From assembly GCA_027493445.1 (NCBI GenBank), contig JAOSKU010000001.1:1228501-1292500 (forward strand): DNA of 64,000 nt. The letters are read 5' to 3'. Shown in pieces: positions 1 through 64,000 of the stretch. Below the pieces are notes generated by a model, which saw only the letters and a list, made by a program, of their open reading frames with translations, searched no databases and was not told the origin of the DNA. The first letter of the stretch is position 1, and each line of letters begins with the position of its first letter. This DNA is from Thermoleophilia bacterium (GTDB taxonomy: Bacteria; Actinomycetota; Thermoleophilia; RBG-16-64-13). A program made the position numbers and the translations under genes.

Positions 1-105
1 ACCTAACACACCTGTCCAAGGAGTGGGGTCCACCGCCCTCCTCTCCCTGTGTTCGCGAATCGGACGCTACGATCGGTGATCGATCTCTTGAGTGCCCCCG
101 GGTCT
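1..105. other. Edge of integron array, no gene seen
   Basis: The first seven bases, ACCTAAC, read GTTAGGT on the minus strand and fit the attC core consensus GTTRRRY, so the array may continue beyond the window. The remaining stretch up to the next attC holds no ORF I would support; the ORF track entries here are short and low in coding character. Confidence 0.35.
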
Positions 106-203
106 GCCCAACGTCCTTGCGCATCAGCCGCAAGCCGCCTGGCCGTCTGCGACCCTTCGCCTGCCTATGCCGGCGGCTTGTCCGCTGCATGCGCTTGTTC
201 GGC
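106..203 (-). repeat. attC site 1
   Basis: On the plus strand the site opens with GCCCAAC and closes with GTTCGGC. Between them lie long imperfect inverted arms (TTGCGCATCAGCCGCAAGCCG against CGGCTTGTCCGCTGCATGCGC), as expected for the folded attC recombination site of an integron cassette. It lies at the 3' end of the minus-strand ORF ending at 165, which runs into it. Confidence 0.7.
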
Positions 204-827
204 AGACTGCGCGGGCGCCGGAGAGACGGCTGCATCCACCCCGTAGAGCGCAAAGAGCTCCGCTTTCGGGTCACGGAGCACTCTCAGCCACCTGATGCTG
301 TCGACCGGCGTGACCCTCACCGAACGGAACACCAAGCACACCCACGCGCCCCCGCTCGCCTCGACCGTGAGACTGTGGAATGCGGGGCCGAAACGCTGCT
401 CCGCCGCGCGGATGCCATCGTCGAGTGCATCGATTTCCGCGAACTCATATTGGCCGTACTCGCCGGTCACGGCTTCGATTGACATCCAAGCCACGTCCTC
501 GAACCGGACGTTGAACAACAGATCATGCTGGTCGTCCCCAGCCTCCACCCACGCTTCCGCTCGAAAGGACACCGCCATGTCCGACCCATGGACCTGAAGA
601 TCAAGCGAGCTGTCGTGGAAGAAGTCACGGGCGAAGTAGGGCAGGAGGTCACCGGTACCGGAGAAGTCGCGTGACTCAAGAAAGGCCTCATACCGGGCTT
701 GGGAGGCATCCAGCTCTTCCTCGCTGGGCTCGTGGTCGAGACCATCGATCCGGTCGAGCTCCACTGGCTCTTGCCCTGGGGAGAACTCCGCACGAACGAT
801 CGTTCCGCTCATCTTTCGAACGAACAT
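165..827 (-). CDS. Cassette-encoded protein of unknown function
   Basis: I do not recognise this protein of about 220 residues. It is acidic, has no signal peptide or membrane segment, and carries evenly spaced hydrophobic and charged residues typical of a soluble globular fold. The listed ORF begins at 986, but that extension runs back through the upstream attC, so I place the start at the ATG at 827 (another ATG follows at 812). The last dozen codons lie inside attC site 1, a common arrangement in integron cassettes. It is the most distal cassette seen in the array, on the same strand as all the others. Confidence 0.6.
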   Translation of the reverse strand: MFVRKMSGTIVRAEFSPGQEPVELDRIDGLDHEPSEEELDASQARYEAFLESRDFSGTGDLLPYFARDFFHDSSLDLQVHGSDMAVSFRAEAWVEAGDDQHDLLFNVRFEDVAWMSIEAVTGEYGQYEFAEIDALDDGIRAAEQRFGPAFHSLTVEASGGAWVCLVFRSVRVTPVDSIRWLRVLRDPKAELFALYGVDAAVSPAPAQSAEQAHAADKPPA

Positions 828-845
828 ACGAGTCCTCACTGTTCT

Positions 846-905
846 GCCTAACGGCCAGCACATGAGCCGCAAGCGAAGCGCGTCGGCTCGATGTACTTGT
901 TCGGC
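846..905 (-). repeat. attC site 2
   Basis: The site runs from GCCTAAC to GTTCGGC with inverted inner arms (CACATGAGCCG against CGGCTCGATGT). It immediately follows the hicA stop codon in the direction of cassette transcription. Confidence 0.75.
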
Positions 906-912
906 GGGCGTC

Positions 913-1125
913 TCAGAGGTCCTCCGGCCGTAGACCCGTACGCTTGACGATGCGGGCCAGCATGCGGGGACCGATCTCCTCCCCATCGTGGAATGCGAAG
1001 ACGAAGTCGGGCCAGCCGGGCCGCGCCAGTACGCGGTGGGAGCCCGTCTGACGCTTCACCTGCCAGCCTATGCGCAGAAGGGCAGTGAGCACGATCCGGG
1101 CGCGCGTGCTCGGCCACTGGCTCAC
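913..1125 (-). CDS. hicA: HicA-family mRNA interferase toxin (cassette)
   Basis: The 70-residue product has the HicA double-stranded-RNA-binding-like fold signature: an N-terminal helix, the catalytic histidine in a GSH motif, a strand rich in aromatics, and the closing segment IGPRMLARIVKRTGL. HicA toxins cleave mRNA and are neutralised by HicB. The gene overlaps hicB by four bases (ATGA), so the two are translationally coupled, and attC site 2 follows directly. The antitoxin-first order is one of the two known orders for this family. Stabilisation of a silent integron array is the usual role proposed for such cassettes. Confidence 0.85.
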   Translation of the reverse strand: MSQWPSTRARIVLTALLRIGWQVKRQTGSHRVLARPGWPDFVFAFHDGEEIGPRMLARIVKRTGLRPEDL

Positions 1126-1334
1126 GCGGCGGCGAAGGTGATATTCAGAAGATCGTGGCCGGCCTCGTCGTGCTCGAGGCGATCGGCGACGACGCGAAGA
1201 GCGAGGGCCTGGACGCGGGCGATGGCCTCGTCCTCAGTCGAACCGTAGGCGAGGACGCCCGGGAGCTCCACGACTTCGGCGATCCAGCGGCCGTCGGTCT
1301 CCAATTCGAGCTCGATGGTGAATTCGACCGGCAC
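1122..1334 (-). CDS. hicB: HicB-like antitoxin (cassette)
   Basis: The 70-residue protein matches the short HicB-like antitoxin type: an N-terminal beta hairpin ending in EVVELPGVLAYGSTEDEAI, where the PGV...G.T..EA pattern is diagnostic, followed by a helix. The C-terminal DNA-binding domain of long HicB proteins is absent. It precedes hicA with a four-base overlap. Upstream lies attC site 3, so hicB and hicA together form one mobile cassette. Confidence 0.85.
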   Translation of the reverse strand: MPVEFTIELELETDGRWIAEVVELPGVLAYGSTEDEAIARVQALALRVVADRLEHDEAGHDLLNITFAAA

Positions 1335-1409
1335 CGCAACCCCCTTTGGATGTACACGGCTAGGATACTACCCCACCGCTGCGGACGCGACGCTCCAGGC
1401 TGACGATAC

Positions 1410-1496
1410 GCCTAACGGTCTGCGGATGAGCAGCGCGCTGCTCCCTGCCAGTCTACCGCGCGCTCACTGCGCGTCTGCTCGATCCGCTGGTTCGAC
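1410..1496 (-). repeat. attC site 3
   Basis: The site runs from GCCTAAC to GTTCGAC. The inner arms TGCGGATGAGCAGCGCGC and GCGCGTCTGCTCGATCCGC are inverted complements with an unpaired base, as in folded attC sites. It separates the hicBA cassette from the VanZ-like cassette. Confidence 0.75.
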
Positions 1497-1523
1497 GAAC
1501 GCAGATGACGCCTCGCCCTGCTC

Positions 1524-1880
1524 TCACACGCGCAGCAGCAGACGAGAACTCACCGTATCGACAAGGACCGCAAAGGCGATTCCAGCCGCGTTCGCCAGCA
1601 GGTCGATCGGATCGAAGACGTTGGCCATGAACCCGAAGCCGTTGGTGAGCTCGAACGCCTCGACGGCGACGAGGGTCGCTAGTGCGGCGACCAGACGCGG
1701 GTGCCGGTACCTCGACGTCGCGTTTCTAGCCGCGAAGTACAGGGAGAACGAAACCGCGAAGTTGCCCGCGTACGAGAAGACGAGATCCTCAAGCGGTCCG
1801 TGGTACGCAGGCTTGAGAACCAAGAAGAGTGCACCTAGGACGGCCAGTATGACGTTGCGGACGGTGGTGCGCCTACCCAC
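1524..1880 (-). CDS. Small VanZ-like membrane protein (cassette)
   Basis: The 118-residue protein has about three to four hydrophobic segments and ends with a segment starting DPIDLLANAAGIAFA, close to the D-x-x-AN-x-x-G pattern of VanZ-like proteins. VanZ relatives are small membrane proteins, some linked to glycopeptide or lipopeptide tolerance; function here is unknown. The start is a GTG at 1880. It lies between attC site 3 and the intron-split attC. Confidence 0.6.
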   Translation of the reverse strand: MGRRTTVRNVILAVLGALFLVLKPAYHGPLEDLVFSYAGNFAVSFSLYFAARNATSRYRHPRLVAALATLVAVEAFELTNGFGFMANVFDPIDLLANAAGIAFAVLVDTVSSRLLLRV

Positions 1881-1961
1881 TGTGGCCCCCGTTGGCCGGG
1901 ACTCGCGAACTGGCGTTTCGTCGAACGTTCCGGTTCAGCGGCGGCGGAACGCCGTCCGCTG

Positions 1962-3898
1962 GTAGGGTCGAGGAGTGGCGCCTGGGACCGAGGTCCTGGT
2001 TTCCACCCCCCGCCACATCAAACCGTACGTGAGGTTCTCCCTCATACGGCTTTCCGACAACCTTCACCCTGCGGCATGTAAGGCCGTAGACCGCGTCGCC
2101 CTGTCGGGTAGAAGTACGTCAGGCCACTCCGTCGCTCCCATTCCACAAAGTCAGCCGGTCGGAGGCGGCCACGTGGTCCCTGACGCTTCTGCAGGAACCG
2201 CCACAGTCGAGACCGCACGTACCGATCAAGGTCCGCCAGCCTCTTCGTGGAGTTCCCAAGCGAGAAATAGGCCCGCCAGCCGCGAATGGTCCGGTTGAGA
2301 GTCTCCACCAACTCCCCGAGCCCCACCCGTAGGCGGGTCCTCTCGGTCAGCTGGCGAATCCTGGCTCGCACCCGGGCCATCGCCCTCTGGCTGGGCCAGG
2401 CGTAGGGCACCAAGCGCCCCGTCCGACGACTCGGCAACTTGTGGAAGTGAAACCCGAGGAAGTCGAAGCCATCTCTGTCCATCTCGACCACCTGGGTCTT
2501 TTCCGGATGCAAGGTGAGCTTCAGACGCCCAAGGAACCCGGCGATGAGATCGCGTGCCTGCTCGGCTGCCTTGCGGCTGCGGCAGACCACCACGAAGTCA
2601 TCGCAGTACCGATGGAGTTGACCGACGCCGGTGTGCTTGTCCTGCCACCACCTGTCCAGCGTGTGCAGGTAGATGTTGGCTAGGAGAGGACTGATCACCC
2701 CTCCTTGGGGAACACCGCACACCGTCGCCTGTCGCCTTCCCTCGATCACGACTCCCGCCCTAAGCCACTGGTCGATCAGCTTGAGCACCCGGCGGTCGCT
2801 GATGCGCCGCCTGACGAGTCCCATGAGGATCCCGCGGTCCACCTGGTCGAAGAAGCCCTCGATGTCGGCATCAAGGGCCGCCCAACCGCGGACCAGCGCC
2901 TCCTTGACCGCCAGGACCGCCTGGCCCGAGCTGCGCTTGGGACGATACCCGTACGAGCACTCAAGGAAGTTTGTCTCGAAGATAGGCTCCATGACGATCT
3001 TTGCGGCCTGCTGGACCACCCGATCACGAACGGTCGGGATGCCCAGGGGCCGCATGCGGCCGTCCGGCTTCGGTATCTCCACCCTGAGCACGGGGCTCGG
3101 GCGATACCTCTCGGCCCTCAGGTCCGCGGCGAGCTATGCCAGGTAAGCCTCGACGCCGTGGCGCTCCACATCTTCGATGCTCACGCCATCTGCGCCGGGG
3201 CGCCCCCGGTTCGCTCGCACCTCTTCCGGAGGCCCGCCACAGCACGTCGGGCCGAACGATGCGGTCATAGGAGAGCGTGGAACCGACGGCTCCGACTCGG
3301 TCTTGGCCGCAAGGTACAGTCGGCGCTGGAGTTCTCGTGACTTTTCATGCGGGTGTTGTTGGCTCTTAGCGAGCATGCACCGTCACTTCCCTCCCCGCTC
3401 GACACAGTTGAAGCAGGGGAGCTTCCCTGCGGCGGGTTCTGCTGTCCGCGCCCTCATCGGTACTATCTCCCCCTCCGACTTCTCACAGGGCGCCGGTCCG
3501 GACTTCGCACCACGTGCTTATACCGTGCCTCCCACGGGCTGTGGACCCGTGACCCCGTGAGACCTCCCTTGTTGCCCTGACGGCTTTCCCAGCGTTCCGC
3601 TCCCCCTACGCCGGAGGGTTCTTCGAGGCTTTCGCTTCCAGAGTCTTCACCTCTTGGCATGGCCTTCGCGATCGCTGAAACGCTCGGCTCCCTCTGGCTC
3701 CCCTTGCGGGGCTAACATATCGACGCTGCAGGATTCCCTTCATGGTACGGACTGCTTCCTTGCGCTCCCTTCGCGGGAAGATACTGCGCTTCACCACACC
3801 CGGTCACCCAGGTGCAGCGGCAGCCGGCTACGTGGCTCTCCTGGCGATTACCACAGCCGGACTCCCACCGGCTAGTCATCAGGACCTTCAAGGCACAC
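1962..3898 (-). mobile_element. Group II intron (IIC-like) inserted in attC
   Basis: Near its 3' end the minus strand carries the domain V hairpin (AGCCGTATGAGGG, then CCTCACGTACGGTTT). Next comes a domain VI stem ending CTCGACCCTAC with a candidate branch-point A seven bases from the end. The 5' end reads GTGTGCCTTGAAGG, followed by GATGACTAGCCGGTGGGAG, typical of bacterial group II introns. About 500 bases of intron RNA precede the encoded reverse transcriptase. The small size, lack of an obvious endonuclease domain, and location in an attC point to class C, members of which target attC sites and terminator stems. The intron ORF is broken, so any movement would need a protein supplied in trans. 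Confidence 0.8.
2042..3376 (-). pseudogene. Group II intron reverse transcriptase/maturase, decayed
   Basis: The main open part shows RT motifs in order: IPKPDGRMRPLGIPTVRDR, the D-x-D-like DADIEGFFDQVD, VPQGGVISPLLANIYLH, the active site RYCDDFVVVC (YxDD replaced by YCDD, usual for this group), then a maturase X domain. The reading frame is broken upstream. A TAG at 3134-3136 splits GVEAYLA from LAADLRAERY in the same frame. A short out-of-frame stretch near 3250-3290, whose alternative frame reads YDRIVRPDVLWRA, implies two compensating indels. No endonuclease domain is visible. I call it a pseudogene. Confidence 0.85.
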
Positions 3899-4001
3899 CA
3901 CGCGCTTGTTAGGCGTCTGCGATGAAGATCGTTCATCTGTCTGCTCCGATGATGAGCACGTCCATTCCATTGCCCCCAGGCTCTAGGCACACGTGGCACC
4001 C

Positions 4002-4652
4002 CTACCAATGTGCCACCCAGTACCAATGGTCGTCGTACCTCTTGATCTCGCACGATTCCGATTCGCTGAGATCCCAGAAGCTACGAGGGTCGCCGCCGGA
4101 TGGTACCCACAGGTAGCCGGAGTAGTTGTCGAGTACGCCGCGCACCGCGAAAAACAGGACGTAGCTACCGCTGCCGACCTTCTCGACGGCTACCTCGTTT
4201 CCGCCGCGTGAAAGCCGTGGCTCCTGCGGACCGAGGGCGACCAGCCCGTCGTCGACCGCGAGTTCACCGCTCAGCACGCGTGCCACCAGCGCTTCGCGCT
4301 CGACCCGATGCGCCCGGAAATCGATCTTGGCTTGTATCGCCGTGACCGGTACGAACACCAGGACGAAGAACGTTGCGACGCAGACGAGCATCGGTAGAGC
4401 TGAGCCGAGCCTGCGGGGTCGCCTGACCAGGTACGTCACGAGTGCACCGATGCCGACCAGGAACCAGAGTGCCCAAAGACCAAGTAGGAGGGGGTAGTAG
4501 CCGAACGGCGTAAGGCTGTCGATCAGCGACCACTGGAGTGCCGTCACGACAATGAGAGCCGCGCAAACTGGAACAACCACTATCAGGCCGACCGCGTCGA
4601 TCAAACGCCTCGACCGAGCCAGCACGTCTTCTACTGCCTTTTCCACTGGCAC
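4002..4652 (-). CDS. Cassette-encoded membrane protein, unknown function
   Basis: The 216-residue protein begins with a short cytosolic segment, then has three strong hydrophobic spans within the first 110 residues. A soluble C-terminal half of about 100 residues follows, ending in a tryptophan-rich segment (HWYWVAHW). I do not recognise the family. It is a single-gene integron cassette bounded by attC site 5 upstream and the split attC 4 downstream. The ATG start at 4652 lies just inside the cassette boundary. Confidence 0.65.
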   Translation of the reverse strand: MPVEKAVEDVLARSRRLIDAVGLIVVVPVCAALIVVTALQWSLIDSLTPFGYYPLLLGLWALWFLVGIGALVTYLVRRPRRLGSALPMLVCVATFFVLVFVPVTAIQAKIDFRAHRVEREALVARVLSGELAVDDGLVALGPQEPRLSRGGNEVAVEKVGSGSYVLFFAVRGVLDNYSGYLWVPSGGDPRSFWDLSESESCEIKRYDDHWYWVAHW

Positions 4653-4664
4653 TCCTCGCCGTAC

Positions 4665-4730
4665 GCCTAACGACCGAACTCAGCCGCCGCGAGGCGAAGC
4701 CGGGCGGTCGGCTGGAGTGAGTTGTTATGC
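4665..4730 (-). repeat. attC site 5
   Basis: A clear 66-bp attC with GCCTAAC and GTTATGC ends and inner arms CAGCCGCC.....GGCGGTCGGCTG. It lies between the 216-residue membrane-protein cassette and the VOC cassette. Confidence 0.85.
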
Positions 4731-4731
4731 G

Positions 4732-5109
4732 TCAAGGTTTCGCTGGCTGGACGAGGTGGGCGACTGCCCCGGTCGGATCAGCGACCATGCAGACTCTACC
4801 GAATTCGGGCACTTCGTGGGGCGGCACGATAACACGCCCGCCATGCGAGGACGTTTGCTTGGCGCAAGCGTCAACGTCCTCGACGGCCAGGTACGAGTGC
4901 CAGTAGGGGTCCTTGCTCGGGGTTTCCGGCGTCGGGTTCATCATTCCGGCGACGTCCTGGCCGTCCTTCTGGAAGACCGTGTAGGTGCCAAAGGGCCCCG
5001 CATCGACTTCCCTCGAGGTCCATCCGAAGAGCTGCCTGAAGAACTCGCCGCTTGTCTGCTGGTCGGGGGTGACCAACTCGTGCCAGATGAATGGGTTCTC
5101 GTTGGGCAT
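4732..5109 (-). CDS. VOC-family (glyoxalase/bleomycin-resistance fold) protein, cassette
   Basis: This 125-residue protein contains two beta-alpha-beta-beta-beta modules characteristic of the vicinal oxygen chelate superfamily: FIWHELVTPD at the start, FFRQLFGW, then YLAVEDVDACAKQ and a final MVADPTGAVAHLVQ. Members bind metals or small hydrophobic ligands; some confer antibiotic resistance by binding. I place the start at the ATG at 5109, preceded by GGAGGAAAGTA, rather than the longer ORF start, which would run through attC site 6. The stop lies one base from attC site 5. Confidence 0.8.
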   Translation of the reverse strand: MPNENPFIWHELVTPDQQTSGEFFRQLFGWTSREVDAGPFGTYTVFQKDGQDVAGMMNPTPETPSKDPYWHSYLAVEDVDACAKQTSSHGGRVIVPPHEVPEFGRVCMVADPTGAVAHLVQPAKP

Positions 5110-5134
5110 TACTTTCCTCCTTCGTGGTCTTGAC

Positions 5135-5201
5135 GCATAACGTCTGAATTCACCGGCCTGCGCGGCTTTTTGCGCAGGTCCGGTGGAATGATGGGTTAGG
5201 C
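5135..5201 (-). repeat. attC site 6
   Basis: A textbook attC of 67 bp with ends GCATAAC and GTTAGGC and inner arms CACCGGCCTGCGC / GCGCAGGTCCGGTG around a short T-rich loop. It follows the methyltransferase cassette. Confidence 0.9.
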
Positions 5202-5308
5202 TGATAGCCCAAAGCGCAAAAGTCGGCGCTGGCGAGACGGCGATCAAGCATTTGTTTTGCCTTTCTGTGCTGCGCGAAAGTTGGATACGGCGACCAAGAC
5301 GCCAATGC

Positions 5309-6054
5309 TCACCGCGGCATCAGCGCGAACACACCCCAGCCCAAGTATTCACGCGTGTAAGCGGCGTAGCGCTCGGGTTCCGAGGTCAGTTCGGCTCGAA
5401 CATCTTTCGCTAACTCGTCGTCGGAATTGGCTTCAAGCCATCGGCGCATGGTGAGCCATTTGGCCGCCTCGTATCTGTCCCAGCCGTCTTGGTCAGCCAG
5501 AACCATTTCAACGACGTCGTAGCCAAGGTGGCCGAAATACGCGAGAAGTTCAGGAAGCATGAGAAAGTCGGAGATTGAGTTGGCAAGACACCCCTTGGCA
5601 ACATCTTCCGTTGGCGGTAACTGCCGCCAGTAGGGCTCGCCGATGAGGATGATCCCTCCGGTGCGCAGGCTCCGCGCCAGAAGCTCGACAGTGCCGACGA
5701 CTCCCCGGCGATCCAAGTGGCACCGACACAGGCTGCCACACCGACCTTCTCGTTAGAGACGTAGCCCGCAGCATCGCCATGGATGAACTTGACTTGATCG
5801 GCGACGCCGAGTTCTTCAGCACGTAGTTTCGCTTGCTCGGTGAACAACTGGCTCATGTCGATGCCGGTGCCGATGACGCCGTGATCGCGTGCCCAGGTGC
5901 ACAGCATCTCCCCCGAACCGCTGCCAAGGTCGAGCACTCGGGTCCCCGATTCCAGACGCAGCGCCGCGCCGAGAGTGGCGAGCTTTTCGGGTGTGATCGG
6001 GTTGTGGATGCGGTGAGCGCTTTCAGTGATGTTGAATATTCTTGGGATGTCCAC
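5309..6054 (-). CDS. SAM-dependent methyltransferase, cassette (frameshifted)
   Basis: The N-terminal part shows the class I methyltransferase motif I (VLDLGSGSGEML), motif II (GTGIDMS) and a third acidic strand (VKFIHGDA). The C-terminal part, in another frame, continues from VVGTVELLARSL through IILIGEPYWRQ to the end. One extra G in the run at 5703-5706 would join them as a single protein of about 248 residues. The GTG start at 6054 is preceded by AAGGAG. The substrate is unknown. This is the first cassette next to the attI-like site, the position normally best expressed in an integron. Confidence 0.75.
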
Positions 6055-6095
6055 TGTGGAAAATCTCCTTACGGGTGTGAATAGATTCGGTCAGG

Positions 6096-6157
6096 GCCTA
6101 ACAGTGCTTCTGCAGTCTGCATAACTCAAAGACCCAGCCCCTGAGCGTCTGCATAAC
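6096..6157 (-). other. attI-like integron attachment site
   Basis: On the minus strand this region reads GTTATGCAGAC, then after a spacer GTTATGCAGAC again, and ends at GTTAGGC. Two direct repeats upstream of the terminal core resemble the two integrase-binding repeats of known attI sites. It sits between the first cassette and the integrase relic, where attI belongs. There is no attC-type stem. Confidence 0.6.
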
Positions 6158-6272
6158 ACCGAGTGCGTCGCCGCCGGAATCGGCCGACGAGCGCCACGAT
6201 AGCAGGCGAATTCGTTCCGTGCCGCTTCTCGGCCTGGGATTGGACAGACTGTAGATGCACCCCTATCAGCCG

Positions 6273-6486
6273 TCAAGCGGGCTGCGGACACCCCGCCCCC
6301 CTGCTGAGCACATGGGTGGAGATCATGGTGGTGCGCACATCCTTGTGGCCGAGGATCTCCTGGATGGTGCAGATGTCCTAGCCCGCCTCCAGCAAGTGAG
6401 TAGAAGCGCTTGAGCCACGCGCAGTACGCCAGCTCGGTACGAGCGCTGAGAGTGGCCTCCGAGCTCGCCGCCAGTTGAGCGCTCAC
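6273..6486 (-). pseudogene. Integron integrase relic (intI) with internal deletion
   Basis: The 5' part encodes a piece of the core-binding domain (SARTELAYCAWLKRFY), typical of IntI near residues 10-30. It is followed directly, in a shifted frame, by the C-terminal box HLLEAG, a TAG, then [18 protein letters not shown], ending [10 protein letters not shown]. Roughly 240 residues between are missing, including the catalytic arginine. The nucleophilic tyrosine of the usual IYTHV is serine (ISTHV). The enzyme is dead. Its 3' end faces the attI-like site and it lies on the same strand as the cassettes, unlike class 1 integrons, where intI is divergent. Confidence 0.8.
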
Positions 6487-6503
6487 CGCACCAGCAGGCC
6501 GTT

Positions 6504-6702
6504 GAAGAATGACGCTTCGCCGCCGAGGTGCGCTGGGCACGCGCGAGGCCAGAGCTCGTTTCGGAATGACGCTTCGCCGCCGAGGTGCGCTGGGCACGCG
6601 CGAGACAAGGACGCAGGGAGCGCTCGTAGCAGCGCTACGGGCGCGACTGAGGACGCCGTATGGCGCCGCCCAGTGCTGCCCGGTGGCCGGGGCTTCGTTT
6701 TT
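6504..6702 (+). repeat. Dispersed repeat, copy A (head partly duplicated)
   Basis: This segment contains GAATGACGCTTCGCC, a GCGGGCGAG-like stretch, the small palindrome GTAGCAGCGCTAC, and the tail GGCCGGGGCTTCGTTTT. These are shared in the same order with copies at 14.0 and 17.9 kb. The first 40 bases occur twice in tandem here. It fills the gap between the integrase relic and leuD and has no convincing coding frame. Confidence 0.75.
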
Positions 6703-6741
6703 CAACGGCCTCCTAGTCCTACTCCCCCGCCTGCCGCGCTT

Positions 6742-7218
6742 TCAGATACGGCAGCAACCCCCCGCCGCCACCAGCGCCCGCATGAACTCGGGCAGAGGTT
6801 CGGCCTGGTACTCCGCGCCCGTGGTCAGATTGCGGATCTGTCCGCTCGCCAGGTCGACCTCGATCTGGTCACCCTCGCGGATGCCGTCCACCGCTTCGGG
6901 GGCTACCAGGATGGCCAGGCCGGTATTGAAGGCATTGCGGTAGAAGATGCGGGCGAAGCTCTTGGCGATCACCACCGGGATGCCGGCCCCTTTGAGGGCC
7001 ATGGGGGCGTGCTCCCGGCTGGAGCCGCAGCCGAAGTTCTCCTTCCCTACCAGGATGTCGCCCGGGCGCACCTTGCTTGCAAACTCCGGGTCGGCGTCCT
7101 CCATGACGTGGGCGGCCAGCTCCTCGGGGGTCTTCATGTTCAGGTAGCGGGCGGCGATGATGAGGTCGGTGTCCACGTCACGCCCGAAGGTCCACACCCG
7201 CCCTTTAAGGGTGCTCAT
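6742..7218 (-). CDS. leuD: 3-isopropylmalate dehydratase small subunit
   Basis: LeuD pairs with LeuC to isomerise 2- to 3-isopropylmalate in leucine synthesis. The 158-residue product has the short (archaeal/homoaconitase-type) small-subunit pattern: [15 protein letters not shown], the swivel loop [12 protein letters not shown], and [14 protein letters not shown]. The end is odd: after LVAAGG the frame gives CCRI and stops. One more G in the run at 6758-6763 would give [12 protein letters not shown], the expected terminus, ending at 6719. The gene overlaps leuC by four bases. Confidence 0.93.
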
Positions 7219-8492
7219 GCCGCCCTCCTGGCGCCGATCTGCTCGGGGGTGGCGATGTGGCCGGCCACCGCGCTGGCGGCGGCCACGTAGGGCCCGGCCA
7301 GGTAGACCTCGCTGCCCGGATGGCCCATGCGGCCCACGAAGTTGCGGTTGGTGGTGGAGAGGGCTCGCTCGCCCTCGGCCAGGATGCCCATGTGCCCGCC
7401 CAGGCAGGGCCCGCAGGTAGGAGCCGAGACCACGGCCTCGGCGTCTAGGAACACGGAGAAGAGCCCCTCCTCCATGGCCTTTTGCCAGACGGCCTGCGTG
7501 GCCGGGATGACGATCAGGCGCACGTCCTTGTGCACCTTGTGACCGCGCAGGATCTCGGCCGCCATGCGCAGGTCCTCGAGGCGGCCGTTGGTGCAGCTGC
7601 CGATGACCACCTGGTCGATGCGCACCCCGCAGAGCTCGGCGGCCGCTTGGGTGTTCGAGGGCAGGTGGGGCTTGGCCACCATCAAGGGGATGTCTTCGGC
7701 CCGCCAGCGGTAGTGGGCCGCGTACTGAGCCTCCCGGTCGGAGTAGGCGTAGAAGGGCTCGCGGCGGAAGCGTCCCTCCACGTAGGCCCTGGTGGTGGCA
7801 TCGGCGGCGATGATGCCGTTCTTGCCCCCGGCCTCGATGGCCATGTTGCAGATGGAGAAGCGGGAGTCCATGGAGAGGCCCTCGATGGCGGGACCGGTGA
7901 ACTCCATGGCCTGGTAGAGGGCTCCGTCCACCCCGATCTGGCCGATGGTGTAGAGGATGAGGTCTTTGCCGGTCACGTAGGGCCCAGGCTTGCCGGTGAA
8001 CTCGAACTTCAGAGATTCGGGCACCCGGAACCAGACTTCGCCGGTGGCCATGGCCCCCGCGAGGTCGGTGGAGCCCACGCCGGTGGCAAAAGCTCCCAGG
8101 GCCCCGTAGGTGCAGGTGTGCGAGTCGGCCCCTACCACTACGTCCCCCGGTCCCACCAGCCCGAGCTCGGGCAGCAGCGCGTGCTCCACCCCTACCCGGC
8201 CCACGTCGTAGTAGTGGGTGAGGCCGTGCTTGCGGGAGAACTCCCGCATCTGCTTCACCAGGCCGGCCGTCTTGATGTCCTTGCTGGGGGTGAAGTGGTC
8301 GGGGATGAGGGCGATCCTGTCCGGGGCGAAGACCCGTTCGAAGCCGGCCTTCTCGAACTCGTCGATGGCCACCGGGGCAGTGATATCATTCCCCAGGCAG
8401 AAATCCACCCGGGCCATGATGAGCTCCCCCGGGGAGACAGCCTCCCGGCCGGCGGCCCGCGCCAGGAGCTTCTCGGTGATGGTCATAGCCAT
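7215..8492 (-). CDS. leuC: 3-isopropylmalate dehydratase large subunit
   Basis: The 425-residue protein is the [4Fe-4S] catalytic subunit of isopropylmalate isomerase, of the short LeuC2/homoaconitase type. Visible are the substrate and cluster motifs VVGADSHTCTYGALGAFATG, VIGSCTNGRLEDL with the first cluster cysteine, and SAPTCGPCLGGHMG with the other two. It is complete. The ATG at 8492 follows AGAAGGTAGC. It is first in a leuCD operon with a promoter and leader ORF upstream at 8555-8679; leuA lies separately at 42.5 kb. Confidence 0.95.
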   Translation of the reverse strand: MAMTITEKLLARAAGREAVSPGELIMARVDFCLGNDITAPVAIDEFEKAGFERVFAPDRIALIPDHFTPSKDIKTAGLVKQMREFSRKHGLTHYYDVGRVGVEHALLPELGLVGPGDVVVGADSHTCTYGALGAFATGVGSTDLAGAMATGEVWFRVPESLKFEFTGKPGPYVTGKDLILYTIGQIGVDGALYQAMEFTGPAIEGLSMDSRFSICNMAIEAGGKNGIIAADATTRAYVEGRFRREPFYAYSDREAQYAAHYRWRAEDIPLMVAKPHLPSNTQAAAELCGVRIDQVVIGSCTNGRLEDLRMAAEILRGHKVHKDVRLIVIPATQAVWQKAMEEGLFSVFLDAEAVVSAPTCGPCLGGHMGILAEGERALSTTNRNFVGRMGHPGSEVYLAGPYVAAASAVAGHIATPEQIGARRAA

Positions 8493-8554
8493 GGCATAGC
8501 TACCTTCTGTTTCGTGAGCTAGGGGCGACGATGGCTGAACGCAAGAGCGCCGGA

Positions 8555-8641
8555 CTACAGAATCTCCCCCGGGCGGGGGAGCAGGCGAAGACCGGGAAGG
8601 ACCCGGCCGCGCGGCATCCGGATGTCCAACGCGACAGCCAT
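8555..8641 (-). CDS. Putative leader peptide upstream of leuC
   Basis: A 28-codon ORF starts about ten bases downstream of a good -10 hexamer and ends before leuC. Its product contains leucines at 5, 15, 18, 20, 21 and 28 (RVLPGLRLLPRPGEIL). Its 3' part overlaps a strong GC hairpin. The peptide segment RLLPR and the nucleotides CTGCTCCCCCG recur in the leuA leader at 44.2 kb. There is no Shine-Dalgarno sequence, consistent with leaderless translation. This is too short for the ORF track and rests on context. Confidence 0.5.
   Translation of the reverse strand: MAVALDIRMPRGRVLPGLRLLPRPGEIL
8564..8581 (-). promoter_or_regulatory. GC hairpin in the leuC leader
   Basis: The minus strand reads CTCCCCCG-CC-CGGGGGAG, an eight-pair stem within the leader ORF. 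There is no U-run after it, so it is not a standard terminator. A near-identical stem occupies the same position in the leuA leader. Confidence 0.5.
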
Positions 8642-8650
8642 GAGCCGTTT

Positions 8651-8679
8651 ATTCTAGAGAAGCCCAGGGCTTTACGCAA
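8651..8679 (-). promoter_or_regulatory. Promoter for leuCD
   Basis: TTGCGT and TAGAAT are separated by exactly 17 bases on the minus strand. The expected transcription start lies just before the leader ATG at 8641. Confidence 0.6.
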
Positions 8680-8790
8680 CCAGCCGGAACAGTACTGCAG
8701 CACCGGTGAAGCTGCATCATCGCGTCGACAAGGTAAGTTCGTGCGTTAGAGGGAACAATCCCGCCGACAGCAGGGGAAAGATGAGGGACC

Positions 8791-8823
8791 TCTCATGCTC
8801 TTCTAACGGCATTCTCATGAGAA
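8791..8823 (+). promoter_or_regulatory. Candidate operator upstream of the two-component operon
   Basis: TCTCATG occurs at 8791-8797 and again at 8813-8819, 22 bases apart (two helical turns). The second copy is part of the perfect palindrome TTCTCATGAGAA. It lies about 90 bases before the anchored-protein gene that begins the response-regulator/kinase operon, so autoregulation by that regulator is plausible. Confidence 0.4.
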
Positions 8824-8911
8824 AGACCGATACTAGCAGAGCTCTGGTTTCGAACGGCCCCTCCGCATCCGGCTCGCGGAGCACACCCGGGACGACAGGG
8901 GGCAGCGCATC

Positions 8912-9661
8912 ATGGTGAACGTGAGCATCGCGAGAATCCTGTTCCTGACAGCGATCCTCGTTACGGGCGTCATCACTCTGATCACGGTTGTGGAGTTGGC
9001 CGGCAGCGGCGGACAACGCGCCAAGGCCTTGCCGCGGGCGCAAACCGACATCGGCAAGACGATCACCGTCACCGTATCTCCAACCACGCCCACGCCGGTC
9101 AACGCCGAGACGACGCTTCCTGAGAGCACCACCACATCCACGATGCTGGTAGCGACCCTCGGCGACGAGGACTCCTCGCCCACCGACGTCGCCCCCGCAC
9201 CAACCAAGACGGGGGCGACGAAATCGCCGGAGAACAGCACCCCTCCGACGACAGCCGGAAGCTCGGGTACCAAGACACCCGTCGCAGCCGCGCCGCCATC
9301 CACCATACCGTTCCCAGCGACGCCGCCCACAACCAGGACCGCGGTGCGGACGAGCACCACGGAGAGCTCGCACTCAGGGACTACCAAGAAACCGGAGGCG
9401 ACTACCGCCACGAACAGCACCACCACCACGTCCCCCGAACGTACGCGCGCGACAGATGCGGATGACGACGATTCGGATCGCGAGGTGGTCGTTCCGCCCG
9501 TGCGTGAGCAGGACAGCAACAGCGAGCACGGAGGCGAAACCACGGTCAACGCCCTGGGCACAGCGCGCGGCGCTGATGCACCAGAAGAACAGGTACGCGA
9601 TTCGGATCGGGCTCGGCCCGTCCGCGAGCGGGAAGCCGACAGGAAAGACAGAACGCCATGA
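8912..9661 (+). CDS. Membrane-anchored Thr/Ser/Pro-rich protein
   Basis: The 249-residue product starts with one hydrophobic segment (residues 6-28: ARILFLTAILVTGVITLITV) acting as a signal anchor. A long low-complexity region rich in Thr, Pro, Ser and Ala follows, with an acidic and arginine-rich tail. Such sequences form extended, often O-glycosylated cell-wall-spanning stalks. I cannot assign a domain. Its stop overlaps the response-regulator start (ATGA), so it belongs to the same transcript and may be the extracytoplasmic partner of the kinase. Confidence 0.7.
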   Translation: MVNVSIARILFLTAILVTGVITLITVVELAGSGGQRAKALPRAQTDIGKTITVTVSPTTPTPVNAETTLPESTTTSTMLVATLGDEDSSPTDVAPAPTKTGATKSPENSTPPTTAGSSGTKTPVAAAPPSTIPFPATPPTTRTAVRTSTTESSHSGTTKKPEATTATNSTTTTSPERTRATDADDDDSDREVVVPPVREQDSNSEHGGETTVNALGTARGADAPEEQVRDSDRARPVREREADRKDRTP

Positions 9662-10326
9662 GGATTCTTCTGGTAGAAGATGAAGACCGGATCGCCTCGT
9701 TCGTGACCAAGGGCCTGGGAGCCGAGGGCCACAGCGTCGAGCGAGCGTCCACCGCCCGAGAGGCCTTGAGCCTGGCACGCGACGAGGATTACGACCTGGT
9801 CCTGCTGGACCTCATCCTGCCCGACTCCAACGGCAGAGAAGTACTGCGCCGCCTGCGTTCCACCCAGCAGGCCACTCCCGTCCTGGTGCTGAGCGCCCTG
9901 GGAGATGTCGAGAACAAGGTCGACCTGTTGGACAGCGGCGCCAACGACTACCTGACCAAGCCCTTCGCCTTTGCGGAGCTGGCCGCCCGCGTCCGGGCGC
10001 TCGCCCGCCAGGACCAGCCCCGTTCCGACGTCATCGAGGTGAGCGGCATCACCCTGGACACACGCGCGCGCACGGTGATCCGGGGTGACAAGCAGATGTC
10101 TCTCACCTCTCGAGAGTTCGCGCTGCTGGAGTACCTGATGCGCCATGTGGGCCAGGTTCTGGGCCGTCAGCAGCTCCTGCAGGCGGTCTGGGGTCCCAAC
10201 TACCACACGAGCAGCAATGTGGTCGACGTCTACATCCGCTATCTCAGGCGCAAGCTCGACATCCCCGGTGCCCACTCCCCGATCGAAACAGTCCGAGGAG
10301 CCGGGTATCGTGTTCGGCGCGACTAG
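9658..10326 (+). CDS. OmpR/PhoB-family response regulator
   Basis: The 222-residue protein has a receiver domain (residues 1-115) with the acidic pocket in LLVEDED, the phosphoacceptor aspartate in YDLVLLDLILPDS, and the conserved lysine in DYLTKPFAF. A winged-helix DNA-binding domain follows, with LTSREFALLEYLMRH and the ending VDVYIRYLRRKLD....IETVRGAGYRV. It overlaps the preceding gene by four bases and the kinase gene by 17, so the three are coupled. Confidence 0.95.
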   Translation: MRILLVEDEDRIASFVTKGLGAEGHSVERASTAREALSLARDEDYDLVLLDLILPDSNGREVLRRLRSTQQATPVLVLSALGDVENKVDLLDSGANDYLTKPFAFAELAARVRALARQDQPRSDVIEVSGITLDTRARTVIRGDKQMSLTSREFALLEYLMRHVGQVLGRQQLLQAVWGPNYHTSSNVVDVYIRYLRRKLDIPGAHSPIETVRGAGYRVRRD

Positions 10327-11788
10327 ACGGCTCTCCGCCAGCGCCCGGGTCGCCCTGGCGGTGACGGTCGTGCTGGCCCTGGGATCCCTGCTCCTGACAG
10401 GGCTGGGGTACCTGCTGCTCTCCAAGCGGCTGGCCGACGACATGGACCGGACCTTGCGGCAGGAGTCGTCGGCTTACGTGGCCACCATCCACGCTGCGCC
10501 CGCACAGACGACCGCTGAGCTGCAAGAGGCCACCCGGGTCTACCTGGGAGAAAGGACGGCCGGCGGCCCGGACGCGGCCACGTTCCTGCTGGTGCGATTC
10601 GTCGACGGCAAGGTCATCTCGAACTCCAACGTGCGCCTGGAAGACGCCCCCGCAAACGCCCCGGCGCTCGACCCAGCGGCGGCACAACCCGGTTTTGCCA
10701 CGTTCATGTACCAGGAGAAAGAGTACCGGGTCGCCACCGTTCCAGTCCTCGACGCCAACAACAACACCATCGCGGTGTTCCAGGCGGCCATGTCGGTGGA
10801 ACCCAACGAGGCGATGGGCACCGCTTTGGTGCGCATACTGCTCATCGCCGGGCTCCTGGTCATCCTGGTGGGCGCAAGCCTGTCGGCCTGGGTGGCTCGC
10901 GCCAGCCTCCGACCTCTCCACCAGGTGGCTCGGACGACCCAGGCCATCACCCAGACCTCCCTGTCACGGCGAGTGCCTTACACGGGGCCCCATGACGACG
11001 TGGGTATGATGGTCTCGGCGTTGAACGAGATGCTCGACCGTCTCGAGAGTGCCTTTGCGGAGCAGAAGCACTTCACCGCCGACGCCTCCCACGAACTGCG
11101 CACGCCGCTCACCATCATCCGCGGGCACCTGGAGGTCATGCGCTACGAAGGAGAGCTGACGCCTTCCCAGGAGGAGTCAATGCTCCTGGTGCTCGACGAG
11201 GTCGAGCGCATGAGCCGGCTCGTGAACGATCTGCTCGCCCTGTCCCGTCTGGACGCCGGCGTGGCCAAGCCTTTCGCCCCTCTGGACCTATCCCGCATCG
11301 CCCAGGAGTCGGTCAGCCGGGTGGAGGGGATGGCCGGGAGGCGCTTCACCTTCGCCTCCCCGGGGCCACTACCGGTGCGCGGCGACCACGACATGCTCCT
11401 GCAGGCCCTCCTCAACCTCCTCAGCAATGCCGTGACGGCCACCGGCGAGGACGGGTCGATCAGCGTCCGCTGCGAGGGCGGCGCGGGGGTGGCCCGCGTT
11501 CACGTGCAGGATGACGGACCCGGGATCCACTCCCAGGACCTCGACCGGGTGTTCGACCGGTTCTATCGGGTACCCGACTCCGGTAGGACCGACGATACCG
11601 GGGGCAGCGGACTCGGCCTAGCCATTGCCTCCCGCATGGTCCAGCGCCATGGAGGGCGGCTCACAGCAAGAAACGCTCCGGAGGGCGGGGCCGTCTTCAC
11701 GATGGAGCTCCCCCTTCGTCCGCGGGCGCTCCGGCTGCCGGGCCGGCGTCACACGGTGCGCAACCGCCGCATCGCACGGCAGACGTAG
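10310..11788 (+). CDS. Sensor histidine kinase
   Basis: The ORF in the track begins out of context at 10145. I place the start at the GTG at 10310, preceded by GAGGAG, giving 492 residues. Order: first membrane span (residues 10-35), an extracytoplasmic sensor loop of about 130 residues, second span (ILLIAGLLVILVGASLSAWVA), a HAMP domain, the HisKA motif HFTADASHELRTPL with the phosphoacceptor histidine, then an ATPase domain with N box LLNLLSNAV, DDGPGI, FDRFYR and GSGLGLAI. It is the cognate partner of the overlapping OmpR-type regulator; the signal is unknown. Confidence 0.93.
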   Translation: MFGATRRLSASARVALAVTVVLALGSLLLTGLGYLLLSKRLADDMDRTLRQESSAYVATIHAAPAQTTAELQEATRVYLGERTAGGPDAATFLLVRFVDGKVISNSNVRLEDAPANAPALDPAAAQPGFATFMYQEKEYRVATVPVLDANNNTIAVFQAAMSVEPNEAMGTALVRILLIAGLLVILVGASLSAWVARASLRPLHQVARTTQAITQTSLSRRVPYTGPHDDVGMMVSALNEMLDRLESAFAEQKHFTADASHELRTPLTIIRGHLEVMRYEGELTPSQEESMLLVLDEVERMSRLVNDLLALSRLDAGVAKPFAPLDLSRIAQESVSRVEGMAGRRFTFASPGPLPVRGDHDMLLQALLNLLSNAVTATGEDGSISVRCEGGAGVARVHVQDDGPGIHSQDLDRVFDRFYRVPDSGRTDDTGGSGLGLAIASRMVQRHGGRLTARNAPEGGAVFTMELPLRPRALRLPGRRHTVRNRRIARQT

Positions 11789-11949
11789 GTCCGTACCGCA
11801 CACGTCGGCCCCGCACGAGACCCAAGCTCCGTGCTTTTCTTCCTATTTTTCTACGGAGAGTGAGAGAATTATCACTCTGTTCCAATCACTCCTTCATGTC
11901 GGCCCGCAAGAATGGGTGCGTCCTGTATCCACGCAAGGAGTGAAGGGAA

Positions 11950-12567
11950 TTGAAGAGCAAGAAGTACGTACTGCTGCTGCTCCCGATCGTCATCGTGGCG
12001 ATCACCGCCTTGCTCTCCGCCGGAGCAAGCGCCACCCCGAAATACGCCGCTGACACAGGCAAGGCCTGTGGCTACTGCCATGTCGATCCCGGCGGTGGGG
12101 GGCCTCTGACAGCCGAGGGCACAGCCTTCAAGAACAACGGCCACCAGCTGCCGACCACAACGACCACTCCTCCGACCACGGCTCCTCCGACCACGGCTCC
12201 TCCGACCACGGCTCCACCGACCACCACTCCACCGACTACGGCGCCGCCCACCACCACGCCTCCCACGTCCCCGCCGACCACGGTCCAGCCTCCCACTTCC
12301 ACCGGCACCACTCTCGCCGACGATGATGACGACGAGGACGACGACGAGGCGGCCGGCAAGGAGGAAATGCACGGCAAGAAGTACGAGGCGCACGGCAAGA
12401 ACCAGGAGAAGCACGGCAAGAAGTACGAGGTGCACGGCAAGAACCCGGAGAAGACGTCGTGGGGCAAGTCCACCACGACCACGATTGTCAACGCTGTCGG
12501 CTCCATCGCCGATGACATGAAGGACTTCTTCAGCGCCAAGCATGATGACGATGAGGACGACGACTGA
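11950..12567 (+). CDS. Secreted CxxCH protein with Thr-Pro repeat stalk
   Basis: The product of 205 residues has a signal peptide (KYVLLLLPIVIVAITALLS...ASA), then KACGYCHVDPGGGG, where CGYCH is a single c-type heme attachment motif. About 50 residues of tandem TTAPP/TTTPP repeats follow, then an acidic block, three repeats of an HGKKYE/HGKNQEK type unit, and an Asp-rich end. The start is a TTG at 11950 after GGAGTGAAGGG. It follows the two-component system and ends before a strong terminator. It may be a wall-located cytochrome or a metal-binding protein; the His/Asp-rich tail favours metal binding. Confidence 0.7.
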   Translation: MKSKKYVLLLLPIVIVAITALLSAGASATPKYAADTGKACGYCHVDPGGGGPLTAEGTAFKNNGHQLPTTTTTPPTTAPPTTAPPTTAPPTTTPPTTAPPTTTPPTSPPTTVQPPTSTGTTLADDDDDEDDDEAAGKEEMHGKKYEAHGKNQEKHGKKYEVHGKNPEKTSWGKSTTTTIVNAVGSIADDMKDFFSAKHDDDEDDD

Positions 12568-12592
12568 TCCTCCGACTGTTTCCCATACTTGT

Positions 12593-12629
12593 GACGGAAG
12601 GCCGCCCCGGTTGGGGGCGGCCTTCCGTC
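12593..12629 (+). terminator. Strong stem-loop terminator
   Basis: GACGGAAGGCCGCCCC and its exact complement GGGGCGGCCTTCCGTC flank a GGTTG loop, a 16-pair stem. It lies 26 bases after the CxxCH gene. No long U-run follows. It also lies beyond the 3' end of the oppositely oriented SLH gene, so it may serve both. Confidence 0.8.
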
Positions 12630-12706
12630 ATGAGGGCAGTTAGAAGCCGAAAGTCGTCGGACCCACGCGGCCAACCGGGCTCACGCGGCCAGCGCGTGTC
12701 TTTCGA

Positions 12707-13918
12707 TCACCAGCCCACGGTCGGGACGATGCCCTGGGCGTGCCGCAGCACGGCGGTCCCGTACTCGCCGCTCGGGGCCCACTTGCCCCCCAGGTCGAGC
12801 ACGGTACGCACGTTCCCCCGGTGCGGCCGGCCGTCGATGACGAAATGACGGGGATCGCCCGGCACCGCCGGATCGGACGAGGCCACGCAGTACGGATCGT
12901 CCAGGTGATCGGGGTAGACGTACCAGGCCAGGTGCGCGTAGTGCGCGATCACGCCCAGCTCGGCGGTGGCGAACGAGTTCCCCGGAACGCCCCCGGTAGC
13001 CCCGATGCCCGCCATGTTGTTCTGGTCTGGAAGGACGTCTCCCCCGTACTCGCCAAAGCCGGTCTCATGCACCATCTGCGCCCAGGCCGTGTCGGCCCGG
13101 ATACCGAAGCGCCGCCCATACAGCACATAGAGCTTGGCCAGATCGGCGAGAGGGATTGTGAACTTCTCGCTGGTGCGACCCCTCTTTCGGAAGTACTCGA
13201 CCAGGTCTGCGGACGAGCCCAGGAAGAGCCCGTTCAAACCCTCGGGGTCGGTACCCATGAGGTTGTAGAGCAGAGCCGCAGTCTCCGCCCGAGTGGCCGC
13301 CTTCCAGGGTGAGGCGGAGAGGGCCGGAGTGTAGCGAAGCAACCCGTTGTACTGGGCCAGGCGCGCGGTTGGCCCGTGGGACACGTCGAAATCACCCCAA
13401 ACCGAGCGGTACTTCGCAGGCGGCTGGACGAGCGGCCGGCCCGAGCCCCGAGTCATCATGGTCACCACCTGGGCCAGTGTGATGCGGTCGCCCGGCTTGA
13501 AGAGCGGTTTGGCTCCCGGAACGGACGACGTCGTGCCGGTGGTGATGCCTTCCCGAGCGACGGCGGCTACGTAGTTGTCCGGAAAGAGGCTCCCCGGACC
13601 CGATGAAGGCACATCGGCGAAGGGCGACACGTCACTCTCGCTCACCGATATGCGCAGTGCGAGCACCATCATCTTGGCAAACTGCTGGCGCGTGACCGGG
13701 GTGTCAGGGCGAAAGCTTCCGTCGCTGAAACCCGAAACCACGCCCAGCTGAGCCATCACCTCGATGGCCAGCTGGTTTGGGTGCGAGGCGGGCACGTCCT
13801 CGAAGGAAGCCGCTTGGGCCGCGCTCCCAGAAAGCCCCAACACGAATCCCAGGACGAGCGCCGGCAACCATGCCCCGCTTCGCCTTCCCAGGAGTCGCCC
13901 TGCAATGCGTGCGCTCAT
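12707..13918 (-). CDS. SLH-domain protein with C-terminal glucosaminidase domain
   Basis: I start the gene at the ATG at 13918, which gives a signal peptide (LPALVLGFVLGLSGSAAQA). Three S-layer-homology repeats follow, with signatures FEDVPASHPNQLAIEVMAQL, GFSDGSFRPDTPVTRQQFAKMM and a third ending RAETAALLYNLM. The C-terminal 170 residues resemble the mannosyl-glycoprotein endo-N-acetylglucosaminidase family: a catalytic glutamate in WAQMVHETGFGEYGG, then NNMAGIGATGG. The protein would be held at the cell wall and cut peptidoglycan. It ends convergent with the CxxCH gene. Confidence 0.85.
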   Translation of the reverse strand: MSARIAGRLLGRRSGAWLPALVLGFVLGLSGSAAQAASFEDVPASHPNQLAIEVMAQLGVVSGFSDGSFRPDTPVTRQQFAKMMVLALRISVSESDVSPFADVPSSGPGSLFPDNYVAAVAREGITTGTTSSVPGAKPLFKPGDRITLAQVVTMMTRGSGRPLVQPPAKYRSVWGDFDVSHGPTARLAQYNGLLRYTPALSASPWKAATRAETAALLYNLMGTDPEGLNGLFLGSSADLVEYFRKRGRTSEKFTIPLADLAKLYVLYGRRFGIRADTAWAQMVHETGFGEYGGDVLPDQNNMAGIGATGGVPGNSFATAELGVIAHYAHLAWYVYPDHLDDPYCVASSDPAVPGDPRHFVIDGRPHRGNVRTVLDLGGKWAPSGEYGTAVLRHAQGIVPTVGW

Positions 13919-14018
13919 GAAGGGAGCATACCAAGAAGCGGAGTGCTCGTCCTCTGTCCGCTTGGCCCCGTATACTGTGGACCGGAAAGGAGCCAACCGA
14001 CATGCCCACACGCTCGTC

Positions 14019-14160
14019 TCGGAATGACGCCTCGCCGTCAGGGTGCGCTTGGTGCGGGCGAGGCACGGACGCAGGGAGCGGGCGTAGCAGCGCTACGTAC
14101 GCGACCGAGGACACCGCATCGGGCCGCCCAGTGCGGCCGCGGCGGCCGGGGCTTCGTTTT
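14019..14160 (+). repeat. Dispersed repeat, copy B
   Basis: Starts TCGGAATGACGCCTCGCC and ends CGGCCGGGGCTTCGTTTT. It contains GACGCAGGGAGCGGGCGTAG and GTAGCAGCGCTAC. It lies immediately upstream of the HAD gene and accounts for the non-homologous N-terminal extension of the ORF listed there. Confidence 0.8.
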
Positions 14161-14184
14161 GGAAGGGGCTCCAAGGCCGGAGCC

Positions 14185-14904
14185 GTGCGCGGTGTCACCT
14201 TCGATTTCTGGAACACCCTGTACACCGACGGGGGCGACGATACCGCCGGTACGATCACAGCGCGCCGTATCGAGGTGCTGCGCCAAGCCTTAAGGCAGAG
14301 GGGAGCGGGAGTCCCCGACGAGGCGTTGTGGAGCGCCCATCGCAGCGGACTCGACGCGGGCAACGAGGCCTGGTACGCCTGGCGCCAATACGGGGCGCGA
14401 GACTACGTGCGGCACGTGTTCAACGCCCTGGCGTTCGACCCGAGTGACGACTTGGTGCACGCGACCGCCCGAGCCATCGAGGAAGTGGGGCAACACGCCC
14501 AACTCCGGCTTCTGCCGGGCGCGGCCGAGACCATCACCACGCTCGCCCGTCAAGACGTGATCCTTGGCCTCATATCCGACACGGTCCTCACCCCGGGGCG
14601 GGTGCTCAACTGTTTTCTCGAAAGAGACGGCTTACTGCCGTTCTTCGCCGCTCTGACCTACTCTGACGTGACCGGCTTTCCGAAGCCGGATCCACGCATG
14701 TTCTACCAAACACTGCAGCGTATGAGCGTGGTCGCGGAAGAGGCCCTGCACGTAGGCGACGTGCCCCGCACCGACATCGCCGGCGCTCTCCACGCCGGCA
14801 TGCGCGCCGTTCGATACGCGGGAGAACACGACCTTCGCGACCCCCCGAAGCCGCTGGCGGTCATCCACGACCACCGGGAGCTCCTGCGGATCATCCGCGT
14901 CTGA
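14185..14904 (+). CDS. HAD-superfamily hydrolase
   Basis: The 239-residue protein has HAD motif I as TFDFWNTLYTD (the DxD-like first motif carries Trp-Asn, common in one HAD branch), motif II in ILGLISDT, motif III lysine in GFPKPDPRMF and motif IV in ALHVGDVPRTDIAGA. It is probably a small-molecule phosphatase. I start it at the GTG at 14185 because everything upstream in the ORF is dispersed-repeat sequence. Its 3' end overlaps the convergent MFS gene by 14 bases. Confidence 0.8.
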   Translation: MRGVTFDFWNTLYTDGGDDTAGTITARRIEVLRQALRQRGAGVPDEALWSAHRSGLDAGNEAWYAWRQYGARDYVRHVFNALAFDPSDDLVHATARAIEEVGQHAQLRLLPGAAETITTLARQDVILGLISDTVLTPGRVLNCFLERDGLLPFFAALTYSDVTGFPKPDPRMFYQTLQRMSVVAEEALHVGDVPRTDIAGALHAGMRAVRYAGEHDLRDPPKPLAVIHDHRELLRIIRV

Positions 14905-16141
14905 AACGCTCCCGGGAGCCCTCCGGGACCAGGGTGACAAGCAACAGGGCGGCTAGGAGAGCGGCGGCCGCCCCTAGCCAGAAGGGGGCGGCTGGGGACA
15001 CCCTATCCCAGAGCAGTCCGGCGATCACGCTCGCGGGCAGGGCCGCGAGGCCGGCGACCGAGTGGTACACACCGAAGGCGGTCGCCCGCTTGTCTCCGGG
15101 GGCCAGCTGCGCCAGGAGGGCCCGACCGGTCCCATCAGACAAGCCCATGTAGACGCCGTACAGCATGAACAGTCCCCAGACGGCGGCAGCCGAACCGGCC
15201 AGCGCCATGCCGGCGTACGTGATCGCGAAGACCAGATAGCCAATCACCACCATGCGCCGCCGGCCGATGCGGTCCGCGAGGACTCCGGCAGGTGCCGCCA
15301 ACCCCGAATACACCAGGTTGAACACCAGGTACAGCACGGGTATGAGAGCAGCGGTGACTCCCAGGTTCTCCGCCCTCAGGATGAGGAAGGCGTCGGAAGA
15401 GTTGCCCAGGGCGAAAAGACCGGTGATGAGCACGTAGCTCAGCAGAGGGCCGCGCAGGCCGCCGACCCTTTTCCGGCGGCCCGCTGCCGAGCCCGTCTCC
15501 GGCGTTTGACGGGCCGCCATCCCCGGCACGCGGGGCCGGCGCTTCTCCTCGATGAAGAGCACGATCACCGTCACAGCCACCGCCGCCGGTATCAGACTCA
15601 GCCAGAACACCATGCGGTAGTCCTCGGGCCTCCAGGCCAGCACCAGGAAGGCGATCCCCGGACCGAGCACCGCTCCGGACTGATCCATGGCCCGGTGAAA
15701 GCCGAAGCTTCTTCCCAGACCGGCGATCTCGGTGGAGTCGGCCACGATGGCATCCCGCGGGGCCGTGCGCACGCCCTTGCCGAAGCGATCGACGAACCGG
15801 GCCGCCATCACCTGACCCCAGGACCCGGCGAGAGCCAGTACCGGACGGCTGAGCCCGGAGACCCCGTACCCGGCGCCCATCAAGATCTTGCGCCGCCCCA
15901 ACCGATCGCTCAGCCAGCCCGAACCCACCTTGAGCAGGCTGGCGGTGGTCTCCGCCACCCCCTCTATCAACCCGATCAGCGAGGAGCTCACGCCCAGCAC
16001 GGAAGCCAGGAAGAGAGGGACCAGAGGGTAGACCATCTCCGAGCTCACATCCATGAAGAACGACACAACGCCGGCCGCGACCACGTTCCGCTCGAGTCCC
16101 AGGAACCGCCGGCCGGGTGGCGTCGAAGACCGCGTGTTCAT
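14891..16141 (-). CDS. MFS transporter
   Basis: The 416-residue protein has about 12 hydrophobic spans. The loop 2-3 signature reads GWLSDRLGRRKILMGAGY and a repeat of it in the second half reads GVLADRIGRRRMVVIGY. A charged central loop near residue 210 separates the halves. It resembles drug/sugar efflux members of the family; the substrate cannot be assigned. It is convergent with the HAD gene and divergent from the ligD-like genes. Confidence 0.85.
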   Translation of the reverse strand: MNTRSSTPPGRRFLGLERNVVAAGVVSFFMDVSSEMVYPLVPLFLASVLGVSSSLIGLIEGVAETTASLLKVGSGWLSDRLGRRKILMGAGYGVSGLSRPVLALAGSWGQVMAARFVDRFGKGVRTAPRDAIVADSTEIAGLGRSFGFHRAMDQSGAVLGPGIAFLVLAWRPEDYRMVFWLSLIPAAVAVTVIVLFIEEKRRPRVPGMAARQTPETGSAAGRRKRVGGLRGPLLSYVLITGLFALGNSSDAFLILRAENLGVTAALIPVLYLVFNLVYSGLAAPAGVLADRIGRRRMVVIGYLVFAITYAGMALAGSAAAVWGLFMLYGVYMGLSDGTGRALLAQLAPGDKRATAFGVYHSVAGLAALPASVIAGLLWDRVSPAAPFWLGAAAALLAALLLVTLVPEGSRERFRRG

Positions 16142-16310
16142 TCGGCCGGCGCGGGCGGGCGCGGAGGCTGTTGTTCCTTGACGGATACCATCGCGGCGCT
16201 ATTCTCGCAGAATCTGCCGCGTCTGGCGCGCACCTCGACGTCGCGAGATGTGTGCGAACCCGCCAGAGGCGGGAAAAGAAGGCCCAGACGCCTCGCCGCC
16301 GGAGAAGCCC

Positions 16311-16970
16311 ATGTCAACGTTCGACAAGCCTCTCAAGACCTATCGCGATAAGAGGGACTTCACCCGCACCACGGAGCCTGCGGGCGGTGAGCGGACCCCC
16401 TCACCGGAGGAGCCGCTCTACTGCATTCAGAAGCACGCCGCCTCGTCCCTGCACTACGACCTGCGTCTGGAGGTGGACGGTGTGCTCAAGTCGTGGGCCG
16501 TCCCCAAGGGGCCCTCGCTCGACCCGAAGGAAAGACGTCTGGCCGTGATGACCGAGGACCACCCTCTGGAGTACGGCGACTTCGAGGGCGGCATACCCGA
16601 GGGCGAGTACGGGGCCGGGACCGTGCTGCTGTGGGACACAGGTTGGTGGGAGATCGACCGCGAGTGGATCGGATCGACCAGCAAGAAGGGTGAGGAGTCG
16701 GACCTCCTCGACCCGGTTTCGGCCCTGGGGAAGGGCGAGCTCAAGTTCGTGCTCCACGGGCGGAAGCTGCAAGGGAGCTGGGTGCTGGTGCAGATGAAGG
16801 GACGGGGCACCAAGAACTGGCTCCTCATCAAGCACACGGACGAGGCCGCACGGCCCGGCTTCGAGATCGAGGACGAGGAGCCCCTCTCGGTCTCGACCGG
16901 CCGGACCATCGAGGAGGTCGCCGCCGATGTGGCCGGGGGTACGCCCCCAGGCGGCCCGGGCGACGGCTGA
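16311..16970 (+). CDS. LigD 3'-phosphoesterase domain protein
   Basis: The 219-residue protein is the phosphoesterase module of the bacterial non-homologous end-joining ligase LigD. Metal-site segments are visible: FCIQKH-like YCIQKHAASSLHYDLRLE, SWAVPKGPS, VMTEDHPLEYGDFEG and GEYGAGTV, then WLLIKHTD. The start is the ATG at 16311 after GGAG. It ends with TGA, and the frame then continues open straight into the LigD polymerase domain, so the two may be one gene split by a nonsense change. No Ku or ATP-ligase domain is in the window. Confidence 0.9.
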   Translation: MSTFDKPLKTYRDKRDFTRTTEPAGGERTPSPEEPLYCIQKHAASSLHYDLRLEVDGVLKSWAVPKGPSLDPKERRLAVMTEDHPLEYGDFEGGIPEGEYGAGTVLLWDTGWWEIDREWIGSTSKKGEESDLLDPVSALGKGELKFVLHGRKLQGSWVLVQMKGRGTKNWLLIKHTDEAARPGFEIEDEEPLSVSTGRTIEEVAADVAGGTPPGGPGDG

Positions 16971-17012
16971 CTCCGGCGGACCCCACAGACCTTCGACTTC
17001 CAGGGCCGGCGC

Positions 17013-17909
17013 TTGACCCTGACCCACCTCGAACGGGTCTATTTCCCCCAGGTCGGGATCGTAAAGGCCGAGGTGCTTCAGTACTACCTCGAGGTTGCTC
17101 CCTACTTGATACCCCATCTGCGCGACCGGCCCCTATCCCTCGAGCGCTATCCGGAAGGGGTCGAGGGACCCTCGTTCTACCAAAAGGACGCTCCCACCTA
17201 CTTCCCCGACTGGCTGCGGGTGACTTCCATCGCGGCGGCCCACAGGGCCAAGACCGTGCGCCACCCTTTGGTGGACGATTCCGGCGGCTTGCTCTACTTG
17301 GTCAACCTGGGCACCCTCACCTTGCACACCACTCTGGCTCGCATAGACGACCTGGATCACCCCGACATCCTGGTCCTGGACATCGACCCACCGGCTGTGC
17401 TATCCGGCGCCGACGCTTTCCGGCGCTCCATTGAGGCAGCCCGGCTCTTGCGCGACGAGATGCGGGCCGCGGGTTTGGACCCGCTGGTCAAGACCTCGGG
17501 GAAACGGGGCCTGCACCTGGGCCTACCCCTCGACCGGCGTTTGACCTACGCCCAGGTACGCGAGGTTCTTGGCGAGATCCTCGCGGCGGTCATCGCCCGG
17601 GCTCCCGACCGGCTGACCCGGGAGGCGCGCAAGGAGCGCCGAGGCGACCGGGTCTATCTCGACGCCCTGCGCATGGCCCCGGGGGCCACGGTGGTCCCTC
17701 CCTACGTGGTGCGGGCCACGGACAACGCTGCCGTCTCCATGCCCGTGGAGTGGGATGAGCTCGACACCCTGGAGCACGCAGGCGCCTTCACGATCCGCGA
17801 CGCCCTGCCGCGATTGGAGCGTACCGGCGACCTGTGGGCGTCGCTGGCGGGGGCGGCAGGTTCAGGGAACCGGATGGAAGGGGACAGTCAAGAGCTCGAC
17901 TCGGAATGA
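17013..17909 (+). CDS. LigD-type DNA polymerase/primase domain protein
   Basis: The protein of about 298 residues has the LigD polymerase-domain hallmarks: LTLTHLERVYFP at the start, RDRPLSLERYPEGV, FYQKDAP, the catalytic pair in ILVLDIDPP, TSGKRGLHLGLPL and the late aspartate in RVYLDALRM. It is in the same frame as the upstream phosphoesterase ORF. Codons TFDFQGRR between the TGA (16968-16970) and the TTG at 17013 extend the homology upstream of the annotated start, so TTG initiation is uncertain. Its stop codon is supplied by dispersed repeat copy C. Confidence 0.88.
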   Translation: MTLTHLERVYFPQVGIVKAEVLQYYLEVAPYLIPHLRDRPLSLERYPEGVEGPSFYQKDAPTYFPDWLRVTSIAAAHRAKTVRHPLVDDSGGLLYLVNLGTLTLHTTLARIDDLDHPDILVLDIDPPAVLSGADAFRRSIEAARLLRDEMRAAGLDPLVKTSGKRGLHLGLPLDRRLTYAQVREVLGEILAAVIARAPDRLTREARKERRGDRVYLDALRMAPGATVVPPYVVRATDNAAVSMPVEWDELDTLEHAGAFTIRDALPRLERTGDLWASLAGAAGSGNRMEGDSQELDSE

Positions 17910-18116
17910 CGCTTCGCCCTCAGGGTGCGCTGGGTGCGGGCGAGGCCCGGACGCAGGGAGCGGGCGTAGCAGCGCTACGGACGTGACTGAGGACAACGCA
18001 TCGCACCGGCCAGGGCGGCCCTGGGGGCCGGGGCTTCGTTTCGAGCCGAGCGCCCCAAGCTCCGCTCGGCATGACGCCTCGCCCTCAGGGTACGCTGAGT
18101 GCGGGCGAGACACGGA
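17901..18116 (+). repeat. Dispersed repeat, copy C plus a partial fourth copy
   Basis: A full copy runs from TCGGAATGACGCTTCGCC to GGGGCCGGGGCTTCGTTT (17901-18042), with the palindrome GTAGCAGCGCTAC. A partial head follows (18064-18116, starting GCTCGGCATGACGCCTCGCC). It lies between the LigD polymerase and SDR genes. Confidence 0.8.
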
Positions 18117-18127
18117 AAGGAGAGTCG

Positions 18128-19114
18128 ATGATCCTCGTTTCAGGGGCCAGCGGATTCATGGGACGGGCCATCACCCGGCAGCTGCTCGCGGGCGGCCACG
18201 AGGTGAGGGCCATGAGCCGCTCGGTCGAGCGGGCGCAGAGTGTCCTCTCCCGCTACGAAGTTGGCCGCCGAGCCCTCGAAGAGAAACGGCTGACCTTCGT
18301 CTCGGCCGACGTGACGGAGCCGGCTACTCTGCCCGAGGCCGTCAGTGGGACGGAGGCCGTCGTCCAATGCGCCCAGTTCCCCGGAGCGCCTAACGAAGAC
18401 CCGAAGAAGGGCCTCACCTACATGAAGGTGGATCGAGACGGCACCATGAATCTCCTGGCCGCCATCGCCGCGGTGTACACGGCCCGCACCGCCGGACCGG
18501 GTCTGACGCGCTTCCCGGACGGCGCTCCCCGGTTCCTTTACCTGAGCGGGGTCACCGTCTCGGCTGACGCCACCACGACCTGGGACCGAGCCAAATGGCA
18601 GGCCGAGGAGGCCATCCGGGGAAGCGGCCTCGACTGGACCATCGTGCGCGCCAGTTGGACCTACGGCCCCGAGGACACGTCCCTCAATCGTATCCTCGGT
18701 TACAGCGACCTTCTGCCCTTTGTCCCCCTCTTCGGCGATGGTCTGGCGAAGATCACCCCGCTCTACGTGGAAGACGTGGGCCGCCTCTTCCGCACATTGG
18801 TGGAGGAGCCTCAGGCCGCCGCCGACACCACCATCCCTCTGGGCGGGCCAGAAGTCTTCACCCTGAACGAGGTATTCCGCACCGCCCTCCAGGTCATGGG
18901 GCGCCGTAGGCCCCTGCTGCACATCCCCAAGCCCATCGGCAAGATGCAGGGGGCGATCATGCAGTTCCTGCCCGGCCGTCCCCTGACCCCGATGGCCGTC
19001 GACTTCGTCTCCCAGCCAGGAGTGGCGGACCTGACCGTGCTGCACGAGCGTTTCCCCGACTTCCAGACCGTCCGGCTGCGCCCGTCGCTTGAATCGTACC
19101 TGAGTCCGGGGTGA
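18128..19114 (+). CDS. Atypical SDR / NmrA-like NAD(P)-binding protein
   Basis: The 328-residue protein starts with the nucleotide-binding loop VSGASGFMGRAITRQLL, followed by MSRSVERA (a likely cofactor ribose contact) and FVSADVTEPATL. A substrate region follows with RFLYLSGVTVSAD and WTIVRASWTYGPED. The usual catalytic Tyr-x-x-x-Lys is not obvious; KWQAEEAIR occupies that place. This fits atypical SDRs of the complex-I-39-kDa/NmrA type, which often act as redox sensors or quinone-associated proteins. I start at the ATG at 18128 after AAGGAG. Confidence 0.85.
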   Translation: MILVSGASGFMGRAITRQLLAGGHEVRAMSRSVERAQSVLSRYEVGRRALEEKRLTFVSADVTEPATLPEAVSGTEAVVQCAQFPGAPNEDPKKGLTYMKVDRDGTMNLLAAIAAVYTARTAGPGLTRFPDGAPRFLYLSGVTVSADATTTWDRAKWQAEEAIRGSGLDWTIVRASWTYGPEDTSLNRILGYSDLLPFVPLFGDGLAKITPLYVEDVGRLFRTLVEEPQAAADTTIPLGGPEVFTLNEVFRTALQVMGRRRPLLHIPKPIGKMQGAIMQFLPGRPLTPMAVDFVSQPGVADLTVLHERFPDFQTVRLRPSLESYLSPG

Positions 19115-19228
19115 GCCGCGGGGCCGGTCACGGGCGGTGCGGTAGATTCTGCTCGCACGGCGCCACCGCTATGAAGATCAGTGCGGGCGATCGTGCTCGT
19201 GAGCCCGACCGGGCTCTGGAGCGGTCTG

Positions 19229-19384
19229 TCAGCACCCCGGCTCGCCGGGGTGGCCGCAGCAGGAGCTCCCCGTGCGCACTTTGATCCAGGAGTTTCGTGC
19301 CATGAGGAAGAGCTTGCGGCGGAGGGGCATCGGTACATGCATATTGGTGAAGGCGCCGCGCAGGCTGCCACGCATCCGGGCCAT
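19229..19384 (-). CDS. Small Cys-rich conserved-looking protein
   Basis: A 51-residue ORF within the longer track entry starts at an ATG preceded by GAGGTGACGAGACC. It ends with RRKLFLMARNSWIKVR and a SCCGHPGEPGC tail. The paired cysteines and His suggest metal binding. I do not know its function. It reads on the minus strand between the SDR gene and the small coiled-coil gene. Confidence 0.5.
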   Translation of the reverse strand: MARMRGSLRGAFTNMHVPMPLRRKLFLMARNSWIKVRTGSSCCGHPGEPGC

Positions 19385-19630
19385 GGTCTCGTCACCTCGT
19401 CTGGAACCAGCGGCTCGGCCGGATTGAAGGCGCCCAGACGCGGCCTTCCGCGTCTGGGGCGCCATGCCCCCCTTGAGGATCCTCCCGCCCCCGGGAACCC
19501 TCACACATGGCACCATAGGGTTTTGGAAGCACTCTGTCAACCAAGATGCTCGGAGGAAGCCCTGGAGGCGGCGGGTATCGCGCCTCCGTACCCCGACGAC
19601 ACGAGCAACAGGCCGTCGCAAAGGAGTCAC

Positions 19631-19822
19631 ATGGACAATGAATCACTGGCCGAGCTCCAGGCCCGCCTCTCTGAGCGGCGCACGGAGCTCGAAGAGATGA
19701 AGGCTTCGCTGCCCGCGCACACAATCCGACCGCATCAGATGATCCGGATCGAGGAGACCGAGGACGACATCCGCGAGCTCGAGCGGCAGATCGCCGAGCT
19801 GGCGGCCGGGTCCGGCGAGTAG
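19631..19822 (+). CDS. Small coiled-coil protein
   Basis: A 63-residue protein with a perfect AAGGAG-TCAC-ATG start. It consists of two heptad-rich helices (AELQARLSERRTELEEMKASL and ETEDDIRELERQIAELAA) around a short HTIRPHQMIRI linker, so it is probably a helical hairpin. The family is not recognised. The longer ORF in the track runs back through non-coding sequence. Confidence 0.65.
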   Translation: MDNESLAELQARLSERRTELEEMKASLPAHTIRPHQMIRIEETEDDIRELERQIAELAAGSGE

Positions 19823-19841
19823 CGAGTATACCCGGCGCACT

Positions 19842-21103
19842 TCAGTCCGCGGGCTTCCGGGCCCCCTCGGGGATGTCGACCTCAGGTTCCGGTCCGGGCT
19901 GCTGGGCGCCGCCGGACACGGCCGGAGGCGGCGGCTCCTTCGGGGGAGGCTCAGCGGCTTCGGCGCCGACCTCCAGTCCGTCCGGGGTGATCATCTTGCT
20001 GTGCACGTAGAGGAAGACCAAACGACCGGTGGCCATGACCGGGACGGCCAGGTACGCTCCCAGGATACCCGCCACACTGGCGCCGACCACGATGCCCACC
20101 ATGATGACGATTCCGGGCAGATCGACGCTGCGCCCCATGATCCGCGGTTGGAGGACGCTCGCCTCCAGTTGCTGCAGTCCCAGGTAGACGCCCAACACGA
20201 TCGCCGCGAACAGCAGGTTGTTGATCTCCAGGCGGGTGGACCCCTGGATCAGGGCCATGATCACAGTGAGACCGCCGGCCACCAGAGCCCCCAAGCTAGG
20301 CACCAGATCCATGATGCCGGCGATGATCCCCAGGATGAGGGCGCTCGGCAGACCCAGGATCCACAAGGCCACTCCCACGAGGGTCCCGAAAAGGGTGACC
20401 ATGAACAGCTGCCCTCGGAAGTAGGCTCGCCATACGCGAGCGATCTGGTCGAGCAATTGTTCGATCTCGGCGTGATGCGGCTGGGGATGAGGCCCCGGAG
20501 GGCGGTACCCAGGCGGGGGCCATCGCTCACCAGGTATAAGGTGTAGATAAAGGTCAGGAACAGGGTGAAGAGCATCCGCCCCAGAGTGGAGGCGAAACCG
20601 ACGAGCGTGCCCGCGGTGGCCGAGAGGATGCCCGCGAGAGAGCCGAAGAGCTCCTGACCGGAAGGGAGCAGGTCGCTCCAGGCTCCCGGGTCCAGGCGGC
20701 TCTGGAAGTCATCGACGTACACGTTGAGGTCGAACGGGTAGCCGAAAAGATCGAAGCTGCGCAGGCGGTCGGATACGTCGCTAAGCCATCCGGCCAGGCT
20801 ATGCAAGGCGTCGTTGACGTTGAACCTGACCTGACCGAACTGGTCGATGAGGATCGGGGTAAGCACGGCTACCGCCAGCACGAATAGTGCCAGCAACACC
20901 AGCAGCACAAGAATCGCCCCCAGGATCCGGGGCACTCGCAGGCGCTGCAATGCCCGGACGAGCGGCGCAATCAGGAACGCGATGACCCCGGCCACGATGA
21001 GGGGGGCAAGCACCCCGCGGGCCAGCCAGAGCACGAACACGAAGACGGCGGCCAGTACGAGCCCGGCTACACGACGCGTGTATTCGCTCCAAGTGTTGTT
21101 CAT
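19842..21103 (-). CDS. AI-2E family (PerM-like) membrane transporter, frameshifted
   Basis: Two overlapping frames together make one protein of about 420 residues: hydrophobic spans in the first 90 residues, a long amphipathic central region, then FTLFLTFIYTLYLVSDGPRLG and, in the second frame, RAYFRGQLFMVTLFGTLVG, PSLGALVAGG and PRIMGRSVDLPG, all characteristic of the AI-2E exporter family. A one-base loss near 20480 joins LIPSR to HAEIEQLLDQI. A proline-rich cytosolic tail of about 50 residues ends the protein. Members export small solutes or sodium; the substrate here is unknown. Confidence 0.82.
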
Positions 21104-21128
21104 GGCGACAGACTACCGTACGACCGGC

Positions 21129-21977
21129 TTACGAGGATAGGGCTCGGGGCTCAACCCAGGAGCGAGTCCAGCAGCGGGGGAGGCCTCCCAGGTCGTCGAG
21201 CACGTGATCGGGACGAGGTGCACCCGGGTCCTCCAGGTCCGCCCGCCGGGCGACGCCGGTGAGCACCAGCGCCGAGCGCATGCCCGCCTGCCGGGCCCAC
21301 TCGATGTCAGTGTCCAACCGGTCGCCCACGAAGAGGATCTCCCGGGGCGCGAGCCCGCTCGGCTCGGCCAGGATGCGGGCGAGCTCCACCTGAGGCTTGC
21401 CGACGACCACCGGCTTGCGGCCGGCGGCGGTGGCGATGGCCGCCACAATGGCCCCTCCTCCAGGCAGGAAGCCGTCATCCGCAGGAAAGGTGGCATCGGT
21501 GTTGGTGGCCACGAAGAGCGCTCCGTGCAGCAGGGCCTGCTGCGCGGAGGCCAGAGAGTCGTACGTGAAGGAGCGATCAAGACCGACCACCACCGCCCGA
21601 AAGCCGTCACGCGCCTGGGCCGGAGACACAACCGCGGCCAGACGGGGAGCCAGTCCTACCTCGGCCAGCTCCTGCGCGAGCCCTTCTCCGCCGACCACCA
21701 ATACAGGCGAGCCTGGGTCCAGGCGCTGCCGCAGCCAATTGGCGGTGGCCGCGCCTGAGGTGAGGATGATCTCCGCATGCGCGGGCAGCCCGAAACCGGC
21801 CAGGCGCGCGGCCACCGCGGACCGATGTTGCGTCGAGTTGTTGGTGACGTAGCGCAGGAGCAGGCCCCGGGCCAGTACGTCCTCCAGGGCCTCCCGGGCT
21901 CCGGGCAAGAGGGTCGTGCCCCGGTGGATCACGCCGTCGATGTCGAAGGCCACCATGCGAAGCCGGCGGCGGCTCAT
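21129..21977 (-). CDS. HAD-IIA sugar phosphatase (NagD-like)
   Basis: The 282-residue protein begins at the ATG at 21977, overlapping the upstream DUF362 stop by ATGA. Motif I is VAFDIDGVIHRG, followed by VTNNST (motif II), the large C2a cap with FVATNTDATFP, the motif III lysine in VVVGKPQ and motif IV in ILFVGDRLDTDIEWA. Relatives dephosphorylate nucleotides, p-nitrophenyl phosphate or glycerol phosphate. The 704-residue ORF in the track is an artefact that reads the DUF362 gene into this one because of an upstream frameshift. Confidence 0.9.
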   Translation of the reverse strand: MSRRRLRMVAFDIDGVIHRGTTLLPGAREALEDVLARGLLLRYVTNNSTQHRSAVAARLAGFGLPAHAEIILTSGAATANWLRQRLDPGSPVLVVGGEGLAQELAEVGLAPRLAAVVSPAQARDGFRAVVVGLDRSFTYDSLASAQQALLHGALFVATNTDATFPADDGFLPGGGAIVAAIATAAGRKPVVVGKPQVELARILAEPSGLAPREILFVGDRLDTDIEWARQAGMRSALVLTGVARRADLEDPGAPRPDHVLDDLGGLPRCWTRSWVEPRALSS

Positions 21978-23147
21978 CGCACCCCCATCCGGCGGAGGCC
22001 GCGGCCCAGCAGGCTGAGCTCCAGGTCGATGGCCGCCTGAGGACAGAGCTCGTGGCAGCAGTAGCAGCGGATGCAGGCGTGATCGTCGACTCGGGCCAGA
22101 CGGCCAGGGACGGCGATGGCCTGCCGCGGGCAGGCCCGCTGGCAGGCTCCGCACCCCGTGCAGCGGTCCTGCCGCGGCCGGGGCCGGGGGCTGAAAAGCT
22201 CGCGGACCAGAGGCCGCACGATGCGTTCGAAGCGGACGGCCGGACCCAAGCCTGCCGGGTCGGCGGCTCGTTGGGGCACCGCGAAGCCATCGATCCGGTG
22301 AGCGTGGAGCGCCCCCTACCACGGGGACATCCTCCACGGCGCCGGACCAGAGACCCCGTCTCCGGGCGGCCACCAGCACCGGCACCTGCTCCGGAGCGAT
22401 ACCCACCACGGCGCAAGCGACCGCATCGAGGATCACCGGGTCCGCGGAGGCCATCAACAGTCCGATCTGGCGGGCCCGGCCGGCCAGGCCGGGCCCGTCG
22501 CCCTCCAGGCCCACAACGGCGTCCATGAGGGAAAGGCGCGGCCGGAGCAGGGTGACGATATCGAGCAGCATGTCGGCAAAGCGGGCCGGGTCCTCGAGCT
22601 TGGCGTGGTAGCCCGGCTTCGCGAAGCCCGGAACGGCCCCGAAGAGGTTCTTCACGGCTCCCGTGAAGGTCATGAAGTAATGGGTCTTGAGCTTCGGGAG
22701 AGAGATCAACCCGTCGACCTCCAAGAGGGGCGCCAGCACGTCGAGGCGCTTGGCCAGCCTGGCTTCGGGATGCGAGACGGCCCGGACGCGGGTGTCGACA
22801 TTGAGTTCCAGGCCGATACGCTCGGCCATGCTGTGCATGCCCGTGTGCCGGTAGACGCGACGCAACGTGGCCGCCGTGTAGGGGATGCCCGAGCCCGGAC
22901 TCTCCACCAGCACGGGAGTGGCGCCAGCCTCCCTGACGGCCACAGCCACCGCTTCCACCACCGCTGGATGCGTGGTGACTCCTTTGTCTGGAGCGGCGCC
23001 CATCAGCAGGTTGGGTTTTAGAGCGATCCGCTCGCCCGGCCGCACAAAGGCCTCCATCCCTCCCAGAGGCGCGAGAACGCGCGCCAGGGCCTCTCCCATC
23101 CGGGTGGGGTCGTAGGCCCGGCAGCGGGTGAGGGAGACCGCGAACAT
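21974..23147 (-). CDS. DUF362 protein with C-terminal 2x[4Fe-4S] ferredoxin domain, frameshifted
   Basis: The first ~290 residues match DUF362 proteins (VRPGERIALKPNLLMG, VTTHPAVVEAVA, LPKLKTHYFMTFTGAVKNLFG). The rest lies in another frame (21974-22279) and holds two cluster motifs: CTGCGACQRACP and CIRCYCCHELCP. One more G in the run at 22312-22316 would join the parts. Such proteins are probably electron-transfer partners. Two starts are possible (23147 or 23156), neither with a clear ribosome-binding site. Confidence 0.82.
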
Positions 23148-23278
23148 GGGGCCCATTCTACAGGGCGCAACGGGAGCGGTGGGCGGAGACCGGCGCGGAC
23201 CGCGCCTCCACCCCGCATACTCCCGCCCTCCGGCGGGAAGCACGGAGGCCAGAGAGGGTTCCGGAGGAGGAGAGGCTC

Positions 23279-24001
23279 ATGGAGCAGGCGTTCATCACGA
23301 CCCTGACCGACACGATCCCCCGCGCGCCCGGAACGGCCAGCTTCCGCTTCGTGCGCCCCGCCGACTACCAGTACACGGCCGGACAGTGGTTCATACTCAC
23401 CATCCCCGGCCCCAACGGACCCCTGACCAAGCACTTCACCCACTCGAGCGCGCCCACCGAGCCCTACCTGGAGTTCACCACCCGCCTCACGGGCTCCAAG
23501 TACAAGACGGCCCTGGAGCAGCTCCCCTTGGGGAGCGAGGTGGAAATCGAAGGCCCCTTCGGATCCTTCACTTTGAGGCCAGGTCTTCAGCGGGTTGCCT
23601 TCCTCACCGGAGGAATCGGAGTGACGCCGGTACGAAGCATCTTGCGCCACCAGGCCGATCACGCCGCCTCCGGCATCGCCCCGCCCGACGTCGACATCGT
23701 GGTGGTCTACGGCAACGAGGCGCTCGGGACCATCACGTTCCGCGACGAGCTCTCCGAGCTGGCCGAGGCTCTCCCCCGCCTCGAGGTCGTGCACGTCCTC
23801 TCCGACGCCGGAGGCGACTGGAAGGGCTGGCGAGGCCACGTCCGCGGCGAGATCCTCGACGCCGAACTCGCCGAACCCGACCGGTGGACCTACTACGTCA
23901 GCGGCCCGCCCGGCATGGTGCACGCCATGCGGGAGATGCTCCGGGCCCGCGGCATTCCCCGCGCGCAGATGGTGCTGGAGAACTTCGAGGGCTACGAGTG
24001 A
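23279..24001 (+). CDS. Ferredoxin-reductase-type FAD/NAD(P) oxidoreductase
   Basis: The 240-residue protein has an FAD-binding barrel (AGQWFILTIPGPNGPLTKHFTHSS, slightly off the usual RxYS) and an NAD-binding half with FLTGGIGVTPVRSIL, IVVVYGNE and YYVSGPPGMVHAM. There is no plant-type ferredoxin domain, so it needs a separate electron partner. GGAGGAG precedes the ATG. A short downstream ORF with a good ribosome-binding site follows, possibly its former operon partner. Confidence 0.88.
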   Translation: MEQAFITTLTDTIPRAPGTASFRFVRPADYQYTAGQWFILTIPGPNGPLTKHFTHSSAPTEPYLEFTTRLTGSKYKTALEQLPLGSEVEIEGPFGSFTLRPGLQRVAFLTGGIGVTPVRSILRHQADHAASGIAPPDVDIVVVYGNEALGTITFRDELSELAEALPRLEVVHVLSDAGGDWKGWRGHVRGEILDAELAEPDRWTYYVSGPPGMVHAMREMLRARGIPRAQMVLENFEGYE

Positions 24002-24046
24002 GCCCTCGATTCTTGGCCGGCGAACACCCGCCCCAAGGAGGCTTTC

Positions 24047-24202
24047 ATGTCCTACTTGCCCAAGGAACACCCACGCTTCCGCGCGGGCACACGCGATAGT
24101 GCTATGCCGGGCCGCTGTCAGTCGCCGGCCAGGGCAGCCCGGAGAGCAGCAACGATCATGTCCCGCGGAGGTGCGGAGCTGATGTCCGCCGGAGTGATGT
24201 AG
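24047..24202 (+). pseudogene. Possible truncated gene downstream of the reductase
   Basis: AAGGAGG sits seven bases before an ATG encoding SYLPKEHPRFRAGT. The opening resembles the N-terminus of carboxymuconolactone-decarboxylase-like proteins, but homology ends within about 15 codons and the frame then runs antisense to the next gene. I read it as the 5' remnant of a deleted gene. Confidence 0.3.
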
Positions 24203-24456
24203 GCTCGGCAGCCCAGCCCTCCGACGCGCATGCCGCGTACGGCCGGGTCGACATCGAGGCCATTGACCATGATGGCCGGGCCGCCAACCATCCCGTGCTC
24301 GCGCGACTGCTCCTCGGTCACGATGAGTATCTCCGCAACCGGAAGATCGGTCAGCCCCACCTCCGCCAGCGCTTCGTGCAGCGTCTCCCGTGCAGCTTCC
24401 AGACTTCCCCCTGAGCAACCGTTGGTGTGCAGCAACCGGATCATCGGTACGGCCAT
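24118..24456 (-). CDS. Small thioredoxin-fold-like protein
   Basis: The 112-residue protein starts with a strand followed by TNGCSGGSLEAARETLHEAL, where Cys sits at the thioredoxin active-site position with no second Cys. It then has VAEILIVTEEQSREHGMVGGPAIMVNGLDVD, where the cis-proline-like GGPAIMVNG is typical of the fold, and a later CRAY. It resembles alkylmercury-lyase-like or DUF2703-type proteins. It lies 27 bases downstream of aconitase on the same strand and may be cotranscribed. Confidence 0.55.
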   Translation of the reverse strand: MAVPMIRLLHTNGCSGGSLEAARETLHEALAEVGLTDLPVAEILIVTEEQSREHGMVGGPAIMVNGLDVDPAVRGMRVGGLGCRAYITPADISSAPPRDMIVAALRAALAGD

Positions 24457-24483
24457 CGCAGACTCCTCTCCTTGATGTGGAGC

Positions 24484-27324
24484 TCAACCTCTCAGACCGG
24501 CTTCTCCCACCATCATGCGCAGCACGCGCTGGAGAATACCACCGTTCTGGTAGTACCTTAGGTCGACGCTGGAATCCAGGCGCACGATGGCCGGGAAGGC
24601 AAGGTCGGGCATGCCTCCCGCCGTCGCCGGCTCGCGGAACACCCGCACTTCCACCCGGCCGCCGGGGCGGAGGCGCTGCTCATCGGTCAGACCGACTACG
24701 TCGAAGAGCTCGCGGCCCGTCAAACCCAAACCAGCGGCGTTCGTGCCCGGCTCGAACTGCAAGGGCAGGATGCCCATGCCCACCAGGTTGCTGCGATGGA
24801 TGCGCTCGAAGCTCTCGGCGATCACCACCTTCACTCCCAGCAGGCAGGGTCCCTTGGCCGCCCAGTCTCGGGAGCTCCCCGAGCCGTACTCCTTGCCCGC
24901 GAGCACCATCAGGGGCGTGCCCTCCCTCCGATAGCGCACAGCTGCGTCGTAGATGGTCAGTATTTCGCCCGTGGGGACGTGCAGAGTCCATCCGCCCTCC
25001 TTGCCGTCGAGCATGAGGTTGCGAATACGCACGTTGGCGAAAGTGCCGCGCATCATGACTTCGTGGTTGCCCCGCCGGGATCCATACGTGTTGAAGTCGG
25101 CCGGAGCAATCCCGCGCTCGACCAGGTAGCGCCCGGCAGGCGACTCCTCGGCGATAGCCCCCGCCGGGGAGATGTGGTCGGTGGTCACCGAGTCACCGAA
25201 GATGCCCAGGACGCGGGCACCGTGGATATCGCCCAGCGGGGCCGGCTGAGCGGGTAGATCGACGAAGAAGGGAGGCTCGTGCACGTAGGTGGAGGCGCTG
25301 TCCCAAGCGTAAAGGGCGCCCTCCTGGATCTCCAGACTTTTCCAGCTCTCATCGCCGCTGGTCACGTCGGCGTACCGTTCTCGGAACATCTCGGGCCGCA
25401 CGTTCGCTTCCACGGCCTGGCGGATCTCTTCGTCGCTGGGCCAGATGTCGCGCAGATAGACCGGCGTGCCGGTCTTGTCATGGCCCACGGGCTCCGTTTC
25501 GAGGTCGACGTCGATGCGCCCGGCGAGAGCGAAGGCCACCACCAGCATGGGCGAGGCGAGGTAGTTGGCACGAACCAGCGGGTGGATGCGCGCCTCGAAG
25601 TTGCGGTTACCGCTCAGCACCGAGGCGGTCACCAGCTTCTCACCTTTGATGCCCTCGGCGATGGGTCCGGCCAAGGGACCGCTGTTCCCGATGCAGGTGG
25701 TACAGCCATAGCCCACGATGTGAAAGCCGAGGGCCTCCAGATAAGGCATGAGGCCGGAGCGCTCGAAGTAGCTGGTGGCCACACGCGAGCCGGGAGCCGT
25801 GCTTGTCTTGACCCATGGTGGGACGCTCAAGCCCTTGCGCACGGCGTTCCGCGCCACCAGGCCGGCGCCAAGCATCACCGAGGGGTTGGAGGTGTTCGTG
25901 CAGCTGGTGATGGCGGCGATCACTATGGCTCCGTCCTGCAGAACGAACGTGTTCTCAGCCAGCGCCACCGCGGCCCGCCCATCTTCCGCGCCCCCGGTGG
26001 GAGTCTCGCCGCCCGGACTGCCGCCCTCGCCCTCGAAACGGCCGATGGACTCGCCCTGCTCGCCGATCAAGCAAACCTCAGCCGAGCACACAGTGGTCTC
26101 GGGACGGCCGCCGGCGATGGCCATAGCCGGAAGCGTGGTCTCGAAGCTCCCCTTGACCGCAGATAGCGGGATCAGGTCCTGCGGACGCCGCGGCCCGGCC
26201 AGGCTGGGGCCCACCTGGGCCAAGTCGAGCTCGACAACCTGACTGTACTCGGGGTCGGCCGCATTGTCGGTCCGGAATAGCCCTTGCAGGCGGCAGTACT
26301 CCGCGACCCGGGCCACGTGCGCGTCTGAACGCCCGGTCAGACTGAGGTAGCGCAGCGTCTGCTCGTCGACCGGGAAAAAGCCGCACGTGGCCCCGTACTC
26401 GGGCGACATGTTGCCGATGGTCGCCCGGTCGGCCACGGAGAGGCTCCCGAGACCGGGGCCGAAGTACTCCACGAAGCGACCCACCACCCCTACGCCGCGC
26501 AACAGCTGGGTAATGGCCAGCACCAGGTCGGTCGCCGTGACGCCCGCCCGCAGGCTGCCGGTGAGACGCACGCCCACCACATCGGGCAGCAGCATGAAGT
26601 ACGGCTGACCCAGCATGACCGCCTCGGCCTCGATGCCGCCCACTCCCCATCCCAGCACGCCGAGCCCATTCACCATGGTGGTGTGAGAGTCGGTGCCAAC
26701 CAGGGTGTCGGGAAAGGCCCAGCGGCCGCCCCGGAACTCACGCGCGTGAATCACCGCGGCCAGGTGCTCCAGGTTGATCTGATGCACGATGCCCGTGCCT
26801 GTGGGTACCACCTCCACGCCCTGAAACTCGGATTGCGACCACTTGAGCAGGGCGTAGCGCTCGCGATTGCGCTCGATCTCCAGGCCCACGTTGCGCTCGT
26901 ACGCGCCGGCGGAGCCGTAGTGGTCCACCTGCACCGAATGGTCGATAACCAGGTCGACCGGCACATGCGGGTTGATGATGTCCGGGTCGCCCCCCAGTCG
27001 CGCAACGGCTGAGCGCAGCGCGGCCAGGTCGACCATGCAGGGCACGCCGGTGAAGTCCTGAAGGAGCACCCGGGAGGGCATGAAGGGAATCTCCGGTCGC
27101 TCGCCCCTCCCGGCCGGCCAGGCGGCCACCAGGTGCACATGATCCTCGGTCACGACGCCGTCCCCCGCGTGGCGCAGCACATTCTCGAGGAGGACGCGGA
27201 TGGAGTACGGCAGCCGCTGGAGCTCGGCGAAGCCGCCAGCGGTCACAGCATCCAGCCGGGCGACGCTCAGGTCCTCGTCGCCCAGTCGAGATACTCTGTA
27301 CGCGTCCGATGGATCGCGGCTCAT
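24484..27324 (-). CDS. acnA: Aconitate hydratase A
   Basis: The 946-residue protein is an AcnA/IRP1-type aconitase interconverting citrate and isocitrate in the TCA cycle. Motifs: VGTDSHTTMVNGLGVLGWGVGGIEAEA, the cluster cysteine in AAITSCTNTSNPSVM and two more in GCTTCIGNSGPL, then the swivel-domain active-site loop KEYGSGSSRDWAAKG. It is about 45 residues longer than usual, partly from a Gly-rich insert (GGSPGGETPTGG) just before the first cluster cysteine. GGAG precedes the ATG. Confidence 0.96.
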   Translation of the reverse strand: MSRDPSDAYRVSRLGDEDLSVARLDAVTAGGFAELQRLPYSIRVLLENVLRHAGDGVVTEDHVHLVAAWPAGRGERPEIPFMPSRVLLQDFTGVPCMVDLAALRSAVARLGGDPDIINPHVPVDLVIDHSVQVDHYGSAGAYERNVGLEIERNRERYALLKWSQSEFQGVEVVPTGTGIVHQINLEHLAAVIHAREFRGGRWAFPDTLVGTDSHTTMVNGLGVLGWGVGGIEAEAVMLGQPYFMLLPDVVGVRLTGSLRAGVTATDLVLAITQLLRGVGVVGRFVEYFGPGLGSLSVADRATIGNMSPEYGATCGFFPVDEQTLRYLSLTGRSDAHVARVAEYCRLQGLFRTDNAADPEYSQVVELDLAQVGPSLAGPRRPQDLIPLSAVKGSFETTLPAMAIAGGRPETTVCSAEVCLIGEQGESIGRFEGEGGSPGGETPTGGAEDGRAAVALAENTFVLQDGAIVIAAITSCTNTSNPSVMLGAGLVARNAVRKGLSVPPWVKTSTAPGSRVATSYFERSGLMPYLEALGFHIVGYGCTTCIGNSGPLAGPIAEGIKGEKLVTASVLSGNRNFEARIHPLVRANYLASPMLVVAFALAGRIDVDLETEPVGHDKTGTPVYLRDIWPSDEEIRQAVEANVRPEMFRERYADVTSGDESWKSLEIQEGALYAWDSASTYVHEPPFFVDLPAQPAPLGDIHGARVLGIFGDSVTTDHISPAGAIAEESPAGRYLVERGIAPADFNTYGSRRGNHEVMMRGTFANVRIRNLMLDGKEGGWTLHVPTGEILTIYDAAVRYRREGTPLMVLAGKEYGSGSSRDWAAKGPCLLGVKVVIAESFERIHRSNLVGMGILPLQFEPGTNAAGLGLTGRELFDVVGLTDEQRLRPGGRVEVRVFREPATAGGMPDLAFPAIVRLDSSVDLRYYQNGGILQRVLRMMVGEAGLRG

Positions 27325-27407
27325 GTTCTCCCCTTCCTTGGACGTCCTTCTGGCGGCAACCGCGGGCTCCGTGAGCCGCGGCGGCTATCCATGTACGGCC
27401 TCTCCTC

Positions 27408-27671
27408 ATGGTAGCAGACGGTTCTCCACGGGCCTCGGGGAGGGCCGACTTCGTCAAGGCTGAAGCTGCACGCCGGGGCGCCAGTCTCGCGGAGGTCATC
27501 CGCGCTCTCATCGAAGAGGCGATGGCCACCGTGTCTGGCGACGACCTGGATCTCGGCGGGCTTGCCGGCCTCTTCGCCGATGGTTGTGTCACCGGCGCCG
27601 ACCATGACCGTGTTCTGGCCGAGGCGTTCACACGACACGGCTGCGACGTGTCCCGCGAGCCCACCCCATGA
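27408..27671 (+). CDS. Antitoxin, VapB-like (atypical N-terminus)
   Basis: The 87-residue protein contains VKAEAARRGASLAEVIRALIEEA, the helix-turn-helix-like segment of ribbon-helix-helix antitoxins. An acidic toxin-binding tail (DDLDLGGLAGLFADG) follows. The N-terminal beta strand that normally contacts DNA is not recognisable; the first 18 residues look unrelated. Its stop overlaps the VapC start by four bases. Confidence 0.6.
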   Translation: MVADGSPRASGRADFVKAEAARRGASLAEVIRALIEEAMATVSGDDLDLGGLAGLFADGCVTGADHDRVLAEAFTRHGCDVSREPTP

Positions 27672-28063
27672 CGGCCTATTTCGTCGACACTTCCGCCTGG
27701 TACGAGCTCGTCGATGCCGCGGCTCCTCGCCAGGCCGAGGTCACTACCGCACTAGCTGAAGCCTCCACGTTGGTCACTACTACGTTCGTGCTGCACGAAC
27801 TCGTCGCCCTGCTCGTCTGCCGGGGTCGGCGAGAGGCCGCGCAGCTGGCGGGTGCACGTATCCGGCGGGCGCGCTCGGTACATCTGGTGCACCCTGATGT
27901 CGCCGAGGAGGAGAGCGCATGGCGGCTCTTTCTGGAGCGGCCGGACAAGGCGTACTCGGTTACCGATTGCCTGAGCTTCCAGGTCATGCGCCGGTTGAGG
28001 GTCGAGGTCGCCCTCGCTACCGACCGGCACTTCGCTCAGGAGGGCTTCAGCGTCATACCCTGA
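27668..28063 (+). CDS. vapC: PIN-domain ribonuclease toxin, VapC-like
   Basis: The 131-residue PIN domain shows acidic residues in the expected order: YFVDTSAWYELVD (first Asp), VLHELVALL (Glu), KAYSVTDCLSFQVMRRL (third acidic site in the TDC motif) and ALATDRHFAQEGF (last Asp). VapC toxins cleave tRNA or rRNA. The gene overlaps its antitoxin gene by four bases. It is complete. Confidence 0.85.
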   Translation: MTAYFVDTSAWYELVDAAAPRQAEVTTALAEASTLVTTTFVLHELVALLVCRGRREAAQLAGARIRRARSVHLVHPDVAEEESAWRLFLERPDKAYSVTDCLSFQVMRRLRVEVALATDRHFAQEGFSVIP

Positions 28064-28075
28064 GCCCACGGGTAC

Positions 28076-28290
28076 CTACAGAACTCCGCAGCCGGCGATG
28101 TCGCTGGTACTGTCCACGAACCCGATATTCTCGAGCACTCCGCCGGCGAGCCCGCCCTGTAAGACGATCGGTCTGAGATCCAGATCCTGCGCCGCCGAAG
28201 AAAGCGCTGCGCCGGCCTCGCGCTGCTAGGCCATGTTGTTGAGGGCCCGCATGGAGGCTTTGAGCACCAGCGACCGCGAACAGGCGCATC
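28076..28290 (-). pseudogene. Relic of a leuA-like 3' end
   Basis: On the minus strand a short segment encodes SMRALNNMA, then TAG, then QREAGAAL. This matches the LeuA end in this window ([17 protein letters not shown]) apart from the stop. The frame continues with coding-like sequence (LRPIVLQGGLAGGVLENIGF) to a TAG at 28076. It is probably the leftover of a deleted paralogue between VapC and the EamA gene. Confidence 0.45.
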
Positions 28291-28311
28291 TGACGCCGCT
28301 CCCCGAGAGTC

Positions 28312-29277
28312 TCAGCTCCTGGTTTTTCGATACTCGATCGGGCGCGTCACAAGGAAGATACCGAGCGATACCAGCCCCAACCCGCCGACCAGAGACCAAC
28401 CTACGGATTCCTCCACAAGCACGGCGCCCGCGAGCACCCCGAAGGGGGGTGCCAACAACGTAAAGGCCGCAAGCTGGCTGACGGGATAGCGGTGGATCAT
28501 TCCGAACCACACGAGGTAGCTGGCGGTGGGCACGACCGTCTGAAAGGCGAAGGCGGCGGCGACGCCAGGCGAGAGTGTGAAAACGGCACCCCGTTCCACG
28601 ATCACCGCCATGGTGAAGAGGAGCGGCAAGGAGAACAGTGTCTGGTAGAAGAGCGTGGAAACCTCCGAGAGGCTTCTGTCCCGCAGTGCCATCTTCAGAT
28701 ACAGGGTCGTAGCCGACCACGCGAGCGCCGCGCCGATTTCCATGAGGTCGCCCACCCAGTATCCCCCGGAGTCTCCGCTGGGGCGGGCGAGGAAGACCCA
28801 GGCCATGCCGCTGAAGGCGACGAGCAGACCGAACGCCTTCGCCCCGGTCAGCCGGTCGTCCTTGAGCAAGAGGTGAGCTCCTATCGCGGTCCACAGGGGC
28901 TGCGTGTACAGGAAGATGACGGCTCGAGACGCATCGGTGTACGCCGTCCCCCAGTACGTGAAGAGAAAGTCGACGCCGAATAGGACCGCCAGATTGATGC
29001 CGTGCACGAGGCGCCGGTCCCGATGGAACAAAGGGCGACCGAGTGCGAGCAGGTACGCACCCAGGCACACCGATGCAAACACGCCCCGAAAACTCAGGGC
29101 GAACAGTGGTGGGATCCCTTCGTTGGAGATCTTGATGACGGCGATGTTGCCGCCCCATATGGCGCACAGGCCCAGCATGACGGCGATCGGCGCCGCCGAA
29201 AGAGGGCGGTCCTGTGCGGCGGCTTCCTGACCTTCCACCGCCCCTGATGAGTCACCTGAGCGTTCGATCGCCGTCAC
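28312..29277 (-). CDS. EamA/DMT-family transporter
   Basis: The protein of about 321 residues has ten hydrophobic spans arranged as two EamA repeats: AVMLGLCAIWGGNIAVIK opens the first and IGAALAWSATTLYLKMAL the second. It ends with SLVGGLGLVSLGIFLVT. Members export metabolites or amino acids. I use the GTG at 29277 as start because the longer ORF runs back toward the upstream SnoaL gene. It lies 25 bases downstream of that gene and is probably cotranscribed. Confidence 0.82.
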   Translation of the reverse strand: MTAIERSGDSSGAVEGQEAAAQDRPLSAAPIAVMLGLCAIWGGNIAVIKISNEGIPPLFALSFRGVFASVCLGAYLLALGRPLFHRDRRLVHGINLAVLFGVDFLFTYWGTAYTDASRAVIFLYTQPLWTAIGAHLLLKDDRLTGAKAFGLLVAFSGMAWVFLARPSGDSGGYWVGDLMEIGAALAWSATTLYLKMALRDRSLSEVSTLFYQTLFSLPLLFTMAVIVERGAVFTLSPGVAAAFAFQTVVPTASYLVWFGMIHRYPVSQLAAFTLLAPPFGVLAGAVLVEESVGWSLVGGLGLVSLGIFLVTRPIEYRKTRS

Positions 29278-29302
29278 ACCGAGGTCTCGGCGCACCCACG
29301 CG

Positions 29303-29725
29303 TCATTGTGGAGCCGTCGCCTCCAACTGCGCCACGACGGTCGCCATGTCATAGTACTCGGTAATCGCGGCTATCGCGCCCTCAGACACGCGGAGCACGT
29401 ACGCGATGCGAAGATCGTTGGAGCCCCCCGACGGGGGCTCTCCGCGGAACTCACCCGTGTTCGTGCCCTTCCACTGCACCTCCACCAGCACCTGATCGTC
29501 CGAGGCCAGCTCGTTCAGCACATCCGCCGTGCAGTCGGGGTAGCCCGTGAAAAGGTCCTCGTACGCCCACACCAGGTAATCCCTGCCTTTGTGCATCTCC
29601 CGCTCGGCCACCTCGAGCACCGAGACGTCCGGCGAGCAGAGCGCCCCCATTGCGGCGGCGTCCCGCACGTTCATGGTGGCGAACCACGAGCGCGCAAGCT
29701 CTAGGTTCGCGGTTGCCTGATCCAT
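29303..29725 (-). CDS. SnoaL-like / NTF2-fold protein
   Basis: The 140-residue protein has an N-terminal helical pair (LELARSWFATMNVRDAAAMGALCSPDV), a conserved tryptophan/tyrosine strand (DYLVWAYEDLFTGYPDCTADV) and beta strands ending AIAAITEYYDMATVVAQL, as in SnoaL-like polyketide cyclases and related hydrolases. The ATG at 29725 follows AAGGAGGCACGACG. It lies in a minus-strand cluster with two ATC-hydrolase-like genes and another SnoaL-like gene. Confidence 0.75.
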   Translation of the reverse strand: MDQATANLELARSWFATMNVRDAAAMGALCSPDVSVLEVAEREMHKGRDYLVWAYEDLFTGYPDCTADVLNELASDDQVLVEVQWKGTNTGEFRGEPPSGGSNDLRIAYVLRVSEGAIAAITEYYDMATVVAQLEATAPQ

Positions 29726-29776
29726 CGTCGTGCCTCCTTGTCGCTGCCCCTCGCACGTCACGGTGAGGTCCGTGTC

Positions 29777-30610
29777 CTAGCGTTTCTCGAAACGGACCCG
29801 GCACACGTCGTCCCCGCAACAAGAGAACTTGTCCATGGTGAAGGAGTAGCGATCGAAGACGCCCAGCGCCTTGAGGATGGCGTCGTAATAGTTCACCGAG
29901 ACCGCCGCCTCGCACTTCAGCGTCATCGAGCGCGACTTCTCCTCGCCCAGGATCTCCTTCATGTTCTCAAAGTAGGGACACACTTCGATCTCGGCCTCGT
30001 GGACCGCGTTGGAGTGCTGGGTGACCTTGTACGGGCAGGCGATCGCCTCCCAGTAAACCTGGGAGATTTTGCCGATCAGGTCCATGTCCATGGGGGTGGC
30101 GTCGGTGATGCCGAAGGCCTCCTTCACGTGGGGGAGATTGGCGAGGGCGAACGTCTCCCAGAGCCCCATGTAGATGTCCATGCACCGTTTCGAGCCCAGG
30201 TGCTTCTCCAGGTACGTGTAGATCCCGAAGTCGACGACCGCGAAGGTCTTCACCCAGTTCAGGATGGCCTCCTCGGCCGAATCACCCATGCCCAGGATGG
30301 CGGGATGGTCCCGATCGGCCATGACGGCCAGCATGAACGCTTCGATCGCCGGCAGGTCGACGGACCCCTTCTCCACTCCGAGCAGGGCGTTCGGCCGCTC
30401 GATGCCGACCGAAGCGACGAACTTCCACAGGTCTCCCAGTACGGCTTCCTTCTCCGCCGGGGTCGCCTTTTCGCTCAGGGCGTCCAGCAGGTTCGCGTAG
30501 TGAAACCCCAGTCCCTGTGACCAGGTATGGATGTCGCCCTCAGCGGTGTGCCCCACCTTGGCCAGCGCCGGGAACAGCGCGTTCTCAAGTACTTCGGGTC
30601 TCGTCTCCAT
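29777..30610 (-). CDS. L-2-amino-thiazoline-4-carboxylate hydrolase-like protein
   Basis: The 277-residue protein ends with the pattern of this poorly known family: AIACPYKVTQHSN, then EVCPYFENMKEIL, and the closing FTMDKFSCCGDDVCRVRFE. In Pseudomonas the named enzyme opens the thiazoline ring during conversion to L-cysteine, but most members are uncharacterised. The N-terminal ~120 residues are helical and less conserved. It sits between two SnoaL-like genes and near a second, shorter relative at 31169, upstream of a complete ABC importer. Assignment is to the family level only. Confidence 0.6.
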   Translation of the reverse strand: METRPEVLENALFPALAKVGHTAEGDIHTWSQGLGFHYANLLDALSEKATPAEKEAVLGDLWKFVASVGIERPNALLGVEKGSVDLPAIEAFMLAVMADRDHPAILGMGDSAEEAILNWVKTFAVVDFGIYTYLEKHLGSKRCMDIYMGLWETFALANLPHVKEAFGITDATPMDMDLIGKISQVYWEAIACPYKVTQHSNAVHEAEIEVCPYFENMKEILGEEKSRSMTLKCEAAVSVNYYDAILKALGVFDRYSFTMDKFSCCGDDVCRVRFEKR

Positions 30611-30646
30611 AGAAACTCACTCCCTCGCGCTCGGGTGTGCCGGGCC

Positions 30647-31132
30647 TCAGTCGAAGGCCGGGTCCATGTAGTCCTTGTTCCAGTGGTCGCGTACATACAC
30701 GATCCTGCCGTCCTTCACGATGGCCACCTGGCAGTACCAGAGGTCGAAGCGCCCACCCTCCTTCGAGACCCGCCCGGGGTAGAACTCCACCCCGGGTACG
30801 GGGTCGCCGAACACCTGGCCCATGCTCACCACGGTGTCTCCCTGAACGACGAGCTTCTCCACGAAGCAGCCGAAATTGGGGCAGAAGTCGAGCCACCCCT
30901 GCCCGAACTCGCGGATGGCCTCTTTGCCCACTGCCGGATCCAGCGTGATGTCCCAGTAGGTGGCGTCATCGGCCATGGTGGACAGCACCTTCTCCAGGTC
31001 GTCCTGGTCCCAACCCTGAAGCTCCGTCTGCACGATCCGCAGGACCTCCCGCTCCTCGGAGGTGAGGTCGGTGAAGCTCTCCGGAGCGCGGTATATCTGG
31101 TTCTCGGTGGTTAGCTTGGCGGTGGTCTTCAT
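30647..31132 (-). CDS. SnoaL-like / limonene-epoxide-hydrolase-fold protein
   Basis: The 161-residue protein has an NTF2-type fold: IVQTELQGWDQDDLEKVLSTMADDATYWDITLDPAVGKEAIREF followed by beta strands ending IVYVRDHWNKDYMD. The acidic pair in TYWDITLDP is placed like the catalytic acids of limonene-1,2-epoxide hydrolase, but a true epoxide substrate is not implied. It is transcribed with its neighbours on the minus strand. Confidence 0.7.
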   Translation of the reverse strand: MKTTAKLTTENQIYRAPESFTDLTSEEREVLRIVQTELQGWDQDDLEKVLSTMADDATYWDITLDPAVGKEAIREFGQGWLDFCPNFGCFVEKLVVQGDTVVSMGQVFGDPVPGVEFYPGRVSKEGGRFDLWYCQVAIVKDGRIVYVRDHWNKDYMDPAFD

Positions 31133-31168
31133 CGTCTCCCTCCCCGATGGGACCGGCTGGTGGCCGGG

Positions 31169-31771
31169 CTAGAAGTGCTTGCGCACGAAGGTGAACTCGC
31201 AGTAGGAGTTGGTGCGGCACAGCTGCGACGGGAAGCCGAAGTTCCACTCCGCGTCGAGCCCGGTGATCTGAAGGAAGCGGTCGAAGATGGCGGTGTTGCA
31301 GGCCACCTGAATCTTGTCGTTGTACGCCAGGTTCTCCTCCTGCGAGTACATGTTCCACAAGATCTGTGTGGTGTACGGGCAGTCGGTTACCCGGAAGGTC
31401 ACCCGCTCGTTGGACTTCTCGGTGACGTAGATGGGATTGCCGAAGGTCTCGAAGTAGATCTCCATGATGGGCACGAGGTCGTCCATGGTCACAGGATCAT
31501 CCTTCTTCATGCCCGCCACTTCTTTCAGGCCCGGGAACTCGAGGTCCGTGCGCCTCTCCCAGATACGGGCGTAGAGGTTCACAGCCTTCTCCGTTCCGTA
31601 CTCCTCTTCGAGCACATGGAACATGGCGAAGTCGTGCAAAGTGAAAATGTTGAGCAGCGCCTCCACCCCGTACTCGAATGTCAGATGCGGCTTGGTCTTC
31701 TGGATCTCCTTGTAGTTGGCGACGACATCGTTGCCACGGATGGGTGCAGCGACCCCGGGTACGGTGGACAT
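31169..31771 (-). CDS. Second ATC-hydrolase-like protein (short form)
   Basis: The ~200-residue protein shares with the gene at 29777 the layout of a helical N-terminus, TDCPYTTQILWNMYSQEE, VACNTAIFDRFLQITG and a Cys-bearing closing strand (LCRTNSYCEFTFV). I therefore place it in the same broad family with lower confidence. The ATG at 31771 follows GGGGTCGAG; the listed ORF begins earlier without support. It is separated from livF by about 90 bases, so it may share the importer transcript. Confidence 0.55.
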   Translation of the reverse strand: MSTVPGVAAPIRGNDVVANYKEIQKTKPHLTFEYGVEALLNIFTLHDFAMFHVLEEEYGTEKAVNLYARIWERRTDLEFPGLKEVAGMKKDDPVTMDDLVPIMEIYFETFGNPIYVTEKSNERVTFRVTDCPYTTQILWNMYSQEENLAYNDKIQVACNTAIFDRFLQITGLDAEWNFGFPSQLCRTNSYCEFTFVRKHF

Positions 31772-31863
31772 CTCGACCCCTTTCCACTCAGTGTCATGAC
31801 ATAACCCGATCACACGTCCCATAACCGGCCCAGGCGTCTACCCGGTCCGAGCGCGCGTGATCG

Positions 31864-32619
31864 TCAAGCTGGATCTGTCTCTCGACCCACCTCCTGCTCG
31901 GCGGCAACACCAATATGCTGCTCCTGGACGTAGCGGTTGGCAAGAAACGCGGCGGTATCCCCTTCCCAGATGATCCGACCGTCGCTGATGACGTAGACGT
32001 AGTCCGCGAGCCTGGTGGCCAGGGCGATGTTCTGCTCCACCAGCAGCATCGACAGGCCTTCCGTCTTCAGCTCCTCCATGATCTCGGCGATGTTGCGCAC
32101 CACCAGGGGAGCGAGACCCTCCGAGGGCTCGTCGAGGAGGAGGAGCTCGGCGTTGGTGAGTAACGCCCGGCTGATGGCCAGCATCTGCTGCTCCCCCCCA
32201 CTCAGGGATGTGCCCCGGTTGCGGGCCCGCTCCTTTAGGATAGGAAAGCGGTCGTACACACGCTCCAGCGTCCAGGAACGGGCGCCTTTGGAGGCGCGCA
32301 TCGCCACCCGAAGGTTCTCCTCCACAGAGAGCGACGGGAAGATACGCCGCCCCTGGGGGATCAGACCCACGCCCAGCCCCACAATCTGGAAGGGCTGCAG
32401 CCCCGAGATCGTACGGCCGCGCAACCGGATATCTCCGCGCCGGGGCGGCGTGAACCCGACGATTGAGCGGATGGTTGTAGTCTTGCCCATCCCGTTCCGG
32501 CCAAGCAGGGCCACGACGCTGCCCTCCTGCGCCTTCAGCGACACGCCCTGCAGGACGTAGCTTTCGCCGTAGTACGTGTGGATATCGTCGAGCTCGAGGA
32601 GAGCCCCGTTCGCGACCAC
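31864..32619 (-). CDS. livF: Branched-chain-type ABC transporter ATP-binding protein LivF
   Basis: The 251-residue ATPase has the Walker A GRNGMGKTTTIRSI, Q-loop region GLIPQGRRIFPSLSVEENL, signature LSGGEQQMLAI, Walker B LLLLDEPSEGL and switch histidine replaced by the usual LLVEQN. This variant set is characteristic of LivF. It energises import of branched-chain amino acids or related amides with LivG, LivH and LivM. It follows livG with a two-base gap. Confidence 0.92.
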   Translation of the reverse strand: MVANGALLELDDIHTYYGESYVLQGVSLKAQEGSVVALLGRNGMGKTTTIRSIVGFTPPRRGDIRLRGRTISGLQPFQIVGLGVGLIPQGRRIFPSLSVEENLRVAMRASKGARSWTLERVYDRFPILKERARNRGTSLSGGEQQMLAISRALLTNAELLLLDEPSEGLAPLVVRNIAEIMEELKTEGLSMLLVEQNIALATRLADYVYVISDGRIIWEGDTAAFLANRYVQEQHIGVAAEQEVGRETDPA

Positions 32620-32621
32620 GC

Positions 32622-33365
32622 TCAGACCCCCATGTAGATCTCACGTACCCTGTCGTCGCAGCGGATGCGCTCGCACACGTCACACGCCAGGATGGAGCCG
32701 TCGTAGAGGACCATCACCCGATCGGCGACGCTGAAGATGAGGTGCATGTCGTGCGCCACCAAGAGGACGGTGACCTCGGCTCCCACGCGCCCGTTGATCA
32801 TGTCGATGATGGCCACACCCTCTTCGCGGGTGAGCCCGTTGGTGGGCTCGTCCAGCAGCAGCAGCTTCGGGCCAGTGGCCATGCACAGGTTGATCTCGAG
32901 CCGGCGCTGGTCGCCGTACGCGAGACGGCCGACGGGCTCGTCGCGCTTGTCCCACAGGCCGAAATCCTCCAGGGCGCTCCGGGCGCGGTCGGCCACGCGC
33001 GCATACCCCCCGGCTGTCCGCACCATGTCGAGGCGGGACCTCTCCAGACCGTGCATGACCAGCATGGTGTTCTCGAGGACGGTCAGCTTGGTGAACAGGC
33101 TGGGGATCTGGAACGACCGCGCCTGACCGATGTGCGCCCGCCGATGGGTTGGCAGTCGGGTGATATCTTGCTCGAAGAAGAAGATGCTGCCGCCGGTGGG
33201 CTCCAGCTGGCCGTTCAGCAGGTTGAGGAGCGTGGTCTTGCCCGCCCCGTTCGGCCCGATGATGGCCAGGCGCTCGCCCGCGGGGACCTCGAACGAGATG
33301 TCTTCCAGCACCTTGACGCCGCCGAAGTACTTGGTCAACCCCTCCACCCTCAGCGCGTCCATCAT
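32622..33365 (-). CDS. livG: ABC transporter ATP-binding protein LivG
   Basis: About 247 residues with Walker A IGPNGAGKTTLLNLLNG, Q-loop ARSFQIPSLFTKLTVLEN, signature LAYGDQRRLEI (a degenerate LSGGQ typical of LivG), Walker B KLLLLDEPTNGL and LLVAHDM. The C-terminal tail ends VREIYMGV, the normal LivG terminus. I start at the ATG at 33365, which overlaps the livM stop; the longer ORF reads back through livM. Confidence 0.92.
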   Translation of the reverse strand: MMDALRVEGLTKYFGGVKVLEDISFEVPAGERLAIIGPNGAGKTTLLNLLNGQLEPTGGSIFFFEQDITRLPTHRRAHIGQARSFQIPSLFTKLTVLENTMLVMHGLERSRLDMVRTAGGYARVADRARSALEDFGLWDKRDEPVGRLAYGDQRRLEINLCMATGPKLLLLDEPTNGLTREEGVAIIDMINGRVGAEVTVLLVAHDMHLIFSVADRVMVLYDGSILACDVCERIRCDDRVREIYMGV

Positions 33366-34357
33366 CCCTCCAGGCGCTTGCGGAGTCGAACCAGGGCGAC
33401 GACGATGCCGCCCCGGAAGTACATGATGACCGCCACGAAGAGGATGCCCAGGATGAGCGGCCACCGCTCCTTGGTCAGCTGGCTCACGTAGAACTCGGCG
33501 AAGACCACGATGAGGGCGCCCACGATGGGCCCGATGCGCGTCGCCGCCCCCCCGAGTATCACCATGAGCATAGGAAGCCAAGAGTAGTCGAAACTGAAGT
33601 TGACCGGATAAACGAACGAGTTGTTATACGCGAACAGCATCCCCGCCCACCCGGCGAAGAGGGCGCTCACCACGAGAGCCAGGTAGCGGAAGAGCCACAC
33701 ATCGTAGCCGAGCGCTTTCATCCGGTTCTCCCCCTCCCGAATCCCTACCAGTCCCCGTCCAAACGGCGATTCGGCTATCCGGTTGATGGCGAGATACGAG
33801 AGCACGAACCACACCAAGACGAAGTAGTAGAAGGAGCGATTCGTCCAGGCGAAGCCGGGAAGCCCCATATCCGGGAACGGTATGGCGGCAATGCCCTGCA
33901 TACCCGCGCTGTTGAACCATCTGATGTTCCACGACAGGCTGTACAGCAGCTGCCCCAGGCCGAAGGTGATGAGCAGGAAGTAGAGACCGGTGACCCGCAG
34001 GGCAAGGAACGAGAGCGCCGCCCCACCTGCCAGCGAGAAGACGACAGTCAGGGGAGCGACGATCCAGAAGAGCGTGATGTCCCCGTGCAGGAAGAGGAGA
34101 CCCACGGTGTAGCCGCCGATGCCGAAGAAAGCGGCGTGACCCAGCGAGAGCATCCCGCCGTAGCCAAAGATGATGTTGTAGCTCATGGCGAAGATGGAAA
34201 AGATCAGGAACCTGGCCATGAGCGTCTGCATGAACCCCTTCATAAACCAGGGGAGCACGGCCAGAAACCCGACCGCCACGACCAGGCCCACCCACCAGAG
34301 GGCGGGCCTGCTTCTGACCCTGCGCACCGCAGTGGCCTGGGCTGCCTCGGCCATCAC
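33362..34357 (-). CDS. livM: ABC transporter permease LivM
   Basis: The 331-residue permease has about eight to ten spans and family signatures YNIIFGYGGMLSLGHAAFFGIGGY near residue 60 and GLVGIREGENRMKALGYDVW, the cytoplasmic EAA-like loop that docks the ATPases. It overlaps livH and livG by four bases on each side. Confidence 0.92.
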   Translation of the reverse strand: MMAEAAQATAVRRVRSRPALWWVGLVVAVGFLAVLPWFMKGFMQTLMARFLIFSIFAMSYNIIFGYGGMLSLGHAAFFGIGGYTVGLLFLHGDITLFWIVAPLTVVFSLAGGAALSFLALRVTGLYFLLITFGLGQLLYSLSWNIRWFNSAGMQGIAAIPFPDMGLPGFAWTNRSFYYFVLVWFVLSYLAINRIAESPFGRGLVGIREGENRMKALGYDVWLFRYLALVVSALFAGWAGMLFAYNNSFVYPVNFSFDYSWLPMLMVILGGAATRIGPIVGALIVVFAEFYVSQLTKERWPLILGILFVAVIMYFRGGIVVALVRLRKRLEG

Positions 34358-35215
34358 TCGACGGCCCGACCAAGGAGGCCGCTCGGGCGCAGGAGCAAGA
34401 TCACGATCATGGCCAGGTACATGGTGAACATGCCTATCTGGGGCACGTAGGCCTTGCCAAATGCATCGATGACCCCGATCAGCAGCCCGCCGAGGAGGGC
34501 CCCCTGGACCGACCCCACGCCGCCCACGATGGTCACGATAAGGGCGACCAGGAGCATCTCACCACCCATGGTCGGGTTCGGCCCGATGAGCTGGGCTCCG
34601 AGCACGCCGCCCACCCCGCCGACGAAGCACGCCAGGAAGAACACGACCGTGGAGACTAGGGGAGGTTCACCCCGAGTCCCATGATCATCTCGCGGTCATC
34701 CATACCCGCCCGGACGATGGCTCCTGCCCTCGTGCGGTCCTGCATCCACCAGAGCAGGGCGGCGATCACCAGTCCGGTCCCAAAGATGGCGATGCGGGCC
34801 TTGGAGAAGGGGATCCCGTTGATTTCGACCGTGTCGAACAGCGCGGGATGGGTGAACTGCATCCGGAAGTTGGCCCCCAGATCCAGATGACGAGGTTCGT
34901 GATGATCAGGATGAAGCCGAAGGTCAGAAGTACCTGCTCGTTCGGTTGCTTGTAGAGCCGATTGAGGAAGACCAGCTGGATGAAGAGCCCCACAAACCCG
35001 GCCGCTAGTCCGCCGGCGACGACCCCCAAGAAGTAGTTCTGGTGATACTTGACCGCCACCGTCCAGCCCACGTAGGCGCCCACCATGTAGAGGGCTCCGT
35101 GAGCGAGGTTGGTGATCCCCATAATGCCCATGACGATGGACAGCCCGGCGGCGATGAGGAACAACACCATGCCGTAGGTGAGGCCAGTGAAGAGGTTCTG
35201 GATAACCAAGGACAC
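34354..35215 (-). CDS. livH: ABC transporter permease LivH, two frameshifts
   Basis: Three frames together encode one LivH permease of about 287 residues: MGITNLAHGALYMVGAYVGW, then FGTGLVIAALLWWMQDRTRAGAIVRAGMDDREM, then VGGVGSVQGALLGGLLIGV. Adding one base to the C run at 34874-34878 joins IWIWG to ANFRMQF. Adding one to the G run at 34659-34662 joins GVNLP to VSTVVFF. The GTG start at 35215 follows GGAGG. Confidence 0.85.
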
Positions 35216-35311
35216 TGGGGAAACGACCTCCGTGGAACGGTGCGGATCCCCGCCCGCGGCGGCGGGCCGGATCATTCCGGCCCGCCGCCGCAGCGGGAGG
35301 TCACACCTCGA

Positions 35312-36556
35312 TCAGTACGACACTCGGGAGTCCTTGACGTCGGGCACCTCGTCCAGCGGTGCCGAGATCACGATCTCGCCGTCGTCCATCTTCTGCGCTT
35401 CCGTCACGTACATGGTGGTAACGGCCACGCCGTCGGGGCTCCAGTAAAGCGGCCCTTGGACCGTGTCGTACGTGCCGCCCACGATCGCCGGCCACAGGGC
35501 GTCGTAGGTGTCGTCTCCGCCAGTCGACTCAAGCGCCTGGAGGATGACCTGGGTCAGCACGTAGGCGTTGGCCTCCTCCGACGCCGGATACACGCCGGTC
35601 TTCGCCTTGATGGCCTCTACGAACGCCTTGTTGAGCGGGTTGTCCAGCTGCCAGGTGTAGGTCGACTCGCCCTGGATCCCGAGCGCGATGTCCCCGAGCT
35701 GCTCCAGAGCCGCGGGCGTGTAGTCCCCGTCCTGCGTGATGGTGACCATCGGCATCTTCTTGCCGGCCTGGTTGTACTGGTAGATGAACTTGCTCACGGC
35801 TTGGGGGCCCTCGAGCGCGTACATGACGACGTCAGCTTCGCCGATCTTGGAGATGTACGGGCTATAGTCGGTTGTACCCACGGGCGGATAGATCTCCTGC
35901 AGTACTTGACCGCCCGCGTCCTTGAAGCCCTGGATCCAGCCGGCCGCGTAGCCCCTCTTTCCGGCGTAGTCGGCCGCCACTGCGATGGCCGTCTTGTGGC
36001 CGAGCTTCTCCACGGAGTACTTGCCGAACGGGTAGGTCTGCGCGTCCACCGTCGTCGGGTAGATGAGATAGGTCGGCGGATCGTACTTGAGGACGTCGTA
36101 CATGCCGTTGATGAGCGAGGTGATGATCACCTTGTTCTGGGACATGTACGGCGCCAGGGCCAGGTGGGCATCGCCCATGAGCGGGCCGATGATGATGTTC
36201 ACCCCGTCCTGCTCCACCAGCTTCTTGGCTTTGGTCACGGCCGTGTCGACGGACGTGGCCGAGTCCTCCACGATCAGCTCTATCGGGCGTCCGGCTACCT
36301 GGTTGCCCGCCTCCTCCAGGGCCAGCTCGATCCCGGCCTGGAACATCGGCCCCAGGTCGGCGATGGGGCCGGTGAAGTCGAGGAGGGCCCCGATCTTGAG
36401 GGGCTCCCCAGACGGTGCGGCCGTGCTTTCGGTGCTCGCCGGCGCCGTCGTCTCTGTGCCCGCCGTTGTGGTGGTGGTGTCGTTTCCGCACGACGCCAGA
36501 AGCACGCCCGCCCCCACGACGAGCACGGCGAGCATGAACACCAGTGCTTTTCTCAT
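35312..36556 (-). CDS. Branched-chain-type ABC transporter substrate-binding lipoprotein
   Basis: The 414-residue protein has a lipoprotein signal (VLVVGAGVLLASC, lipobox LASC), a Thr/Ser/Ala-rich linker of about 30 residues and a type I periplasmic-binding fold (LKIGALLDFTGPIADLGPMFQAG, then IIIGPLMGDAHLALAPYMSQNKV). It would capture the ligand for LivHMGF. The family binds amino acids, amides, urea or aromatic acids, so the ligand is open. The ATG at 36556 follows GGGAGGAG. It starts the liv operon. Confidence 0.9.
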   Translation of the reverse strand: MRKALVFMLAVLVVGAGVLLASCGNDTTTTTAGTETTAPASTESTAAPSGEPLKIGALLDFTGPIADLGPMFQAGIELALEEAGNQVAGRPIELIVEDSATSVDTAVTKAKKLVEQDGVNIIIGPLMGDAHLALAPYMSQNKVIITSLINGMYDVLKYDPPTYLIYPTTVDAQTYPFGKYSVEKLGHKTAIAVAADYAGKRGYAAGWIQGFKDAGGQVLQEIYPPVGTTDYSPYISKIGEADVVMYALEGPQAVSKFIYQYNQAGKKMPMVTITQDGDYTPAALEQLGDIALGIQGESTYTWQLDNPLNKAFVEAIKAKTGVYPASEEANAYVLTQVILQALESTGGDDTYDALWPAIVGGTYDTVQGPLYWSPDGVAVTTMYVTEAQKMDDGEIVISAPLDEVPDVKDSRVSY

Positions 36557-36656
36557 TACTCCTCCCTTGTGACGCCGGCAGAGCCGGCGATATCCCTCAA
36601 GGCCCCTCCTCTTCAACCTCACGTCATCCAGACCCCCTTGTGAGCCCGCCGCACAG

Positions 36657-38302
36657 TCACCATTGCCGGCGCAGGACCCGCCCGGCCAGCTTGTCCCTGT
36701 CTACGACGCCGCCCGTGACGACGACCTCGCCGTTGACCAGCACGTACTGGATCCCGCTGGGCCCGCGTGCCGGATCGAGATGGGTGGTGTTGTCGCCCAC
36801 CGTGTCCGGATCGAACACGGTAAGGTCGGCCCACATCCCCTCGCGGACGAGGCCTCGATCCTGGACGTTGAACCTCTGGAGGGAGAGAGACGTCATCTTG
36901 CGCACCGCCTCCTCCAACGACAGCAGACCGGTGTCGCGGACGTAGTGTCCGAGCACCCGGGGAAGGCTCCGTAGGCCGCCGGGTGGGGCATGCCGCGACC
37001 GGTGAGGATGGCGTCGGTGTTGATGGCGCCGTTCGGGTGCTTGAGGAACTTTCGCAGACCCTCGTCGTGCTCCAAGTCTCCGCTGACGCCCACGTAGAGC
37101 GCCAAGACCGCCGCGTTCTCCTCGACCAGCATGTCGGCGACCGCGTCGAAGGGGGTCTTGCCGGTCTTCTCGGCAATCTCGGCCATGCTCAGCCCGATGT
37201 TACGGCTGTTCTTTTCGCTGCCCGCCCACAGGAGGCGGATGTTTCCCCACCCTGTGGCCCGCACCAGATTGTGCGGCCAGGTGCCGGGGCGCCACGTGGG
37301 CCATTCGGAGGCCAAGTTCTCGACGTCGAAACGGAGGCGCTCCCGTTGCTTGGGATCCCGGAGACGCTGAATGAAAGCGTCCAAACCGCCCTCGAAAGCG
37401 TACGGGGGGAAGCAGGCCGTCAAGGTGGTGTTGGCAGTGGTGTAGGGGATGACGTCGAAGGTCACGTCCAGCCCCTCCGCCCGGGCGGCGTCGTGGAGCC
37501 TGATCACCTCGTCGATCTGGGGCCAGTAGGGCTCTCCGAACTCCTCGATGTGCGAGTGCTCGACCGCGATGCCGCTCGCACGGGCCACGGCGATGATCTC
37601 GCGCGTGGAGTCCAGACCGGTCTCGCTTGAGCCTCGCACGTGGCAGGTGAAAACACCCCCGTAGGGGATGAGGGGCTTTGTAAGGGCGATCAGCTCGTCG
37701 GTGGAGGCGTACATTCCGGGCGCGTAGATGAGGCCGGCGGACAGGCCAAAGGCACCCTCCCTCATGCACTCCCCGACCAGGTTCTGCATCTCGACCAGCT
37801 GGGCCTCGGTGGGTTCGGCCGAGTCGAACCCCATGACGGCGATGCGGATCGCACCGTGGGAGGCCAGCTGCAACGCGTTGAGCGCGATGCCCTGGCGCTC
37901 GAGGCCGTCGAGGTACTCCCTCATCGTCCGCCAATCCCAGGCGAGCTCTCCTCCCTGGAAGAAGGCGGTGTAGCCCTTGAGCAGCTCCAACCTCTCCGGG
38001 GCCACCGGCGCCGGCGAAAGGCCGCAGTTACCGTTGACGACGGTGGTGATGCCCTGGGCCAGAAGGGGCTCCAGGATCTGCGCGTGATCCGGCAGAGGGA
38101 GGATGAAGTCCGTATGGCTGTGCGCGTCCACGAACCCCGGGGCCACCACCGCCCCCGCCACGTCGAGCTCGACGGCCCCAGCGCCCACAGGCAACCGGCC
38201 GACGGAGGCGATTTTGCCGTCACGAAGGCCGACATCGGCGACGAACCAAGGATTGCCGGTCCCATCGACGACCTTGCCGCCCTTGAGAACCATGTCGTAC
38301 AT
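36657..38302 (-). CDS. N-acyl-D-amino-acid deacylase family amidohydrolase, frameshifted
   Basis: About 548 residues when two frames are joined at the G run 36959-36962. The amidohydrolase metal site shows APGFVDAHSHTDF, NGNCGLSPAP with the bridging Cys typical of D-aminoacylases, and GVFTCHVRGSSET and EHSHIEEFG with further histidines. The C-terminal beta domain (WADLTVFDPDTV) lies in the second frame. The substrate is probably an N-acyl-D-amino acid or a related amide. The ATG at 38302 follows GGAGGGG. It lies just upstream of the liv operon, on the same strand. Confidence 0.88.
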
Positions 38303-38591
38303 CCGCGCCACCCCTCCTTCGCGCCGCAGACCAACCGGAGAGCGCCCGCCTTCAACACCAGCCTGGCAATCCGGGGGCCGCACGCCCCACGCGAACCCAC
38401 TCAGTCTGTACTTCTATAGTTGACTCGGTTTAGTGTGAGAACTCCCCGTATTCCCGCTCGACCACACCGGAGCCACGCCGCAAGCTCCTCCAGTCTCCCC
38501 CAAGCAATTACGCGCCAAAAAGCAGAATATTAGACTAAAGTACGTCTCCCATGCGGGACAGTCACCGCGATCTGGAGAGGCCCCACGCACG

Positions 38592-38620
38592 TTGACAGAG
38601 GGTGAGGCACCGTGTACTAT
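38592..38620 (+). promoter_or_regulatory. Promoter for the M28 peptidase-ortAB operon
   Basis: TTGACA and TACTAT are spaced by 17 bases. Transcription would start about 200 bases before the peptidase ATG. The rest of the 38303-38821 gap holds AT-richer sequence around 38400-38540, probably the divergent control region for the amidohydrolase gene; I see no other gene. Confidence 0.65.
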
Positions 38621-38821
38621 CGGACTGTCTTGGTGTACCATACGTTAACTCTTGGGCGCTGTCAACCAGGCCCAGCTACACCGCGACCGGCGATTGGGCA
38701 GCACCGCGAGAAAGTGGCCGAGCCCCGCGCGCGCCGACCCCTCTCGGATCTGCAAAGGGGGTGTCGCCGGCCCAACAACCCGACTCGGGCTCGGCTCTCT
38801 CGCGCCAAGAAAGGGGAGGAC

Positions 38822-40087
38822 ATGCTGACGGCCAAGCAGGCGAGGGTGCGGGATCTGTTCAAGGCCCAGCGGGCCCATACCCACATTGTCCGGCTCTGCG
38901 AGTTCGGCGATCGATTCGTCGGCACCGCTGGTGACCGCGGGGCCATCGGGTACGTGGAGGGCGAATTCGCGAAGCTGGGACTCGACATCTCCAGAACGCC
39001 CATCAAGGTGCCCGGGTTCGTGGACGTGGAGACCCGCCTCGTGGTGGGCGGTAAGGCCTTCGAGGCCGTCGCCGCCTACTACACACCCTCGACGCGCGCG
39101 GCAGGCGTCACCGCCGAGGTGGTGTACGCGGGCACGGGTGAGGCCCAAGAGTACGACGGACTGGATGTCCGAGGCAAGATCGTGCTGATCCAGGAAAGGG
39201 GGCTGGGCTACGCCCGCTTCTGGCTCGGGACCTTCGCCGCCGAGGCCGCGCGCCGTGGAGCAGTCGGCATGATCGTGGTCCATCCCATGCCCTGGCCGTA
39301 CCGCATGTCGATCGAAGCCGGCAACTCCAAGATCGAGAACCGCTTCCTGGCGGAGCAGGTGCCGGCGGTGTGCGTCTCCGCTGTCGCCGGGCAGGACATC
39401 ATGTGGGGCCTGGGTCGCGGCGGAGACGCGGCCCGGGCCACACTCACCGTGCGAACCGAGATCCCCGAGGTCGAGAGCTTATTTCTCGTCGGCAGGTCTC
39501 CGGGCGCCGATCCGGGGCTTCCCGCCGTCCTTCTTGAGGCCCATCGCGACAACGGCATCGCCCCGGGCGCCAACGACAACGCCAGCGGCAGCGGGGTCCT
39601 GCTGGAGCTCGCCCGAGTCCTCTCGGGCATCGAGCACCAACGCGACCTGTATTTTGTCTCGTCCACGGCCGAGGAGGGGGTGACTCAGGGAGCGTGGTCC
39701 TTCGTGGGCCAGAGAAAGGACGACCTGATCCCCAACTTGAAGGCCATGCTCAATCTGGACATGATCGGAGTCGGCGGCCGGCTGAACCTGGTGGAAGTGG
39801 GTCTGTGGCCTGACTGCGATCCCATCCAGCACCCCGAGTGGCTGAACGTGCTCCTCGAGGAGATCGCCGCCGACATGGGCTACCATTTGGGTCGGATGAC
39901 GGCCGAGTGGGGGGTCGCCGAGGAGGCTCGGTACATCGCGGCCGGAGTGCCCTCGGCCTGGTTCTGGAAGCCGGACGACCCCTACTACCACTCCGTTTAC
40001 GACACGCCGGACAAGATCGACGGCAACTCCTTGAAGGCCGTAGGCGACATCGCCGGGGCGGCTGCGATCTTTCTGGCCGACGAGTAG
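38822..40087 (+). CDS. M28-family zinc aminopeptidase
   Basis: The 421-residue protein has a PA-like insert (residues 90-200) within an M28 peptidase fold. Metal-binding segments are LLEAHRDNGIAPGANDNASG (His and Asp), STAEEGVTQGAW (catalytic and ligand Glu pair), LNLDMIG (Asp) and a final HSVYDTPDKID (His). There is no signal peptide, so it is probably cytosolic. The ATG at 38822 follows GGGGAGGAC. It leads an operon with ortA and ortB. Confidence 0.88.
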   Translation: MLTAKQARVRDLFKAQRAHTHIVRLCEFGDRFVGTAGDRGAIGYVEGEFAKLGLDISRTPIKVPGFVDVETRLVVGGKAFEAVAAYYTPSTRAAGVTAEVVYAGTGEAQEYDGLDVRGKIVLIQERGLGYARFWLGTFAAEAARRGAVGMIVVHPMPWPYRMSIEAGNSKIENRFLAEQVPAVCVSAVAGQDIMWGLGRGGDAARATLTVRTEIPEVESLFLVGRSPGADPGLPAVLLEAHRDNGIAPGANDNASGSGVLLELARVLSGIEHQRDLYFVSSTAEEGVTQGAWSFVGQRKDDLIPNLKAMLNLDMIGVGGRLNLVEVGLWPDCDPIQHPEWLNVLLEEIAADMGYHLGRMTAEWGVAEEARYIAAGVPSAWFWKPDDPYYHSVYDTPDKIDGNSLKAVGDIAGAAAIFLADE

Positions 40088-40105
40088 AGGGGGAAGGGAC
40101 CCGGG

Positions 40106-40417
40106 GTGAGCTCGAAACGGAAACACTGGGCCGAGATCGGCTTCGCGGTGCTGCGACCGGACGAGCGTCCGAACACCCTCCCTCCGGAGACGCGCTCCGT
40201 GCCGTACTACGCCCGGGTTAGCGGGTTTGTCACCGGGGAGCCGGCAGTGGGAGATACGGTCGAGATCGAGACGTCGCTGGGGCGGACGCTGCGGGGTGAG
40301 CTCCTGCAGATCGACCCCGCCTACAGTCACGGCTTCGGCCTCCCGGTCCTGGAGCTGATTGAGGCGGGGCTCGAGGCGAGGCTCCTCCTTTGGGATAAAG
40401 AGGACGGCGGCGAGTGA
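40106..40417 (+). CDS. ortA: 2-amino-4-ketopentanoate thiolase alpha subunit
   Basis: The 103-residue protein matches OrtA: WAEIGFAVLRPDERPNTLPPET at the start and VGDTVEIETSLGRTLRGEL, ending in a segment with PAYSHGFG. With OrtB it splits 2-amino-4-ketopentanoate with CoA into acetyl-CoA and alanine, a step of oxidative ornithine fermentation in clostridia. The start is GTG. It overlaps ortB (GTGA). The other ornithine-pathway genes (racemase, aminomutase, dehydrogenase) are not in the window. Confidence 0.82.
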   Translation: MSSKRKHWAEIGFAVLRPDERPNTLPPETRSVPYYARVSGFVTGEPAVGDTVEIETSLGRTLRGELLQIDPAYSHGFGLPVLELIEAGLEARLLLWDKEDGGE

Positions 40418-41844
40418 CCGGCGTGCGCAGCACCGGCTACGCGGACGTGCTTGCGCGGCAGAGCCAGATCCTGCGCGACGCCAGCGGCATCGACTACCAC
40501 GCCTTTCGCCGCGGTCGCCTGGAGTACGACTACGAGGGCCTCATGGCTTCGACGGGGTACGGGCTCGAGGAGATCGTAGAAATCCAGCGGGGCTGCAAGG
40601 TAGGCGGCACCCCGCTCTTGGAGCTGCCCAACCTCACCCGACTCGCGCGCGCTCTCGCCCCTCCCGGTAACGGGGCCCGGATCCTCATGAAGGATGAAGC
40701 CGCCAACGCGTCCGGCAGCTTCAAAGCCCGGCGCGCGAGCCTCTCGGTGTGGGAGGCCAAGCGTGCCGGCTATCCCGGGGTCATCGCGGCCACATCGGGC
40801 AACTATGGGGCGGCGGTGGCGTCCATGGCGGCCATGCGCGGGCTCGCCTGCTTGATCCTGCAGGAGACCTTCGACTCCCGCGGCGTGGGTCAGCCGGAGA
40901 TCCTGGAGAAGGGCCGAGCGTGCGAGGCGTACGGAGCCGAGGTGTGGCAGCTGACGGTGGGACCCGAGCTCTTCTACGTGCATCTGCTGCTGCTGGAGGA
41001 GACAGGGTACTTCAACGCGTCGCTGTACACGCCCTTCTCCGTCGCCGGCATCGAGACCCTAGGCTGGGAGATCGGCCGGGAGGTCGTGGCGCTGACCGGC
41101 AGGCCTCCTGCCGCCGTCCTGGTCACCCACGCGGGCGGCGGCAACGTCACCGGGACGGCGCGGGGACTGCAGGCGGCGGGCTGTTCCGAAACCCAGGTAG
41201 TGGGTGTGAGTGTGGATCTGCGCGGATTGCGGATGGACAGCGACCGCGATTTCAACCGCAAGAGTTTCACCACCGGTCACACCGGCTTCGGCGTCCCTTT
41301 CCTCCTGAACCCCGACAGGGTCGACGTGCCCCACAACGCCGCCCGGCCGCTGCGCTGGCTCGACCGCTACCTCATGGTCACGCAGGGCGCGGTTTTCTAC
41401 ACCACCCAGCTGCTGGCGGAGCTCGAGGGTCTGGAACGGGGGCCTACCGGCAACACCTCCCTGACCGCCGCGCTCAAGCTGTCCCAGGAGCTCCCCGCGG
41501 ACGACGTGATCGTCGTTCAGGAGACCGAGTACACCGGTGCGGGAAAGCATCCTACCGCCCAACTGACCTTCGCCCGCGCGAACGGGGTCAAGGTGATCCG
41601 AGGCCGGCCCGAAGACAATGTCCCCGGAACCAGCATCGCCATCCCCCGAGATCCCGCCGATCTGGACTATGAGGAGCTCGATCTGGAGAGAATTCGGACC
41701 GGCTATCTGAACGGCCGTCTCCGGCATATCGGGCTGGTGGGACCGGAGGACCTGACGGCCGCGGAGGTATGCTATCTCGCCGAGGAGACCGGCGTGAGCG
41801 AGGAGAGATGTCGAGCGCTTCTCCACGCCTCCATGGTCAGATGA
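40414..41844 (+). CDS. ortB: 2-amino-4-ketopentanoate thiolase beta subunit (PLP enzyme)
   Basis: The 476-residue protein is a fold-type II PLP enzyme. The cofactor lysine lies in NASGSFKARRAS, the phosphate-binding loop in a Gly-rich THAGGGNVTGTA, and SGNYGAAVASMA matches the usual SxGN motif. The N-terminus (YADVLARQSQILRDASGIDY) and overall length match OrtB. The gene directly follows ortA and precedes the XRE-cupin regulator gene by 16 bases. Confidence 0.85.
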   Translation: MTGVRSTGYADVLARQSQILRDASGIDYHAFRRGRLEYDYEGLMASTGYGLEEIVEIQRGCKVGGTPLLELPNLTRLARALAPPGNGARILMKDEAANASGSFKARRASLSVWEAKRAGYPGVIAATSGNYGAAVASMAAMRGLACLILQETFDSRGVGQPEILEKGRACEAYGAEVWQLTVGPELFYVHLLLLEETGYFNASLYTPFSVAGIETLGWEIGREVVALTGRPPAAVLVTHAGGGNVTGTARGLQAAGCSETQVVGVSVDLRGLRMDSDRDFNRKSFTTGHTGFGVPFLLNPDRVDVPHNAARPLRWLDRYLMVTQGAVFYTTQLLAELEGLERGPTGNTSLTAALKLSQELPADDVIVVQETEYTGAGKHPTAQLTFARANGVKVIRGRPEDNVPGTSIAIPRDPADLDYEELDLERIRTGYLNGRLRHIGLVGPEDLTAAEVCYLAEETGVSEERCRALLHASMVR

Positions 41845-41860
41845 GCGCAAGGAACGGGAC

Positions 41861-42508
41861 GTGAGAATGAAGACCGACCAGATTGATATCGACGTGGCAA
41901 GGGAGTCGAGCACCGAGTCCGGCGAGGAGCAGGCCGGCGCACCCGCTCTTTCAGGACCGTCCGGCGAGGAGGTATTGGGAACCCGCATCAGGCAACGACG
42001 ACTCGATCTCCGCTTGACTCAAAGCGACATCGCTTCATCCGCAGGCCTCACGAAGAGCTTTGTGAGCCAGATAGAGCGAGGCGTCACCGCTCCCTCCATC
42101 TCCACCCTGCGCGGGATCGCGAAAGCGCTCGACGTCTCCCTCTTCTACTTCTTCCAGGAGAGCAACTCGGATCACACAGTGGTCCGCCGGCATCAACGGG
42201 CCTCCGTGCGCAATCCGGGAGCCAATGTCTACTACGAGCTCTTGACGCCCGATCTGCGGCGCAACATCCAGATGATCTGGCTGCACATGGAGCCGGGACA
42301 GGTCACGAGCGACGTGCCGCGCGCACACGACGGCGAGGAGTGCGCGGTGGTCCTGGAGGGAACGGTGGAGGTGGAGATCGGTGGCATCGTCCACACCCTC
42401 TACGAAGGCGACAGCATCAGCTTCGACTCCGGGCAACCACACCGCACCCGCAACGTGGGCTCCGGACCGGCCACGATCATCAGCGCGGTCACGCCACCCT
42501 CGTTCTGA
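41861..42508 (+). CDS. XRE-family regulator with cupin domain
   Basis: The 215-residue protein has a 40-residue acidic lead, a helix-turn-helix domain (IRQRRLDLRLTQSDIASSAGLTKSFVSQIERGVTAPSISTL) and a C-terminal cupin barrel with HMEPGQV, the motif 1 segment HDGEECAVVLEGTVEVEIGG and motif 2 GDSISFDSGQPHRTRN. Such proteins regulate amino-acid or polyamine catabolism with a small ligand in the cupin. Its place at the end of the ortAB operon suggests it controls that operon. The start is GTG 41861 or ATG 41867. Confidence 0.9.
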   Translation: MRMKTDQIDIDVARESSTESGEEQAGAPALSGPSGEEVLGTRIRQRRLDLRLTQSDIASSAGLTKSFVSQIERGVTAPSISTLRGIAKALDVSLFYFFQESNSDHTVVRRHQRASVRNPGANVYYELLTPDLRRNIQMIWLHMEPGQVTSDVPRAHDGEECAVVLEGTVEVEIGGIVHTLYEGDSISFDSGQPHRTRNVGSGPATIISAVTPPSF

Positions 42509-42522
42509 CGCTCGCCGCGCGG

Positions 42523-44088
42523 CTAGAACACCCGATCCGGCCGCGCCCCGCTCGCCTCCCGCTGTTGGGCCACGTTGTTGAGGGCCCGTATGTAGGCCTT
42601 GGCCGAGGCCTCCATCACGTCGATGCTGACGGCCTGCCCGGCGTAGGTCTTGCCGTCGACCTCCACCACCACCCTCACCTCGCCTAGGGAGTCCTTGCCC
42701 GAGGTCACCGAGCGCACCCGGTAGTCGAGCAGCTTGCCGGTGATGCCCACGGCGTTGTCGATGGCCCGGAAGATGGATTCCACCGAGCCGCCGCTGAAGG
42801 CCTTTCCCCGGCGCGGCTGGCCGCCCCTGAAAACCTCCACCTGGCTGGTGGGGATGATCTCCGAGCCGGCGCTCACGTAGAAGCGGGTCAGGCTGTAGAT
42901 GTCTTCACGCTCCCGGATCTCCTCGGTGGCCAGAGCCTCCAGGTCGAGGGCGGTCACCTGCTTCTTCTTGTCGGCAACCTCCTTGAAGCGGCGGAAGGCC
43001 TCATCGAGCTCGGCACCGGTCAGGTGGATCCCAAGCTCGGCCAGATGGGCTCTCAGCGCGTGGCGGCCGGAGTGCTTGCCGAGCACGATGTCCGACTCGC
43101 CCAGGCCGATGTCCCGGGCGCGCATGATCTCGTAGGTGGTGCGCTCCTTGAGCACGCCGTCCTGGTGGATGCCCGACTCGTGGGCGAAGGCGTTCTTGCC
43201 CACGACGGCCTTGTTGGGCTGCACCTGGTAGCCGGTCAGGTTGGAGACCATGCGGCTGGTGCGGGCGATCTCGGTGGTGTTCAGGTTCACCGGGCGCTGC
43301 ATGATGTCTTGGCGGGTGACCAGGGCCATGGCCACCTCCTCGATGGCGGCGTTGCCGGCCCGCTCGCCCAGGCCGTTCACGGCCACCTCCACCTGGGTAG
43401 CCCCCCGCTCCACCGCGGCCAGGGAGTTGGCCACGGCCAGCCCCAGGTCGTTGTGGCAGTGCACCGACACCACCACGCCGGCCAGGCCGGGGGCCTTCTC
43501 GTAGAGCGTGTCGATCAGGGCGGAGAACTCGCTCGGAAGCGTATACCCTACAGTATCGGGAATGTTGATGGTGGTGGCGCCCGCCTCGATGGCGGTTTGC
43601 AGCACCTCGGCCAGGAAGTCCACGTCGGAGCGGGTGGCGTCCATGGCCGAGAACTCCACCTCACCCGGGCAGAGCGAGACGCACAGCCCCACCAGTTCCG
43701 TGGTGATGGCGATCACCTCGGGCCGGCTCTTCTTGATCTGGTGCTGCAGGTGGATGTCGGAGGTGGAGATGAAGGTGTGGATGCGGGGGCGCTCGGCGTC
43801 CTTGATGGCCTCCCAGCAGGTATGGATGTCGCTCTCGACGCAACGGGCCAGGCCACAGATCACCGCCCCTTTCACCTCGCGGGCGATGGCCTGCACCGCC
43901 TCGAAATCACCCGGGCTGGTGGCCGGAAAGCCGGCCTCGATGACGTCCACCCCAAGGCGCACCAGCTGGTGAGCGATCTCCAGCTTCTCGGCCATGTTCA
44001 GGCTGATGCCCGGCGACTGCTCTCCATCGCGCAAGGTGGTATCGAAGAAAACGACGGGTTTCCCCAGATTGCGACGCGCGGCGGACAT
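42523..44088 (-). CDS. leuA: 2-isopropylmalate synthase
   Basis: The 521-residue enzyme condenses acetyl-CoA with 2-oxoisovalerate, the first committed step of leucine synthesis. Catalytic barrel motifs: [31 protein letters not shown] and the metal histidines in [16 protein letters not shown]. The C-terminal leucine-sensing domain (residues ~390-521) is present, so feedback inhibition is likely. I start at the ATG at 44088 after GAGGGGAGAG. The 639-residue ORF in the track reads back through the leader. Confidence 0.94.
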
Positions 44089-44158
44089 GACTCTCCCCTC
44101 TGTGGACTCGAACAGCTTCGAACGTGACGTGCCGGAAGGCGCCGGCTTCGCGTGACTT

Positions 44159-44176
44159 CTCCCCCTACCGGGGGAG
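44159..44176 (-). promoter_or_regulatory. GC hairpin at the end of the leuA leader ORF
   Basis: The minus strand reads CTCCCCC-GGTA-GGGGGAG, with the leader stop codon in the loop. No U-run follows. The 5' arm CUCCCC could alternatively pair with the leuA ribosome-binding site GGGGAG 55-70 bases downstream, so translational control is possible. Confidence 0.55.
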
Positions 44177-44284
44177 CAGAAGCAGGAGGGAAAGGAGCAG
44201 GGCCAGGCGGAGAGTGCGCGGCAAGGCGGGACGCCGAGAGGTTCCCGTGCCGGTGGTGCCGCGGATGTTCGCTGCCTGTTGCAT
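44165..44284 (-). CDS. leuL: Leucine leader peptide of leuA
   Basis: A 39-codon ORF ends in TLRLALLLSLLLLLPR: ten leucines in the last 15 residues, encoded by mixed CTC, CTG and CTT codons. Its ATG is eight bases past the -10 hexamer, so the transcript is essentially leaderless. It ends 76 bases before leuA, with its stop codon in a hairpin loop. This is the classic design of an amino-acid attenuation leader in which ribosome stalling at Leu codons reports scarcity of charged leucyl-tRNA. It could instead be mistaken for a hydrophobic membrane peptide. Confidence 0.75.
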   Translation of the reverse strand: MQQAANIRGTTGTGTSRRPALPRTLRLALLLSLLLLLPR

Positions 44285-44291
44285 GGGCGAC

Positions 44292-44320
44292 AGTGTAATG
44301 CACGACCGGGCGGGAAGCAA
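44292..44320 (-). promoter_or_regulatory. Promoter for leuL-leuA
   Basis: TTGCTT and TACACT separated by 17 bases on the minus strand, with the leader ATG starting eight bases beyond the -10. The gap upstream to 44506 holds nothing I can identify. Confidence 0.7.
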
Positions 44321-44506
44321 GCGCCCGGGCTCGGCGAGGGCGCCGGAAGCCATGCGAAATACGCAGGTACGAGGTGGCAGGAAGACTTGCACTCTTTCAC
44401 GATATTGGGTCGGGTTCCTGGCGCCGTCGGCCGCTGGATCATGGGCGCTCTGAGGAGCCTTGGTCAGGCGCAGAGATCGACTCGACGCAGGAGCGGCCGT
44501 GGGCTT

Positions 44507-44961
44507 CAGCGAGGACAGGTGGATCCGGAGCGAAGCCCCTTGCACATGAACGTGCGCGTGCGAGGTCCGAGGTTTCGTCACCGTTTGATCCCATGTCAGT
44601 TGCGTCAGGGCTTGAACACGTTCGTCAACCGAGACGAGGAGCTCTCCGCGCTCGGGCGTTGGGGGTCGGGCCGGGGGAGATGACTTGCCCCGGTCTGGGG
44701 CCGGCGCCGCGTGGGCAAGACCATGCTCATTCAGCGCTTTAGTGCGGGGAAGGAAGACCATCTTCCAAACCGCCCCGGCCGGGCCACCGGCGACGAACTG
44801 AGGGTTCTTTCCGCCGCCGCCCTCCCTGTGCTGCAAGGGGGTCTCCGAGATCTCGCCGCCCGCCCTTTCGCCGGCTGGGACGACGTCCTCGACACCTGTG
44901 CTGCCGCCGCGCAAGACGATCCGGTCCTTCTTGCGGTTCCGCCGTCCGCACGATGCAGGCT
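44507..44961 (+). repeat. 455-bp duplicated segment, copy 1
   Basis: This stretch is nearly identical, in inverted orientation, to 63307-63760. It begins at CAGCGAGGACAGGTGG and ends at CGATGCAGGCT; only a handful of bases differ. It covers the 5' half of an ATPase relic. Confidence 0.9.
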
Positions 44962-45605
44962 GGGCAGGAGGAGCGCGCCCCTCTTTCCGGCCGCTTCGAC
45001 CTGTCGATGCAGGTCCATCCATCCCGGCCCCAGGAAGCCGCACTCATGCTTCCCCATCTCTCCCCAAAGGAGCGTGCCTTGGTGTGGGGTCTCTTGGGGG
45101 GTACGCCCCTTTATCTGTCCTGGTGGGATGAGCAGCAGTCGGTGCGCGCGAACCTCAGACGTCTCTTCTGCGAGCCAGGCGCTCCGCTTCTGACCGAGGG
45201 TCAGCTGTTGCTGGCCACGGAGGCGGAGGTAGGCGGGTTGGGCGGCCTGGTCCTTCGGGCCATCGCCGCAGGAAGGGCAGGAATCCTTTCCGCACGCGCA
45301 GGCGGGTCTACGGCATGGTCGACAACTACCTTGCCGTCTGGTTGCGGACGGTCAACCGTTACCGGGCCGAGATCGACGCGGTGGCGCTCGCCGGGCGCTC
45401 CCGGGAAGCCGTTCTTGCCGGAGAGGCGCAATGGGCCCGGTGTGTGTCCAGGCCCCGGCTCTTGCGGGACCCGGAGCGTAAAGCGCAACTACTGCCTAGG
45501 CGCCGGAGCGACCTGATGTTCGCGCTCTCTGCCCGCGTGGAGGTACGACTCCAAGAGCAACCAGGTGTCCACGAGAGCTGTCAACTCCACTCCTCCTGCC
45601 GGACA
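44610..45605 (+). pseudogene. AAA/DUF234-type ATPase relic, copy 1
   Basis: Fragments in three frames spell an ATP-binding protein of the archaeal-ATPase/DUF234 type: TFVNRDEELSALGRW, then VGKTMLIQRF (Walker A) and [20 protein letters not shown]. Later come [44 protein letters not shown] and [20 protein letters not shown]. At least four frame changes are needed, and copy 2 shares most of them. This is therefore true decay rather than a read error. It lies between the leuA leader and the amide locus. Confidence 0.75.
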
Positions 45606-45662
45606 GCGGTATCGCAGGGGAGCTAACCGACTACCCCCTCTCAAGAATAGCAGCCATTCGGG

Positions 45663-45746
45663 ATTCCACACACGTTTAATGGTGGAATGCAGGGATTCTC
45701 CCCTGGCGCTGAGTGTGGCATGAAGTTAAGGTACTACCACTTCATG
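45663..45746 (+). promoter_or_regulatory. Two inverted repeats upstream of the symporter/amidase operon
   Basis: ATTCCAC-N12-GTGGAAT (45663-45688) and CATGAAGT-N12-ACTTCATG (45719-45746) both have 12-base spacers, with centres 57 bases apart. They lie 75-155 bases before the first gene of the operon and are good operator candidates. Confidence 0.5.
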
Positions 45747-45819
45747 TCAAAGCCTCTGGGGGGACAAAGCTGGAGGCGCCTCATCCTTCCCCGGAGGCCG
45801 TCGTTGAAAGGGGGGCTCG

Positions 45820-46182
45820 ATGAGTAGTGCGTCGATCGATCCCGATTGGAGAAAAAGGAAGAACGCAATCTTCTGGGTGCTCTGGGTGCTCCTGTGGACA
45901 CTCACGTGGTTCCCGCCGCTTGTGAGCTGGCTCAACAGCAAAGGGTCCTCCTGGTCGCCGATCATGATCTGGGTCCTGGCCATGATACTCGGGCAGATCG
46001 TCGTGATCTGGATCCACTTCTTCGTGGAATCTCGCAGCGGCGAGCTGGACGACACCGTGGCCGCCGTTGACTGGGGCAAGCTTGGAGGTAGGCCCGAGTC
46101 CTCGGAGATGTTCCGCAGTGGAGCACCTGGCCGCGTTCGCGGCGCGGTGGAAATCGGAGCCACCACCGCATCTCGAGCGTAA
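45820..46182 (+). CDS. Small membrane protein, symporter companion
   Basis: The 120-residue protein has two membrane spans (IFWVLWVLLWTLTWFPPLVSWL and PIMIWVLAMILGQIVVIWIHFFVE) and a soluble tail. Small two-span proteins directly upstream of sodium:solute symporter genes are common and may act as a subunit. The ATG follows GAAAGGGGGGCTCG. It is 35 bases from the symporter gene. Confidence 0.7.
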   Translation: MSSASIDPDWRKRKNAIFWVLWVLLWTLTWFPPLVSWLNSKGSSWSPIMIWVLAMILGQIVVIWIHFFVESRSGELDDTVAAVDWGKLGGRPESSEMFRSGAPGRVRGAVEIGATTASRA

Positions 46183-46217
46183 GACACGTCGTTCGCCATC
46201 ATCACTGGGGGAAGGTA

Positions 46218-47744
46218 ATGCAAGACATCATCCGAGCGGAGAATTTTAGTATCATTCCGCTCATTGTTCTGGGGGCCATGATCGCGGTCAACTTCTGGGT
46301 GGTGCGCAGGGACCTAGGGGTGGAAACCTACGAGGAGTTCGCCACCGCCAACCGATCGGTGGGGTTCATCGGCGTGGCCCTGGCCATCTACACGACCTGG
46401 TACGTGGGCGCTATCTACACCGCCTGGGCCGGCTTTGCCGTCGGCCTGGGGTTCATAGCGTTCTACACTCTCGTCTACGGAACCTTCGGGCTCGTGACAA
46501 TGATGCTGATCGGGCGCAAGACCTTTCTCTGGGGCAAGAAGTATGGATGCCAGACGCAGGCCGACCTCATGGGCCTGCGCTACCAGTCGAAGACCCTCAA
46601 GGTCAGCCTGGGAGTGGCCGGTATCCTGTTCTCCATTCCCTGGCTCTTTATGGAGTTCGTGACCCTGGGGATCGCGTTCGAGTGGGCCTCATACGGGCGG
46701 GTGCCGGCCTGGGTGGGCATCCTGATCGGCGTGAGCATCGTCGGCTTCTATATCGGGCTGGGCGGGATGAAAGCCGCAATCACGGCGTCCATCTTCCAGG
46801 GTGGCTTCCAGTTCATCGCCGGCGTGGCACTCATGACTTACCTGATCTTCAAGCTTTGGGGGAGCTTTGGCGGCCTTTTCGGCGCCATCCAGACCCAGGA
46901 GCCGGCCCTGCTCACCTATCCAGGGCCCGGGGCGACCTTCCCGGTGCCCTTCTGGACGTCGATCATCATCACGAGCTCGCTGGGTAACTTCATGTGGCCC
47001 TGGGTCTTCAACAAGATCATCACCGCCGATAGTATCCGGTCCATCAAATTCGCCGGGTTGGGGGCACCGATCCTAGGTGCCATCACTTGGACCCTCTTCG
47101 TGTGGCTGGGAATGGGAAGCCACCTCTACCAGGAGGGAGCGGCCGACCCCCAACAAGCCTACTTCTTCATCCACAGACTGGGCGGGCCAACGGTGCTGGG
47201 GTTCTTTGTGGCGGTGGTGGTGGCTACGAACATCTCGACTGTGGCGGCGATCATCCAGGCTATCTCCACACATATCACCGTCGACATCGCGGAGGTCTTC
47301 GATCGGCGCATCAGCGACAAGGGGGCCATTCGCCTGTCGCGGGCGGTGGTCGTCGCCTCGTGTGTGGTGGCCTTCGGAATGAGTGTTCTTCTCAGCCTGG
47401 ACAAGCTCATCTTCTGGGCGCTCTTCACGTACCAAGGAATGGTGCTTTTCTGGCCCATCGTGGTGCTGGGCATGTGGTGGAAGCGGGCTAATGCCGCGGG
47501 AGCCCTGGTGGGTCTGTTTGGCGGCATCGGGCTCTCCTGGGTCTTGACGCTGCTGAAGCCCGGGTTCCTGGGAACTTGGGGCTGGACCGAAGGCATGTAC
47601 GCTTCAGCCTTCACGTTCATCGTGATGCTCATCTTCGGCCTTGCCAAGAAACCGGAGCCGTATGTTGACCATCTCTTCGACGATCTCAACCCGGAGCCGT
47701 ACCCCCTCGTGGGAGAGGCCCTTCCAACCGGCGCGACATCGTAA
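46218..47744 (+). CDS. Sodium:solute symporter family protein
   Basis: The 508-residue protein has about 13 spans. SSS-family signatures include the TM1 region IAVNFWVVRRDLGVETYEEFATANRSVG, YTTWYVGAIYTAWAGFAV, GCQTQADLMGLRYQS and ATNISTVAAIIQAISTHITVDI. The family imports carboxylates, amino acids, urea or amides with Na+. The gene heads the amidase-like locus, so it probably imports the amide substrate or its acid product. Confidence 0.88.
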   Translation: MQDIIRAENFSIIPLIVLGAMIAVNFWVVRRDLGVETYEEFATANRSVGFIGVALAIYTTWYVGAIYTAWAGFAVGLGFIAFYTLVYGTFGLVTMMLIGRKTFLWGKKYGCQTQADLMGLRYQSKTLKVSLGVAGILFSIPWLFMEFVTLGIAFEWASYGRVPAWVGILIGVSIVGFYIGLGGMKAAITASIFQGGFQFIAGVALMTYLIFKLWGSFGGLFGAIQTQEPALLTYPGPGATFPVPFWTSIIITSSLGNFMWPWVFNKIITADSIRSIKFAGLGAPILGAITWTLFVWLGMGSHLYQEGAADPQQAYFFIHRLGGPTVLGFFVAVVVATNISTVAAIIQAISTHITVDIAEVFDRRISDKGAIRLSRAVVVASCVVAFGMSVLLSLDKLIFWALFTYQGMVLFWPIVVLGMWWKRANAAGALVGLFGGIGLSWVLTLLKPGFLGTWGWTEGMYASAFTFIVMLIFGLAKKPEPYVDHLFDDLNPEPYPLVGEALPTGATS

Positions 47745-47862
47745 GGCTTCCGGCTGCCGCGGCCTGTCGCCCGCCGCCAATTGCGCCGTGCGACAGGCCG
47801 CCAAGGCCCAGAGCTGCCAGCCCACACGAAACTGAAGAGAGTAGTAAATAGCGGAAGGGAGG

Positions 47863-48228
47863 GTGAAGATGCCTCAGGCGGTCCCCAAGGAGCATGAAGT
47901 CCTCGTTGGAGTCGATGGGCGGATTCTCCAAGACGAGGTGAAGCCGCTTGTTGATGCAGAGATTATCGAGGAACACCGGCGGAACCCGATCGGCTTCCAC
48001 ACCGACGAGCTCGAAAGGGTCCTGATCTATCTCCGCAAGCACCAGCTGCAACAGGAAGGGAAGCTCGTCATCGTGTGCACGAAGCCTCACAAGGAATGGT
48101 GCATAGGTGTGCTCTCCGGCGTGCGTGGCATCCCGCCAACCATTCTGAGAGATCAGGTGTTCTCATCGCGGGAGGAAGCCGAACACGGGATCTTCTTGAA
48201 GCGGATCAAGGACTTGGGACTCGTGTGA
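47863..48228 (+). CDS. N,N-dimethylformamidase small-subunit-like protein
   Basis: The 121-residue protein lies directly before the large-subunit gene, as dmfA1 precedes dmfA2. It has the segments HRRNPIGFHTDELERVLIYLRKH and KLVIVCTKPHKEWCIGVLSG, which match the alpha subunit of DMFase in size and layout. A shorter paralogue lies after the large subunit. The small subunit has no catalytic residues; it stabilises the large one. Confidence 0.7.
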   Translation: MKMPQAVPKEHEVLVGVDGRILQDEVKPLVDAEIIEEHRRNPIGFHTDELERVLIYLRKHQLQQEGKLVIVCTKPHKEWCIGVLSGVRGIPPTILRDQVFSSREEAEHGIFLKRIKDLGLV

Positions 48229-48279
48229 CACCTCTGAGCGAGTAGAGAAGCAAGTCTAACTCTCGGCTTCAAAGGAGCA

Positions 48280-50637
48280 TTGAAGATGACCGTGGTAGGT
48301 TATAGCGACAAACTCAGCGCCTTTCCCGGCGAGAAGATCAAGTTCATGGTCAGCTGCGACTCGGTCGAGTATCAGGCCGATATAGTCAAGCTCATTCACG
48401 GCGACACGAACCCAGACGGGCCCGGATTCAAGGAGGAGTTTGTCCAGACGGGCGCTTCTGGTCGGTATCCCGGGCACCAGCAGGAGATTCACAGCGGCTC
48501 CTACGTTGTGGTGCAGGACAGCGCTGGTTTCCAGGGCCTCGATGCCTTCGCACTGCAGGCCTACATCTGGCCCACCACTCCGGCCAAGGGGCCGCAGGGC
48601 GAGATGAAGTGGTGCAGCAGCACCGGCTGGTGCATGTCGGCGAACGGCGTGAGCAAGGGTGCTCAGGGCATTATCACCAAGTGGAACGCCGCCAGCCGTT
48701 CCGGCTATGCCCTGGTTGCCGACGAGGACGGGTGCGTGGCACTCTGGTTGGGGGATGGCAACGGCGGCGTGGCTAAGATCAGCTCGAGAGCACCCCTGCT
48801 GGCCAAGTGCTGGTACTTCGTCAGCACCTCGTACGATCGCGGCCGAGTCGTCATCCAACAAGAACCCATCGTGGGACCAGCCAACGGCCGCTTCTCCCTT
48901 CCGTACCCGCTAGACGGCACCACGGCCAGGGTCGAGCAGACGACGACCGTCCGTCCTTCGGGGGCCCCGGGCACGCCCCTTCTCATTGCCGGTTGGGTCG
49001 AGCTCATCGAGAACGGCATGCTGGTGCAGGGCGGCAAGTACAACGGCAAGATCGACCGACCCCGCCTGACCAGTCGCCCGCTAGCGCGGGACGAGATGGA
49101 CGCCCCGCAGGGTCCGCATGTCATCGCCGCCTGGGACTTCGCCCACGGCATCACCCGAAAGGGCGTGGCCACCAAGAAGGCCACCGACTTGTCGGCAAAC
49201 GGCCTGCACGGGTGCATCGTCAATCAACCGGCCCGGGCAGTCACCGGGTACAACTGGACCTCCCAAGACATGTGCTTCGTGCACGCGCCCGAGCAGTACG
49301 GCGCCATCCACTTCCACGACGACGACGTAGCCGATGCCGGTTGGGAAGTAGACTTCGAGCTGACCGTCCCCGACAGTATAAGGAGCGGCCTCTACGCAGC
49401 GCGCCTGCGCGCGGGCGAAGACGAAGATGAGGATTACATCCCCTTCTACGTGCGGCCCAAGCGCGGGCAAGAAGCTAAAATCGCCTTCCTGGCGCCCACA
49501 GCTTCGTACATGGCTTACGCAAACGATCACCTCACTACCAATGCTGCTCTGGCCGAGCTGCTTGTCGCGCGCACGCCGGTGATGGGGGCAAACGACCTTT
49601 TCCTGGCGGAGCACCGCGAGTACGGCCTCTCGACCTACGATACTCACTCAGACGGCAGCGGGGTCTGCTACTCTTCGCGCCTGCGGCCCATCCTGAACAT
49701 GAGGCCCAAGTATCGGCACTGGTTGTCGCCCTCTTTGTGGCAGTTCAATGCCGATTTGCACCTGATCGACTGGCTCACTGAAATGGGCTATGAGTTCGAC
49801 GTGGTCACCGATCAGGACCTCAACCTGGAGGGCGTGGACCTCATCAAGCCATACAAAGTCGTTCTTACCGGGTCGCATCCGGAGTACTACTCCAACCAGA
49901 TGTTGGACGCCGTGGAAGCCTACCAGCGGGGTGGTGGGCGCTTCATGTACATGGGGGCCAACGGTTTCTATTGGGTGGTCTCCTACGATCCCAACGACCC
50001 GAACATCATCGAGGTGCGCAAGGGAGACGGCTCAAACGCCTGGAAGGCACTACCCGGCGAGAGACATCTGAGCTTCAACGGCGAGTACGGGACACTCTGG
50101 CGGCACCGCAACCGGGCGCCCCAGAAGATCGCCGGCACAGGGTTCGTGGCCGAGGGCTTCGACATCTCGTCGTACTACCGGCGTAACCCCGACAGCTTCG
50201 ATCCCCGCGCGGCCTGGATCTTCGAGGGCATCGGCGAGGATGAGCTCATCGGCGATTTCGGCCTTGTTGGCGGAGGCGCAGCCGGACTGGAGCTCGACAT
50301 CTACGATCAGGAACTCGGATCTCCGCCGCACGCCCTGGTGTTGGCCTCGTCGGAGAAGCACACCGACATATACCTTGAGGTGTTAGAAGAGCTGTTTTTC
50401 AATGTTCCCGGCATGAGCGGCACCCAGAACGCCCGAGTGCGCGCCGACATCGTCTACTACACGACGCCCAACGGAGGCGCGGTGTTCTCGCTAAGCTCCA
50501 TTGCCTTCTGTGGCAGTCTCTCCCACAACAACTACGACAACAATTGCTCGCGCATGATCGCCAACGTGGTAAATCGGTTCCTCCTTGACGAGGCGCCGCC
50601 TTCCACGGCAGAGGCGGCTGCGGTAGTGGCACGCTGA
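48280..50637 (+). CDS. N,N-dimethylformamidase-like large subunit
   Basis: The 785-residue protein is collinear with DMFase beta subunits: an N-terminal beta domain with a concanavalin-like insert (residues ~80-330), LYAARLRAGEDEDEDYIPFYVRP, IAFLAPTASYMAYANDH, and a C-terminal Rossmann-like domain containing TGSHPEYYSNQMLDAVEAY. In known DMFase an Fe is held by two Tyr and a Glu, the Glu lying in an H-x-E; SHPEYY supplies that H-x-E here. It hydrolyses an amide; DMF itself is not proven. The family is broad. Confidence 0.8.
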   Translation: MKMTVVGYSDKLSAFPGEKIKFMVSCDSVEYQADIVKLIHGDTNPDGPGFKEEFVQTGASGRYPGHQQEIHSGSYVVVQDSAGFQGLDAFALQAYIWPTTPAKGPQGEMKWCSSTGWCMSANGVSKGAQGIITKWNAASRSGYALVADEDGCVALWLGDGNGGVAKISSRAPLLAKCWYFVSTSYDRGRVVIQQEPIVGPANGRFSLPYPLDGTTARVEQTTTVRPSGAPGTPLLIAGWVELIENGMLVQGGKYNGKIDRPRLTSRPLARDEMDAPQGPHVIAAWDFAHGITRKGVATKKATDLSANGLHGCIVNQPARAVTGYNWTSQDMCFVHAPEQYGAIHFHDDDVADAGWEVDFELTVPDSIRSGLYAARLRAGEDEDEDYIPFYVRPKRGQEAKIAFLAPTASYMAYANDHLTTNAALAELLVARTPVMGANDLFLAEHREYGLSTYDTHSDGSGVCYSSRLRPILNMRPKYRHWLSPSLWQFNADLHLIDWLTEMGYEFDVVTDQDLNLEGVDLIKPYKVVLTGSHPEYYSNQMLDAVEAYQRGGGRFMYMGANGFYWVVSYDPNDPNIIEVRKGDGSNAWKALPGERHLSFNGEYGTLWRHRNRAPQKIAGTGFVAEGFDISSYYRRNPDSFDPRAAWIFEGIGEDELIGDFGLVGGGAAGLELDIYDQELGSPPHALVLASSEKHTDIYLEVLEELFFNVPGMSGTQNARVRADIVYYTTPNGGAVFSLSSIAFCGSLSHNNYDNNCSRMIANVVNRFLLDEAPPSTAEAAAVVAR

Positions 50638-50658
50638 GCGTGGACGGGACGGTGCGTC

Positions 50659-50901
50659 GTGTGCACAGATGAGCGAAAGACCTTCGCGGGCATGCTGCAG
50701 ACCTTGAACGGCTTTCGGCCTGGAACGCTGGAAGGCAGGTATGTCATCGTCTGCACAAGACCGGGTCGAGAATGGCGAGTGGCGCAGCTGAGCACCAGGG
50801 AGGGCGCGCCCCTCGACTATGTCGGGGGCCAGATCTTCGGCTCTGTGGGGGCGGCCCAGCAGGCGGTTGCAGAGCTGCAGGCCGTCCGGCGAGTGGCCTA
50901 G
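50659..50901 (+). CDS. Second DMFase small-subunit-like paralogue
   Basis: The 80-residue protein has GRYVIVCTRPGREWRVAQLSTREGAPLDY, aligning with KLVIVCTKPHKEWCIGVLSGVRGIPPT of the upstream small subunit. The following FGSVGAAQQAVAEL parallels FSSREEAEHGI. It lacks the N-terminal helical part. The start is GTG at 50659, with an ATG alternative at 50692. Paired small subunits around one large subunit are unusual. Confidence 0.6.
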   Translation: MCTDERKTFAGMLQTLNGFRPGTLEGRYVIVCTRPGREWRVAQLSTREGAPLDYVGGQIFGSVGAAQQAVAELQAVRRVA

Positions 50902-50910
50902 AAAACGGGG

Positions 50911-51418
50911 GTGAGTCTGGTGGGACAGACGGCCAGGAGCGCGCGAGCTGACAGGACGCGAGCAAAGCGGCGCAGGACCCGCATCGCGCCCGTCCCTTCC
51001 CCTCAGCTCATCGCGAAACGATCGCGGACGGTTCTCGCGGCCCCAGTGGCCGCGGGAGCCGTTCTCGGCCTTGCGGGGTGGGTCAGCACAAAGGGCGGGG
51101 TGACGCTCCTGCCGGACCCAATCCGGATGATAGTCCTTGGGGGCTGGCCCTGGTCTTCTTAGCGCAACCCCTGTTCGTGGACTACCTGGTCCGGGGAATG
51201 TCGGCAACCCACGGATGTCACGAGCTCAGGTCGAGCGATCTTTCGTGGTTACACCAGCCATGTCGGCGGTCACGCCCGGCCTGTTCGGGCTAGCCGCCGC
51301 TTCGGTCACAGGCGTCCGGGAAGCCGCGCTTGTCTTTGCCTTGATCGGCATCCTCAACGGCTACATCTACGCTCGGCGTGAGCGAGCGTGGCACCTGCTG
51401 CTGCGGGATGGGGAATGA
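50911..51418 (+). CDS. Small membrane protein, two frameshifts
   Basis: Three frames together give one product of about 169 residues: a basic N-terminus, then hydrophobic spans VLAAPVAAGAVLGLAGWVS, LALVFLAQPLFVDYLV and LVFALIGILNGYIYARRERAWHL. Adding one G in the run 51139-51143 and one at 51213-51214 makes the frame continuous (VLGGLALVF and THGMSRAQ). The family is not recognised. It lies between the second small-subunit gene and another membrane-protein gene. Confidence 0.55.
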
Positions 51419-51485
51419 GCACCTGGATCTGTGCAGCAATCCAAGACATGCGAGACCAACACAAGCAACCCGAGAGGAGCTCCCT

Positions 51486-52202
51486 GTGAGAACGCTCACC
51501 CTTAGCGATATCCCCGTCGTAGGCATACTGAGCTACATGGGCTTCATGTTTCTATGCGTGGCCTTCGTCTTCCTGGACAACCGGCTGAGGAAAAACAGAA
51601 AGCCGGGGAAACCCGCCGCACAGCCCAAGCCCACCGTGCAGGACCTCAAGGCCTATCAGCGACTCTCCTTCTTACCCCGGCGCCGAACTTCGGCTGGCAC
51701 GCCTGGTGAAGACGAGGGGCACAGAGGCGCTGCGCCCCGGGGCGCGGCCCGGCTCGCCTACCTCGTGCGCGCCGCGGCTTATCCCCGAGTGCGCCAATTG
51801 TGCCGACCGGCCACAAAGAAGCTCATCTACCTTGTGGGCGGGGGCGCCAGCGCCATAGTGCTGCTCTACTGGACGGCGACCCTGAGTCTGCGCGAGGGGC
51901 GGTGGCTGGCTCTGCCTCTCCTGGGCCTGATGTTGTGGAACCTAGTCCGCCACCGACACATGCTGCGCCTGTCTGATCCCCAACCGGTCTATCTGCAGCC
52001 TCGACCTGGCCAGCCGCTCTTCTGGGCGCAGCAGGTGATCTTCGCCGCCGTTGCCGGTTTCCTGGTCCACTTGGTGTTCGGAACGTTCGACATGTTCCTG
52101 GCTGTACTCTGGTTCCTAGTGGGAGCGAACACCCTCTACGCCACTACGGTTTCTTGGATTTTCGTGGAGCCGAGAACCCAAGAGGTCGGAAAGGAAGGAT
52201 GA
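51486..52202 (+). CDS. Membrane protein of unknown function
   Basis: The 238-residue protein has one N-terminal span (VVGILSYMGFMFLCVAFVFL), a charged loop of about 80 residues, then four further spans including LIYLVGGGASAIVLLYW and MFLAVLWFLVGANTLYA. The GTG start at 51486 follows GAGGAG. It overlaps the next gene by four bases. I do not recognise the family; the context is the amide-utilisation locus. Confidence 0.6.
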   Translation: MRTLTLSDIPVVGILSYMGFMFLCVAFVFLDNRLRKNRKPGKPAAQPKPTVQDLKAYQRLSFLPRRRTSAGTPGEDEGHRGAAPRGAARLAYLVRAAAYPRVRQLCRPATKKLIYLVGGGASAIVLLYWTATLSLREGRWLALPLLGLMLWNLVRHRHMLRLSDPQPVYLQPRPGQPLFWAQQVIFAAVAGFLVHLVFGTFDMFLAVLWFLVGANTLYATTVSWIFVEPRTQEVGKEG

Positions 52203-52648
52203 CGGTGCGGCAAATTCTCTACGCCATGCAGTTCAAGGGCAGCGTCACACCTGCCGGGGAGAACGCTGTCAGGGCCGTAACCAGCTCTCCAAGCACGGCC
52301 ATCCGCTCGGTGATGGGAGACGTGGGGCTCGGCTCCGCCATCGAGTCCATCCCGGGAAAGGAAGCCACCCTTGAGTCAGTCGTGCAGTTCGCCTCCGAAA
52401 CCAGCTTCGAAGAGAGCGGGGCCATCACCTTTGGGGACAGTCAGCACACCCTCACGTTTAGTACCGTGGGGCAGGGCTACCTCGGGCCGAGCCCGCAGGA
52501 AGGAGTCTCGCACGGAGGCGTAGTCTGGCGCCTCGAATCGGGAACCGGTCAGTTCGAGGGCGCCTGCGGGCTGATCACCTCAAACTTCACTGTCGCGAGC
52601 GACGGTGGGGTGGTCGACAATCAGTTCGGCGTCATGTACGTGCCTTAG
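52199..52648 (+). CDS. Putative beta-barrel protein, unknown function
   Basis: The 149-residue protein is strand-rich with alternating hydrophobics, for example GAITFGDSQHTLTFSTVGQGYLG and GGVVWRLESGTGQFEGACGLITSNFTV. Its ending, DNQFGVMYVP, is reminiscent of small barrel proteins of the allene-oxide-cyclase or DUF3224 type. That similarity is by eye only. It has no signal peptide. Its start overlaps the preceding stop (ATGA). Confidence 0.5.
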   Translation: MTVRQILYAMQFKGSVTPAGENAVRAVTSSPSTAIRSVMGDVGLGSAIESIPGKEATLESVVQFASETSFEESGAITFGDSQHTLTFSTVGQGYLGPSPQEGVSHGGVVWRLESGTGQFEGACGLITSNFTVASDGGVVDNQFGVMYVP

Positions 52649-52734
52649 TCCGAGCTGAATCCGTTCGGCGTCATCACATGCGAGAGCCCGGGGACCAAGG
52701 AGATATCCGGGCCGGCACGCGAAAGGAGAGGGAG

Positions 52735-53178
52735 ATGACCTACAAGAGAATACTCCTCGCGACAGATGGTTCAGACCACGCCAGACGCGCCGCCCAGGAG
52801 GCTGTTCAACTGGCCCAAAGTCTGGGAGCCGAGGTCACCGTGCTTTCAGTGGCGATCGTGCACCCCATGTACGGGGGCATTCACCTAGGCCCTGCCGGAG
52901 CAAAGGCGCTCGAAGAGCACGCCGAGCATTCGGCCGAGTTAGCCGCGGAGGACACCTCCTCCGTGCTGGCCCAGAAGGGTGTGCCTGCTAAGGCGATTGC
53001 TACGGTTACCCATCACGGCAAGCCAGCGGAGGCGATCCTCAAGACGGCGGAAGAGATTGGAGCTGACCTCATCGTGATGGGCAGCCGCGGCCTGGGGCGG
53101 GCCTCCTCGGTCGTGATGGGCAGCACGAGCCAGGGCGTAATTCACGAAGCCTCGATACCGGTCCTGGTAGTCCACTGA
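52735..53178 (+). CDS. Universal stress protein (UspA family)
   Basis: The 147-residue protein has the complete Usp fold: KRILLATDGSDHARRAAQEAVQLAQSLGAEVTVLSV at the start and the ATP-binding signature GADLIVMGSRGLGRASSVVMGSTSQGVIH near the end. The G-2x-G-9x-G-S/T pattern is intact, so it probably binds ATP. The ATG at 52735 follows AGGAGAGGGAG. It lies 16 bases before acs. Confidence 0.92.
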   Translation: MTYKRILLATDGSDHARRAAQEAVQLAQSLGAEVTVLSVAIVHPMYGGIHLGPAGAKALEEHAEHSAELAAEDTSSVLAQKGVPAKAIATVTHHGKPAEAILKTAEEIGADLIVMGSRGLGRASSVVMGSTSQGVIHEASIPVLVVH

Positions 53179-53194
53179 GATAGGAGCTTGACCC

Positions 53195-55156
53195 TTGGCC
53201 ACTCGCAACGCGCCCGTTGACCCGGCGTTTTCAGTCCCCCCCGATTTCCAGAAGCGGGCCTACGTCGCGAGCATGGAGCAGTACCAGGAGATGTACCGCC
53301 GCTCCCTAGAGGACCCCGATGCCTTCTGGAGTGAGGTGGCCGAACGCATCACCTGGTCTAAGAAGTGGCACACGGTCCAGAACCACGACTTCGCCCGGGC
53401 CAAGATCGGCTGGTTCGAGGGCGGCCGCCTCAACCTCGCCTACAACTGCTTAGACCGCCACCTGGGGACCGAGGTGGCCGACAAGGTGGCCTACTATTGG
53501 GAGGGCGACTCCCCCGGGGAGAGCCGCACCATCACCTACCGCCAGCTCTATGAGGAGGTGGCCCGCTTCGCCAACGTGCTGCGCAAGAAGGGCGTCCGCA
53601 AGGGTGACCGGGTCACCATCTACCTGCCCATGATCCCGGAGCTGCCCATCGCCATGCTGGCCTGCGCCCGCCTGGGGGCCATCCACAGCGTGGTCTTCGG
53701 TGGCTTTTCGGCCGACTCTTTGCGCGACCGCATCTTAGACTGCGAATCGAGCCTCCTCGTCACGGCCGACGGCGGCCGGCGGGGGGAAAGACCGTGCCCC
53801 TAAAGGCGGCCGCCGATGAGGCCCTTTCGGCCTGCCCCAGCGTGACCTGCGCGATCGTGGTCAACCACAGCGGCCTTAGGGACATAGGCTGGGTGGCGGA
53901 CCGGGACTGCTGGTACCACGAGGAGATGGCCGCCTGCGACATCAGCACCGATTCGCCCTGCGCCGAGATGGAGGCCGAAGACCCGCTCTTCATCCTCTAC
54001 ACCTCGGGCTCCACCGGCAAGCCCAAGGGGGTTATGCACACCACCGCCGGCTACGCCGTCTACGTGAGCTACACCCACCAGCTGATCTTCGACTACCACC
54101 CCGAGGACGTCTTCTGGTGCACGGCCGATATCGGCTGGGTGACCGGGCACAGCTACATCGTCTACGGCCCCCTGGCCAACGGGGCCACCTCGGTCCTGTT
54201 TGAAGGGGTGCCGAGCTACCCGGCTTGTGACCGCTTCTGGGAGGTGGTAGAGAAGTACCAGGTGAACACCTTCTACACCGCCCCCACCGCCTTAAGAGCC
54301 ATCGCCCGCGAGGGCGACCACTGGGTCAGAAGACACGACCTCTCCTCCCTGCGCCTCCTAGGCACGGTGGGCGAGCCCATCAACCCCGAGGTGTGGCTCT
54401 GGTACTTTAGCGTGGTGGGCGGGGGCCGCTGCCCCATCGTGGACACCTGGTGGCAGACCGAGACCGGGGGCATCCTCATCACCCCCTTTGCCCGGGGCCA
54501 TGAAGATCAAGCCCGGCTCGGCCAGCCTGCCCTTCTTCGGGGTGGAGCCCGTGCTCCTGGACGCCGACGGCCAAGAGGTGGTGGGTCCGGGGGTGGGCAA
54601 CCTCTGCCTGCGCCGGCCCTGGCCCGGGCAGATGCGGGCCGTCTACGGCGACCCGGACCGCTTCTTTGCCACCTACTTCACGCAGTACCCGGGCCTCTAC
54701 TTCACCGGGGACGGCTGCCGCCGGGACGAGGACGGCTACTACTGGATCACCGGCCGGGTGGACGACGTCATCAACGTCTCCGGCCACCGCTTAGGCACGG
54801 CCGAGGTGGAGTCGGCTCTGGTGAGCCACCAGGCCGTGGCCGAGGCGGCCGTGGTGGGCATGCCCCACGAGATCAAAGGCCAGGGCATCTACGCCTACGT
54901 CACCTTGAACGTGGGCATCGAGCCCTCCGCCGAGCTTGAGAGGGAGCTTCGGGCCCACGTACGCACGCAGATCGGCCCCATCGCCACCCCCGACCGCATC
55001 CAGTGGGCTCCGGGCCTGCCCAAGACCAGAAGCGGCAAGATCATGCGCCGCATCTTAAAGAAGATCGCCGCCAACGAGCTGGGCGACCTGGGCGACACCT
55101 CCACCCTGGCCGACCCCACGGTGGTGGAGCACTTGGTGGAGAACCGGGCCGTGTAG
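53195..55156 (+). CDS. acs: Acetyl-CoA synthetase, two frameshifts
   Basis: Three frames combine into one Acs of about 653 residues. Motifs: [52 protein letters not shown] (P-loop), [33 protein letters not shown] and the acylation lysine in [14 protein letters not shown]. Adding a G at 53781-53786 joins DGGRRG to GKTVPLK; removing a T at 54487-54489 joins ITP to [10 protein letters not shown]. The TTG start follows TAGGAG. It activates acetate (or a similar acid) released by the locus. Confidence 0.9.
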
Positions 55157-55177
55157 GTGGCGTCGCGTAAGTCACGA

Positions 55178-55208
55178 TTGACACGTAATGGGTTTGTGGT
55201 AGTATAAT
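55178..55208 (+). promoter_or_regulatory. Promoter and long 5' leader of the ArsR-fusion gene
   Basis: TTGACA and TATAAT are both perfect consensus hexamers with a 19-base spacer. Transcription would start near 55215, leaving a leader of about 250 bases before the ATG at 55470. The leader is GC-rich and can fold locally, but I recognise no riboswitch in it. Confidence 0.7.
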
Positions 55209-55469
55209 TAACTGCGTTCTTTTCGTGCCCGTAGCTCAGAGAAACAGCGCGCAGGGCGAATGCTCGTTGGGGGACGAGGATGGCCCCTTTGGGGTCGTAA
55301 CCTGCGGGGCGCACGTGGTTGTTCGTCAGCACCGTGCCCTTTTGGCTAGGCGGCCGGTACTGAGTGTGTTCGCTGGGCGACCGTCTCCCTTGAGATACCG
55401 TCACCCGCATTGCATCACGTGCCGATTTGCTTCAGGCGGGGCGCTGGCACTCCAAGGGGGGATGTAAGC

Positions 55470-57026
55470 ATGGAAGGCAACACGCCGGCGGACCGGGATT
55501 GCCTCAGCCACCCGTCGGGTACCCCAGCCAACGACCAGGGAGGCTTCTCGCGGGACATGGCTACTGAGGCCGCTGACCTGTTCAGGGTTCTCAGTGACCC
55601 CACGCGCGTTCTCATCGTGCTAGCGCTAGCCGCGGCGGGAGAACTGTGCGTAACTGATCTGGCCGGCGCCGTGGGAATGACGGCGCCGGCGGTATGTCAT
55701 CATCTGCAGATCCTTCGTCACCTTGGTCTCGTCCGCTCCTCCCGCAAGGGACGCAACGTCTACTACAGGGTTGACCAAAGTCGGTTCCAGCAGCGGCTGT
55801 ATGGTTCCTTGGGGCGCATGCGAATCGCCGGCGGGGCGGACTCGTCCCAGCGGGATCGCCCCATCCGGATCGGATCCACCTTTCCCCTCACCGGCTTCGC
55901 CGCCCCGGACGGCCTAGAGCAGAAGCGAGCCATGACTGTGGCGATCGAGCAGTGGAACTCGCGCGGAGGAGTGCAAGGGCGCCTCATCGAGCACGTCTAT
56001 CTCGATGTGGGTGATATGTCTCCCAAGCGTATGGTCTCCACGTTCCAATCTCTTATACAAGACCATCATGTAGATGCAATAGTCAATGGATATCTACTCT
56101 ATACAGGAAAAGAGTATGAGTTAGTAGCCAATAGTGGTATACCATACGTACATTCCAATACAAGCTCTATAAGTCAGAAGTTATATAGCACTGATCCAGA
56201 GCGCTTTTGGATGTGCTTTCAAGTAGATCCTTCAGAGCGCTTATACGCGTTAGGCTTTATTCGATTCATACAGTTCCTGGAACGTTCGGGAGCGTTTCGT
56301 GCCCGAAAAAAGGAGATCGCGATAATCGCTGGCTCCGACCCTTACTCCGAAACTATCGCTATCACACTACGGCAAACGATCAAGAGGATCGGCTGGGGGA
56401 TTTCCATCTTCGAGAAGGTGAAATCCCCCTGTGATCGTTGGGCGCGGATCCTACGGAGAATAAGCGTTGAGCAGCCAGATGTCGTCTTTTTATCAGACAT
56501 TGTCCTAGAAGACAACGTTACTTTCGTAAGTGATTTCCTTGAGAACCCAATTCCGGCTTTGCTTTATGGGCAGTATTCGCCCACTCTGAGGGAATACGTG
56601 GACTCCCTGGGACCAAGCGCAGAGGGAACGATTACCTCGACGGTGAATGGCGTGCTGCCGGGCGAGCTTGGGGACCAATATAGGACCACCTACGAGCAGC
56701 GGTGGGGTGTAGCTCCGGGCGCCAGCATCGGGGGGATCGTGTTTGATACGACCAACCTCTACCTAACAGCCGTGGCACTGGCTGGCGGCTCCGAGGATCG
56801 GCGCAGGGTCTGCGATTTGCTCCAAGGCTTGTGGGTGCGTGGCACAACCGGCGTTTGTCACTTCACGCGCGAACGTGTCGCGCCCAGCTTCCCCACCGAA
56901 ACCCTCGATCCGTCGGCAGGCGTGCCTCACCTTTTCTTCCAGGTTCAAGAGGGGCGGCAGAGAATCCTGTACCCGCCCCCCTACGTGGAGACGCAATTCG
57001 TGCTGCCTCCGTGGTTCCAAGCTTGA
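55470..57026 (+). CDS. ArsR-type HTH fused to an amide/urea-type periplasmic-binding domain
   Basis: The 518-residue protein begins at the ATG at 55470 after AAGGGGGG. Residues ~30-115 form an ArsR winged helix (LFRVLSDPTRVLIVLALAAAGELCVTDLAGAVGM...AVCHHLQILRHLGLV). From ~130 to the end lies a type I periplasmic-binding fold (IRIGSTFPLTGFAAPDGLEQKRAMTVAIEQWNSRGGVQG, IPYVHSNTSS, GGIVFDTTNLYLTAV) like UrtA/AmiC. No signal peptide is present, so it is cytosolic. It looks like a one-component amide or urea sensor. The middle (about 56040-56600) is clearly AT-richer than its surroundings. Confidence 0.85.
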   Translation: MEGNTPADRDCLSHPSGTPANDQGGFSRDMATEAADLFRVLSDPTRVLIVLALAAAGELCVTDLAGAVGMTAPAVCHHLQILRHLGLVRSSRKGRNVYYRVDQSRFQQRLYGSLGRMRIAGGADSSQRDRPIRIGSTFPLTGFAAPDGLEQKRAMTVAIEQWNSRGGVQGRLIEHVYLDVGDMSPKRMVSTFQSLIQDHHVDAIVNGYLLYTGKEYELVANSGIPYVHSNTSSISQKLYSTDPERFWMCFQVDPSERLYALGFIRFIQFLERSGAFRARKKEIAIIAGSDPYSETIAITLRQTIKRIGWGISIFEKVKSPCDRWARILRRISVEQPDVVFLSDIVLEDNVTFVSDFLENPIPALLYGQYSPTLREYVDSLGPSAEGTITSTVNGVLPGELGDQYRTTYEQRWGVAPGASIGGIVFDTTNLYLTAVALAGGSEDRRRVCDLLQGLWVRGTTGVCHFTRERVAPSFPTETLDPSAGVPHLFFQVQEGRQRILYPPPYVETQFVLPPWFQA

Positions 57027-57128
57027 CCGCAGCCCAGGTGGCAAGACCCGGCGGCGGTAACAACGCAGTGATGTCTGTCCTCAGCAGGAAGTCTCAAGTT
57101 TGGGCCTGGCTCCTCCTTCCTCGGATTC

Positions 57129-57986
57129 CTAGCACTTGACGATCGGTCGGGCCGGCTTGCCGGCGATGGCTGGGCGGAGAGCTTGCCAGACTGCGTAGAT
57201 GCCCCCATGCGCTTGCCACACATCTGTGGCGAGGAGCCGGACCACCACGAGGTTGCCCAGGCGAGTAACACCCGCCTCGGTCCCCTCCAGCTCTCCCAGC
57301 AGCTCGTGCACCTTGTCTTCAACGGCCATCGGTAGGTCGGGAGCATAGGCGCAGACCGTGCCCAAGTGTCGCCTGCCGTTCCACAACCGCTTCAGGGCGG
57401 CAACTTCCTCGGCCTGCTTGACCTGGAGGCGGTCAAGCACAGCCAGCTTGCCGTCGATGCGTACCTGCACTTCCGAGCGGAGGGCGGCAAAGGCGAAGGC
57501 CTCGCCCTCCCGGAAGTTGATGCGCCCGGCCGATATGAGATCCGACGCAAACAGGCGGGAGCTGGACCGTAGGTCGATGCGCGTCGCTCGAGCCACCCGA
57601 CTCTGCGCGTACGGAATCACCTCATCGGGCAGATACTCCAACAGCGCGCCCTCGCCCAGGGTGACATCCACGGCATCTACGGAGGTTTGCCCGCTCTCGC
57701 AGCGGTAGAACTTGGTCGCCGCCGTTGTGGTGATCAGGAAGCGGGTTTCCGGTTCCGCCCAGACGTGCAGCTCGGCAGCGTCGCCCTCCACGAACCCCCC
57801 GGCCGAGTTGTGCAGGAGGAGAAACGGCTGGTCATCGTGATCCTGGTAGTGCACCCCTTGCCATTGGTAGGGAACACGTCGGCACATCGGATCGATCTCG
57901 GTCCGGTGGTTGCGCCGAAGCACCTTCAGGCGGAGGAAAGCGTGCTTTCCTATCACCCAGCTGGGGTCGGGGACGGCAGTGCTCAC
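57129..57986 (-). CDS. ureD: Urease accessory protein UreD
   Basis: The 285-residue UreD (UreH) has [40 protein letters not shown], a conserved strand-rich stretch, and [17 protein letters not shown]. It forms the scaffold that binds apo-urease and recruits UreF and UreG for nickel delivery. The GTG start overlaps the ureG stop (GTGA). It is the last gene of the operon. Confidence 0.9.
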
Positions 57987-58611
57987 CGGCTTTGCCCCGC
58001 TCGCTCCGCCGTGAACAGGACCTCCCGCTCGATCCAGTCGATGACCTCCTCCACCCCTACCCCGGTCTTGAGGTTGGTGAAGAGGTAGGGTCGCTCCCCC
58101 GCATCAGGTGGGCGTCGCGATCCATCACGGCTAAATCGGCGCCCACACAGGGAGCGAGGTCGATCTTGTTGATGACGAGCAGGTCGGCCTTGGTGATCCC
58201 GGGCCCTCCTTTGCGGGGGATCTTGTCCCCGCCGGCCACGTCGATGACGTAAATGTGGGCGTCCACCAAATCGGGGCTGAAAGTGGCAGCCAAATTGTCC
58301 CCCCCGCTCTCCACGAAGATCAGCTCGAGATCCGGGTGCCGACTGCTCATTTCCTCGACGGCGTGCAGGTTCATGGAGACGTCCTCGCGGATGGCCGTGT
58401 GCGGGCAACCCCCTGTCTCGACACCTGTGATCCGGTCGGCGGGCAAGGATTGACTGCGCGCGAGGAACTCGGCGTCTTCTTTCGTGAAGATGTCATTCGT
58501 GACCGCGGCCACCGAGTACTGTGTGGACAGTCGCCGCGCGAGGACGTCGATGAGTGCGGTTTTCCCCGACCCAACCGGTCCTCCCACACCCAGGCGTACC
58601 GGCATGCGCAT
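57983..58611 (-). CDS. ureG: Urease accessory GTPase UreG, frameshifted
   Basis: About 209 residues: P-loop [19 protein letters not shown], the metal-binding CPH motif in [36 protein letters not shown], and the GTPase NKxD motif as VINKIDLAP. The last 40 residues ([21 protein letters not shown]) lie in another frame. One extra G in the run 58096-58100 restores [11 protein letters not shown]. The ATG at 58611 follows AAGGGG. Confidence 0.92.
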
Positions 58612-58634
58612 ATTGATCCCCTTCCCCGTGACGA

Positions 58635-59336
58635 CTACGAAATGCAGAGGCGCGAGTAGAGGCGCTCGTGGCGCATGGCGGCCAGATCGAGACACACCGT
58701 GGCTGCGCCAAGATCCGCAAGCTTCGTGTCCAAGGAGACCCGCGCACACCGCACCAGGTGCGGCCTTGACCGGGCCAAGATGCGATGCGTGTCCAGCTGT
58801 CCCAGCGGGATGAGACGCGCCGCCACAGCCACCACGTTACTGTAGCTGCCGAAGAGAAACGCAAGAACCGCTTGGGGCACCGAAACTCCTGCGTCCGCCG
58901 CCGCCACGCCGAAGGCCGTGGCATAGTGACCAACGCAGAGCCCCGCGCGCACCGCCTCTCCGTAAGCAGCGAGACGTTCGCCGCCAAAGGCGTCGCCAGC
59001 CGCTCGCAGAAACGCGTCCCCCATCTTCAGGCTCGCCTCACGCGATTCCCGGGCAAGCTTCAGGGCGGTGAGGGACTCGTCGAGCTCGGCCAGGGCAGCT
59101 TCTGGATCGTCACGGCCGCCAACCTCCACGCGCTCGGCGAGCGCCACTGCTGCCCCGTCCGCACGTGCAAGTCCGTAACGAACCCACTGCTGGACCGCGC
59201 TCTCCAGGCTCTCTGCGTCTCCGATCGCTCCCTCTTGAATCAGGGTCTCAAAGCCGCCGGAGTGGCTGAAGGAGCCCGTGGGAAACGAGGAACTTGCCAC
59301 CTGGAGCAGGTAGAGCAGGCTGTATGGCTCACCCAT
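58635..59336 (-). CDS. ureF: Urease accessory protein UreF
   Basis: The 233-residue helical protein has [27 protein letters not shown] near the N-terminus, the UreF hallmark. It ends with a C-terminal tail that contacts UreD. It acts as the GTPase-gating factor in nickel insertion. I start at the ATG at 59336, overlapping ureE by eight bases. Confidence 0.88.
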
Positions 59337-59790
59337 GATGGTGCGATCCCGCAACGCTGTAGCGCTCCCCGACGAAGCCTCGCTCGGTCCGCCGGTACGG
59401 AACTCCGATTCGCCGCAGCACCTCCTCGGTCGCGGGGTCATACGGCGTCAGCAGGGAGTCCTCCAAGAAGCGAACGGACCGGTGCAGGTTGCCCAGCTGG
59501 TAGGCGGCGACCCCCCATGCCAGCGGGCCGACCGGCCGCACCTCGAGCACGTCCTCCGCCGCAGCCTGAATGACGACGGCGACGCCGTCCTCGACAAGGA
59601 CGACGTCGCCGTCACTGAGCTCCACCCCATGGGGTAGGGAGATAACAAGCACCCGCCCCCCCTTAGTTTGCGCCCGCAGATGTGCCCGCTCGCGCTGGTC
59701 GGCCGTCAGCTCCAGGGGATCGATCTCCCCCACCATCTGCTCCAGGTCGGGGAGCCGCCCCAGAACACTCTCGACAACCAGCGCCCCCAC
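59329..59790 (-). CDS. ureE: Urease nickel chaperone UreE
   Basis: The 153-residue protein has the UreE peptide-binding domain (RGRVLVISLPHGVELSDGDVVL-like) and the metal-binding domain with AYQLGNLHRSVRF. The C-terminus ends SVAGSHHHG, a short His tail for extra nickel binding. It overlaps ureF and is nine bases from ureC. Confidence 0.88.
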   Translation of the reverse strand: MGALVVESVLGRLPDLEQMVGEIDPLELTADQRERAHLRAQTKGGRVLVISLPHGVELSDGDVVLVEDGVAVVIQAAAEDVLEVRPVGPLAWGVAAYQLGNLHRSVRFLEDSLLTPYDPATEEVLRRIGVPYRRTERGFVGERYSVAGSHHHG

Positions 59791-59798
59791 CAGGCCTC

Positions 59799-61505
59799 CT
59801 AGCGCAGATAGAATAGCTGGGTGAGCGGGAGGGTCTTGGCCGGTTTGACCGTGATCCGCTCCCCGTCCATATAGACGTTGTAGGTTTCCGGGTCGATGTC
59901 CAGGTGCGGCATAACGTTGTTGTGCACCATGTCCCGCTTGGAGATGCTCCTGGTCCGTCTCACGGGCAGTAACGGCTGGCAGTTGATCTTGTCGGCCAGG
60001 CCCGCGTCAATGGCGGCCTGGGCCACGAAGGAAAACGCGGTGCGCCGCGGGTTGTGCCCGTAGTGCCCGTACTGCGGTCGGTACTTGAGCGGCTGGCCCG
60101 TCATCAGCGACCCGGCGGGATCGCCCATCGCCGCCCACGAGATGAAGCCGCCCTTGAGGGTCAGCTCGGGCTTGGCTATGAACAGCTCCGGGCGCCAGAA
60201 CACGATGTCGGCCACCTTGCCCGGTGCCAGTGATCCCACGTAGTCACTCACACCGAAGCAGATGGCCGGGTTGATCGTGATCTTGGCTAGATAGCGCTTG
60301 ATGCGGAAATTGTCATTGCCGGGACCATCGTCCGGCAGGCGCCCGTAGCGCACTTTGTTGGTAGCTGCGAGCTGGAAGGCCCGCTGGGCGCTCTCGGCGG
60401 CGCGGCCCACCCCCTGGCTGTCCGAGCCGATCATGCTGATCGCACCCGCGTCGTGTAGCACGTCCTCGGCGCGCATGGTCTCGGCCCGGGCCCTTCCCTG
60501 GATGAAGGCCATGTCCGAGGGCACGGCCTTGTTCAGGTTGTGGCAGGTGATGAGCATGTCGATCTCTTCGTCGTACGTGTTGATCGAGAAGGGGTTGGTG
60601 GGATTGGTGGAACTCGGCAGGATGTTGGGCTCGCCCACGCAGCGCATGATGTCCGGGGCGTTGCCGCCGCCGGCCCCCTCCGAGTGATACACGTGCATGA
60701 CCCGACCGCCAATGGCCGCCAGGGTGTCCTCGTAGTAGCCGGTCTCGTTCAGGGTATCGGCGTGAATCTGCACCTGGAAGTCGTAGAGATCGGCTACCTC
60801 CATGCACCGGCGGATGGCAGCCGGCGAGGAAGACCAGTCCTCGTGGATCTTCAGCCCCGTTGCCCCCCCGAGAATCTGCTCCACCAGCGAGTCCGGGTCG
60901 GACGAGTTGCCTTTGCCGAGGTTGCCGAAGTTGAGAGGGATGTCGGCCATGGCCTCCAGCATGCGCTGCAGGTTCCAGGCCCCCGGGCATTCGATGCCCA
61001 CCGTCTTGGGGCCGGAGCCGCCGCCAATGACGGTGGTGAAGCCGGCGCTTTCGTACTCGAAGAGCTGCTGCACCGAGTCGAAATGCGGGTGGATATCGAG
61101 GAAGCCCGGGGTGCAGATCCGCCCCTCCATGGAGAGGATGTCGGTGTTGGGCCCCACTATGAGGCCCGGGGTTATGTTCATGGTGTCGGGGTTGCCGGCC
61201 TTGCCGATGGCGACGATCTTGCCGTCGAGCACGCCGATGTCTCCCTTCACCACCCCCAGAATCGGGTCCATGATGACCACGTTCGTGATCACCATGTCCA
61301 AAGCTCCGTCGCTGCGCTTGAAGCGTGAGCACTGCCCCATGCCGTCACGAATGGTCTTGCCGCCCCCGAAGACCAGCTCGTCTCCGTAAGTCAGGTAGTC
61401 GTGCTCGATCTCGGCGACAAGACCGGTGTCGGCCAGATGGATTCTGTCCCCTGCGGTGGGGCCGTACTGGGCCGCGTAGTCCGGGCGGGAGATGGGCGCA
61501 CTCAT
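59799..61505 (-). CDS. ureC: Urease alpha subunit
   Basis: The 568-residue catalytic subunit has the nickel site residues: the His pair in FLDIHPHFD (usual HxH is HPH), the carbamylated lysine in GATGLKIHEDW, HADTLNETG, and GGGNAPDIM, with the flap cysteine/histidine region ENCHNLNK-like (LITCHNLNKAVPSD). Length and order are those of a normal bacterial UreC. I start at the ATG at 61505, overlapping ureB by four bases. Confidence 0.95.
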   Translation of the reverse strand: MSAPISRPDYAAQYGPTAGDRIHLADTGLVAEIEHDYLTYGDELVFGGGKTIRDGMGQCSRFKRSDGALDMVITNVVIMDPILGVVKGDIGVLDGKIVAIGKAGNPDTMNITPGLIVGPNTDILSMEGRICTPGFLDIHPHFDSVQQLFEYESAGFTTVIGGGSGPKTVGIECPGAWNLQRMLEAMADIPLNFGNLGKGNSSDPDSLVEQILGGATGLKIHEDWSSSPAAIRRCMEVADLYDFQVQIHADTLNETGYYEDTLAAIGGRVMHVYHSEGAGGGNAPDIMRCVGEPNILPSSTNPTNPFSINTYDEEIDMLITCHNLNKAVPSDMAFIQGRARAETMRAEDVLHDAGAISMIGSDSQGVGRAAESAQRAFQLAATNKVRYGRLPDDGPGNDNFRIKRYLAKITINPAICFGVSDYVGSLAPGKVADIVFWRPELFIAKPELTLKGGFISWAAMGDPAGSLMTGQPLKYRPQYGHYGHNPRRTAFSFVAQAAIDAGLADKINCQPLLPVRRTRSISKRDMVHNNVMPHLDIDPETYNVYMDGERITVKPAKTLPLTQLFYLR

Positions 61506-62014
61506 CGCTTGGACCCCCTCTTGGAACCCGAGGTTGCGTGCAGCTCGTCGGCCCGGGGCTTGTTGTCGGCCTTGTCGCACTCGAGACAGTAGCCCTGCTC
61601 CCGAAGTCGCTGCATGGCAACTTTCTTGGTCGTCTCACAACGCACAGAGCCGTTGGTAATGTCGTTCATGCCCATGGATACCTGGCGGCCGACAAAGGTG
61701 GTCAGCTGGCACTTGCGGCTCTGACCCGGCTCGAAGCGAAGTGCCGTTCCGCTGGGAATGTCGAGGCGATGGCCGAAGGCGGCCTCCCGGTCGAAGGCCA
61801 TGGCCTTGTTGGCTTCCACCAGGTGATAGTGCGCCCCGATCTGGATTGGCCGGTCGCCGGTGTTGGTGAGAACCAGGGTTTTCGTCTCCCGGCCGACGTT
61901 GATCTCGACGGCCCCCTCGGCAAACTCAATCAGCCCGCACTTGGTGGACTCGCCGACATCGAAGGCCTCGGCGGGAACCACCGACGCCGGGATCTGTGGT
62001 AGAGACCACTCCAT
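61502..62014 (-). CDS. ureB: Urease beta subunit
   Basis: The 170-residue protein has a standard UreB core (VGRETKTLVLTNTGDRPIQIGAHYHLVEANKAMAFDREAAFGHRLDIPSGTALRFEPG). It also carries a C-terminal extension of about 55 residues with Cys and many Lys/Arg (YCLECDKADNKPRADE), longer than the usual ~105-residue subunit. It overlaps ureC. Confidence 0.92.
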   Translation of the reverse strand: MEWSLPQIPASVVPAEAFDVGESTKCGLIEFAEGAVEINVGRETKTLVLTNTGDRPIQIGAHYHLVEANKAMAFDREAAFGHRLDIPSGTALRFEPGQSRKCQLTTFVGRQVSMGMNDITNGSVRCETTKKVAMQRLREQGYCLECDKADNKPRADELHATSGSKRGSKR

Positions 62015-62041
62015 TACCCCCCCTTGTCGTTGCTTAGAAGG

Positions 62042-62352
62042 TCACTGGCGGATCGGGTTCATGACGGTCACAAGTTTGGTTCCGTCCGGGAAAAGGGCTT
62101 CTACTTGCACCAGCTTGATCATGTCCGGGACGCCCTCCATCACGTGCTTTCGCTCAAGTATGGCGGCGCCATACTCCATCATGTCCACGAGCATGGGGAT
62201 GGAGCCCTCCCGCGCTCGCTCTAGGATTTCGTCGGATATCAGCGCGATAGCCTCCGGATAATTGAGCTTCACCCCCTCTCGAGACGACGCCGCGCCATCT
62301 CTGCGGCCACCCAGATTTGAATGCGTTCCTCTTCTCGAATGGTGAGATGCAA
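62042..62352 (-). CDS. ureA: Urease gamma subunit, frameshifted
   Basis: Two frames combine to give about 103 residues: [27 protein letters not shown], then [23 protein letters not shown] to NPIRQ, the normal UreA layout. One extra G in the run at 62272-62276 joins them. The start is TTG at 62352 after AAAGGGGG. It is the first gene of ureABCEFGD. Confidence 0.88.
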
Positions 62353-62415
62353 ATCGACCCCCTTTCGACCCGGCTCGCGAACGAACCCCCCACGTTCGGC
62401 TCGACTGCTTCGGAG

Positions 62416-62452
62416 AGACTAGCAGTCTAGCCTCGGTCCTTGGCACGGGCAA
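62416..62452 (-). promoter_or_regulatory. Urease operon promoter with overlapping palindrome
   Basis: TTGCCC and TAGACT are spaced by 17 bases on the minus strand. The -10 overlaps the inverted repeat AGACT-AGC-AGTCT (62416-62428), a plausible repressor site. It lies about 70 bases before the ureA start. Confidence 0.5.
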
Positions 62453-62806
62453 CACCGTTCACTAACATTACCAACATTCAGCAATGATTGAATTATCACA
62501 CGAGCCAAAATCCAATTCTTGCAGCTGGCGAATGCAATGTGCATAAACACCCCGTGCAAGTGATTCTTAGTTCGAAACTATCTCTTACTGTTAATAGTTG
62601 GTATCCCTGTCGGCCACCGAATAATCTCCCAGGAGTGGCGTCAAGGAATTCCCCACCCCGCTCGTCGCCGACTTGTTGGATAACGTCCCCTCGTTGCTGG
62701 TGTATGACGGGGGTGGGACGATCGGCCAGGAGGACGTTCGCGGTGATAGACGTGGTGGAGCTCTTGAGGCACTGGTCTGCGGGGTGACGGTGAGGGCCGT
62801 AACCTT

Positions 62807-62968
62807 CTGCCAAGTAAGACCAGCTGCCTCGGCCCGGCGCAGGTACTCCCCCACGGTCAGGCGGGCAAGGCCCGCACTGCCTGCCACCTGGCGGGCGGCG
62901 AGCCCAAGAGCCCACTTGAGTCTCAGGACTTCTCGTGTCTTGCGCATAGACAGCCTCTCCGCCGACAT
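62807..62968 (-). pseudogene. IS21-type transposase (IstA) N-terminal relic
   Basis: The frame spells LSMRKTREVLRLKWALGLAARQVAGSAGLARLTVGEYLRRAEAAGLTWQ, the N-terminal helix-turn-helix of IS21-family transposases. It then runs into unrelated sequence with no DDE domain. The surrounding 62460-63300 contains other short coding-like pieces, for example plus-strand AETQLYYLRRAGDLAPFFREQW, that I cannot identify. Confidence 0.65.
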
Positions 62969-63306
62969 CCCTCTCCTGAGTCTCGAGTGCGGATAGGAGG
63001 GTCGTGATCTCCTCTGCCCCGCTGCCGAAGGCGTAAACGAGGTCCACGTCCTCGACGAAGAGGCCGAGACCCAGCTTTACTACCTGCGCCGGGCCGGCGA
63101 TCTGGCCCCCTTCTTCCGCGAGCAATGGCACGACACCGTGGGGAGCAAGCTGTGACCCCCGGAGACGTTCGCTTCCTCCTGGAGGCCCTGCTGGACTGGG
63201 TGCGTCGGCACCCTGAAAAGGTCGACGGCGCCTTGTAGAGGCCCCGGGCTGAGGCCTTGGCCGGGCATTACCTGGGGGGCGCGCCGTGGTCGAAGATATG
63301 CGGCAT

Positions 63307-63760
63307 AGCCTGCATCGTGCGGACCGGGGGAACCGCAGAAGGACCGGATCGTCTTGCGCGGCGGCAGCACAGGGGTCGAGGACGTCGTCCCAGCCGGCGA
63401 AAGGGCGGGCGGCGAGATCTCGGAGACCCCCTTGCAGCACAGGGAGGGCGGCGGCGGAAAGAACCCTCAGTTCGTCGCCGGTGGGCCGGCCGGGGCGGTT
63501 TGGAAGATGGTCTTCCTTCCCCGCACTAAAGCGCTGAATGAGCATGGTCTTGCCCACGCGGCGCCGGCCCCAGACCGGGGCAAGTCATCTCCCCGGCCCG
63601 ACCCCCAACGCCCGAGCGCGGAGAGCTCCTCGTCTCGGTTGACGAACGTGTTCAAGCCCTGACGCAACTGACATGGGATCAAACGGTGACGAAACCTCGG
63701 ACCTCGCACGCGCACGTTCATGTGCAAGGGGCTTCGCTCCGGATCCACCTGTCCTCGCTG
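63307..63760 (-). pseudogene. ATPase relic, copy 2 (inverted duplicate of 44507-44961)
   Basis: Holds FVNRDEELSALGRW and, in another frame, MGKTMLIQRF and [21 protein letters not shown], then diverges from copy 1 after CGATGCAGGCT. It shares most frame breaks with copy 1, so decay came before duplication. The C-terminal half of the gene is absent here. Confidence 0.8.
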
Positions 63761-63796
63761 ACAAGAATCAGAAGATGAGCGGTCAGGCCAACCGTG

Positions 63797-63828
63797 GCGA
63801 AGGGCCATCCTTGCGGATGGCCCTTCGC
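63797..63828. terminator. Stem-loop terminator
   Basis: GCGAAGGGCCATCC-TTGC-GGATGGCCCTTCGC is a perfect 14-pair stem. It lies 28 bases beyond the stop of the partial minus-strand gene at the window end and probably terminates it. Confidence 0.75.
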
Positions 63829-63855
63829 GCACAGCTGTCCAAAGCGCACGACCAT

Positions 63856-64000
63856 CTAGACCAGTTCCGGGGACGCTCCTTCGGCCGCAATCACGCCTTC
63901 AGCGCGAATCGCCTTTTCGGCCGGGACCACCTTGTAGTCCCGGTTGGCGAGGAAGATTCCCAGGATCACGAGCTCGACCGCGGCAAAGAACAGGAAGGCC
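63856..64000 (-). CDS. C-terminal end of a membrane protein (partial)
   Basis: The 48 codons visible end a gene that continues beyond the window. They encode a hydrophobic span (FLFFAAVELVILGIFLAN) and a soluble tail with VVPAEKAIRAEGVIAAEG. This is too short for the track. It looks like the last span of a transporter; the family cannot be told. Confidence 0.55.
   Translation of the reverse strand, partial: AFLFFAAVELVILGIFLANRDYKVVPAEKAIRAEGVIAAEGASPELV

What the first reader, a model, noticed from the sequence alone, without database searches (positions are those of the whole stretch)
44159..44320. Leaderless leucine leader peptide controlling leuA
A TTGCTT-N17-TACACT promoter fires directly onto an ATG whose 39-codon ORF ends with ten leucines in 15 residues and whose stop codon sits in the loop of a CTCCCCC/GGGGGAG hairpin. 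The 5' arm can also pair with the leuA ribosome-binding site GGGGAG. There is no U-run, so control may be translational rather than by transcription termination.
Basis: partly seen in the sequence, partly recalled or inferred. Interest (0 to 1): 0.72.

Follow-up and report, generated by a model that had tools for sequence, protein, structure and literature searches.

The report
Leucine-sensing leader upstream of leuA
Just before a leucine-making gene, this bacterium appears to make a tiny leucine-rich peptide whose leucine codons can also pair with and hide the gene's ribosome-binding site, which would let leucine shortage switch the gene on; the arrangement is conserved across a whole class of Actinobacteria and is a new version of a known kind of switch.

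Summary
The 39-codon ORF has 10 Leu in its last 15 residues, and its stop overlaps the loop of CTCCCCC-GGTA-GGGGGAG. leuA starts at 44088. It is not chance. Among class relatives chosen by leuA alone, 34 of 35 carry the same layout. A covariance model finds it in 99 of 199 class genomes, nearly always once per genome; the only hit outside the class is spurious. In 91 of 96 loci a TANNNT box lies 4-11 nt before the leader start codon, with almost never a Shine-Dalgarno (SD) there. Both hairpins show compensatory changes. The element also precedes the unrelated yeast-type leuA, and a leuS. The best model is translational attenuation: the Leu-codon run itself, not the hairpin arm, pairs with leuA's SD. 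Matched leader/SD pairs are more complementary than shuffled ones, also within lineages, and Leu codon choice fits the own SD. A ribosome short of leucyl-tRNA would cover this anti-SD and free leuA. An ensemble-folding swap test was not significant, and no experiment exists. This is a Thermoleophilia variant of the actinobacterial LEU element / leaderless leuL leaders. Stop-in-loop and arm-to-RBS pairing are not general.

The parts
44315..44320 (-). -35-like TTGCTT
   Evidence: sequence; TTG-like box at this spacing is the conserved -35 position in the class
44292..44297 (-). -10-like TACACT, 7 nt before the leader ATG (predicted leaderless start)
   Evidence: TANNNT 4-11 nt before an in-frame start codon in 91/96 loci, 0-7% in six other 8-nt windows
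44165..44284 (-). leader ORF, 39 codons, C-terminus LALLLSLLLLLPR*
   Evidence: Leu-rich leader at this place in the class
44174..44200 (-). leucine codon tract (codons 29-37)
44183..44194 (-). anti-SD part of the Leu tract (CUUUCCCU-C-CUG), 5' strand of the base stem
   Evidence: MFE structure of 44200-44086; class-wide complementarity
44159..44176 (-). hairpin 1, CTCCCCC-GGTA-GGGGGAG, overlapping last Leu codon and stop
   Evidence: variants CTTCCCC/GGGGAAG and CTCGCCC/GGGCGA in relatives
44131..44146 (-). hairpin 2, GCCGG-CGCCTT-CCGGC
   Evidence: covariation at 3 of 5 pairs, 0/500 shuffles reach the covariation score; hairpin 2 scores above its dinucleotide shuffles in 95/96 loci
44108..44121 (-). 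small third hairpin UUCGA-AGCU-GUUCGAG region before the SD
   Evidence: predicted in the window only
44091..44102 (-). leuA SD region CAG-A-GGGGAGAG, 3' strand of the base stem
42523..44088 (-). leuA, 2-isopropylmalate synthase (521 aa)
   Evidence: Pfam HMGL-like + LeuA_dimer

Best explanation
This is a leucine-responsive translational attenuator of leuA. Transcription starts at or next to the leader ATG (inferred), and ribosomes translate the leaderless 39-codon ORF. With enough leucyl-tRNA they pass and leave. The RNA then folds with hairpins 1 and 2 formed and the leucine codons (CUC/CUU/CUG, which read as an anti-SD) paired to leuA's Shine-Dalgarno, so leuA translation is low. When leucyl-tRNA is short, a ribosome stalls on the leucine codons, physically covers the anti-SD and frees the leuA SD. 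Shown: the anatomy, its class-wide conservation, compensatory changes in both hairpins, and Leu-tract/SD complementarity beyond shuffles. Inferred: the start site, the stalling, the direction of the response and the leucine dependence.
For: Class-wide conservation next to leuA. A leaderless signature in 91/96 loci, with SD-like sequence before 3% of leader starts but 96% of leuA starts. Matched leader/SD complementary runs average 6.90, against 6.21 permuted (z 6.6) and z 3.8 within 15 sequence clusters; runs of 8 or more occur in 30% of matched and 14% of mismatched pairs; a control leader region has none. Resampling Leu codons among synonyms lowers the fit to the own SD: 0 of 200 replicates reach the observed value. 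Examples: CTACTCCTTC/GAAGGAGTAG (L191), GCTTCTCCTC/GAGGAGAAGC (L019) against GCTCCTC/GAGGAGC (L018), TTCTCCTG/CAGGAGAA (L060) against TTCTCCTC/GAGGAGAA (L066). In the window the MFE fold is this structure, with an 8+3 bp base stem. A simulated ribosome on the Leu codons raises SD accessibility from 0.276 to 0.383 (40 loci up, 9 down, p 3e-7); window 0.23 to 0.40, control position 0.16. The same element sits before yeast-type leuA and before leuS.
Against: In full ensemble folds the SD pairs with its own Leu tract hardly more than with Leu tracts of other genomes (0.453 vs 0.412, p 0.22). In about half the loci the predicted pairing is below 0.5, and L014, L015 and L164 have no run over 4. The window's own perfect run is only 6 bp; its base stem needs two G-U pairs and a mismatch. 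The window's fold energy is unremarkable (z -1.45). PMC1262725 reports that leader mutations at S. coelicolor leuA had some effect, but not one consistent with classical attenuation.
Confidence: 0.68

Rival explanations
1. Transcription attenuation: hairpin 2 (or 1) acts as a terminator, and stalling on Leu codons prevents it.
For: In family f6 (L016-L019, L185, L192) hairpin 2 is a 7-bp stem followed within about 10 nt by a U-rich stretch. Other actinobacterial lineages have leucine leaders before leuA followed by clear terminators, e.g. GCCCCCGACCGGGGGCTTTTT in L200.
Against: No terminator or U-run in the window, and only the f6 loci have 7 or more T in the 20 nt after hairpin 2. No conserved antiterminator pairing was seen by eye between the hairpin 1 3' arm and hairpin 2.
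Confidence: 0.15
2. Rho-dependent or polarity control: ribosome release at the leader stop exposes C-rich RNA, and stalling masks it.
For: C-rich tract; no intrinsic terminator; the same was proposed for other actinobacterial leaders (PMC1262725).
Against: Does not explain Leu-codon/SD complementarity, codon tuning or conserved hairpins. No conserved rut-like segment was tested.
Confidence: 0.08
3. A regulatory protein binds the folded leader (as suggested for the LEU element in 2005), and the leader peptide is incidental.
For: Hairpin 1 is almost invariant in sequence; the Streptomyces mutation data reported in PMC1262725.
Against: Leu-rich ORF, start codon and -10 box are conserved, and Leu codon choice follows the SD. 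No candidate protein was sought here.
Confidence: 0.06
4. Ordinary leader ORF without leucine sensing: C-rich codons pair with any SD by composition.
For: The ensemble swap test is not significant. Leu codons CUC/CUU resemble an anti-SD by nature.
Against: Matched complementarity exceeds permutation within clusters and under synonymous resampling. The element occurs before two unrelated leuA types and leuS, and was not convincingly found before 30 ilvB genes in the class.
Confidence: 0.03

Closest known systems
LEU element upstream of leuA in Actinobacteria (Seliverstov et al. 2005, PMC1262725)
   Same: Leu-run leader ORF before leuA, base stem between the Leu codon run and the leuA SD, no obvious terminator.
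   Different: Here a CTCCCCC/GGGGGAG hairpin directly follows the Leu codons and a covarying second hairpin comes next. A pseudoknot, the core of the published element, was not looked for. Found in Thermoleophilia, and also before yeast-type leuA and a leuS there. I saw no explicit claim for this class in that paper's text.
leuL1 leader of Streptomyces lividans (MRFGLLLLSCRGEGL*), PMC8079986
   Same: Leaderless by mapped start, before leuA, Leu run, no typical terminator.
   Different: Short peptide; the Thermoleophilia hairpin 1 was not seen in the few leaders from other actinobacterial lineages that I examined.
Polycysteine leaderless short ORFs of mycobacteria (Canestrari et al. 2020; known to me through the citation and statement in PMC13236596)
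   Same: Leaderless ORF rich in the codon of the regulated amino acid, translational attenuation.
   Different: Cysteine, other genes; the paper itself was not held, so details were not checked.
Classical leucine/trp-type transcription attenuators
   Same: Control codons in a leader peptide.
   Different: No terminator/antiterminator pair in the window.

Membership tests
LEU element (PMC1262725) | upstream of leuA in an actinobacterium | tested here: met
[quoted passage not shown]
LEU element (PMC1262725) | base stem between the Leu codon run and the leuA SD | tested here: met
   the ensemble swap test does not discriminate
LEU element (PMC1262725) | conserved pseudoknot inside the base stem | not tested
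   the published alignment is in figures that are not held; nested hairpins were seen, no pseudoknot search was made
LEU element (PMC1262725) | alternative hairpins on the same base stem | tested here: inconclusive
   hairpins 1 and 2 inside the base stem; correspondence to the published helices unknown
Leaderless leader peptides of actinobacterial amino acid genes | start of transcription at the leader start codon | tested here: inconclusive
   promoter position only; no 5'-end data
Leaderless leader peptides of actinobacterial amino acid genes | no SD before the leader start | tested here: met
   3% against 96% before leuA
Classical transcription attenuator | intrinsic terminator before the structural gene | tested here: not met
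   none in the window; U-rich stretch only in family f6
Any described Rfam family | match above gathering score | tested here: not met
   only group II intron matches in the window

The most novel reading that the evidence does not exclude
In a whole class of Actinobacteria the leucine codons of a leaderless leader peptide are themselves the anti-Shine-Dalgarno of leuA, and their synonymous choice co-evolves with that SD. The sensor codons and the repressing RNA strand are then the same nucleotides, and a stalled ribosome derepresses by plain occlusion, with no need for rearranged helices.
Probability: 0.5. Interest if true: 0.62.

Novelty: new variant of a known kind. Interest (0 to 1): 0.5.

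Why it matters
The mechanism of the actinobacterial LEU element has been unclear since 2005, and mutation data in Streptomyces leuA were called paradoxical. The Thermoleophilia form gives codon-level covariation between Leu codons and the SD over roughly a hundred loci. It points to one simple model and to specific swap mutants that would test it. It also gives a leucine-linked motif, not in Rfam, that can be searched for in genomes.

Tried and rejected
Hairpin 1 5' arm pairing with the RBS: rejected as the main contact, because hairpin 1 wins. Peptide-specific arrest by LLPR-stop: not favoured, because the C-terminus differs between families (LLPR*, LLPLRGE*, LLPLSGEII*) while the RNA hairpin stays. 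Intrinsic termination in the window: no match. Leucine leaders before leuS and ilvB in the class: 1 of 30 leuS, and 0 convincing of 30 ilvB (one search had a strand error and is superseded). Searches read minus-strand loci of other classes in the wrong direction; redone. Ensemble pairing swap test: not significant.

Full report
OBSERVATION. On the minus strand of the window, TTGCTT (44320-44315) and TACACT (44297-44292) are 17 nt apart, and the second box ends 7 nt before an ATG at 44284. The ORF has 39 codons with 10 Leu in the last 15 residues. Its stop TAG (44167-44165) overlaps the loop of CTCCCCC-GGTA-GGGGGAG (44176-44159). leuA begins at 44088 behind GAGGGGAGAG. The protein is 2-isopropylmalate synthase by Pfam domains, including LeuA_dimer. 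The exact hairpin pattern occurs once in the 4.7 Mb genome. No Rfam family matches the region.

CONSERVATION. A search of 40 relatives by the leuA protein alone gave 30 full loci, and all have a Leu-rich leader with the C-run/G-run hairpin upstream. Four more fetched separately (G001, G002, G018, G025) also have it; one further, 49% identical partial hit (G036) does not. A named-genome scan with the hairpin pattern placed most hits before leuA in Thermoleophilia (Actinomycetota), so that is the class; the rest were mostly isolated hits in other phyla with no leuA nearby. Two records titled Bifidobacterium breve carry the element before a Thermoleophilia-like leuA and look mislabelled. A covariance model from 22 sequences hits 99 of 199 class genomes, nearly always once per genome. 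This is a lower bound for the element, since the model misses family f3, where it is present by eye; at least one weak class hit (L146) is spurious. Outside the class the model hits one genome, inside a coding region.

OTHER GENES. In family f4 the element stands before the unrelated yeast-type leuA (L145, L150, L153), and genome G025 carries both leuA types, each with its own leader. In G026 it precedes leuS. I read the next gene there as a yeast-type leuA in the same direction, from sequence near the end of leuS. The link is therefore to leucine, not to one gene family. No such leader was found before the other 29 leuS genes examined, nor convincingly before 30 ilvB genes.

LEADERLESS START. 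In 91 of 96 distinct loci a TANNNT box ends 4-11 nt before an in-frame ATG/GTG. The same box is found in 0-7% of loci in six other 8-nt windows, although the start was chosen with the help of the box, so the contrast is somewhat flattered. SD-like sequence stands before 3% of leader starts and 96% of leuA starts. In family f6 the promoter is near consensus: TTGAAA-N17-TATGAT, 10/12. 5'-end data are lacking.

STRUCTURE. Hairpin 2 (44146-44131 in the window) has compensatory changes at 3 of 5 pairs, and no shuffle of 500 reaches the covariation score. Over the 96 loci it scores above its dinucleotide-shuffled sequence in 95. Hairpin 1 is nearly invariant, but relatives have CTTCCCC/GGGGAAG and CTCGCCC/GGGCGA. 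The stop codon lies in the loop in 58 of 96 loci and just after the hairpin in 38. The conserved matter is therefore Leu codons abutting a hairpin, not the stop in the loop.

PAIRING WITH THE SD. The Leu tract just upstream of hairpin 1 pairs instead. Perfect matched runs average 6.90 nt, against 6.21 when SDs are permuted (z 6.6) and z 3.8 when they are permuted only within 15 sequence clusters; a control region of the leader averages 4.48. When Leu codons are redrawn among synonyms the fit to the own SD falls (6.24 against 6.90; 0 of 200 replicates as high). In the window, folding 44200-44086 gives exactly this architecture: CUUUCCCU-C-CUG with CAG-A-GGGGAGAG, enclosing hairpins 1, 2 and a small third one.

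FOLDING SIMULATION. Holding the ribosome footprint on the Leu codons single-stranded raises mean SD accessibility from 0.276 to 0.383 (40 up, 9 down, p 3e-7). A ribosome 10-13 codons upstream gives 0.301 (p 0.047), and one at the stop 0.303 (not significant). For the window the values are 0.23 (no ribosome), 0.40 (on Leu codons) and 0.16 (upstream control). Against this, ensemble pairing of the SD with its own Leu tract is not significantly higher than with swapped SDs (0.453 vs 0.412, p 0.22). The statistical case therefore rests on exact complementarity and codon choice rather than on folding energies.

MECHANISM. Translational attenuation by occlusion is the best account (0.68). Replete: leader translated, ribosome gone, Leu tract on the SD, leuA low. 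Starved: ribosome parked on the Leu codons, SD free, leuA high. Transcription termination is the main rival. It may operate in family f6, where hairpin 2 is followed within about 10 nt by U-rich sequence, and in other actinobacterial lineages whose leaders are followed by clear terminators.

COMPARISON. The closest described system is the LEU element of Actinobacteria, defined by a Leu-run leader, a base stem between the Leu run and the leuA SD, and a pseudoknot (PMC1262725). Three features are met here, and the pseudoknot was not tested, so I call it LEU-like rather than a member. Leaderless leuA leaders without a terminator are known from Streptomyces lividans by mapped starts (PMC8079986), and Leu leaders from Corynebacterium (PMC4046766, PMC5784534). 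No paper held combines Thermoleophilia with leader-peptide attenuation. Verdict: a real, class-wide, apparently undescribed variant of a known kind.

Noticed in passing
window 1962-2054 and 3740-3874, minus strand: Group II intron matches (RF00029, RF02003) close together, probably one group II intron.
   Followed up: no
window 41861-42508 plus strand and 42523-44088 minus strand: A helix-turn-helix/cupin regulator gene ends 14 nt from the end of leuA, convergent with it; next to it a PLP-dependent enzyme gene (40414-41844).
   Followed up: partly
L016-L019, L185, L192 (family f6): Hairpin 2 is an invariant GTTTGCC/GGCAAAC stem followed within about 10 nt by a U-rich stretch, so this family may use or retain an intrinsic terminator.
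   Followed up: partly
L077, L200, L202, L204, L205, L206, L208: Another actinobacterial lineage with yeast-type leuA has short leaders (e.g. MNRRELLLLT*) with a -10 box just before the start, then a stem after the stop and mostly a GC-rich terminator-like hairpin: a different attenuator architecture.
   Followed up: partly
L097: Leader MTSTRIHRSALLLL* before a leuA-like gene, followed by a terminator CCCCTCGGATACGGGGGGTTTTTT.
   Followed up: no
L149 / L236 (genome G026): The leucine leader precedes leuS, with a yeast-type leuA apparently following leuS in the same direction: leader-leuS-leuA.
   Followed up: partly
L049 126-146 and 524-544; G138 C75: Two divergent near-identical copies of the leader about 400 nt apart near a contig end; may be real or an assembly artefact.
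   Followed up: no
L040, L071: Records titled Bifidobacterium breve MAG carry a Thermoleophilia-like leuA with this element; probably mislabelled bins.
   Followed up: no
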